From positions 1 through 31,993 of the IMG/VR virus record IMGVR_UViG_3300048589_000419: a DNA stretch of 31,993 bases; one strand, given 5' to 3'. Position numbers and translations under genes: made by a program. Below, in pieces: positions 1 to 31,993 of the stretch; the first letter of the stretch is position 1; each line of letters starts with the position of its first letter. The DNA is from a virus. The notes under the pieces are model-generated. The model searched no databases and was not told the DNA's origin. It was given only the letters and a program-made list of their open reading frames with translations.

Positions 1-1
1 G

Positions 2-1030
2 TACCGGATCGCCGCATCGAACCGAGGTGGAGCCCGCGGCAAGGACGCCATCGACCTGCTCATCATCGACGAGCTCCGGGAGCAGGTGGACTGGGACGTC
101 ATCAGCGCGGCCGAACCGACGATGACGATGTCGGCGGACCCGCAGACCGTCTACCTCTCCAACATGGGCGACGACGATTCCGTCGTCCTCAACTCCCTCC
201 GTGCGCGAGCCGGCCATGACCCGCATCCGCTCGGAGCGGGACCGTTCGAGCCGGATGCGAGCCTGGCGTATCTGGAGTGGAGCGCAGCACCGCACCGGGC
301 CGATGACGACCGCGAGGGATGGGCCGAGGCGAACCCCGCGCTGGGGCACTTCCCCCAGGTCCTCCGTGAGCTCGAGCGCACGCACCGCGCCCGGAAGGCT
401 GACGGGCAGATGGGCATCTTCGAGACCGAGCGGCTGTGCCGGCGGTCGCGGACGATGCGCGAGCCGCTCGTCGCGGTCGCGACGTGGGTCGCCTGCGCCG
501 AGCCGGCGCTCCCGCCGCCCGTCAAGCCGTACCTCGCGGTCAGCATGGACCCCAGCGGCGGCAGGGCCAGTGTCGCGATGGCCTGGCGCTTGGACGATGG
601 CCGGGTGGCGCTGCGGATGCTCGGTGACTTCACGGGCAGCGCGGACGGCAAGCCCATCGACACGGACAAGCTGGGCCGGATCATCAAGGAGCAGGCCCGC
701 GAGCACAGGGCTCAGGGCCTCGGCTTCGACCCGATGACCGACACCGCTCTGTCCCGCTTCGCCGACCGATCCCATCCGATCAGCGCGACCACGTTCGCCA
801 ACGCCTCGGCGCGGTTCGTGACCGCCATCGCGGCAGGGACGCTCCGCTGGACGGACGCGGCGCCCGTCACCGAGGACCTGCTGTACACCACCCGCAAGGT
901 GAACGACGAGAAGGGCAGCTTCGAAGCTGTCCGCGGCAAGGACGACCGCCCCATCACCGCCAGCCTCGCCGCCATCCGCGCCGTGTGGCTGGCATCCGAT
1001 CCGCCGAAGACGAAGCGGGCCTCGTTCTGA
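2..1030 (+). CDS. terL: Large terminase subunit (C-terminal part, 5' end outside window)
   Basis: ATPase-nuclease motor that packages phage DNA into the prohead and cuts it. The frame is open from base 2, so the gene begins upstream; 342 codons are visible. Codons 18-24 read DLLIIDE, a Walker B motif with its catalytic glutamate, preceded by the SNRGGARGKD stretch typical of terminases. VYLSN shortly after fits the ATPase coupling motif. The RNase H-like nuclease follows: the first acidic residue is in SMDPSGG (codon 183), the second in GFDPMTD (about 243), and the third in KDDRPITASLAAIRAVW (about 314). The P-loop itself is missing because it lies to the left. An internal GTG at 86 is not the start, because Walker B lies before it. 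The portal gene follows after a 54-base gap, the usual order. The call is secure; the full length is unknown. Confidence 0.95.
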   Translation, partial: YRIAASNRGGARGKDAIDLLIIDELREQVDWDVISAAEPTMTMSADPQTVYLSNMGDDDSVVLNSLRARAGHDPHPLGAGPFEPDASLAYLEWSAAPHRADDDREGWAEANPALGHFPQVLRELERTHRARKADGQMGIFETERLCRRSRTMREPLVAVATWVACAEPALPPPVKPYLAVSMDPSGGRASVAMAWRLDDGRVALRMLGDFTGSADGKPIDTDKLGRIIKEQAREHRAQGLGFDPMTDTALSRFADRSHPISATTFANASARFVTAIAAGTLRWTDAAPVTEDLLYTTRKVNDEKGSFEAVRGKDDRPITASLAAIRAVWLASDPPKTKRASF

Positions 1031-1084
1031 CCTCCCCATCCATGGGGATAGGCGGACCGGGCCGGTCACGCTGAGATTGGCTTG

Positions 1085-2434
1085 ATGATGCTCTCCGCCG
1101 AGCAGGCCGTGACGCGAGCCCAGAAGCTGCACGAACAGCGTGAGGCGGAGCGGCTGCGTCTCGACGAGGTCCGACGGTACTGGGTCGGCCGTCAGAAGCT
1201 GCCAGCGGTCATCCCCGCCGCGTCGCCCGACGAGGTCCGTCTGCTCGCCCGCCTCTCGCGGGTGAACGTGGTGGGCATCGTGGTCGAGAGCCTGGCACAG
1301 AGCCTGGCCGTCGAGGGGTTCCGGGGCAAGCGGCAGCCGGACAACACCGAGGTGTGGAGCATCTGGCAGGCAAACCGGCTTGATGCTCGGCAGTCGATCA
1401 TCCACCGCGCCGTCCTTGCCTATGGCGTCGCCTACGCCGTCGTGACGCCGGGCTCGCCCGCTCCGGTCATCCGGGGCCTGTCGCCGCGGCGCCTGACCAC
1501 GCAGTACGAGACCGTTGACGCCGACTGGCCGACCTACGCGCTCGAGCACCGGTCTGGGAAGTCCTGGCGTCTCTACGACGCCGGCGGCGTGTACGAGCTG
1601 ACCGGTGACAGCGGGAGGTTCGAGTTCGTCGCTCACGCGGAGCACGGCGCAGGCGTGACGCCGGTCATCAGGTACCTGGAGGTCCAGGACCCTGACTGGG
1701 ATGACGAGCCGTCCAACGAGAGCCACACCGGGGCCTATGCCGCGGACCGACAGGTCATCGGCGAGGTCGCTGGCCTGATGACCATCCAGGACCAGATCGA
1801 CCTGATCACGTTCAACCTGCTCGTGGCCCAGCACTACGCCGCGTTCCGGCAGCGGTTCGTCATCGGGTGGCTGGCGCCGGACGAGCAGACCCGCATGAAG
1901 ATGGGCGCCTCGACCTGGCTGACGTTCGAGGACGAGCCGGACAAGGTCAAGGTCGGGGACCTCGAGGCGACCCCGCTGGACGGCTACCTGGCGAGCCGGC
2001 AGGCCAGCTTCCGTCAAGCGGCCTCTCTCTCGCAGACGCCGGCCCATGAGCTGATCGGGGAGCTCGTGAACCTCTCCGCCGAGGCGCTCGCGGCAGCCGA
2101 GGCCGGACGGGATCGCAAGGTCGCCGATCGCCAGACCACGATCGGAGAGGCCCACGAGCAGACGCTCTCCCTGGCCGGGAGGCTCGCCGGCATCACTGTC
2201 CCGCAGGATGCGCAGGTCGTCTGGCGTGACACCTCGGCGCGCAGCTTCGCCGCCACGGTCGACGGGCTCGGGAAGCTCGCGCAGATGCTCGGGGTCCCGC
2301 AGGACGAGCTCTGGGAGCGCATCCCCGGTGTCAGCCAGCAGGACGTGCAGCGTTGGCGCACGGAGCGCCAGTCCCGTGCCGCGGCCGCGGCCGGCTTCGG
2401 TGCCCCGACGGTCAGCCGGCCAGGGGGCGCATGA
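1085..2434 (+). CDS. Portal protein, SPP1 gp6-like
   Basis: Dodecameric ring at one capsid vertex through which DNA enters and leaves. The protein is about 449 residues, normal for gp6-like portals of actinophages. Diagnostic stretches are NVVGIVVESLAQSLAVEGFR in the N-terminal third and the helical IQDQIDLITFNLLVAQH, followed by AAFRQRFVIGW, near residue 240. An Ala/Glu-rich helix (LSAEALAAAEAGRDRK) lies further on, and the tail is low-complexity and Ala-rich. TTG at 1082 is followed by two ATG codons; I take ATG 1085, and 1088 is equally possible because there is no clear Shine-Dalgarno. It sits directly between terminase and scaffold. The family assignment is from pattern recognition, not a search. 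Confidence 0.93.
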   Translation: MMLSAEQAVTRAQKLHEQREAERLRLDEVRRYWVGRQKLPAVIPAASPDEVRLLARLSRVNVVGIVVESLAQSLAVEGFRGKRQPDNTEVWSIWQANRLDARQSIIHRAVLAYGVAYAVVTPGSPAPVIRGLSPRRLTTQYETVDADWPTYALEHRSGKSWRLYDAGGVYELTGDSGRFEFVAHAEHGAGVTPVIRYLEVQDPDWDDEPSNESHTGAYAADRQVIGEVAGLMTIQDQIDLITFNLLVAQHYAAFRQRFVIGWLAPDEQTRMKMGASTWLTFEDEPDKVKVGDLEATPLDGYLASRQASFRQAASLSQTPAHELIGELVNLSAEALAAAEAGRDRKVADRQTTIGEAHEQTLSLAGRLAGITVPQDAQVVWRDTSARSFAATVDGLGKLAQMLGVPQDELWERIPGVSQQDVQRWRTERQSRAAAAAGFGAPTVSRPGGA

Positions 2435-2522
2435 ACCGAGGAAGGGCCCGACAGGGCCTTCGTGACCCATCACCAGTGTCCCCCGCCATGGGGGTTCACA
2501 CCACCCGACAGGGAGGAAGACC

Positions 2523-3065
2523 ATGACCGAGGAGTCCGGGAAGACCGAGGCCGCCGCCGCCGACACGGATGGCGCGGACGAGGCCGCCGTGGCGACCGTC
2601 GACCACGAGGCGGAGGCCGCCAAGTGGAAGGCGCTCGCTCGCAAGCACGAGGCCGACGCCAAGAAGAACGCGGCAGCAGCCAAGCGCCTGGGAGAGGTCG
2701 AGGACGCCGACAAGTCGGAGATCCAGCGAGCCACCGACAAGGCGGCCGCCGCAGAGGCACGGGCCATCGCAGCCGAGCTCAGGGCCGACAGGCTCGAGGT
2801 CGCGGCCGCGAAGGGCCTCTCGCCGTCACTGGCGGCACGGCTCGTGGGCCAGACCCGCGAGGAGCTCGAGGCGGATGCCGACGAGCTGCTGAAGGTCGTT
2901 AAGCCGGCAGCCGGTGAAGCGACCAAGGACACCACCCAGCAGGCAGCGAACGGAACGGCCGAGCGTGGCCGGCCCCGGGAATCCCTGCGCTCGGGCACGG
3001 CCCCCCAGGTCGAGCCCGAGGAGAACGACCCCACCAAGCTCGCGGCACTGATCCCGCGAGGCTGA
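2523..3065 (+). CDS. Capsid scaffolding protein
   Basis: Internal scaffold that guides procapsid assembly and is then removed. The 180-residue protein is highly charged, rich in Ala, Glu and Lys, and predicted to be almost wholly helical and coiled-coil from about residue 25 to 95 (the KWKALARKHEADAKKNAAAA region). Such composition directly upstream of the capsid gene is characteristic. The C-terminal part is acidic and Pro-rich, then ends in KLAALIPRG; a short C-terminal segment often binds the coat protein. GGAGGAAG sits just upstream of ATG 2523 and fixes the start. No protease gene is present nearby, so scaffold removal would have to be by exit or by a protease encoded elsewhere. Confidence 0.88.
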   Translation: MTEESGKTEAAAADTDGADEAAVATVDHEAEAAKWKALARKHEADAKKNAAAAKRLGEVEDADKSEIQRATDKAAAAEARAIAAELRADRLEVAAAKGLSPSLAARLVGQTREELEADADELLKVVKPAAGEATKDTTQQAANGTAERGRPRESLRSGTAPQVEPEENDPTKLAALIPRG

Positions 3066-3083
3066 TCGAGTTAGGAGACTTCG

Positions 3084-4280
3084 ATGGCCTTCCTGAAAGC
3101 CGAGCGGATCGTCAGCACCGCGCTGGGGCTGCTCGCCCGCGAGACCGTGCTCCCCCGCACGGTCTGGCGCGACCCCGTCGGCGACTTCGCCGGCGCCAAG
3201 AACGACACCATCAGCGTCCGTCTGCCCGCCTATGCGCCCGCGCGGACCCGCGTCCTGCGCTCGGGCACGTCGCGAACGAAGGACACCCTGAACGAGCGGA
3301 AGGTCGACCTGACGCTCGACGTCGACATCTACAAGGACGTCGGCATCACGGACGAGCAGTACAGCCTCGACATCGTCGACTTCGGGGTGCAGGTCCTGAA
3401 CCCGATCATCGCCGGCGTCGTCCAGGAGATCAGCTCCCAGCTCGCCGCCGAGATGTCCGGTGCGACCTACGCCCGATCGATCGCCTACACGTACTCGTCG
3501 GGCAACGCCTGGACGCAGATCATCCTCGCGGCACGCGAGTACCTGAACAAGGCGCACGTGCCGATGAGCGACCGCTACCTCGCGGTCGGGGCCGCCATCG
3601 AGACGGAGATGCTGTCCACGGACCTGTTCGTCAAGGCGAACGAGTCCGGCAGCGCGACCGCGCTCGCCGAGGCTACCCTCGGCCGCAAGGGCGGCTTCAC
3701 GATCGTGTCCGCCCCCGAGCTCCCGCCGAACGAGGCGTATGCCTATCACAAGACCGCGTTCGCGCTGTCCAATCGAGCGCCTGCATCGCCGGTCGGACAG
3801 TACGCCGCGCAGATGTCGTCCGGCGGCTTCGCCATGCGCCTGGTCCGAGGCTTCGACCTCGACACGGTCGAGCACCGCACCATCTTCGACTCGTGGCTCG
3901 GCACGGCCGCCGTGACCGACGAGGGCTACTTCGACGGCGATGGCGTGTGGACGCCGGCGACCCTCGACGTGGGCGCGGCGGTCACCCTGGCCACGTCCGC
4001 ACACGCGGACGACATCTTCGACACCGCGGCGGCGCACGGCTTCGAGGCCGGCGACCCCGTGGTGTTCACCTCCCTGACCGGCGGTGATGCCTCCACGGCC
4101 GCCTTGATCGGTCGCGTGGTGTACGTGATCGCCACGAGCCTCGGGTCCCAGACCTTCCGGGTCAGCCTGACCCCGGGCGGTTCGGCCTTCGCGTGGGGCA
4201 CCGCGGACATCTCCGCGGGCACCGTCCGCAAGGGCGGCGCCGCTCAGATGGTCCGCGCAGTCAAGATCGTCGGCTCCTGA
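3084..4280 (+). CDS. Major capsid protein, P22 coat-like (HK97 fold)
   Basis: Main shell protein of the head. It has 398 residues and starts MAFLKAERIVSTALGLLARE. The pattern of an N-terminal helix, then VRLPAYAPAR, then a charged strand (ERKVDLTLDVDIYKDVGITD) and a long helix (NPIIAGVVQEISSQLAAEM) matches the P22 coat-like family that many actinophages use. GGAG at about -10 supports ATG 3084. The last ~100 residues (from about 295) look like an extra beta domain: AAAHGFEAGDPVVFTSLTGG followed by VYVIATSLGSQTFRVSLTPG. This kind of module is often appended to phage virion proteins and could be exposed on the capsid surface. The family is secure; the surface role is inferred. Confidence 0.93.
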   Translation: MAFLKAERIVSTALGLLARETVLPRTVWRDPVGDFAGAKNDTISVRLPAYAPARTRVLRSGTSRTKDTLNERKVDLTLDVDIYKDVGITDEQYSLDIVDFGVQVLNPIIAGVVQEISSQLAAEMSGATYARSIAYTYSSGNAWTQIILAAREYLNKAHVPMSDRYLAVGAAIETEMLSTDLFVKANESGSATALAEATLGRKGGFTIVSAPELPPNEAYAYHKTAFALSNRAPASPVGQYAAQMSSGGFAMRLVRGFDLDTVEHRTIFDSWLGTAAVTDEGYFDGDGVWTPATLDVGAAVTLATSAHADDIFDTAAAHGFEAGDPVVFTSLTGGDASTAALIGRVVYVIATSLGSQTFRVSLTPGGSAFAWGTADISAGTVRKGGAAQMVRAVKIVGS

Positions 4281-4301
4281 TCGGGCAGGCGACACGCAGC
4301 C

Positions 4302-4700
4302 ATGACCGTCCTCATCACCAGCGAGCAGCTGCAGGCGCGGCTGGGCGCTGACCTGGCCGGTCAGCCCACGGCCGAGGCGCTCATCGAGGACGCCTCGGCC
4401 GTGGTGCGCCAGATCGCTCGCACCGATCTCGGTGACCCCGTTCCCGCCGTGATCGTGGCCGTCGTCGCGCAGATGGTGCGGCGGGCCCTCCAGAACCCAT
4501 CCGACCTCGAGTCTGAGACCATCGGCGACTACTCCTACCAGACGCGCTCGGGCATGAACGAGGCCACGAAGGGCAGTGCCCTGTACGTGACCCGCGAGGA
4601 GCGGCTCCTCATCCGTGAGGCCGCAGAACGCCCGGCGGTCATCACCATCCCGTCCGACACGGGCCTCCTGGACCCGTGGTCCACCGCGACCGACGGATGA
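4302..4700 (+). CDS. Head-tail connector (adaptor) protein
   Basis: A 132-residue mainly helical protein (SEQLQARLGADLAGQPTAEA, then IVAVVAQMVRRALQNPSDLE) placed immediately after the capsid gene. This is the size, helical pattern and location of the gp15/gp6-type adaptor that docks under the portal. The phrase ETIGDYSYQTRSG is typical of this family. The stop overlaps the next start as ATGA at 4697-4700, so the two are translationally coupled. The function is assigned from fold-like pattern and position. Confidence 0.82.
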   Translation: MTVLITSEQLQARLGADLAGQPTAEALIEDASAVVRQIARTDLGDPVPAVIVAVVAQMVRRALQNPSDLESETIGDYSYQTRSGMNEATKGSALYVTREERLLIREAAERPAVITIPSDTGLLDPWSTATDG

Positions 4701-5026
4701 AGCTCCCCCACCGGATCCTGATCGAGCGTGCGACCGCCGGCGCCGAGGATGAGCGCGGCATGCCCGGGCAGACGTGGGCCACGCTCGCGGACGGCATCCC
4801 GGCCTTCGTCCAGCCGCTCCAGTCCGAGGAGCTCGCGCAGCTCTCCCAGGGCGGACCGGTCGCCAGCGATCACGCCATCTACCTGCTGCCGACGGACCTT
4901 CGCGAGTCCGACCGCATCCGCTTCGATCCGTCCGACGGCCGCGTCTTCCAGGTCGACGGCATCCGCGACGAGGCCGGCCTCGGCCACCACCTCAAGGTCA
5001 TGGCTCACATGGTCGAGGCGCAGTGA
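4697..5026 (+). CDS. Head closure / head-tail joining protein
   Basis: About 109 residues, beginning MKLPHRILIERATAG. The mostly beta pattern (ILIER, then IPAFVQPLQSEEL, DHAIYLLP, DRIRFDPSDGRVFQVDGIRD and a closing strand LKVMAHMVEAQ) fits the phage head-tail joining family (SPP1 gp16-like stopper), which plugs the connector after packaging. An upstream in-frame GTG at 4676 exists, but ATG 4697 overlaps the previous stop in the ATGA arrangement used throughout this operon, so I prefer it. The stop TGA (5024-5026) shares its last base with the next ATG. Confidence 0.8.
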   Translation: MKLPHRILIERATAGAEDERGMPGQTWATLADGIPAFVQPLQSEELAQLSQGGPVASDHAIYLLPTDLRESDRIRFDPSDGRVFQVDGIRDEAGLGHHLKVMAHMVEAQ

Positions 5027-5535
5027 TGGCGCGCGGGAGGGTCCAGGGCCCGAGGTTCAAGAAGCTGCGCGGCCGCGCGCTCAACCGGAACCTCCTCAGC
5101 CAGGGCATCGTCCGTCGGCGGACCGGCAAGGGCACCTTCGTCGACCTCGACGTGTCACCGCTCTGGACCGCCGTCGCGGACGGTGTCGCGGCTGCCGCGG
5201 CCGAGCAGCTCGCCGATGCCACCTCGCACGCTCCCGATGACGAGACCACGCCCGGCAGCCGGATCCAGGACTCCGGGATCTGGGGCGTCTATGGCTTCGG
5301 TGGCCTGCTGGAGACTGGCGGCCCGGGCGAGTGGCGCAAGCCGCGATCGTTCCGGCCACAGCGCGAGGGCATCGACGCGGTCATCAGCTTCAAGAGCGGG
5401 CTCCACCACCTCCATGAGCTCGGCACGGTGTACCAGAAGGCCCGCCCGTACCTGGGCCCGGCCCGCCTGCGGATGGCCGACCGGCTGCCCGCGATCCTCG
5501 CAGCCCACTTCCCGAAAGGAGGACCCGACGCATGA
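5026..5535 (+). CDS. Tail completion protein, HK97 gp10-like
   Basis: A 169-residue basic protein beginning MARGRVQGPRFKKLRGRALN. Its middle holds a helix of about 20 residues (LWTAVADGVAAAAAEQLADA) followed by a loop and GLLETGGPGEWRKPRSF. This matches the HK97 gp10-like tail-completion family, which helps join the tail tube to the head. The long open frame extends upstream to 4774, but that part is a shadow of the head-closure gene; ATG 5026 overlaps the previous stop. It ends with an ATGA overlap to the next gene. Position and composition support the call. Confidence 0.75.
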   Translation: MARGRVQGPRFKKLRGRALNRNLLSQGIVRRRTGKGTFVDLDVSPLWTAVADGVAAAAAEQLADATSHAPDDETTPGSRIQDSGIWGVYGFGGLLETGGPGEWRKPRSFRPQREGIDAVISFKSGLHHLHELGTVYQKARPYLGPARLRMADRLPAILAAHFPKGGPDA

Positions 5536-5828
5536 GCATCTGGAAGAACACCGGCGCCGAGCCGGTCGCGTTCCGTGACGACGCCGGCAAGCGCATCGTG
5601 GAGCCGGGCGGCACGTTCGTCCTGGCCGGCGACCAGCACGCGCCGCTCGCGGAGACGATGGGCCTCGCCCGCCAGCCAGACCCCGAGCCGGTGGCGCCCG
5701 ACGCCAACCTCGACGAGCTCCAGGCTCAGGCCGAGGCGCTCGGTGTGAAGCCGGCCAGCCGTCGCAAGGCCGACGTCCGCGCCGCCGTCGTGGCCGTGAC
5801 GGGCGAGGCCGAGCGAGAGCCGGTCTGA
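5532..5828 (+). CDS. Small virion-region protein of unknown function with a SAP/Rho-N-like C-terminal motif
   Basis: 98 residues. The N-terminal half is short beta strands (WKNTGAEPVAFRDDAGKRIV, then GGTFVLAGD). The C-terminal half, DELQAQAEALGVKPASRRKADVR in two adjoining segments, has the helix-turn-helix spacing and the GVxPxSRRKAD pattern seen in SAP or Rho-N-like helical domains. Such small proteins between tail completion and tail terminator genes are common in actinophages, but I do not know a proven role. Translation is coupled to the upstream gene by an ATGA overlap. Confidence 0.7.
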   Translation: MSIWKNTGAEPVAFRDDAGKRIVEPGGTFVLAGDQHAPLAETMGLARQPDPEPVAPDANLDELQAQAEALGVKPASRRKADVRAAVVAVTGEAEREPV

Positions 5829-5829
5829 C

Positions 5830-6255
5830 ATGGTCGATCCCCTCGGTGCCGCCATCACCCTGCTCCGATCCGATGCGGCCGTCGCCGCCATCGCCGGTGT
5901 CAAGGTGCGTGGCGAGGTGCTCACCGGGGAGGCACCACCGCTCGTGGTCATCGTCGAGAACGCCACCACCCGCCGCCCGTTCGGACCCGGCTCCGGTCGC
6001 ATCGGGATGGCGTTGTCCACCCTCGTCGCCCGGTGCTACGGCCCGGATGCGACCGGGGGCGCCATCACGGCCCGGCAGCTCGCGGGCGCCGTGAGCGATG
6101 CCTTCCACGGGCTGCCGCCGACCACGGTCGGCACGAAGTACCTCGCCCGGGGATACGCCCCGGAGATCGGCGGTCTCGAGAGGGACCCGATCACCAAGTG
6201 GCCGTTCCACCCGGTGACGGTCGACATCTACCACGCGACGGAGGCCGTCGCCTAG
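5830..6255 (+). CDS. Tail terminator protein
   Basis: 141 residues starting at ATG 5830, one base after the previous TGA. An N-terminal helix (DPLGAAITLLRSDAAVAAIA) is followed by strands VKVRGEV, PLVVIVENA, a central strand STLVARCYG, a helix with the ATGGAITARQLAGAV pattern and a final strand pair ending PVTVDIYHATEAVA. This is the layout of the tail-terminator family (lambda gpU/HK97 gp37-like), which caps the growing tail tube and joins it to the head. It lies immediately before the major tail protein, the usual position. Confidence 0.82.
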   Translation: MVDPLGAAITLLRSDAAVAAIAGVKVRGEVLTGEAPPLVVIVENATTRRPFGPGSGRIGMALSTLVARCYGPDATGGAITARQLAGAVSDAFHGLPPTTVGTKYLARGYAPEIGGLERDPITKWPFHPVTVDIYHATEAVA

Positions 6256-6285
6256 CCCGGTACGCCGGGAGGAAGGGACACCACG

Positions 6286-7083
6286 GTGCCCGTCAACGCT
6301 GTCACGCCGGCGCTCTTCGTGATCGGGCCGGCCCTCGTCTACTACCGCGCGGTCGGCGTCAACACGCCGTGGACGTCCGTCGGCGCCACCCTCGACGATG
6401 CCGTGATGCGGCTGCCGACGTCGTGGGCCGGCACGCAGGAGCAGCTCTCGGGTGTCATGGGTCCGGTGATGGGCCTCGACGTCCTGACCCGCGTCGGCTG
6501 CGAGATCGAGTTCACGCTGCCCGAGATGGCAGGCGAGAAGCTCGGCCTCGCGATCCCTGGCGCCGTCTACACCGCCCCTGTCAGCGCGGACGCCGGCGGC
6601 TCGCCGCTGAACACGACCCTTGCGGCGGCCGCCGCCGCGGGCGCGACCACGATCAGCGTGGCGTCCGCGACCAACGCCGCCGTGGGTGACTACGTCCACA
6701 TCGCGGGCGCGGCCGGCGTGGAATATCGGCAGATCACGGCGATCAGCGGCACGGACCTCAGCTTCCGCGACCCGCTGCTCTTCGCTCACGCCAGCGGCCA
6801 GGTCGTCAAGGAGGCCACCGGCGACAACCGGTCCGTGGTCACGATGCCCACGGTCCGCCGCCAGCCGGACAGCGCCTACCGCGAGTGGGCGCTGGTCTCG
6901 GAATCCGGGAAGTCGGGCGTGACGGAGCTGCGCATCCCGCGCGCCATCAGCCAGACGACCGGCGCCGAGGTCACCATCGGTGACGATGCGATCGCGGGCC
7001 TCCGCGTCACCATCGCCGGCCGGCTGGATCCGACCAACCTGCAGGCGTCGATCTTCCAGCTCTTCGCTCCGAACCCGGCCTGA
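6286..7083 (+). CDS. Major tail (tube) protein with an inserted beta module
   Basis: Forms the tail tube. It has 265 residues and starts at GTG 6286, supported by the strong Shine-Dalgarno GGGAGGAAGGG at 6268-6278. The N-terminal part (VIGPALVYYRAVG, VGATLDDAVMRL) and the C-terminal part (AEVTIGDDAIAGLRVTIAG) fit a tube beta-sandwich. Residues about 109-177 form a separate unit (GATTISVASATNAAVGDYVH, EYRQITAISGT, FAHASGQVV) that interrupts the tube fold and resembles a module in the large tail-tip protein downstream. It would decorate the outside of the tube. Tube identity rests on position, length and beta pattern. Confidence 0.85.
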   Translation: MPVNAVTPALFVIGPALVYYRAVGVNTPWTSVGATLDDAVMRLPTSWAGTQEQLSGVMGPVMGLDVLTRVGCEIEFTLPEMAGEKLGLAIPGAVYTAPVSADAGGSPLNTTLAAAAAAGATTISVASATNAAVGDYVHIAGAAGVEYRQITAISGTDLSFRDPLLFAHASGQVVKEATGDNRSVVTMPTVRRQPDSAYREWALVSESGKSGVTELRIPRAISQTTGAEVTIGDDAIAGLRVTIAGRLDPTNLQASIFQLFAPNPA

Positions 7084-7085
7084 TC

Positions 7086-7706
7086 GTGGTGGAGCGCACC
7101 GAGGACCTCGGCCTGGCCGGGGTCCTCCCCCTCACCGTTGGGGGCGCCCGGCGCGACGTCCCTGTCCTGTCCATCGAGCAGTCGGAGCGCTGGCTGCGCC
7201 ATCTCGGCACGCTCGCCGAAGGCATCACGATGCCCGAGCGCCTTGGCGACCTGTTCACCGTCCTGGGCCCGCGGCTCGTGGATGCTGTCGCGACCTACGA
7301 GACGTTCGGTGCCTGCCCGGAGATCTGCCCGGACCGATCCACGGCGCCGGGCCCCGAGCACGCCCATGCTGGCGTCCTGGGGGGCGAGGCAGAGATCCGA
7401 AGGCGCATGACGAAGCGCGAGCTTCGCGACGCATTCGAGGCGATGGTGCTCGCAGAGAACCCTTTCGCGACGGACCTGCGTTCGGTGGTCGAGGCGTCTG
7501 GGCCCCAGCTCCGGGCGATGGTCCCGCTGCTGGTCGCGACGCTGGCCGAGCGGCTGGTCCAGGCGAACTGGCGGCCTACGCTCTCCGGGAGTGGGGACTC
7601 GACCCCGCCGCTCTCCGGCGACGGCTCACCCGGGAGCAGCTCGTCATCCTCGCCCGGTACGACCAGCGCCGACGACACGACGAATGGCGGGAGCGCCGCG
7701 ACGTGA
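7086..7706 (+). CDS. Tail assembly chaperone, zero-frame product (gpG-like)
   Basis: 206 residues, with GTG starts at 7086 or 7089 and no clear Shine-Dalgarno. It lies between the major tail protein and tape measure genes, the fixed position of the tail assembly chaperone that binds the tape measure before tube polymerisation. The N-terminal half is mixed; residues about 100-160 are helical (RELRDAFEAMVLAENP, LRAMVPLLVATLAERL). After VQANWRP the frame becomes a Ser/Thr/Gly/Asp-rich tail, and the -1 frame becomes strongly coding at the same point (7562). Both frames keep high third-position GC over 7562-7706, suggesting true dual coding. Confidence 0.82.
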   Translation: MVERTEDLGLAGVLPLTVGGARRDVPVLSIEQSERWLRHLGTLAEGITMPERLGDLFTVLGPRLVDAVATYETFGACPEICPDRSTAPGPEHAHAGVLGGEAEIRRRMTKRELRDAFEAMVLAENPFATDLRSVVEASGPQLRAMVPLLVATLAERLVQANWRPTLSGSGDSTPPLSGDGSPGSSSSSSPGTTSADDTTNGGSAAT

Positions 7707-7963
7707 TCGCGGACGGCGTCGCGTTCGGGATGCTCGAGGCGCATGGCAGGGTGGGGCGCGATGCACGACCGTGGGCCGCCGCCTCGGGAGCCAAGCGATC
7801 CGACATCGTGACGGGCCTCTCACGGCTCGCGCAGCGGCCGGGTGCGGAACGTCTGGCCCCGATCCCGTTCGCTTCCTCCGATGGTCCCGTGACCACCGGT
7901 CTCGATGTGGCTGCGGAGATCGCGCGCCAGCGGGCGCAAGCGATCGCCGGGCGGGTGCACTGA
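7562..7963 (+). CDS. Tail assembly chaperone, -1 frame extension (gpT-like part)
   Basis: No sensible independent start serves this frame: the first in-frame GTG is near 7703. Its sequence is nonetheless clearly protein-like from ELAAYALREWGLDPAALRRR onward and ends at TGA 7961-7963, one base before the tape measure ATG. This is the standard geometry of a gpGT-type fusion made by programmed -1 ribosomal frameshifting. The extension adds about 133 residues, helical and basic, including REQLVILARYDQRRRHDEWR. The slip site is not obvious. Third-position GC puts the frame transition at about 7562, where no canonical heptamer is present. Start 7562 is the beginning of the convincing coding signal, not a start codon. 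Confidence 0.75.
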   Translation, partial: GELAAYALREWGLDPAALRRRLTREQLVILARYDQRRRHDEWRERRDVIADGVAFGMLEAHGRVGRDARPWAAASGAKRSDIVTGLSRLAQRPGAERLAPIPFASSDGPVTTGLDVAAEIARQRAQAIAGRVH

Positions 7964-7964
7964 C

Positions 7965-10364
7965 ATGGCAGGGCTGTCCATCGGGGAGATCTGGAGCGCG
8001 CTCCGGGTCGACGGATCGAAGGCGAAGGCCGACGCCGCCAAGGCGGGCGGCGAGGCTGGGGATGCCGCGAGCAAGGAGATGGGCAGCCGCCTCAAGAAGG
8101 GCGCTGCGGTCATCGCCGGGGCGCTGTCGGGGGCCCTCTCCGTGGCGCTCATCGGCCGGTTCGCCGCGCTCGAACGGGCCACGGCGAAGTTCCGCCAGGA
8201 GACCGGTTCCACGGCAGAGGAGGCCGAGCGGGCCGGGCGCGCCATCAACGACATGGCCGGGCGCAACCTCCAGCCCGTCGAGGAGATCGGCGACACCCTC
8301 GCGCGGGTCACCACGGACCTCGGGCTGACTGGAGACGAGGCGTCACGCACCGCCGAGCAGTTCCTGCGCTTCGGGCAGGCGACGGGCCAGAACGCGGCGC
8401 AGGCGGTGTTGGCGTTCGACGACATCCTCGATGCCTGGGGTCTGACGGCGCAGGACGCGCAGGGCGTCATGGATGCGCTTGTCCTCAGCCATCAGAAGTA
8501 CGGCGGCTCGATCGAGGAGAACCAGCGCACCCTCGCGGAGCTGGCGCCGGCGCTGACCGCCGCGAACCTCTCATGGGAGGACGGGGTCGGCATCCTGAAC
8601 ATGTTCAACGCGGCGGGCGTCGATGCAGGCTCCGCCGTCACGGGCATGCAGAAGGCGCTCACCCAGGTGAAGTCGCCCGAGGAGCTTCAGGCGCTGCTCG
8701 ATGACATCACCGCGACCGAGGATCCGTTCCTGCGGGCTACGAAGGCGGCGGACCTGTTCGGCACGCGGGCGGGCGCGAAGCTCGCCACGGCCCTCGGGAA
8801 CGGCGGACTTGACGACTATCGCGTTAACCTCGACGAGGCCGCGGGCGCCACGGACCGCGCCGCGGACGCCAGCAAGACGATGGTCGACCGCATCCGCCAG
8901 GCGTTCTCGGGGTTCATCAGCTGGTCGGTGGACACCCTGGGACCGGCCGGACCACTGCTCACCGCGGTGGGATCGCTCGGCACGCTCTTCGCCCCCGCGC
9001 TCTCGAAGGTCTGGAAGGCGCTGGTGGGCAACGCGGGTATCAAGGGTGCCATCGCGCTGGCGGGGGCAGCGGCAGGCGGGGTCTACTCCGCAGCCGCAGC
9101 GGGCGTCTCGCTGCTGGCGACGGCGTTGTCCGGGGCGTGGGCTGCGATGGGCCTGCCGACCTCCAAGGCCATGATCGCTGCCGTCACCACCGGGCGAGCG
9201 CTCGGACTGGCGGCCGGCGCGGCCGCCGCAGCGGCCATCCTCACGATCCCGTTGATCGTCGCGGGCGACCGCGGTCCGACCGAGGATCCAATGTTCCGTA
9301 TCCAGGAGATCGAGCGTGCGCTCCAGCATCTGCGCACGCTCGATCCGACCGCCTCGTGGGGGACAGGAACCGTGGCGGACACCATCGCGAATCTCGAAGC
9401 CCAGATCGAGGCGCTGCGCGACGGCAACGTGGATCTGGCGAACTCGATCCGCGACCACGGCATCCCGGCGATCGAGGACCTGGGCAGGTCGGGGGAGGAC
9501 GCAGGCCGAGCGCTCACCAAGGACGTCTGGGGCCTCATCAATGGGATTGGCGACCAGATGGCGGAAGGCATGGGCGAGGCAGGAGAGAGGGGTGGCCGGT
9601 CGCTCGAGCAGGGTGTGCGACAGACCGTCCCCCAGATGCGGGCTCAGTGGCGCCAGATGGCGCACGACCAGGTGGGGATCATCTACCTCGGGATGCGCGA
9701 GTCGGTGGACGCGATGCGGACCGGTGTCGTGGACATGAAGGACCGCGTGAGGACCGGCAAAGCCGCGATCGTCGAGCAGTTCCGCGACCTCGCATGGCAG
9801 AGCAAGCACCCATTCCGCGAAGAGAACTACGCCAAGTGGTTGGAGGGCCGCTACCAGGACGCGATGAACAAGGCGGAGCGCGCCGCGAAGCGCGGCAAGC
9901 CTGGCGTCGCGGCGCAGTACCGCCAGCTCGCGGATGAGATCAAGGCCGAGATGAACAGCCTGCCGGGCGTCGCGGCCGAGAACGCACGCAGGGCGATCGC
10001 GGCGCTTGCTCCGCTAATCGCTCGGGTGGGCACCATCCCCGAGATGTTGAGCAATGCGATCTCGGGAGTCTTCGGCGGGCCTCGCGTGCCGGGCTTCGCC
10101 GACGGAGGAGTCCCACCGCGGACCGGCCCCTTCTGGGTCGGTGAGCGCGGTCCGGAGCTGATGACCCTGAACCCGCCGCGTATCTACGACGCCCAGACCT
10201 CCGCTGCGATGGCCATGGGCCCGACGCAGGTCGTCGAGCACATCCACCGTGCCGATCGCGAGACCGTCCAGCTCGCCCGCGACATGGGTGTCCCGCTCGG
10301 GGACGTCCTCCTCGCCGCGGAGCGCTCCGCCGGCGCGTCGTACAGCGAGCCCCGGAGGTTCTGA
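7965..10364 (+). CDS. Tape measure protein
   Basis: Sets tail length and is ejected into the host membrane. It has 799 residues from ATG 7965 (MAGLSIGEIWSALRVDG), just after the chaperone extension ends; the upstream in-frame codon at 7905 lies inside the chaperone. It is mostly helical and Ala-rich, with hydrophobic segments near residues 45-65 (GAAVIAGALSGALSVALIG), about 360-390 and about 405-425. The N-terminal 250 residues fit the TP901-like tape measure core. The C-terminus carries GFADGGVPPRTGPFWVGERG followed by PELM, the typical end motif of these proteins. Using the usual ~0.15 nm per residue, the tail would be about 120 nm long (inference). No lytic transglycosylase or peptidase domain is evident. 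Confidence 0.93.
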   Translation: MAGLSIGEIWSALRVDGSKAKADAAKAGGEAGDAASKEMGSRLKKGAAVIAGALSGALSVALIGRFAALERATAKFRQETGSTAEEAERAGRAINDMAGRNLQPVEEIGDTLARVTTDLGLTGDEASRTAEQFLRFGQATGQNAAQAVLAFDDILDAWGLTAQDAQGVMDALVLSHQKYGGSIEENQRTLAELAPALTAANLSWEDGVGILNMFNAAGVDAGSAVTGMQKALTQVKSPEELQALLDDITATEDPFLRATKAADLFGTRAGAKLATALGNGGLDDYRVNLDEAAGATDRAADASKTMVDRIRQAFSGFISWSVDTLGPAGPLLTAVGSLGTLFAPALSKVWKALVGNAGIKGAIALAGAAAGGVYSAAAAGVSLLATALSGAWAAMGLPTSKAMIAAVTTGRALGLAAGAAAAAAILTIPLIVAGDRGPTEDPMFRIQEIERALQHLRTLDPTASWGTGTVADTIANLEAQIEALRDGNVDLANSIRDHGIPAIEDLGRSGEDAGRALTKDVWGLINGIGDQMAEGMGEAGERGGRSLEQGVRQTVPQMRAQWRQMAHDQVGIIYLGMRESVDAMRTGVVDMKDRVRTGKAAIVEQFRDLAWQSKHPFREENYAKWLEGRYQDAMNKAERAAKRGKPGVAAQYRQLADEIKAEMNSLPGVAAENARRAIAALAPLIARVGTIPEMLSNAISGVFGGPRVPGFADGGVPPRTGPFWVGERGPELMTLNPPRIYDAQTSAAMAMGPTQVVEHIHRADRETVQLARDMGVPLGDVLLAAERSAGASYSEPRRF

Positions 10365-10367
10365 GCG

Positions 10368-13300
10368 ATGGCGATCAAGAGCAGGTCCATCGCGCTCAAG
10401 CGATCCACCCGGCTCGCCAAGGAGGGCTCGTTCGAGGCGGGCGCCGGCAAGGACGACCGCCTCGCCATCGGCATCCTCTCGAGCGACAGCCGGCGGCAGC
10501 GCGCCTACGCCCGCCTGGCGGACAACCGCTTCCCGGCGACGTTCTGGGACGGCATGTTCAAGGTCGACCGCGTCGAGCTCTGGGGCTACAAGGTCTCCTA
10601 CTACCGGACGACCGAGGGCGGCCCTGGCCGTGTCCGCGTCCGGCGGGCGACGGCCGGCCAGGCGGAGGGCACGAGCCCCACGCTCTCCTCGAGCAACGGC
10701 GGCGGCGCCGTCTGGCCCGGCCCTGCGACCCACGCGGGATCCGAGGTCCGGGGTCCGGCGATCCCCTCGGGCACCGGGAAGTGGGTGAAGATCGCCGACG
10801 TCACCACCCCGTCGAAGGTCTGGTGGCCGCAGTCGCTCGGCGGGACCGGCTCGAAGGTCAACGGCGACGACATGCTCGGCCTCGTGCTGGCCCAGGACGG
10901 CGACGACTGGTCCGGCAGCCCGGGCTTCACCAGCACCACCGACAACGTCGAGTTCGCCTCGGACGACTGGGGCGATGGCTCCAAGCGCCTCGAGCTCCGC
11001 GTCTTCTACGACGACAACCGCCCGCCGAGCACCCCGACCGTGACCAGCCCGGAGCCGGGCAGCACGGACGGCGTGGTGGTCGGCACCACGGCGGGCACCG
11101 AGCTGTCGGTCGAGTACACCTACGCCGACCAGGACGGCGACGCGATCGGCGCCCACGAGCTCGAGGTCTACCCCCAGAGCGTCACCGATGAGACGGCGAC
11201 CACGGCGAACCGCACGGCCACGACCGGCGCGGTCGCGCCGGGCGACGCGATCGCGTTCCTCAAGTACCGGGCGACCATCGCCAACCTGCCGGCGAGGGCG
11301 GACCTCCGGTACCGGCTCCGGGTGCGCGACGCGCGCGGCGCCTGGTCGGGCTGGACATCGCTCGCCGACGGCCGCTTCCAGACGGCCCACCGCCCGGGCG
11401 CGCCGCTCCAGTCGGTGATGACGACGAACCCGGAGGCGGTCACGATCGCGGGCACCCTCAACGGCCCGGGCACGATCTCGGGCTGGGAGGGCGAGTTCTA
11501 CCGCGACACCCAGCAGGGGTCCGTGACCCTGTGGGCGCCGGGGATGCAGGACATCGGGGGGGCCTCGACGCGCTCCTCGGTCCCCTGGGCCGGCGTCCAG
11601 TTGAACGACGGCGATGTGGTCCGCTGGCGCCACCGGCACCGGAACGAGGACGGCGTGGTCGGTGACTGGTCGTCCTGGCTGACCACCACGATGCGGACGC
11701 CGGTCGGCACCACGATCTCGCCGGCGGACACGACCACCAAGCTGACGACCCGGACACCGACGCTCACCCTCACCTTCCCCGAGGCGTCCGACGCGTACCG
11801 GCTGCTCGTCCGCCGCAACGGCGAGCAGATCTGGGATTCCGGCACCGTGGCCTGCACCCCCGGCACGAGCGCCTCGGCCGTGATCGCGGCGGCCGCGGGG
11901 CTCACCTGGGGCGACACCTTCGAGGTGCAGGCGGCGGGGCGCCCGAGCGGCACGAGCGCGGCGCCGGGCCCCTTCGGCCCCTGGACCACGCTCTACATCA
12001 CCACCCTGCCCACGACGTCGATCGCGGCCAGCGATGGCGACGTGGCGGGCTCCGTGGTGCCGACCACCGACATCCTGTGGGAGACGCCCTACCTTGATCC
12101 CGACGCGGTCCGGTACGGGGAGACGCCGGCGGCCAAGGAGCTGGAGCTGCGGGTCGCGGCCAGCCCGCCCGGCTCGGGGACACGGATCACCAAGCGGACC
12201 TCGGTGTCGCGCATCCTCGAGGCGGAGCGCACGGGACGCCGGATCCTGGCGCTCACCGATGCGACGGGCTGGTCGGCCGCGTCCAACGTCACGGCGGACA
12301 CCGAGGCGATCGCGCCGACCGGCTACTCGGGGAACAGCCTGCGCATCCGGGCGACCGGCGGCAGCTCCACCGACCGGGCGGCGACGTACACCTTCCCCAC
12401 GCCGCTCGACCTCTCCGACCTCGGCGACGGCGCCGTGCTCCGCATCTGGGTCCGCTGCACGTCGACGACGAACCTCACGCGCTGGGACCTGCGGCTGCGG
12501 ACCGATTCGGGGAACCTCGTGCTCTACGAGCTCTTCGCCGCGGCGGGCACGCCGGACACCTGGGTGGAGATCGCCGTCCCCCTGGGGAAGACCACGAGCG
12601 GCTCCGGGACCGTCGACTGGTCGAGCATCGCCAGCATCCAGTTCATGGCGGACGTCTCGGGCGCGTACACCGGAGACCTCCAGGTCCGGGACCTGCGCAT
12701 CGGCACGGTGCGGACCGCGAAGGACACGCCCGATGGCCACATTGCGTCCGAGGCCTTCTACGACACGCGGGCTCGCTTCCGTGACAACGCCGACGGGAAG
12801 ATGCTCACGACGCTCGCGGCCGCGGTGTCGGCCGGGGCGACGAACGTCAAGGTGAACAACGTCGTGGGGATGTCGGTGGGTGACGAGCTCACCATCGGCA
12901 CGACGCACCCGATCGAGACACGCCGCATCACCGCCGTCGGGACGTCGGGCTCGGGTGGCACCGGGGTCACCGTCGCGGAGGCGTTCGACTTCAACCACGA
13001 CAGCGGCAAGAACGTCCGGATCTGGTACTGGGGCCCGTGGACGCCCTGGCTGACCGTCAAGGCGTCCCTGCCGCCCGAGGTGGCCGCGGACACGCCGGCG
13101 GATGCCGCGGTGCTGGCGGACCCGACGCCGGCGCTCGCCCACACGTACAGCAGCCCGGGCAGCAAGGCCCAGGCGCTCCGGACCACACGTCTGTACCGGC
13201 GCCTCGGGTTCGCGAAGCGCGTCGCCGCGATGGCGCCGGCGTCGTGGTGGCGGCTGGGCGAGGCCTCCGGGTCCGTCCTCGACTCGGCGGGATCGATCGC

Positions 13301-14720
13301 CGGGACGGCGGGCGGCACCATCACGCGCGCCACGGCCGGCGCCTTCGGGGCCCTCGACGCGGACGGGTCCATCACCCTCGGATCGGACGGCTACATCCAG
13401 TTCGGCGACGTCCACGACTTCGGCGGCACCGACCCCTTCACGGCGGCGATCCTCATCAAGCCGTCCACCCCGTTCCAGGTCGGCGACCGGATCTGGAGCA
13501 AGGAGGGCACGGGTTCGGGCTGGGCGGTCCGGCTGACCGGCACCAGCGGAGCGGTCCGATTCGAGCGCTTCGATGGTGCGGGTTCGGACTTCATCGCGAG
13601 CACCGATCTGCTCGTGGCGGATGCGTGGAACCTGGTCATCGCGAAGTACGACGGGAGCACGCTCCGCCTGACCATCAACGGAGGCACCGCGGTGTCGGGC
13701 GCCTCCGCGCGCAGCAACCCCGGCAACACGGGCCAGCTGCGGATCGGCGCCAACTCGGTGGGTGGCAGCTACCTGTCCTGCCCCGTGGACGAGGGCATCA
13801 TCTGGACGCGCTCGATCACGGCCGCGGAGGAGGCGGCGCTCTGGGCCGCGATCACGGAGACGCCGACCGAGGAGCTGGTCGACGAGCGCGATGCGAGCGG
13901 CGCCGGGCTGACCGACACGGTGGTGCGGCTCCTGCTCGCGGACGGCGGCACCTATGGCTGGGAGAAGACCGCCTACGACACGGACGGCCTGGCCGACACC
14001 ACGGCGCGCCGCTGGTTCCTCGCGGACCTCACGGCGCCGGCGGCCGTGGCCGACCTGGTCGCCACGGCGGACGCGGCCTCGGGCGCCATCACGATCACAT
14101 GGACGGCGTCGGTCGACCCGTATCTCGACCACTACCGGGTCTACTGGCGCAACGGCGCCGGCGAGCGGATCCGCATCGACGGCGGGCCGGCGGAGGTCGA
14201 TGACGGGCGCGAGCCGCTGACCGAGGCGACCTTCACCTGGTATGGCGGGCGCCTGGGCGACAACGATCTCGAGGTCACCGTGCACAACGGCTCGCAGGAG
14301 TCCGAGCCCACGACCGTCTCGGTCAGCCTTGACCCCATCCGCGCCGGAGCGTGGGCACTGGTCGGGGACGATGAGGACCGGTACACGTTCGCGTTCGACC
14401 CGACGCGCGCACCACGGGTGCACAACCCCCACATCGAGACGATGCGACCACCCGGTCGACGCAGGCCGGTCCATCTCCTGTGGGGGACGTCGGGGAAGCG
14501 GGTGTCGGTGACCTTCGCCTACCTGCCGTCCGAGGATGGCGACCTCGCGACGATCGTCGGCGAGCTCCTCGAGCGGGGCGTCGCGACGTGGCTCAAGGCG
14601 CCCGAAGGGTACGTCCAGGACCCGCTCCGCGTCCGGACGGTGGATGCCCGGGACGAACCCGAGACGGGCGGGTGGGTGTCGGTCAGCATCGAGCTCGACG
14701 AGGTCGCGATCGATGTATGA
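10368..14720 (+). CDS. Large modular tail-tip/minor tail protein with LamG-like and fibronectin III-like domains
   Basis: 1450 residues; GGAGG at 10354-10358 supports ATG 10368. Modules seen from N to C: a beta-rich N-terminal region (about 1-210); a fibronectin-like domain starting PPSTPTVTSPEPGS (about 222-320); further beta repeats (about 320-560); a carbohydrate-binding-like jelly roll (about 620-780, NSLRIRATGGSSTDRAATYT, ending DLQVRDLRIGT); and a small beta module (about 813-885, AGATNVKVNNVVGMSVGDEL) like the insert of the major tail protein. A LamG/concanavalin-like domain follows (about 950-1165, WWRLGEASGSVLDSAG, LRLTINGG), then a fibronectin III domain (about 1220-1325) and a C-terminal virion-anchoring region. 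LamG and carbohydrate-binding-like modules suggest contact with host surface glycans. It probably sits at the tail tip; whether it corresponds to a distal tail protein is uncertain. Confidence 0.82.
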   Translation: MAIKSRSIALKRSTRLAKEGSFEAGAGKDDRLAIGILSSDSRRQRAYARLADNRFPATFWDGMFKVDRVELWGYKVSYYRTTEGGPGRVRVRRATAGQAEGTSPTLSSSNGGGAVWPGPATHAGSEVRGPAIPSGTGKWVKIADVTTPSKVWWPQSLGGTGSKVNGDDMLGLVLAQDGDDWSGSPGFTSTTDNVEFASDDWGDGSKRLELRVFYDDNRPPSTPTVTSPEPGSTDGVVVGTTAGTELSVEYTYADQDGDAIGAHELEVYPQSVTDETATTANRTATTGAVAPGDAIAFLKYRATIANLPARADLRYRLRVRDARGAWSGWTSLADGRFQTAHRPGAPLQSVMTTNPEAVTIAGTLNGPGTISGWEGEFYRDTQQGSVTLWAPGMQDIGGASTRSSVPWAGVQLNDGDVVRWRHRHRNEDGVVGDWSSWLTTTMRTPVGTTISPADTTTKLTTRTPTLTLTFPEASDAYRLLVRRNGEQIWDSGTVACTPGTSASAVIAAAAGLTWGDTFEVQAAGRPSGTSAAPGPFGPWTTLYITTLPTTSIAASDGDVAGSVVPTTDILWETPYLDPDAVRYGETPAAKELELRVAASPPGSGTRITKRTSVSRILEAERTGRRILALTDATGWSAASNVTADTEAIAPTGYSGNSLRIRATGGSSTDRAATYTFPTPLDLSDLGDGAVLRIWVRCTSTTNLTRWDLRLRTDSGNLVLYELFAAAGTPDTWVEIAVPLGKTTSGSGTVDWSSIASIQFMADVSGAYTGDLQVRDLRIGTVRTAKDTPDGHIASEAFYDTRARFRDNADGKMLTTLAAAVSAGATNVKVNNVVGMSVGDELTIGTTHPIETRRITAVGTSGSGGTGVTVAEAFDFNHDSGKNVRIWYWGPWTPWLTVKASLPPEVAADTPADAAVLADPTPALAHTYSSPGSKAQALRTTRLYRRLGFAKRVAAMAPASWWRLGEASGSVLDSAGSIAGTAGGTITRATAGAFGALDADGSITLGSDGYIQFGDVHDFGGTDPFTAAILIKPSTPFQVGDRIWSKEGTGSGWAVRLTGTSGAVRFERFDGAGSDFIASTDLLVADAWNLVIAKYDGSTLRLTINGGTAVSGASARSNPGNTGQLRIGANSVGGSYLSCPVDEGIIWTRSITAAEEAALWAAITETPTEELVDERDASGAGLTDTVVRLLLADGGTYGWEKTAYDTDGLADTTARRWFLADLTAPAAVADLVATADAASGAITITWTASVDPYLDHYRVYWRNGAGERIRIDGGPAEVDDGREPLTEATFTWYGGRLGDNDLEVTVHNGSQESEPTTVSVSLDPIRAGAWALVGDDEDRYTFAFDPTRAPRVHNPHIETMRPPGRRRPVHLLWGTSGKRVSVTFAYLPSEDGDLATIVGELLERGVATWLKAPEGYVQDPLRVRTVDARDEPETGGWVSVSIELDEVAIDV

Positions 14721-15831
14721 CGTCGATGCCGCGGTGCTGGCCGCGATCCGGAGCTCGCACGTCACGGTGCTGGCACGCGTCTCGGCGCTGACCGCGGACG
14801 GCTCGATCGTGGGCACCTGGGGCGCGGGCGACGAACGCCTCGAGGATGGCTCGGTCACCTTCGACCGGACGCGCGCGGCGCGGCGGTCTGCGGTCCTGAC
14901 GCTCGCGAACCCGACGGGCGACCTGGCACCCAGGGAGGCGGGGGACCCGTTCTTCACCGGCGAGCGGATCCGGTGCGAGCGGGGGATCGTGCTGCCGTCC
15001 GGCATCGCCTGGATCCCGCTGTTCGAGGGCGTGGTGACCGACTTCCGGGCGACCAGCACCGGGCACCTGGCGGTGTCGGCGCAGGATCCCTTCTGGCTGT
15101 GCCAGCAGCCCCTCGGGGACCTGGTCACCCTCTCGACCGGCACGCGGGCGGAGGACGCCGTCAGGACGTTCCTGGAGCCTGTGCTGGGCGATGACTCCCC
15201 CTGGTCGCTCGACGGCTACGGACGCACCCTGACGGCCCCGCGCTCCTTCCTCGAGGACGATGACCGCCTCGCGTCGATCGTGGGCCTGGTGAGCGACCTG
15301 GGGCTCGAGCTGTACGCGGACCGGCGCGGCCGACCGGTGCTGCGGCCGCGGACGGACCCGACCACGGCGGCCACCGTCCGCACGTTCCGGGACGACGAGG
15401 ACGCCTGGATGCTGGAGCTGTCGCGCTCGGGTGCCCGGCTGCCATACAACCGGGTCATCGTGGTGAGCGCGAGCCCGTCGGGTGCCGTGCTGCGCGCGGA
15501 GGCGGAGGTCACCGATCCCGCATCGCCCATCCACCGGGACCGGATCGGCCTGCGCACCGCGCCCATCCATCGCTCGGCGCAGATCCCGGACCAGGCGACC
15601 GCCAACGCCGTGGCCCGGGCGCTGCTCGTGGAGTACGCGCTCGTCGTCGACGCGGTCGGCGGATCCGCGGTCCCGGACCCGACGCTCGACGAGGACGACG
15701 TCGTCGCCTTCGAGGACGAACCGAGCGGCACGGCCGGCCGGTATCGCATCGACCAGGTGACGCACCCCCTGGCCATGGGGCCGATGTCGCTCGCGACCAC
15801 CCGGGTCGCGCCGATCTTCCTGACCGCATGA
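14713..15831 (+). CDS. Minor tail / tail hub-like protein
   Basis: 372 residues beginning MYDVDAAVLAAIRSSH at ATG 14713, overlapping the previous stop by eight bases; the frame is open further upstream but only as a shadow. The N-terminal third (VSALTADGSIVGTW, then LEDGSVTFDRTRAARRS, then LTLANPTGDLAP) matches the DUF5047-like start seen in actinophage minor tail proteins. The phrase GERIRCERGIVLPSGIAWIP continues this pattern. The rest (SIVGLVSDLGLELYADRRGR, then PYNRVIVVSASPSGAVL) resembles tail hub proteins of the gp27/gp44-like class that sit under the tube. The next ATG overlaps the stop as ATGA. The structural role is an inference from pattern and position. Confidence 0.72.
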   Translation: MYDVDAAVLAAIRSSHVTVLARVSALTADGSIVGTWGAGDERLEDGSVTFDRTRAARRSAVLTLANPTGDLAPREAGDPFFTGERIRCERGIVLPSGIAWIPLFEGVVTDFRATSTGHLAVSAQDPFWLCQQPLGDLVTLSTGTRAEDAVRTFLEPVLGDDSPWSLDGYGRTLTAPRSFLEDDDRLASIVGLVSDLGLELYADRRGRPVLRPRTDPTTAATVRTFRDDEDAWMLELSRSGARLPYNRVIVVSASPSGAVLRAEAEVTDPASPIHRDRIGLRTAPIHRSAQIPDQATANAVARALLVEYALVVDAVGGSAVPDPTLDEDDVVAFEDEPSGTAGRYRIDQVTHPLAMGPMSLATTRVAPIFLTA

Positions 15832-17456
15832 ACGCCGAGCTCATCCGCCGGCTGCACCGCATCGTGGATGCGCGCATCGACGCACGCGATCGCGACCGCC
15901 CGCGCCTCGAGCGGCTGCGGGGCGTGGTGACCGCGGTGTCGCCGCAGCTGCGGGTGGTGTCGGCCCGGCTCGACGGCTCCCGGCGCGAGCACCCCTTCAT
16001 CCCCTACGGCGCGCTGCCGGTCCAGCCGGTGGTGGGCGACGAGGTCGTGGTGGAGCGGACGCGCGACGGCTGGGCATTCCTGTCGGACGTGCTGGGCCGC
16101 GATCCCATCCGCTTCCCCCACCCGTCCGACTGGGGCGTCACCGGGCTCGGGGTCAAGGACGACACCGACGCCCTGGTGCGGATGTTCGAGGACGGCGGGG
16201 AGGGCATCCTCATCATCCCCGAGGGCTCCTACCTGGTCGCCCACGCGGGGGCCAATGCCGGCGGCGTCTCGGCGTACCTGGACCGGAGTCTGCGGGTCAT
16301 CGCCTCCTCGAGGGCGCGCTTCTTCACCGACGGGCTCGACAACGACATGATCGGCCTGTCGTGCGGGCCCGGCATCGCCACGGGCGACTGGATCCAGGTG
16401 GACTGGTGGGGCGGCCACTTCGACATGCGCCGCCAGAAGGGCTCCACGTCCAAGCCGTTCGACGCCTACTACCCGGCGGTCGACCAGGGCGAATCGGCGA
16501 CCTGCGACGGCCTGTCGTTCCATGGCACCTACACCCGGAGCGGCACCCCCTACGTCGGCATGTTCGCCCGGGTCACCGCGGCGGTGTTCCACGCCGGGAC
16601 CCACTGGGAGACGGGCGGCGGGGACAGCGCGATCTACATGCAGGCGCGCGGCGAGATCGTCGGGTGCGACTTCACCGGGTGCCGCGACCTCGCGGTCTAT
16701 GGCTCGGGCGATGGGACCGGCCTGGCGTACCCGATCACCGTCCGGAGCAGCCACTTCGTCAACTGCTTCCACGGGGCGGGCGTGAAGCGCGGGGTGCGGG
16801 GCTTCCAGATCCTCGACAACGACTTCACGAACTGCGTGCGAGCCATCACCATCGACCCGGTCACCGAGCACCTGATGCAGGGCATCGTGCGCGGCAACAC
16901 CGGGCGTCGCTGCAACGTCGCGGTGCACCTCAACTACTGCGAGGATTCCGTGGTCGTCGAGAACCTCTTCGAGGACGCCGGCGCCACGACGCAGGACGGG
17001 ACGCCCGAGGAGCTCGCGGTGGCCATGGCGGGCGTGAAGCTCCAGGCATGCACCCGGGTCGACGTCATCCGCAACCGGAACATGGGCGTGGACGCGGCGT
17101 CCGCGGCAGCCTGGTCATCGGACCGGCCCATGCTCGTGGCCGGTGCGATGAACCCCGGCAGCGGCAGCGTGGCCAGCACCGACTGCCGCTTCGAGCGCAA
17201 CCGGGGGTCGGGCTGGAAGTCCGTCGGCCCGGCGGACGACGCGACCAACGTGTGGATAGACAACACCGACCCGACCGCCACCACGGCGTCGGTGGCCACC
17301 GGCGCCACCTTCGAGCGGGCCGGGACGTTGCCCACCGCGGCCGCTGCCTACCGGGGGAAGACGGTGATCGTGGCAGGCGGCGCAGGCGTGGCCGATGCCG
17401 TGTGGGTGTGCATCAAGAACGCGGCCGACGCCTTCGAGTGGGTCCAGGCGGCGTAG
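15828..17456 (+). CDS. Tail spike with pectate-lyase-like beta-helix
   Basis: 542 residues. The first ~95 residues (helical MNAELIRRLHRIVDARIDAR, then a small beta region VSARLDGSRREHPFIPYG, GDEVVVERTRDGWAFLSDV) look like a virion-attachment adaptor. From about residue 100, DWGVTGLGVKDDTDAL and ILIIPEGSYLV give the classic entry of a pectate lyase 3-type right-handed beta-helix. Asn/Asp-rich rungs follow: IVGCDFTGCRDLAVYG, GFQILDNDFTNC, VVVENLFEDAG, CRFERNRGSG. The C-terminal ~60 residues (GKTVIVAGGAGVADAVWVCI) form a separate small domain. Such proteins bind and often cleave capsular or wall polysaccharide. Catalytic residues cannot be assigned from sequence alone. Confidence 0.85.
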   Translation: MNAELIRRLHRIVDARIDARDRDRPRLERLRGVVTAVSPQLRVVSARLDGSRREHPFIPYGALPVQPVVGDEVVVERTRDGWAFLSDVLGRDPIRFPHPSDWGVTGLGVKDDTDALVRMFEDGGEGILIIPEGSYLVAHAGANAGGVSAYLDRSLRVIASSRARFFTDGLDNDMIGLSCGPGIATGDWIQVDWWGGHFDMRRQKGSTSKPFDAYYPAVDQGESATCDGLSFHGTYTRSGTPYVGMFARVTAAVFHAGTHWETGGGDSAIYMQARGEIVGCDFTGCRDLAVYGSGDGTGLAYPITVRSSHFVNCFHGAGVKRGVRGFQILDNDFTNCVRAITIDPVTEHLMQGIVRGNTGRRCNVAVHLNYCEDSVVVENLFEDAGATTQDGTPEELAVAMAGVKLQACTRVDVIRNRNMGVDAASAAAWSSDRPMLVAGAMNPGSGSVASTDCRFERNRGSGWKSVGPADDATNVWIDNTDPTATTASVATGATFERAGTLPTAAAAYRGKTVIVAGGAGVADAVWVCIKNAADAFEWVQAA

Positions 17457-17491
17457 GCTGGCGCGGGCTTTCCGCGCGGAAGGAGTGAACG

Positions 17492-17866
17492 ATGGCAGCA
17501 GAGCGCCTCGAGGCGATCGCCGACGAGCGGATCCGCCTGTGGCAGGCCGTGGATGTGAGTGATGCCCGGGCGTGCGTGATCGAGGGCAACACCTTCCTGG
17601 ACTGCCGGGCCATCGTCGGTCCGGGAGAGGACGCGCAGGCCTGTCTGGGGTCGCCTGGCGCGGCGGCACCAGGGACCGTCCGGATCTCGATGGCGCCCGT
17701 GTTCTCGTGGGGCTCGCCGCTGGCCATCGAGCCTGAGCCGGGGATCACCATCACCATGGACTTCAGCGGTGGTCCGATGGTCGTCCGGACCAAGCCACGC
17801 TGGTGGCAGCTGCTCGCTTGGATCCGCGCGTTCCGCGACCTGGCCCGGATGCCGGTGGAGCGGTAG
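17492..17866 (+). CDS. Hypothetical protein after the tail spike
   Basis: 124 residues; AAGGAG at 17480-17485 lies six bases before ATG 17492. The N-terminal part is helical (ERLEAIADERIRLWQA). The middle, ACVIEGNTFLDCRAIVGPG, has the look of one or two beta-helix rungs, and the C-terminal part is a Trp-rich amphipathic stretch (WWQLLAWIRAFRDLARM). I do not recognise a function. It is the last gene of the late operon and lies just before a structured-RNA-like element and a strong hairpin. A minor component of the tail spike or a lysis-related membrane-active protein are both conceivable; neither is shown. No endolysin-like motif is present. Confidence 0.72.
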   Translation: MAAERLEAIADERIRLWQAVDVSDARACVIEGNTFLDCRAIVGPGEDAQACLGSPGAAAPGTVRISMAPVFSWGSPLAIEPEPGITITMDFSGGPMVVRTKPRWWQLLAWIRAFRDLARMPVER

Positions 17867-17871
17867 GATCG

Positions 17872-18005
17872 GACCCTGCGCCGGTAGACCAGCTGCAGAG
17901 GTCTGCGAAGCCCGCGATTCAGGGCTAGTGGGTCAAGCCGAGGGGAAGCTCTCACCTCATCGCCCGGTCATCCGGAGCTGGGTGGCCACCCAGCCGGCGC
18001 AGGTC
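17872..18005 (+). ncRNA. Candidate structured RNA element closed by a 10-bp stem
   Basis: Bases 17875-17884 (CCTGCGCCGG) are perfectly complementary to 17994-18003; allowing one bulge, two more outer pairs form (17872-17873 with 18004-18005). Inside lie AGACC/GGTCT (17886-17890 with 17900-17904), AGCCC/GGGCT (17909-17913 with 17922-17926), GAGG/CCTC (17940-17943 with 17955-17958), CCGG/CCGG around TCAT (17964-17975), and an 18-base palindrome at 17977-17994. The whole is a closed multi-branch layout of about 134 nt in the 3' region of the late operon. It does not satisfy tRNA rules and matches no riboswitch or ribozyme consensus I know. It could be an RNA element or a DNA site (packaging, attachment). 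Confidence 0.5.
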
Positions 18006-18018
18006 GCGACCGGAAAGA

Positions 18019-18055
18019 CAGGAGCCCCACCCATGGCCGATGGATGGGGCTCCTG
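18019..18055. terminator. Strong hairpin, probable bidirectional terminator
   Basis: CAGGAGCCCCA (18019-18029) pairs perfectly with TGGGGCTCCTG (18045-18055). Inside, CCAT/ATGG adds four pairs around a GGCCG loop after one mismatch. It lies between the last plus-strand late gene and the end of the minus-strand glycosyltransferase unit, so it could stop transcription from both sides. There is no T-run on either side, which is common in GC-rich phages but leaves the terminator role unproven. Confidence 0.7.
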
Positions 18056-18082
18056 CCGCGCTGACCGGACCCCGTCCCTCAC

Positions 18083-18283
18083 TTAAGTGGACGTTCTGCC
18101 CTGGCCGCGGCAGGCAGATGGCTGATCCGGCTGGGGGCATGCTACCACCACGGGTGGCACCGGACGCCGGGGACTTCCGGGGTAGGCCAGGCTGTACCGT
18201 CGGGGCTCGATGCAGCGGCGCACGGCGCGGACCTGCTCGGCGATGCGGCGGACCGTGGTCGGGTCGGACGGGTCCTGCTTCAT
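18083..18283 (-). CDS. Small hypothetical protein coupled to the glycosyltransferase
   Basis: 66 residues. ATG 18283 overlaps the glycosyltransferase stop as ATGA on the minus strand, the arrangement used by real gene pairs in this genome. The N-terminal part, MKQDPSDPTTVRRIAEQVRA followed by VRRCIEPRR, looks like a helical coding sequence. The second half is Pro-rich and less convincing and contains a hairpin at DNA level (18095-18118). No function can be suggested. It may be a genuine short gene or chance read-through. Confidence 0.45.
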   Translation of the reverse strand: MKQDPSDPTTVRRIAEQVRAVRRCIEPRRYSLAYPGSPRRPVPPVVVACPQPDQPSACRGQGRTST

Positions 18284-19221
18284 CCGTCGGTGTACAGCCC
18301 GGCACGGTCGCGGACGCCGGACCAGTGCCCGGCGGCGTTGTAGCTCGCGGGCTGGCGTCGCATCCATCCGCCCTGTCGGTCCGCCGTCCCCCACGCGGTC
18401 TCCGACGGCACGACCAGCACCTCGCGAGACGCCCCGTCGCCGAGACGATGCAACAGCCGTTTCGGGATCTGGGCGCCCGTCACCGCCGACACGCCCGCCT
18501 CCAGCCGACCCTCGACATTCGAGAGGGCGATCCCGAGCGCATCGCTCCAGAACCGGTGGCCGGGCGGTCCGGCGATGAACGAGACGGAGACCTCGGTCCG
18601 CCAGTTCGGGACCGTCGGCGCGTGTCGCGTGAGGACCGCGCGCGTCTCGGCCGTGAGCCCACCCAGGAACGAGACCAGCGGTCGGTTCTTGAGGTCGGCA
18701 TAGGCGCCACCGTGGTGCACCATCAGGGCGAGCCGGTACAGGTCGGACCGCATCGCGGGCAGCCGACACGCCCGGACGGCGGCGTGCAGCCGGTCTGTCG
18801 AGGGCCCGAGGTCCTCGCGTTCCAGCGCCGCGCGATCCCAGACGCGCACGTCATGCGCCGGGTGCAGCCGACGCCATCCGTCGATGGTGGCCGCGACGTC
18901 GTCCGGCGGTGGCGCGCCACCGTCAGCAGGGTCCAGCCAGATGGTGTGGAGGACACGGGGGATGTGGGCGACCCCTCCGGGCGTCGCGATCGTGTCCAGC
19001 ACCATCCCGCTGGCGACCGTCCGGCGCGCCCATTCTGCATCGCGCGTCACGACGTACATGCGATCGGTGTCGCCGGTCACCGGATCGGTCGCTCCGACCG
19101 CGAAGACGTGGTGGTCCGGCAGCAGTACCGGGTACCGGGCCTCGAAGTCGCGCCCGAACACGCGGTAGTGGTGTCGCACATGCAGATATCCGTGCAGGTG
19201 CACCACGGCAGGCCGCAACAC
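18280..19221 (-). CDS. GT32-like glycosyltransferase (OCH1-type), unusual DxK motif
   Basis: 313 residues from GTG 19221, with GAGGAGG seven bases upstream on the minus strand. The N-terminal ~85 residues are of unknown fold. Then IPRVLHTIWLDP (88-98) matches the entry motif of GT32 sugar transferases (IPKxIHxIW), and MRSDLYRLALMVHHGGAYAD (157-176) matches their conserved ARxDxxRyxxLxxxGGxYxD block. The metal-binding DxD is here D176-L-K178, so the second Asp is replaced by Lys. The gene is on the opposite strand to the late genes and beside the repressor, as expected for a lysogenic-conversion gene. It probably modifies host surface glycan; phage or DNA glycosylation is an alternative. The DxK change may alter metal use or activity. 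Confidence 0.78.
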   Translation of the reverse strand: MLRPAVVHLHGYLHVRHHYRVFGRDFEARYPVLLPDHHVFAVGATDPVTGDTDRMYVVTRDAEWARRTVASGMVLDTIATPGGVAHIPRVLHTIWLDPADGGAPPPDDVAATIDGWRRLHPAHDVRVWDRAALEREDLGPSTDRLHAAVRACRLPAMRSDLYRLALMVHHGGAYADLKNRPLVSFLGGLTAETRAVLTRHAPTVPNWRTEVSVSFIAGPPGHRFWSDALGIALSNVEGRLEAGVSAVTGAQIPKRLLHRLGDGASREVLVVPSETAWGTADRQGGWMRRQPASYNAAGHWSGVRDRAGLYTDG

Positions 19222-19361
19222 TCCGGCGCCTCCTCGGCTCTGGCCTCACCCATCCCAGGCTCCTCCATCACACCTTCGTCCCCCCGTCCATCCGCATTCC
19301 CGGCTACGTACACAACCCGTGGCCCGGTGACGTTTCCATTTCGCTCACAGACCTTGCGTGT

Positions 19362-19390
19362 GCCATACAGCTGACGCGACCATTTGCCAA
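19362..19390 (-). promoter_or_regulatory. Possible promoter for the glycosyltransferase unit
   Basis: Read on the minus strand, TTGGCA (19390-19385) and TATGGC (19367-19362) are 17 bases apart, near the sigma70-type spacing. The surrounding bases are clearly less GC-rich than the rest of the window. The predicted leader would be about 135 nt to GTG 19221. The -10 match is weak. Confidence 0.35.
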
Positions 19391-19440
19391 CATCCCGACT
19401 CCGAAGGAACCACGGACGCTGGTGATGGAGGGACGCCTGG

Positions 19441-19659
19441 ATGGATGAGCTGGACCCGCGGGTGCGGGCGATCCTGGATGAGCACGAGGCGGACGCGGTC
19501 ATCGCGGAGCTCATGCTGACCGTCTTCGAAGCGAAGGCGCTGGCACGGCGGAGATTGGCCGGGCTGGAGCCGGTGCCCGTCCCGCGTCCTGCCGCTCTAG
19601 CTCTTCTGCATCGCGCACGGCATCGTCCAGGCGCTCATCGTCAGTCAGCGGCGGGTTGA
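19441..19659 (+). CDS. Small hypothetical protein converging on the repressor
   Basis: 72 residues. GGAGGGA at 19427-19433 lies seven bases before ATG 19441. The first ~49 residues (DELDPRVRAILDEHEADAVI, then AELMLTVFEAKALARRRLAG) are helical, acidic-then-basic and have coding-type third positions. After about 19585 the coding signal fades and the frame runs antisense through the 3' end of the repressor gene until TGA 19659. The gene points opposite to the glycosyltransferase and head-on to the repressor. Its function is unknown. Because the two genes overlap at their 3' ends, transcription of one could interfere with the other. Confidence 0.55.
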   Translation: MDELDPRVRAILDEHEADAVIAELMLTVFEAKALARRRLAGLEPVPVPRPAALALLHRARHRPGAHRQSAAG

Positions 19660-19885
19660 TCAACCACGCGGGCGGGAGCGATAGCAGCCGCGCGAGCGGC
19701 TCCAGCTTGTCGCTCGGCACGGGGCGCTCGCCCGACTCCCATCGCGACACCGTGGAGATGGACTTAGCGCTGTAACCGAGCGCCTCGCAGACGGCCTCCA
19801 GGGTGAGGTCGCGACGCAGGCGGGCGCGCTCGATCCAGTAGCCACGTCGGCGTCTGGTCGCGAGCTGCTCTTCCTTGGTCGCCAT
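19511..19885 (-). CDS. XRE-family repressor (CI-like)
   Basis: 124 residues from ATG 19885. Residues about 15-75 form a helix-turn-helix domain: IERARLRRDLTLEAVCEALG, then SAKSISTVSRWESGERPVPS, then LEPLARLLSLPPAWLINPP. This is the Cro/CI fold, so the protein should bind operator DNA as a dimer. No peptidase (LexA-like) cleavage domain follows; the C-terminus is a short acidic helix and a Pro/Ala/Arg-rich tail. The last ~25 codons have poor third-position GC and overlap the opposite gene. An in-frame ATG at 19927 would add 14 residues; neither start has a clear Shine-Dalgarno. It is divergent from the Cro-like gene, the layout of a lysogeny switch. Confidence 0.85.
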   Translation of the reverse strand: MATKEEQLATRRRRGYWIERARLRRDLTLEAVCEALGYSAKSISTVSRWESGERPVPSDKLEPLARLLSLPPAWLINPPLTDDERLDDAVRDAEELERQDAGRAPAPARPISAVPAPSLRRRSA

Positions 19886-19939
19886 CACGGCAGAAACTAG
19901 CCGGAGTGGCGGATGGTGGACTGACATGCACCCGTCCGC

Positions 19940-19993
19940 TTGACAAGTCAAAACCTTGTCGGCTAGTGTACGCCAATGCGGCAAGAACTTGTC
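19940..19993 (+). promoter_or_regulatory. Lysogeny switch promoter and operators; leaderless start for the Cro-like gene
   Basis: Plus strand: TTGACA (19940-19945), an 18-base spacer and TAGTGT (19964-19969); initiation about seven bases later falls on ATG 19976, so the Cro mRNA would be leaderless. GACAAG (19942-19947) and CTTGTC (19955-19960) form a perfect inverted repeat with a 7-base spacer, overlapping the -35 box. A third CTTGTC (19988-19993) lies in the first codons of the gene, within CAAG-AA-CTTG. These are good operator candidates for the repressor and Cro. The minus-strand repressor promoter should lie in the same interval, but I cannot fix it. Confidence 0.7.
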
Positions 19994-20194
19994 ACCCCCA
20001 CCGATCCGGTCGGCCTCCGGCTCAAACTGGCCCGCATCCGGGCGAACCGGAAGCAGTACGAGGTCGCCGCCAAGGTCGGCGTCTCGGGCACGATCCTGTC
20101 ACGCATCGAGGCGGGCGTCATCGAGCCGAAGCCCGACCTGCTGGTCCGTCTCTGGGCCGAGCTGGGCGGTGAGCCCGTCGAGGCAGTGGCATGA
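19976..20194 (+). CDS. Cro-like XRE-family regulator
   Basis: 72 residues, essentially one helix-turn-helix domain: VGLRLKLARIRANRKQYEVA, then AKVGVSGTILSRIEAGVIEP, then KPDLLVRLWAELGG. This is a typical single-domain Cro or excisionase-control regulator. It is divergent from the larger repressor, with the operators between them and one inside its own first codons, so autorepression is likely. No Shine-Dalgarno exists, and the promoter places the transcript start at or next to the ATG, implying leaderless translation, which is common in actinobacteria. It is the first gene of the long early operon; its stop overlaps the next start (ATGA, 20191-20194). Confidence 0.85.
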   Translation: MRQELVTPTDPVGLRLKLARIRANRKQYEVAAKVGVSGTILSRIEAGVIEPKPDLLVRLWAELGGEPVEAVA

Positions 20195-21121
20195 CCACGG
20201 ACACCCTCGCCCGGTATGTGGTCGCCCATCCTCGCAACACCGAGTGTCGCTACCGCCACGGCCCCGACGCGTATGTCCGCGCCGACGATGGCCGCCCGCG
20301 TTGCCGCGTCTGCCAGGTGCGGCGCCAGTCCGGGAAGTACCGAGCGACGGGGGTGCCGGCCCGGGCCACGAGCGCGCGCATCGGTCAGGCCACGGCCACC
20401 AAGACCGAGCGCAACGCGGCCATCGTCGCGGGCATCGCGGCAGGCCGCATGGCCTCGGACGTCGCCGCCGAGCACGGCATCTCGCGCGAGCGGGCACGCC
20501 AGATCTGGACCCGTGCGACGGGGCTCCCCGTCCCGTCATCGGGTCAGCTTTGCCGCCGCTGCGGTGGCCGGTTCGTCGGCGACCCGGGCGAGCACACGAA
20601 GGACCCCGACCACCTGGCAGCCATCGACCGGCGCAGGGCGATGCGGCGCGAGCGGACCATCCAGCGGTGGTGGGACTCGCTGATGGTGGGCGACTGCTGG
20701 GAGGGCCCGCGTAGCTCGATCGGCTACGCGACCTCACCGCTGAGTCGTCCCCGGCAGGGGGCACCAATACGTCTGGGAGACGCTGGTCGGTCCCATCCCC
20801 GCCGGCCTCGAGCTCGACCACCTGTGCCGGAACCGAGCGTGCGTCAACCCCGACCACCTGGAGCCGGTGACCCACGCGGAGAACATCCATCGGTCACCCA
20901 TCCACATCATGTCGCGGATCTCGATGCGCCGCCCGCAGCTACGGCGGCAGCGTTCGACCCGCACCCACTGCAAGCACGGCCACAGCCTTGCGGACGCCTA
21001 CGTCTCGGATGGCTACCGCCAGTGCCGCCCGTGCCAGCAGGCCGCCGTGCGCCGCTATCAGGAGCGCCGACGTGCCGCTCGCATGACCACCCCCGCCCCC
21101 GTCCCCCAGGAGGCCGCATGA
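20191..21121 (+). CDS. HNH endonuclease with N-terminal zinc/HTH region, interrupted by a +1 frameshift
   Basis: Frame 1 from ATG 20191 encodes a Cys/His motif (ECRYRHG...RCRVCQ), then a sigma region 4-like HTH ([20 protein letters not shown]), a CRRCGGRF knuckle and [17 protein letters not shown]. The HNH core continues only in frame 2: [40 protein letters not shown], a second Cys/His motif (THCKHGH...QCRPCQ) and a basic tail, with stop at 21119-21121. Frame 2 is closed by TGA at 20741, so the join must lie at 20744-20761, where a run of five G occurs (20757-20761). With four G the reading frame would be continuous. It is either a sequencing error, a real inactivating insertion, or programmed +1 slippage. 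The intact product would be about 309 residues. Confidence 0.75.
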
Positions 21122-21330
21122 CCGCCCGCGCCCGCAGCCCGCGCCTGCCACGCCACCGGATGGCGCCGGGGCAGCTGACCCTTGAGAGCGCGATGGCCCG
21201 CGCCCAGCAGCGGTACCCGGAGGCCGTGCGCTTCCACCGGACCCGGAACGCCGAGCAGGTGCTCGCGCTCCTCCCCGGTGGCTCGCAGGTCCCGGCGGCA
21301 CCCGCGGCCGCGAAGGCGGTGGCGGCGTGA
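21118..21330 (+). CDS. Small hypothetical protein
   Basis: 70 residues from ATG 21118, preceded by a perfect AGGAGG four bases upstream and overlapping the HNH stop. The sequence is basic at the N-terminus ([18 protein letters not shown]), then helical ([20 protein letters not shown]), then Ala-rich. It is unrecognised. It shares a frame with the first part of the HNH gene, which makes the open frame look longer than it is. Confidence 0.65.
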
Positions 21331-21581
21331 GCAAGACGCTGTCCGTCGGCGAGATCTGGGCTCGCGAGCACGGGCGCCCCTTCCCAGAGGCGGACGCGAC
21401 CAACCGGAGCATGTGCCGCATCTTCGCCAGCGCCCATGAGGAAGGCGCTCAGATCGTGCTCGACGTCACGCCGGAGATGTTCGAGGCCATCTTCCTCGAA
21501 CTGGAGGCGGACGCCCCGTGCGGCATCTGTCACCGGAACCCCTGCGCATGGCAGGCCGACCCGAAAGCGGCCCGCGCATGA
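21327..21581 (+). CDS. Small hypothetical protein with a CxxC-x3-C motif
   Basis: 84 residues from GTG 21327, overlapping the previous stop by GTGA. The N-terminal part, [20 protein letters not shown], and a helix, EMFEAIFLELEADAP, precede CGICHRNPCAW near the C-terminus. The cysteine cluster suggests a small zinc knuckle, though with only three Cys and one His it may need a partner. No family is recognised. Confidence 0.68.
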   Translation: MSKTLSVGEIWAREHGRPFPEADATNRSMCRIFASAHEEGAQIVLDVTPEMFEAIFLELEADAPCGICHRNPCAWQADPKAARA

Positions 21582-21745
21582 CCGCCTACCAGTTCCGCCC
21601 CATCCGCGGCCGCCGCTTCGACGGGTGGCGCCTGCTGGGCACGGGCATCGTCATCGGTGCCGGAGCGTTCGGCGCTGGACTGCTCGTCGCGATCGCGTGG
21701 GCCGTCTCGCTGCTGCTCCCCGCGGCCGAGAGGTATCTGCCGTGA
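21578..21745 (+). CDS. Micro membrane protein, one transmembrane segment
   Basis: 55 residues from ATG 21578 (ATGA overlap). A basic N-terminus (RPIRGRRFDGWR) is followed by one hydrophobic segment of about 27 residues (LLGTGIVIGAGAFGAGLLVA, then IAWAVSLLLPAA) and a short polar end. By the positive-inside rule the N-terminus would be cytoplasmic. The role is unknown; it is too far from the late genes for a confident holin call. Confidence 0.65.
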   Translation: MTAYQFRPIRGRRFDGWRLLGTGIVIGAGAFGAGLLVAIAWAVSLLLPAAERYLP

Positions 21746-22008
21746 GCGACGAGAAGCGCGGCACCCAGCCAGAGACACGCAACCCTTTGCTCGCGCTTCC
21801 GGCCGCACGAGAACTCGCAGCGCTTGCCGCGAGCGACCCCCGTCTCGGAATGGCCGTTCACCGGCTGCTGCGCCAGTTGGGCGACCAGGCGCATGAGCGG
21901 GCAGAGGCGAGCTGGCGCCAGCGCAAGGGACCGATGGCTGCCTATTGGCGTGCTGTGTCGATCTATGCCCGGCACGCCGCCGCAGCATCTCGGAAGGGGA
22001 ACGCATGA
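21742..22008 (+). CDS. Small helical hypothetical protein
   Basis: 88 residues from GTG 21742 (GTGA overlap). Mostly helical: LLALPAARELAALAASDPRL, then MAVHRLLRQLGDQAHERAEA, then a basic Trp/Tyr-containing helix (WRQRKGPMAAYWRAVSIYAR). The long frame extending upstream to 21436 is a shadow of the previous genes. No function recognised. Confidence 0.65.
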   Translation: MSDEKRGTQPETRNPLLALPAARELAALAASDPRLGMAVHRLLRQLGDQAHERAEASWRQRKGPMAAYWRAVSIYARHAAAASRKGNA

Positions 22009-22502
22009 CCGAGGCACGGGACGCGCTGGCGACGGCGGTCAGGCAGGCAGGTGTCGGCAGGTTCGGCGCCGGGTGGGACAGTCGCGCCGTCGATGACTTC
22101 ATCGACGCCATCCTCGCCGCCCTTGACGGCTGGACCCTGGTCCGGACGGAGGACGCGGAGGACCCGTGCCCGTGGTCATGGCGTGGGCTGCCCTGCGCCC
22201 TGCGTCGAACGCATCCGTCACCGCATCACATCGTCGGTGAGCAACCGCAGTTCGCCGCCATCGAGGCGGACGGGGCGGCCGGAAGGGTCATCAACCGGCA
22301 GACACCCTCGCCGAACGTGCCCGGCTGCACCTGCGACCGGGACAACGAGGACACGGAGGAGCCGTTCCCGTTCTGCGACATGCACGAGGAGCGGTTCCGG
22401 CCCCTGCGCCGGGAGACGTTGGCGCTGCTGGTCATCGACTACGAAGCGGTGCTGCATGAGGCCGCCGCCGCCGCCCGCAAGGCGAAGGACGGTGGGTCGT
22501 GA
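22005..22502 (+). CDS. Cys/His-rich hypothetical protein
   Basis: 165 residues from ATG 22005 (ATGA overlap). The N-terminal part is helical (EARDALATAVRQAGVGRFGA, then AVDDFIDAILAALDGW). The middle holds CPWSWRGLPCALRRTHPSPH with H. Then comes GCTCDRDNEDTEEPFPFCDM with HEE, so two possible zinc sites can be drawn, and a C-terminal helix ends the protein. Cys-x-Cys plus Cys-x2-His spacing suggests a zinc-binding fold, but I know no specific family. Confidence 0.68.
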   Translation: MTEARDALATAVRQAGVGRFGAGWDSRAVDDFIDAILAALDGWTLVRTEDAEDPCPWSWRGLPCALRRTHPSPHHIVGEQPQFAAIEADGAAGRVINRQTPSPNVPGCTCDRDNEDTEEPFPFCDMHEERFRPLRRETLALLVIDYEAVLHEAAAAARKAKDGGS

Positions 22503-22564
22503 GGCGACCGCGAGGACTCCGCTGGCACCGGCTGTTCTGCCGCCTCTGCCGGACCGCCCGATGA
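22499..22564 (+). CDS. Putative 21-residue basic peptide
   Basis: GTG 22499 overlaps the previous stop (GTGA), and its own stop overlaps the next ATG (ATGA). The peptide is strongly basic and ends LFCRLCRTAR. It may be a real micro-gene or only a translational coupling link that carries ribosomes to the next start. Confidence 0.4.
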   Translation: MRRPRGLRWHRLFCRLCRTAR

Positions 22565-22662
22565 CCCCCGATTCCGCCGCGCTCCTGGTCGTGCTCGGTG
22601 CCGTGGCCTGGGTGTTCCTGCTGCTGACCGCGGTCGTGGAGCGGCGGGGGTGGCTCCGATGA
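22561..22662 (+). CDS. 33-residue micro membrane protein
   Basis: ATG 22561 and TGA 22660-22662, overlapping both neighbours by ATGA. Almost the whole peptide is one hydrophobic helix (SAALLVVLGAVAWVFLLLTA) with a basic C-terminal end (ERRGWLR), predicting C-terminus in the cytoplasm. It is followed at once by a second membrane peptide. A pair of tiny membrane peptides could act together, but no function is shown. Confidence 0.55.
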   Translation: MTPDSAALLVVLGAVAWVFLLLTAVVERRGWLR

Positions 22663-22754
22663 CCGACCCGTGGCTCGCCGAGCGCGTGGTCATCCCGCTG
22701 CTGCTGCTCGGGTTGATCCTGGCCGCCGGGATGTCGGGTGGGCCGTCAGCATGA
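22659..22754 (+). CDS. 31-residue micro membrane protein
   Basis: ATG 22659, stop 22752-22754, with ATGA overlaps on both sides. The core is one hydrophobic helix, VVIPLLLLGLILAAGMSG, with an acidic/aromatic N-terminus (MTDPWLAER). It lies between the previous membrane peptide and the RNA methyltransferase. Function unknown. Confidence 0.55.
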   Translation: MTDPWLAERVVIPLLLLGLILAAGMSGGPSA

Positions 22755-23272
22755 CCGCCGTCCGCGAGCAGACCCGGTACATGACGCGGCGCGCGTTCCG
22801 CAACCTGACCCGCGCCGACTACCCGACCGCGCCGCGACACTCCGTCCGGCTGGTCACCTACGCCACGGACCCGGCCAACATCGGCGGGATGGTCCGCACG
22901 GCGGAGGCGTTCATGGCGGACCGCCTGACGGCATTGAAGTCTCCAGGTGCGACCGCCGTCGGCACCGACCGGTGGCAGCCGGCGGAATACGGCTGGCATC
23001 TCGTCGAGGCCATCGCCGCCGCAAAAGCTGACGGCTACACCATCGTCGCGCTGGAACAGGCGACCGATGCCCACCGACTGCCGTGCGACCTGCCCGAGCG
23101 CATGTGTCTCGTGAGCGGCAACGAGGGCAGCGGTATCCCGGCGTCCGTGCTTTCCGCCGCTGACCTCGCGATCGAGATCCCGCAGTACGGGTTCGTGGGG
23201 TCGCTGAACGTCGTCACCGCCACCAGCATCGCCCTCTACGAGTGGGCGTCGCAATGGGCCCGCCCCCGATGA
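22751..23272 (+). CDS. SpoU/TrmH-type RNA 2'-O-ribose methyltransferase
   Basis: 173 residues from ATG 22751 (ATGA overlap). All three SPOUT knot motifs are present. Motif 1 is PANIGGMVRTAEAF (41-54, with the conserved Asn43 and the catalytic-type Arg49). Motif 2 is LVSGNEGSGIPASVL (120-134). Motif 3 is IEIPQYGFVGSLNVVTATSI (141-160, with the SLN loop). This fold binds S-adenosylmethionine in a trefoil knot and methylates a ribose 2'-OH in tRNA or rRNA. There is no L30e or THUMP-like extra domain, so the protein is minimal like TrmL. The target is unknown. It is an unusual gene for a phage early operon; protecting tRNA or modifying host translation are possible roles (inference). Confidence 0.85.
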   Translation: MTAVREQTRYMTRRAFRNLTRADYPTAPRHSVRLVTYATDPANIGGMVRTAEAFMADRLTALKSPGATAVGTDRWQPAEYGWHLVEAIAAAKADGYTIVALEQATDAHRLPCDLPERMCLVSGNEGSGIPASVLSAADLAIEIPQYGFVGSLNVVTATSIALYEWASQWARPR

Positions 23273-23394
23273 CCGAACCCCTGGCCTACGTCATCGCCGC
23301 CCTGGCCGTCGTGCTGCTCGCGGTGCTGGCGATGGAATCGACGGAACCGGCACCCGAGCCGGTGGACACGAGCCGCGGGCTGGCCGCGGAGTAG
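23269..23394 (+). CDS. 41-residue micro membrane protein
   Basis: ATG 23269 overlaps the methyltransferase stop (ATGA); stop TAG 23392-23394. One hydrophobic helix (LAYVIAALAVVLLAVLAM, residues 5-22) is followed by an acidic Pro-rich tail (ESTEPAPEPVDTSRG). No lipobox. It is the fourth tiny membrane protein in about 1.8 kb. Function unknown. Confidence 0.58.
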   Translation: MTEPLAYVIAALAVVLLAVLAMESTEPAPEPVDTSRGLAAE

Positions 23395-23408
23395 GAGGAG
23401 GAGGAGAG

Positions 23409-23777
23409 ATGGACAGGCCCTATTGGTATCCGGCGGGCTCGCTGCCCGCTCCATATCTACCGGTCGCTCTGGACGATGCCGCTGTCGCGTTCCCGGCCAG
23501 TGTCGGCGCGCTGATGCCGCCGGTCGAGGCCATCCCAGAGGAGTTCGGACGGTTCCCTGGCACCAAGTGGAACCGCTTTGTGGTTGACCGTTTCTTCTCC
23601 GGGATCAAGTCCTGCAACGCGACCCCGCGCGAGGGCATCGACCCGGGTACCGCGTGGCGGCACTTCCACGCCGTCATCGGCAGTTGGGAGCCGAAGCACG
23701 AGTACAAGGAGGCCGCCGCTGCCTACCTGCTGTCCCTGTGGTTCGAGGACATCGAATGGGTCAAGGCAGCTGCCTGA
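23409..23777 (+). CDS. Conserved phage early protein of unknown function
   Basis: 122 residues; GTAGGAGGAGGAGGAGAG directly before ATG 23409 is an exceptionally strong ribosome binding region. LMPPVEAIPEEFGRFPGTKW, then NRFVVDRFFSGI, then PREGIDPGTAWRHFHAVIGS and WEPKHEYKEAAAAYLLSLWF form a pattern I recognise from actinophage early regions (the MPPxEEIPxEF...GSxEPKHExK family). It is highly conserved there but without an assigned activity. It is soluble and helical. Confidence 0.75.
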   Translation: MDRPYWYPAGSLPAPYLPVALDDAAVAFPASVGALMPPVEAIPEEFGRFPGTKWNRFVVDRFFSGIKSCNATPREGIDPGTAWRHFHAVIGSWEPKHEYKEAAAAYLLSLWFEDIEWVKAAA

Positions 23778-23787
23778 CCAAGTGAAT

Positions 23788-23828
23788 GGCCCGGTGGCGC
23801 TTCCCGACAAGAGCGCGCCGACCGGGCC
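23788..23828. promoter_or_regulatory. Intergenic hairpin between two early genes
   Basis: GGCCCGGT (23788-23795) pairs with ACCGGGCC (23821-23828), and the adjoining GGCGC (23796-23800) pairs with GCGCC (23815-23819), leaving G23820 bulged and a 14-base loop. It fills most of one of the few gaps in the early operon, 24 bases before the next ATG. There is no T-run. It could be a partial terminator, an RNA processing site or a stability element. Confidence 0.55.
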
Positions 23829-23852
23829 GGAGTGGAGAGGAGGAAGCATCTC

Positions 23853-24077
23853 ATGAGCAGGATCAAGGACACCGCCATGACGCCCAGCGTCGAAGGGCAG
23901 GCGTTGATGCCTGTGAAGGTCCATGGGGCGTCACGCTCGGTGTGTCCGGTCTGTGGCGACGACGTGCGGACGACAGCCGTCGTCAGGCTGGCGTACACGC
24001 ATGAGCCGTGCGACTGCCCGGCCGCTCCGTATGTCCATCTGACCGAGCAGCTCTGGCACCGGAACCACGTCCGATGA
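23853..24077 (+). CDS. Small zinc-binding-like protein
   Basis: 74 residues from ATG 23853, with GAGAGGAGGAAG upstream. CPVCGDDVRTTAVVRLAYTH, then EPCDC, gives a C-x2-C ... H-x2-C-x-C pattern that could hold one zinc ion. An in-frame GTG at 23832 lies upstream of the Shine-Dalgarno and is not used. It is the first of five consecutive small genes, most of them cysteine-rich. Role unknown. Confidence 0.65.
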   Translation: MSRIKDTAMTPSVEGQALMPVKVHGASRSVCPVCGDDVRTTAVVRLAYTHEPCDCPAAPYVHLTEQLWHRNHVR

Positions 24078-24289
24078 GTCTCGCCATCAGAGGGTCGGGC
24101 TGCACCTACCCGGCCAACCGACCGACCGGCATCTGCGGGCACCGGGCCGTGCGCGTCTACATCGGGCGCGGCGGGCTGGAGTGGCGCTGCACCGCCCATG
24201 ACGGCCCGGAGGCGGAGGCGGAGGCCATCCGGCTGGGCTACAAGGCGCAGCGCATCGCGGCGCTGGAGCGGGTGGAGGGGCTGGCGTGA
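24074..24289 (+). CDS. Small Cys/His-rich protein
   Basis: 71 residues from ATG 24074 (ATGA overlap). GCTYPANRPTGICGHRAVRV, then WRCTAHD, gives a C-x10-C-x2-H ... C-x2-H arrangement, a plausible zinc-ribbon-like site. A basic helix (YKAQRIAALERVEG) ends the protein. No known function. Confidence 0.65.
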   Translation: MSLAIRGSGCTYPANRPTGICGHRAVRVYIGRGGLEWRCTAHDGPEAEAEAIRLGYKAQRIAALERVEGLA

Positions 24290-24546
24290 GCGCGCCAGCC
24301 ACCACCCCCACGGCCGCCCTGCTGCTCACCACGTTCGAGGCGGAGGCCAGCCACTGGAACGCCATCGCCACCGACCCGGACGACCAGAACCGGTTCCTGC
24401 GGGAGGCGGCGCGCGCCCGTCGTGACCAGCTCGATTGGGCGGTCGCACAGCTCAAGGTCGCGCTGCCCGCCATCGAGGCGGAGGCGGTGGAGCGTGCCGT
24501 CGAGGAGAGCACGCGCATCGATGCGGTGCTGGAGTCGGTGGCGTGA
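24286..24546 (+). CDS. Small helical hypothetical protein
   Basis: 86 residues from GTG 24286 (GTGA overlap). Two amphipathic helices (TFEAEASHWNAIATDPDD, then FLREAARARRDQLDWAVAQL) lead into a Glu/Ala helix (AIEAEAVERAVEESTRID). It resembles a coiled-coil or helical-bundle protein. No cysteine. Not recognised. Confidence 0.62.
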   Translation: MSAPATTPTAALLLTTFEAEASHWNAIATDPDDQNRFLREAARARRDQLDWAVAQLKVALPAIEAEAVERAVEESTRIDAVLESVA

Positions 24547-24860
24547 GTTACCGCTGCACCCGCTGCGGCAAGGATGGCGCGGCGGCGCCGGCGCATCCCA
24601 GCCTCGATGACCGCTACGCCGTCGGCTACTGCTCGGGAGCCTGTACGCCCGTCCCGGAGACCATCGCCGGCTACACCCCCCCCCGCCCGACGGTGCAGCT
24701 CATCCGGGACGACCTGTTCGACCCACAGAGCCTGAACGAGCCACGGCGCCAGCGGCGCCGGTCACAGCTCATGCGGAAGTACGTCGACGGTCGACCGATG
24801 ACCGACGCCGAGCGAGCCGAGGCCGAGGCCGTCTTCGCGGAGGTCTGGGCTGACCGATGA
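24543..24860 (+). CDS. Small zinc-ribbon-like protein
   Basis: 105 residues from GTG 24543 (GTGA overlap), beginning VSYRCTRCGKDGAAAPAHPS; the C-x2-C pair and CSGAC further on form a four-cysteine site. A C-terminal helix (MTDAERAEAEAVFAEVWADR) follows a basic stretch (EPRRQRRRSQLMRKYVDG). The basic segment suggests nucleic acid contact. A run of nine C at 24676-24684 lies in the coding region and is prone to length error. Confidence 0.65.
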   Translation: MSYRCTRCGKDGAAAPAHPSLDDRYAVGYCSGACTPVPETIAGYTPPRPTVQLIRDDLFDPQSLNEPRRQRRRSQLMRKYVDGRPMTDAERAEAEAVFAEVWADR

Positions 24861-25081
24861 GCACCGAGCCAGGCGTCTCCCCGCACACGCCCACCCTCAC
24901 CTTCACCCACGCCTCCGGTCAGCACGACGGCGAGTGCCAGGCGTGCCTCGACGAGGCCGCCATGGGCACCGGCTACCCCATCTGCGCGGACGCCCAGCCG
25001 TCCGACGACATCGACCCCGAGCTCGCGGCGCTGTGCGCCTGGTGCGGGCACACCGTGGAGGAGGTGGAGCCCCGGACCTGA
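24857..25081 (+). CDS. Small Cys-rich acidic protein
   Basis: 74 residues from ATG 24857 (ATGA overlap). GQHDGECQACLDEAAMGTGY, then PICAD and LCAWCGHTVEEVE, hold two C-x2-C pairs and one more Cys with nearby His. The protein is acidic overall. It ends the run of five overlapping small genes; a 53-base gap follows before the SSB-like gene. Confidence 0.62.
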   Translation: MSTEPGVSPHTPTLTFTHASGQHDGECQACLDEAAMGTGYPICADAQPSDDIDPELAALCAWCGHTVEEVEPRT

Positions 25082-25098
25082 ACCACCGACGGAAGCGA

Positions 25099-25133
25099 GA
25101 CCGACCACCTGACAGACCGACCGGAGACCGAAC
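25099..25133. repeat. Three short direct repeats before the SSB-like gene
   Basis: GACCGACC (25099-25106), GACCGACC (25115-25122) and GACCGAAC (25126-25133) occupy the 53-base gap before ATG 25135. GGAG within it (25123-25126) is the likely ribosome binding site. The repeats could be an operator for a regulator of the replication module, but the segment is short and GC-rich, so chance is possible. Confidence 0.35.
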
Positions 25134-25134
25134 C

Positions 25135-25677
25135 ATGGAAACGACCATCGAAGCCCAGTCCACACCCATCGGAGCCATCACCATCACCCGCGGCGGCAAG
25201 CCCAACGGCTACCGCGGCGATCCCGGCGTCTTCGCGGCCACGCTGGTCGCCGGCACTCGGAACGGGCCGTTCAAGTCGAAGGACCCCAAGAAGCCGGGTG
25301 AGGTCTTCTACATGCTGGAGTGGACCTTCGAGATCCACGGCCAGCCCGAGGACAACGCGCTCGTCTGGTACTCGACCACGGAGAGCACCGGCCCCAAGTC
25401 GGCGCTCTACGGGCTCATCTTCGCGCTCACCGGGAAGCAGCCCCCGGTCGGCGCCCAGCTCGACCCGAACCGCCACCTCATCGGCCGGATGTGCCTGGTG
25501 GACGTCCGGGAGAACGAGCGAGGCTACATCGACGTCCACGACGTGACGCCGATGCCAGCGGCGATGCTCGCGGCGATGGCCCCGAACGGGGCGGCCGCCG
25601 ACGCGAAGGCCGCCTTGCCGCCCCCCGTGCCGGTCGCGAACGCCAACCCCGACCCCGACGACTCGCTCCCGTTCTGA
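25135..25677 (+). CDS. Single-stranded DNA-binding-like protein
   Basis: 180 residues from ATG 25135. The body is beta-rich (AITITRGGKPNG, VFAATLVAGTRNGPFKSKDP, VFYMLEWTFEIHG, MCLVDVRENERGYIDVHDVT), consistent with an OB-like or similar ssDNA-binding fold. After about residue 140 the chain becomes Ala/Pro-rich and disordered and ends DPDDSLPF, very like the acidic tip (DDxxPF) by which bacterial SSB recruits partner proteins. It opens the replication and recombination gene block. The fold does not match the classical bacterial SSB signature closely, so it may be a distinct phage family with a convergent tip. The next ATG shares a base with its stop. Confidence 0.72.
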   Translation: METTIEAQSTPIGAITITRGGKPNGYRGDPGVFAATLVAGTRNGPFKSKDPKKPGEVFYMLEWTFEIHGQPEDNALVWYSTTESTGPKSALYGLIFALTGKQPPVGAQLDPNRHLIGRMCLVDVRENERGYIDVHDVTPMPAAMLAAMAPNGAAADAKAALPPPVPVANANPDPDDSLPF

Positions 25678-26093
25678 TGGATCTGGCTCCTCGCCCGATC
25701 GGGCGACCCCGTTCCTGCTCCTGTGGCACCTGCTCGAAGTGCAAGCACGCCGACTACATGCGGCGCTGGTACCAGAGCAAGACCATCAAGGAGCGACGAG
25801 CGTGGGTCGCGCTGCGCGACCCCGAGAAGGTGGCACAGCGCGAGAAGGCGAGGAGCGCCTCTCCGGGTAAGCGGCAATCGCTCGAGCGGTCCGTCGCCCG
25901 ACACCCCGAAAGGTTCGCGGCCCGTAGGGCGGTCCATTCGGCGATCGCCGGTGGCCGCCTGACGCGGCTTCCCTGCTGGTGCGGCAACCCGAAGTCCGAG
26001 GCCCACCACCCTGACTACGCACGCCCGCTCGACGTCGAATGGCTGTGCCGTCGGCACCACGCCGACCGGCACATGGAGCTCGCAGCCGCATGA
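25677..26093 (+). CDS. Zinc-binding HNH-like protein
   Basis: 138 residues from ATG 25677 (overlaps the previous TGA by one base). The N-terminal CSCGTCSKCKHADYMRRWYQ is a cysteine knuckle found in many phage HNH-associated proteins. The C-terminal CWCGNP, then EAHHPDYARPLDVEWLCRRH and HADRH, matches a widespread phage family with the pattern AHHxDYxxPLxVxWLCxxCH. Here the usual second Cys-His pair is H-H, so zinc binding may be altered. A nuclease or zinc-finger role in DNA replication is likely but unproven. Confidence 0.72.
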   Translation: MDLAPRPIGRPRSCSCGTCSKCKHADYMRRWYQSKTIKERRAWVALRDPEKVAQREKARSASPGKRQSLERSVARHPERFAARRAVHSAIAGGRLTRLPCWCGNPKSEAHHPDYARPLDVEWLCRRHHADRHMELAAA

Positions 26094-26476
26094 CCATCAC
26101 CACTCCGAAGCCCACCCGAGCCCCGAACCTGCGAGAGCGCTACGACGTGCTCGCGAGCTCGGGCTTCCGGTGCGACTACTGCGGCCGCGGCAAGGCCGAT
26201 GGCGCCCGCCTGTCGGTGGATCACGTGGTGGCGCGAGCCGCCGGGGGGACCCACGACCGCGTCAACCTGGTGACCGCCTGCACGACGTGCAACCAGGGCA
26301 AGGCCGATCGCCCCATCCCCTACCCCCGGTGGGAGCGGATCGGCGCAGAGCGATGGGACCGCTGCGAGTGTTCCGGTGGCCCTGCGGCGCTCGAGGCATC
26401 CCCCACCGAGCCGATGCTGCTCTGCACCGCCTGCCGGTACCCAGCGTTCCAGCGCACCTTCGGCGCCGCCCGATGA
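26090..26476 (+). CDS. HNH endonuclease
   Basis: 128 residues from ATG 26090 (ATGA overlap). FRCDYCGRGKADGARLSVDH, then VVARAAGGTHDRVNLVTACT and TCNQGKAD give a complete HNH core: C-x2-C, the DH pair, the Asn in RVNLV and the second C-x2-C-N. A third zinc-like part follows (CECSG...LLCTACRYP). The enzyme should nick or cut DNA with one metal ion. Placed between SSB-like and primase-helicase genes, it may act in replication or recombination rather than in packaging. Confidence 0.85.
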   Translation: MTITTPKPTRAPNLRERYDVLASSGFRCDYCGRGKADGARLSVDHVVARAAGGTHDRVNLVTACTTCNQGKADRPIPYPRWERIGAERWDRCECSGGPAALEASPTEPMLLCTACRYPAFQRTFGAAR

Positions 26477-28896
26477 CCGCGGCCGTCGCTGCCCCCCGCC
26501 CGACCAACGAGGCGCGGATCAAGGCCGCGCTCTGGTTCGCCGAGCAGGGCTTCGGCGTGTTCTCCTGCTGGTCGACCTGGCCGGATGGTCGCTGCCGCTG
26601 TCCAGGCGGGCGTGACTGCACCCCCGGCAAGCACCCGATGACGCAGCACGGGCTCGACGACGCCACCACGGACCCCAAGGCCATCCGCGCGATGCTGTCG
26701 GCCGCGTCCGACCCCAACTACGGGCTGCTGCCGCCGGATGGTGTCTTCGTCTGGGACGTGGACGGCGAGGGCTGGGAGCAGCGACTCGCGGAGCTCGAGA
26801 GCCAGCACGGCCCGCTACCGGACACGATCCGGACCGCGACCCGTAACGGCCAGCACATCTACCTGCGGTGGCCGGACAGCCACCCGCGGCCGCTCAAGGC
26901 GATGTTCGGATGGGTGACCCGCTGGGGCACCGGCGCGTCGAACCGACGGGGGTACGTGATCGGCCCCCGATCCGTTCACGCGTCCGGCTTTGAGTACGCC
27001 CCGGTCGGCGCCTTCACGCTGGCGACGCTACCGGATGCCTGGGCCCGCGCTGCGCTGGAGGGTGAGACGGCGCTCGGGACCATCCGCATCGGTGGCTCGG
27101 CCGACCCCTCCACCGTCGCGATCGGCGGCCGCCACGACTGGCTGCGCAACCGAGCCCGATTCCTGGCCGGTGTCATCCGGGATCCCGAGACGCTGCTCAC
27201 GGTGATGCTCGCGGAGAACGACCGGCTGCCCTCGCCGAAGACGCGCGATGATGTCGCCCGGGCCATCGGCGACGCGCTGGTGAAGTTCCCTGCGGATGAG
27301 GTGGAGACCACGGAGGATGGCGCGGAGCGCCGCGTGTCGGCCGCGACCGATGACCCCGGCATCCTGCCACCACCGACGTCCGACGCCTTCCCGGAGCCGC
27401 CCGATGCGATCGCGTTCGGCGGCCTCGTAGGCGAGTGTGTCCGGTCCTTGGCCGCGCACACCGACGCCTCCCTGGCTGGCCTCCTGGCGTCGTTCCTGGC
27501 CGTCTGTGGCGCCCTGGTGCCCTCCAGCGCCCACGCCCGCGGGGAGCAGACCAGCAGCCCGTTCATCGCGCTGGTGGGCGAGTCCGGTATCGGGCGCAAG
27601 GGCACCGCCATGAACCGGGGCCTGGGCGCCGCCCGGCTCGTCTGGCCGACCGAGGAGGTGGAAGACATCCTGCTCGACGGCCTGAACAGCGGAGAGGCGC
27701 TGGTGGCCGCCCTGCACGACCAGGCGGAAGCCAACCGGCGGTATCGCCGCGGCGATGGGCCGGTGGTCGGGCTCGTGTTCGAGGAGGAGTTCGTCAACAT
27801 GCTCTCCTCCCGGGCCCGCGATGGATCGACGCTCGACGGGAAGCTGCGCGTGGCGTTCGATGGTGGGTCGCTGTCAAACCGGAAAGCCAACGATTCCAAG
27901 GTGGTCCGCTCAGGCTACGTCCTGCCCGCCCTGGCCGGCATCACGCCACTGGAGCTCCGGCAGCGCCTGGAGAAGGACTCGGCACACACGGGCGCCGCGA
28001 ACCGGTGGCTGTACGTGCCGGTCGTCAAGCGCGACGAGATCGTGCCCGACGAACCACCAGAGCTCCCGCTGGAGCTGAACGTCGCCCTCAAGAAGGCGCG
28101 GGCCGAATCACCCCGCAGGCTCACCGTGACGCCGGCGACGGCGCGCCTGGTGTCCGAGTACGCCGAGCACGTCACGACGACATCCGCGGGTGTCGCCCGC
28201 GACCTGGTGCGGCGATACGGGACCATCGCGGTCCGGCTGGCGATGATCCACGCCGCCGTGGAGCGGTCGCCGGTGGTCGGTGCCCAGCACCTCGAGCGAG
28301 CGGTGGCCCTGACCGAGTACGCACGGCGCGGCATCGCGTGGGTGTTCGGCCAGACGATCGGCAGCCGCGACGCCGACCTGCTCCTGCGGCACCTCCGCCA
28401 GTCCGGGCCGCTGCGGAAGAACACCATCACCCGGCACATCATCCGGGACCCCCAGCGGCAGCAGGACGCTATCGACGAGCTCGTGCGCCTGGGGTATGCG
28501 GCCGTCGAGATCACCGCCCCGACCACCGGCGGGCGCCTCACGCAGCTCCGGGCGACCGGCCTGGGGGTGGCGTTCGTCCCGTTCGTCCAAGTATTCGCGG
28601 AATCACATGGCGTGAATCACGTAAACCTTGGACGTCTGGACGAACGACCCCCGATTGAGCACGAAATGGCGGGTTTCGGACTGGACGAACGGTGGACGAA
28701 CGCGGGACGAACGGTGGACGAACGCGGTCATACGGAGCCATCCGAGGCGGTCGTCGACATCACCACCGGTGAGGTGGAGCCACGGGGGTCAGCCGAGTGG
28801 GCGGCCCCATGTCGCGCCTACACCGAGCACCGCGACCACCACCGGAACACCCCGGCCGGGTGGGTGTGCCTGGCCTGCGCGCCACAGGAGGGATGA
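26473..28896 (+). CDS. Primase-polymerase / helicase fusion (Prim-Pol + DUF3987-like)
   Basis: 807 residues from ATG 26473 (ATGA overlap). Residues ~10-190 are an AEP-type bifunctional primase-polymerase: a Cys-rich insert CRCPGGRDCTPGKHP (41-55), catalytic VFVWDVDGEG (DVD at 95-97), RNGQHIYLR (124-132) and RGYVIGPRSVHASG (159-172). Residues ~310-720 are a DUF3987-like ATPase: GESGIGRKGTA (369-379, a Walker A variant), LVFEEEF (434-440, Walker B) and ITPLELRQRLEKDSAHTG followed by AANRWLYVPVVKR. A winged-helix-like region (LLRHLRQSGPLRKNTITRHI) and a small zinc-like end (CRAYTEHRDHHR...CLAC) follow. It should prime and unwind DNA at the phage origin. The stretch 28571-28724 also carries DNA iterons, so a linker of this protein is shaped by them. 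Confidence 0.9.
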   Translation: MTAAVAAPRPTNEARIKAALWFAEQGFGVFSCWSTWPDGRCRCPGGRDCTPGKHPMTQHGLDDATTDPKAIRAMLSAASDPNYGLLPPDGVFVWDVDGEGWEQRLAELESQHGPLPDTIRTATRNGQHIYLRWPDSHPRPLKAMFGWVTRWGTGASNRRGYVIGPRSVHASGFEYAPVGAFTLATLPDAWARAALEGETALGTIRIGGSADPSTVAIGGRHDWLRNRARFLAGVIRDPETLLTVMLAENDRLPSPKTRDDVARAIGDALVKFPADEVETTEDGAERRVSAATDDPGILPPPTSDAFPEPPDAIAFGGLVGECVRSLAAHTDASLAGLLASFLAVCGALVPSSAHARGEQTSSPFIALVGESGIGRKGTAMNRGLGAARLVWPTEEVEDILLDGLNSGEALVAALHDQAEANRRYRRGDGPVVGLVFEEEFVNMLSSRARDGSTLDGKLRVAFDGGSLSNRKANDSKVVRSGYVLPALAGITPLELRQRLEKDSAHTGAANRWLYVPVVKRDEIVPDEPPELPLELNVALKKARAESPRRLTVTPATARLVSEYAEHVTTTSAGVARDLVRRYGTIAVRLAMIHAAVERSPVVGAQHLERAVALTEYARRGIAWVFGQTIGSRDADLLLRHLRQSGPLRKNTITRHIIRDPQRQQDAIDELVRLGYAAVEITAPTTGGRLTQLRATGLGVAFVPFVQVFAESHGVNHVNLGRLDERPPIEHEMAGFGLDERWTNAGRTVDERGHTEPSEAVVDITTGEVEPRGSAEWAAPCRAYTEHRDHHRNTPAGWVCLACAPQEG
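28571..28724. repeat. Iteron array GGACGAACG, candidate replication origin
   Basis: Seven perfect copies of a 9-mer. Two inverted tandem copies (CGTTCGTCC at 28571-28579 and 28580-28588) precede direct copies at 28638-28646, 28683-28691, 28694-28702, 28705-28713 and 28716-28724. The last four repeat every 11 bp with alternating 2-base spacers GT/CG. Between the inverted and direct copies the DNA becomes AT-richer (28589-28635) and holds two GAATCAC repeats (28600-28606, 28614-28620). The 11-bp pitch is not a multiple of three, so the encoded residues differ from copy to copy and the constraint is on DNA. An iteron array plus an AT-rich stretch inside a replication gene resembles the lambda O/ori arrangement. 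Confidence 0.75.
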
Positions 28897-29079
28897 ATGC
28901 CCAGGGAGGTCGAGACCCACGCCCGCGAGCAGGCGAAGGCCAACGCTCGGTACGCGGTGGAGAACGCCGAGGAGAGCCCCGAGGTCGCGGCGCAGGTAGC
29001 GATCGCCTACGCGCTGCTGGACATCGCCGACGCACTGCGATCGGCGTCGAGGACGAAGGAGGAGGGAGCCAGACGATGA
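28897..29079 (+). CDS. Small helical hypothetical protein
   Basis: 60 residues; GGAGGG upstream and ATG 28897 directly after the helicase TGA. Essentially one or two helices: EVETHAREQAKANARYAVEN, then AEESPEVAAQVAIAYALLDI and ADALRSASRTKEEGARR. Charged and Ala-rich, likely a coiled coil. Not recognised. Confidence 0.65.
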   Translation: MPREVETHAREQAKANARYAVENAEESPEVAAQVAIAYALLDIADALRSASRTKEEGARR

Positions 29080-29120
29080 ACGGTCCGGATGCGATCGACA
29101 TGCGGAGGCAGGTGGCATGA
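29076..29120 (+). CDS. Putative 14-residue coupling peptide
   Basis: ATG 29076 overlaps the preceding stop, and TGA 29118-29120 overlaps the next ATG, with AAGGAGGAGGGA upstream. The peptide (MNGPDAIDMRRQVA) is too short for a domain; it may only carry ribosomes from one gene to the next. Weakly supported. Confidence 0.3.
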   Translation: MNGPDAIDMRRQVA

Positions 29121-29674
29121 AGGTCACCTTCCGGCCGCTGCCCACGTGGCCGCACGCCGAGACGAAGCCGCGCCGGCACGCCCAGTTCAAGGCGCCGTGG
29201 AACGCGACGCTCCAGGACCTCGAGTACGAGATCGGGCGCCTCGACGGCAAGGGCGTCGTCGTCGGTGCCGGGTTCCGCGAGAGTGACCTCCGCATGGACG
29301 GGATGCCCCGCGCCGACCGGCGCCAGGCGCCCTACCTGCATCCCGGCGTCGAGGTCAGCTTCGACAGCCGCTACGGCCGCCTGACCTACGCCACCGACCA
29401 GTACACCGACTGGAAGGCCAACGTGCGGGCGATCGCGCTGTCGCTGGAGGCCCTGCGCTCGGTCGACCGCCATGGGGTGAGCAAGCGCGGCCAGCAGTAC
29501 GCAGGGTGGGCACAGCTCGGCCCTGGCGGCCCGGACGCCGATCGCGGCCGGCGCCTGGTCGAGCAGCACGGCGGGATCCGGCCAGCCCTCATGGCGACGC
29601 ATCCCGACCACGGGGGAGACCCCCGCGACTTCGCCGACGTCCAGGCCTTCCGAGAGCGGGAGGGCGACGCCTGA
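29117..29674 (+). CDS. Protein with a C-terminal J-domain-like HPD motif
   Basis: 185 residues from ATG 29117. The N-terminal ~130 residues are of mixed fold (VTFRPLPTWPHAETKPRR, then GKGVVVGAGFRESDLRMDG, then a helix VRAIALSLEALRSVDRHG). The C-terminal LMATHPDHGGDPRDFADVQA carries HPD (162-164) followed by the GGDxxxF...V pattern of the end of a J domain. J-domain proteins stimulate Hsp70 ATPase; lambda uses host DnaJ to activate its replication complex, so this protein may recruit DnaK to the phage primosome. Only the HPD loop and last helix are clear; the rest of the J domain is not obvious. Confidence 0.68.
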   Translation: MKVTFRPLPTWPHAETKPRRHAQFKAPWNATLQDLEYEIGRLDGKGVVVGAGFRESDLRMDGMPRADRRQAPYLHPGVEVSFDSRYGRLTYATDQYTDWKANVRAIALSLEALRSVDRHGVSKRGQQYAGWAQLGPGGPDADRGRRLVEQHGGIRPALMATHPDHGGDPRDFADVQAFREREGDA

Positions 29675-29697
29675 TGCAGACCGAGAGGAGGCACGCC

Positions 29698-29838
29698 ATG
29701 AGCCGCGAGGCATCACGCCCCACCCCCATGCGGCGATACGCGACCAGCGGGACACCGGCCGGGGGATTCGACGCTCCCGGTCGGGTGCCCCTCATCTGCC
29801 CGGATTGTGAGTCGGATCGGTGTGGGTGCGCCCGATGA
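29698..29838 (+). CDS. Small Cys-rich protein
   Basis: 46 residues. ATG 29698 is chosen over ATG 29674 because GAGAGGAGG lies six bases before it; the earlier start would add eight residues. A basic N-terminal half (SREASRPTPMRRYATSG) is followed by LICPDCESDRCGCAR, four Cys in a C-x2-C-x5-C-x-C cluster that could bind zinc. The stop overlaps the nuclease start (ATGA). Confidence 0.58.
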   Translation: MSREASRPTPMRRYATSGTPAGGFDAPGRVPLICPDCESDRCGCAR

Positions 29839-30770
29839 GCGAACCGACCGACATCCCCACCATCACCATCGAGACCGGGCCGCGCAACGCCCGGACCGAT
29901 CCCGAGACCGGCCTGCGCTTCTACTCGTTCGATGGACGCGATCTGCCATCCGTCACCTCGCTGCGCCGGATGGCTGGACAGCCTCACGGGCTGGTCTCCT
30001 GGCTGCTGTCCCAGGTCATCGACCGAGCGGTCGGTGAGGTCGACACCCTCAACGCGATGCTGACCCGGGAGCGGCGCAAGCGGGAACGCGCACTGGAGAC
30101 CAATCGCATCCGCGAGGCCCGAAAATGGCTGCGGGCGGCATCCACCGAGGAGCGTGACCGGAGCTCCGAGCTCGGGACCGCCGTCCATGACGCGGCCGCC
30201 CGTGGCCTGACCCCGGAGACGCTGCCGGACCCGTTCGTCTTCCGGAAGGACGGCAAGGACGTCGAGATCGCCGCGGCCGAGATCGCACCCCGACTGTCGC
30301 AGTACCTCGATTGGCTGCGGGTCTCCGGAGCCGAGATCGTCGCGTCGGAGTTCCAGGTCGCCAACCTCACCGTAGGCTACGCCGGCTCCTGCGACCTGAT
30401 GATCCGGCTCCGGGACGGCTCCCGATGGATCGTGGACATCAAGACCGGCAAGGGCACCTACCCGGAGCATGCGCTCCAGGTGCTGGCCTACTCCCGGGGC
30501 GAGGTCGTCTTCACCGACGATCGGGTCGACGAGGCGCTGACCGCCGAGCTCCACGCCGCCCAGAACCTGGCCGTGCTGCATCTCGCCGACGATCACTGGG
30601 CCTTCGAGGCCATCCGGGCCGATGAGCCCCTGTGGCGGGCGTTCCTCGGGCTCCACGCCTTCGCGATGTGGGCCTGGGCACATCAGGACATGACGTCGCT
30701 GGTGCGGGCCCGGCGAACGAATGCGGTGAGCGTGGCTCCGAGCGACACACCCACGGAGGTGGCGGCATGA
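29835..30770 (+). CDS. PD-(D/E)XK nuclease, Cas4/RecB-like
   Basis: 311 residues from ATG 29835. The catalytic core is clear: GTAVHDAAARG (His118), ASEFQVAN (Glu172), GYAGSCDLMI (Asp187), WIVDIKTGKG (Asp201, Lys203) and the downstream EHALQVLAYSRG helix (Gln215, Tyr219). This is the RecB/lambda-exonuclease-type order H-E-D-DxK-QxxxY. There is no four-cysteine Fe-S cluster as in Cas4. The N-terminal ~110 residues are helical and charged. In this block it probably processes DNA ends for recombination or replication, partnering with the SSB-like protein; no recombinase (Erf, RecT, Sak) is visible beside it. Confidence 0.88.
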   Translation: MSEPTDIPTITIETGPRNARTDPETGLRFYSFDGRDLPSVTSLRRMAGQPHGLVSWLLSQVIDRAVGEVDTLNAMLTRERRKRERALETNRIREARKWLRAASTEERDRSSELGTAVHDAAARGLTPETLPDPFVFRKDGKDVEIAAAEIAPRLSQYLDWLRVSGAEIVASEFQVANLTVGYAGSCDLMIRLRDGSRWIVDIKTGKGTYPEHALQVLAYSRGEVVFTDDRVDEALTAELHAAQNLAVLHLADDHWAFEAIRADEPLWRAFLGLHAFAMWAWAHQDMTSLVRARRTNAVSVAPSDTPTEVAA

Positions 30771-30991
30771 GCATCACGATCCAGCCAGCGCCCCGACGTG
30801 CGGCGAGACACATCATCGCGGACGTGCGCTTCCAACAGACCGCCGAGCGCGGCCTGCCGATGGAGCAGGCGCCGCTGCTCTGCGAGTGCGGCGAGGTGAC
30901 CACGAGCGGCGACTGGAACCGGCACCGCGGGGTCATGGACCACGCCGAGGCATCGGCGCTGGGCGGTCGGGCACGGAAGGGTGCGGCATGA
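30767..30991 (+). CDS. Small hypothetical protein with CxC and His residues
   Basis: 74 residues from ATG 30767 (ATGA overlap). The N-terminal part is basic (QPAPRRAARHIIADVRFQQT); LLCECGEVTTSGDWNRHRGV followed by MDHAE gives C-x-C ... H ... H, resembling a C2H2-type finger. It lies between two nuclease genes and may bind DNA. Function unknown. Confidence 0.62.
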   Translation: MSITIQPAPRRAARHIIADVRFQQTAERGLPMEQAPLLCECGEVTTSGDWNRHRGVMDHAEASALGGRARKGAA

Positions 30992-31503
30992 ACGTGCTCG
31001 CCATCGACCCTGGCACCCGGCAGTCCGGCTGGGCCGTGATGGACGCCACAGAGGCGGTCCTGGCCGCCGGCAAGACCGACAACGGATGGCTGCTCGACTG
31101 CATCGCGGTCGGCTGCATCTCTCGGTCGGACGGCACCGAGGTCCCCTTCGACCATCTCGTCATCGAGGTGATGGATCGCATCTTCGGACCGTCGGATGCC
31201 GTGGTCATCGAGACCCTGATCTGGACCGGCCGGTTCCTCGAGCGGGCCGCGTCATCGGAGCGCATCGCCCGCAAGGTCGTCCTGACCCGGCTGTTCGGCA
31301 AGGTCGTCAGGAAGGCTGACGCCGCCGTCCACCGGCTCATCGTCGATCGGTACGCCGAGCGGGCCGGGGATCCGCTCGGGGGGCGGTCCGCGGCCGTCGG
31401 CACGGTCAGGGCACCCGGCCCTTTGTACGGGGTGAAGGCCGACGCCTGGCAGGCGATCGCGGTCGGCCTGGCATGGACGGAGCGAGAGGAGGCAGCAGCA
31501 TGA
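30988..31503 (+). CDS. RuvC-like Holliday junction resolvase
   Basis: 171 residues from ATG 30988 (ATGA overlap). MNVLAIDPGTRQSGWAVMD opens an RNase H-like fold with catalytic Asp7; DAVVIETLIW supplies Glu75; VKADAWQAIAVGLAW supplies the C-terminal Asp152 on the last helix. This is the D-E-D layout of phage RuvC-like resolvases. It should cleave four-way junctions and branched DNA formed during replication, clearing DNA before packaging. The stop overlaps the next ATG. Confidence 0.85.
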   Translation: MNVLAIDPGTRQSGWAVMDATEAVLAAGKTDNGWLLDCIAVGCISRSDGTEVPFDHLVIEVMDRIFGPSDAVVIETLIWTGRFLERAASSERIARKVVLTRLFGKVVRKADAAVHRLIVDRYAERAGDPLGGRSAAVGTVRAPGPLYGVKADAWQAIAVGLAWTEREEAAA

Positions 31504-31993
31504 CGAACCGAACCACCCCACCGACCACCGACGACACCCTGCGCGCGGCGCTGGGTGAAGGGCTGGATCACGGTGAACTGCTCGCCATTCTTCGGCGCCA
31601 TCATCCAGGCGCGGAGCCCGATACGAACCAGTGGCAGTACCCGGAGTGCGGTCACCTGAGCATCGTCCAGTGCTATCAGGCGCAGGTCCGTGAAGTCGCC
31701 TCCGCCCTCGCAGCCGAGCCTCGCGGGTCGGGGGAGGCGGTGAGGGTGATGACGTGCGCGGAGCATGAGCGCCTGCACCGTCCGAACTCTGCCATCGACT
31801 TTTACTGCGTGGCCCATGGAGCCAATCGCGAACTGCCCGACGGCTCGTACTGCCACGACACGGACGGCGATGGGTGGTGCCACCCGGATTGCCCCGCATG
31901 CCCTCTCGACTGCCCGCACTCCCCCTGCCCGGTGCCCTACGACGACGCCCCCCCCCCACCCCCCGCCGACGGCACCGCGCCTCGCGTGGTAGA
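31500..31993 (+). CDS. Cys/His-rich hypothetical protein (3' end outside window)
   Basis: ATG 31500 overlaps the resolvase stop (ATGA), and the frame stays open to the last base: 164 codons without a stop, so the gene continues to the right. The N-terminal part is helical (DDTLRAALGEGLDHGELLAI). Cysteine and histidine clusters follow: YPECGHLS, TCAEHERLH, CVAHG, SYCHDTDGDGWCHPDC and PACPLDCPHSPCP. The DTDGDG stretch is Ca-binding-like. A run of ten C (31948-31957) encodes a proline tract near the window end and could be misread. Several zinc sites are possible. Function unknown. Confidence 0.68.
   Translation, partial: MTNRTTPPTTDDTLRAALGEGLDHGELLAILRRHHPGAEPDTNQWQYPECGHLSIVQCYQAQVREVASALAAEPRGSGEAVRVMTCAEHERLHRPNSAIDFYCVAHGANRELPDGSYCHDTDGDGWCHPDCPACPLDCPHSPCPVPYDDAPPPPPADGTAPRVV

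Follow-up and report, generated by a model that had tools for sequence, protein, structure and literature searches.

The replication origins of many phages and integrative elements have not, to our knowledge, been established. In the classical case of phage lambda, iterons and an AT-rich segment lie inside the coding sequence of the initiator O, in the middle of the gene, and O is neither a helicase nor a primase. SaPI Rep and SCCmec Cch2 carry a C-terminal domain that binds iterons directly downstream of the protein's own gene, two hexamers having been suggested, and the SCCmec helicase Cch is described in the same source as similar to MCM (PMC7581432). The ORF904 protein of pRN1 combines a Prim-Pol domain, a superfamily 3 helicase and a C-terminal winged helix (WH) in one polypeptide, and pRN1 requires 166 bp located 3' of that gene, described as a stem-loop region without iterons (PMC4234260). 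The alpha protein of phage P4 is described there as a multifunctional primase-helicase that has a Toprim-type primase and a WH and that binds origin repeats (PMC4234260). The WH of Prim-Pol fusions has been predicted to recognise origins and DUF3987 has been predicted to be a helicase (PMC5862659), and the origins of archaeal plasmids with MCM-like replication proteins have been predicted from skew and repeats (PMC6972569). A search of the open-licence literature found no described origin for DUF3987 initiators and no match for YfjI together with iteron.

The window, which is the whole 31,993-nt stretch of viral DNA analysed here, contains an iteron array inside a gene encoding a Prim-Pol/DUF3987/WH protein. 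This array very likely serves a tailed phage as its replication origin, lodged within the initiator gene itself; the WH would bind it, the MCM-like domain would melt it and the Prim-Pol domain would prime it. As at lambda ori, iterons and an AT-rich segment lie within the initiator gene, but here the initiator has primase and helicase domains and the array is located in the 3' part of the gene. As in SaPI Rep and SCCmec Cch2, the iterons lie directly 3' of the codons for the C-terminal DNA-binding domain of the helicase, here a predicted WH; unlike in those systems, primase, helicase and WH form one Prim-Pol/DUF3987 protein and, in the viral clade of the window, the array lies inside the reading frame, before a zinc-finger-like tail. 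By analogy, the unit of array and initiator would work like the SaPI and SCCmec modules while belonging to the DUF3987 Prim-Pol initiators. The domain combination of Prim-Pol, helicase and WH is shared with pRN1, an essential region of which lies 3' of the gene, but iterons are present in the window in place of a stem-loop origin. P4 alpha is likewise a primase-helicase with a WH, differing in its Toprim-type primase where the window protein has Prim-Pol. The window protein gave no Pfam row at E 1 for DUF927 (the SaPI Rep/Cch type) and matched no O-type Pfam family; Rep/Cch and lambda O were compared with it by description.

The initiator gene (26470..28896, + strand), delimited by Pfam matches and codon-position GC, lies within an open reading frame at 26170-28896. 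Its probable start is the ATG at 26470, which is favoured by a GC3 of at least 0.80 in sliding windows from 26470 to the array, against 0.60-0.73 before 26470. Overall, GC3 is 0.90 in the gene body, 0.62 in the array and 0.82 in 28726-28893 beyond it. The gene had been described, in a sequence-only reading of this DNA, as a Prim-Pol/DUF3987 fusion, and both Pfam domains were recovered above their curated cut-offs: the Prim-Pol (archaeo-eukaryotic primase) domain (PF09250; 26527..27036, +; residues 120-289 of P0001) with E 2e-26 and 93.8 bits against a cut-off of 22.8, and DUF3987 (PF13148) with E 2e-9 and 37.6 bits against a cut-off of 27.

An AlphaFold2 model, built on an alignment of 36 sequences, predicts an MCM fold for the DUF3987 ATPase core (27388..28347, +), which occupies model residues 1-320 with block pLDDT values of 71-97. 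Structure searches with this core (Foldseek, VIA-align) returned MCM helicases or MCM-containing complexes as their top rows, the best match of the predicted model having Z 19.2 over 266 residues with an rmsd of 3.5 A, and the best 50 rows of the structure comparison were all MCM or MCM-containing entries. A BFVD search gave for the most part unnamed proteins or helicases, primases and DUF3987 proteins, which told nothing further of the mechanism, and a sequence profile searched against the PDB gave weak best matches to MCM6 (E 0.003) and, over the WH, to a transcriptional regulator (E 0.009).

The WH (28366..28554, +) is the proposed iteron binder on the basis of the model, these weak profile matches and co-variation. 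Its elements in the model follow the WH order (H327-339, H344-351, H355-367, E371-376, E384-389), with block pLDDT of 89-94 across model residues 327-389 and 81-82 in the last two blocks. Its codons end at 28554, which is 16 nt upstream of the first iteron. Model confidence is low for the stretch encoded by the array (pLDDT 56-60 over residues 391-410 and below 50 for 411-502); this stretch is probably flexible and connects the WH to the C-terminal zinc-finger-like tail (28810..28893, +), a C-x6-H-x3-H ... W-x-C-x2-C motif seen in the translation beyond the array.

The sequence-only reading had reported five direct and two inverted copies of a 9-bp unit in 154 bp, with an 11-bp pitch and GT/CG spacers, and the positions of the exact copies confirm this description. 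The seven exact GGACGAACG copies lie at 28571(-), 28580(-), 28638(+), 28683(+), 28694(+), 28705(+) and 28716(+). The left block consists of two inverted iterons at 9-bp pitch (28571..28588, - strand); the right block consists of a first direct iteron (28638..28646, +), identified by the exact-copy count, and four direct iterons at an exact 11-bp pitch (28683..28724, +), separated by GT, CG and GT. Between the blocks lies an AT-rich gap (28589..28637), a proposed unwinding element by its GC content and its GAATCAC units. The gap was rightly described as AT-richer: at 47% GC against 71% for the window it is the AT-richest 49-bp segment of the window, the fraction of 49-bp segments with GC as low being 9.4e-5. 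The GAATCAC repeats claimed for it are located at 28600 and 28614, the motif occurring elsewhere in the window once, at 28105. A degenerate copy, GGACGTCT, was seen by eye at 28630, inside the gap. The window contains several direct repeats adjoining an AT-rich segment, as iteron origins do. A near-palindrome, CGTGAATCACG, at 28611-28621 in the AT-rich gap includes one of the two GAATCAC units. The strand at the array folds better than shuffled sequences (z -2.4, with 4 of 200 shuffles equally good), which can be due to the inverted iterons.

The array is far above chance and near-unique in the virus. Outside it, the window has one exact GGACGAACG copy, at 5614(-), and the genome-wide count proposed in the sequence-only reading gave eight copies in the 40,330-bp record of the same virus (protein 100% identical), seven of them within the array. 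Other 9-mers reach at most 3 copies per 200 bp of window, shifted forms of the GGACGAACG unit excepted, and in 60 simulated first-order Markov windows the maximum for any 9-mer was 2 or 3 copies per 200 bp. The cumulative GC skew of the 40-kb virus has its minimum at about 35.4 kb of the record, the array being located at 36.95-37.10 kb, and its total range of about 350 is by estimate the size of a random walk, making the skew uninformative on origin position.

The start of the 40,330-bp record (L259 1-120) overlaps the window end, which suggests a circular or circularly permuted genome, essentially complete at about 40 kb. An integrase-like open reading frame, recognised by eye at L259 1733-2875, suggests a temperate phage. 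A SpoU-family RNA methyltransferase (PF00588, E 2e-23) is encoded at window positions 22670-23272 (+) and seems unusual phage cargo.

In the proposed origin model, one initiator polypeptide would comprise the Prim-Pol primase, the MCM-like DUF3987 helicase, the WH, the flexible stretch and the zinc-finger-like tail. The WH would bind the 9-bp iterons, and the oppositely oriented left and right blocks would load two helicase rings flanking the AT-rich gap, by analogy with SaPI Rep; the helicase would then melt the gap and Prim-Pol would prime it. The candidate origin of the sequence-only reading is supported by the rarity of the 9-mer, the arrays of relatives and the family-wide arrays located 3' of the WH; the mixed pitch of the copies, 9 and 11 bp, which blurs the stoichiometry on each side, counts against it.

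An improbable alternative is that the array is an operator or a copy-control (incompatibility) site, through which the WH or a phage repressor would regulate the initiator or downstream genes. Winged-helix proteins are often transcription regulators and plasmid iterons commonly limit copy number too, general roles that agree with such a site, as does the position of the array, which is well suited to acting on the genes immediately downstream. A scan of 28300-29120 for sigma-70-like promoters, the one promoter type it covered, and for terminators found neither, which argues against an operator, and an AT-rich gap between opposed blocks, adjacent to the WH of a helicase, suits an origin better. 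Operator or copy-control functions and an origin function are mutually compatible.

Arrays were also sought in the wider DUF3987-WH family by way of a 12-sequence DUF3987-WH profile, which had matches in 9 of 400 Chloroflexota genomes, 17 of 396 Actinomycetota genomes and 47 viral loci. From the 115 open reading frames matched, 7 were dropped (4 without a C-terminus, 2 with short flanks and 1 running off) together with 31 near-duplicates, leaving 77: a close family of 52 genes scoring above 300 bits, which includes the window and from which the viral relatives L293, L295 and L296 are absent, and 25 more distant genes. In 48 of these 52 genes, the end lies at most 25 residues from the profile end, which corresponds to the WH end. 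Immediately beyond the WH codons, a self-match of at least 8 of 9 bases is present at a 9-bp lag in 21 of 52 genes and at an 18-bp lag in 11 of 52, each of the remaining lags from 6 to 25 bp being represented in at most 4 of 52; at the 9-bp lag, control positions 300 bp upstream and 800 bp downstream gave 0 of 52 and 3 of 51, respectively. Mean GC over the 160 bp after the WH is 0.05-0.13 below the locus mean across the 52 genes. At least four copies of an 8-mer per 400 bp were found in 15 of 52 regions, compared with 27 of 1392 control windows from the same loci. With one mismatch allowed, 34 of the 52 loci have an array that reaches significance (p at most 0.05 against 60 Markov shuffles per locus).

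The typical layout of the family consists of copies at 9-bp pitch, an AT-rich stretch and inverted copies. Across the 34 loci with a significant array, the pitch between same-strand neighbours is most often 9 bp (47 cases), followed by 18 bp (10) and 8 bp (8), and the 11-bp pitch occurs in 3 cases, the number contributed by the window itself. Among the right-hand copies, inverted ones predominate in 25 loci and direct ones in 6, with 2 ties and 1 locus that has none (p 9e-4). The 30 bp of lowest GC fall inside the array span in 30 of 33 loci (0.54 expected), and 19 of 34 units contain a CGAA/TTCG core, compared with 4.3 expected from shuffled units. The stop codon precedes the array in 17 loci, falls within it in 14 and follows it in 3. 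The reading frame runs through the array in the viral clade of the window, and in most array-bearing relatives it stops before or inside the array.

The absence of a significant array from 18 of the 52 loci counts against the origin reading, as does the scarcity of arrays in the distant group, many members of which resemble Ibantik of Streptomyces: the 9-bp lag is present in 1 of 25 and at least four copies of an 8-mer in 3 of 25. The genes of Ibantik, P318 and Perlina have no array at their 3' ends, and the Nonomuraea locus L286 has no 8-mer with three copies near the gene end. One array scan covered 37 loci (L144-L180). In Acidobacteriota, at least four copies were found in 5 of 24 loci (25 scanned, of which 1 ran off), a count that has no matched control and in which a few of the chosen open reading frames may not be the DUF3987 gene.

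Across the 34 loci with a significant array, the more alike two WH domains are, the more alike are their iterons (rho 0.36). The correlation persists given helicase identity (partial rho 0.23, permutation p 5e-4, n=34), compared with a correlation between iterons and helicase given WH identity of 0.05 (p 0.26, n=34); because iteron similarity tracks the WH, and not the helicase given the WH, the WH is singled out as the likely binder. The WH and the iterons adjoin on the DNA, so that shared inheritance can inflate their correlation. It had been proposed that the C-terminal region of the same protein might bind the array, and this proposal gains support from the adjacency of the WH to the array and from the co-variation. 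Taking position, fold and co-variation together, the WH of the initiator itself is the likely iteron binder.

Arrays above controls are also present in three of five named DUF3987 records, these being two small plasmids and one phage. An 18-kb Streptomyces plasmid (L287) has eight TGACAGAA copies, five direct and three inverted (controls up to 3), in an array that starts at the stop codon of a YfjI-family gene, and a 19-kb Pseudomonas putida plasmid and phage NatCom_43819 each have four copies of a unit of their own (controls up to 3). Two records count against the origin reading: in Streptococcus phage Javan191 the three copies equal its best control window, and no array was found in Pectobacterium phage Ymer. 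A TGACA(A/G)AA iteron core is common to the DUF3987 replicons L287 (~4977-5230), L289 (~5000-5230) and L290 (~4970-5130), the hosts of which are very different, and it is unlike the CGAA core common in the clade of the window.

Repeat arrays also act as partition centromeres and packaging signals, and the array could on this precedent be a packaging (pac/cos) or a partition or recombination site that lies in the initiator gene by coincidence. This is very improbable, given that the initiator WH is followed by an array in contigs of viruses and of bacterial genomes and in plasmids alike, that the iterons co-vary with the WH and that the terminase gene is located at the opposite end of the window (86-1030).

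An origin paired with its own initiator may be a general property of the family. We consider it somewhat more probable than the contrary that DUF3987 (YfjI-type) MCM-like initiators are portable cassettes of initiator plus origin, with an iteron origin at the 3' end of the gene and matched evolution of WH and iterons, and that in the clade of the window the origin serves as an in-frame flexible linker from the WH to a zinc finger, constrained both as an origin and as an open frame. If DUF3987 initiators do mark their own origin, origins would be predictable from sequence in many phages, plasmids and islands, the WH-iteron pairs of differing specificity would form a natural set for the study of initiator site choice, and a predicted helicase family would gain a testable role in origin melting. 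The locus would also be a clear case of an origin that is required to remain an open reading frame. Two features seem to be new: the family-wide rule, and an array that four viruses carry within the frame, ahead of a zinc-finger-like tail.

A single-sequence search matched the virus itself alone in the viral contigs and gave no match in the genome contigs, and the other three of these four viruses (L293, L295 and L296) were found with a profile that combined the window protein with a fragment 57% identical to it (L144). Their proteins are 55% (L293), 50% (L295) and 46% (L296) identical to the window protein, and their genes are complete at the 3' end. In all three, the frame is open through an array of similar layout and ends with a similar C/H zinc-finger-like motif. 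In L293, a pair of inverted copies at 9-bp pitch precedes six direct copies, of which the final four are spaced at 11 bp, and all 8 copies carry the unit GGACGAAA, the window counterpart of which, GGACGAAC, is present in 7 of 7 copies. L295 has four exact direct GCGCAGAAG copies, three of which form, with a unit off by one base (by eye), a four-unit block in 11-bp steps; upstream of it lies a CTTTCGCG pair at 9-bp pitch (by eye), which resembles the right-hand unit in inverse orientation without matching it exactly. In L296, TGCACGA occurs four times direct, in pairs at 9 and 11 bp, and once inverted. The absence from L295 of any exact inverted copy of the right-hand unit, and the presence of just one in L296, count against the origin reading.

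The iterons changed in concert across the window, L293, L295 and L296. Identity to the window in the protein encoded by the array is 34% in L293, 17% in L295 and 11% in L296, and WH identity is 50%, 38% and 51%, respectively. In the comparison with relatives suggested in the sequence-only reading, the type of DNA array is kept while the frame and the encoded protein are not; the 9-mer itself has changed in concert. The claim that the copies fall in different frames also held, the copies at 28571 and 28580 sharing one frame and the five direct copies lying in frames 2, 2, 1, 0 and 2, such that all three frames are used. The starting frame of the 11-bp block is 2 for the window and L296 and 1 for L293 and L295. 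The concerted change of the iterons, together with the shift of the 11-bp block to another frame in two relatives, indicates selection on the DNA. That the repeats reflect a feature of the protein, or arose by chance tandem expansion, is scarcely credible: they do lie within an open frame, and one frame of the left pair reads FVPFV, but the copies occupy three frames and both orientations, relatives keep the type of DNA array although two of the three read its 11-bp block in a different frame, and the encoded protein shows poor conservation and a low-confidence model.

Two further viral loci, L298 (to 7049) and L299 (to 4886), encode a related Prim-Pol and a similar zinc-finger-like tail with a different C-terminal half. 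No 8-mer with three copies was found in the C-terminal half of L298, and no clear array in L299. Judging from these sequences, the primase seems to keep its zinc tail even where the helicase type differs.

A DNA pattern scan of viral contigs returned at least 120 stretches, many of them coding or low-complexity. Among the matches listed, 17 loci have at least three copies per 250 bp, one of these being the virus itself (L105), and tblastn (E 1) of 132 loci found the gene in loci of the virus alone. Two unrelated viral contigs, L030 (2586-2727) and L032 (4031-4214), contain GGACGAAC-containing units in both orientations and are possibly other iteron origins. Repeats containing GGGACGAACTG are present in L051 (7058-7124), L110 (11162-11228) and L122 (4005-4071), within a gene that appears by eye to be helix-turn-helix-like and is perhaps another initiator with internal iterons.
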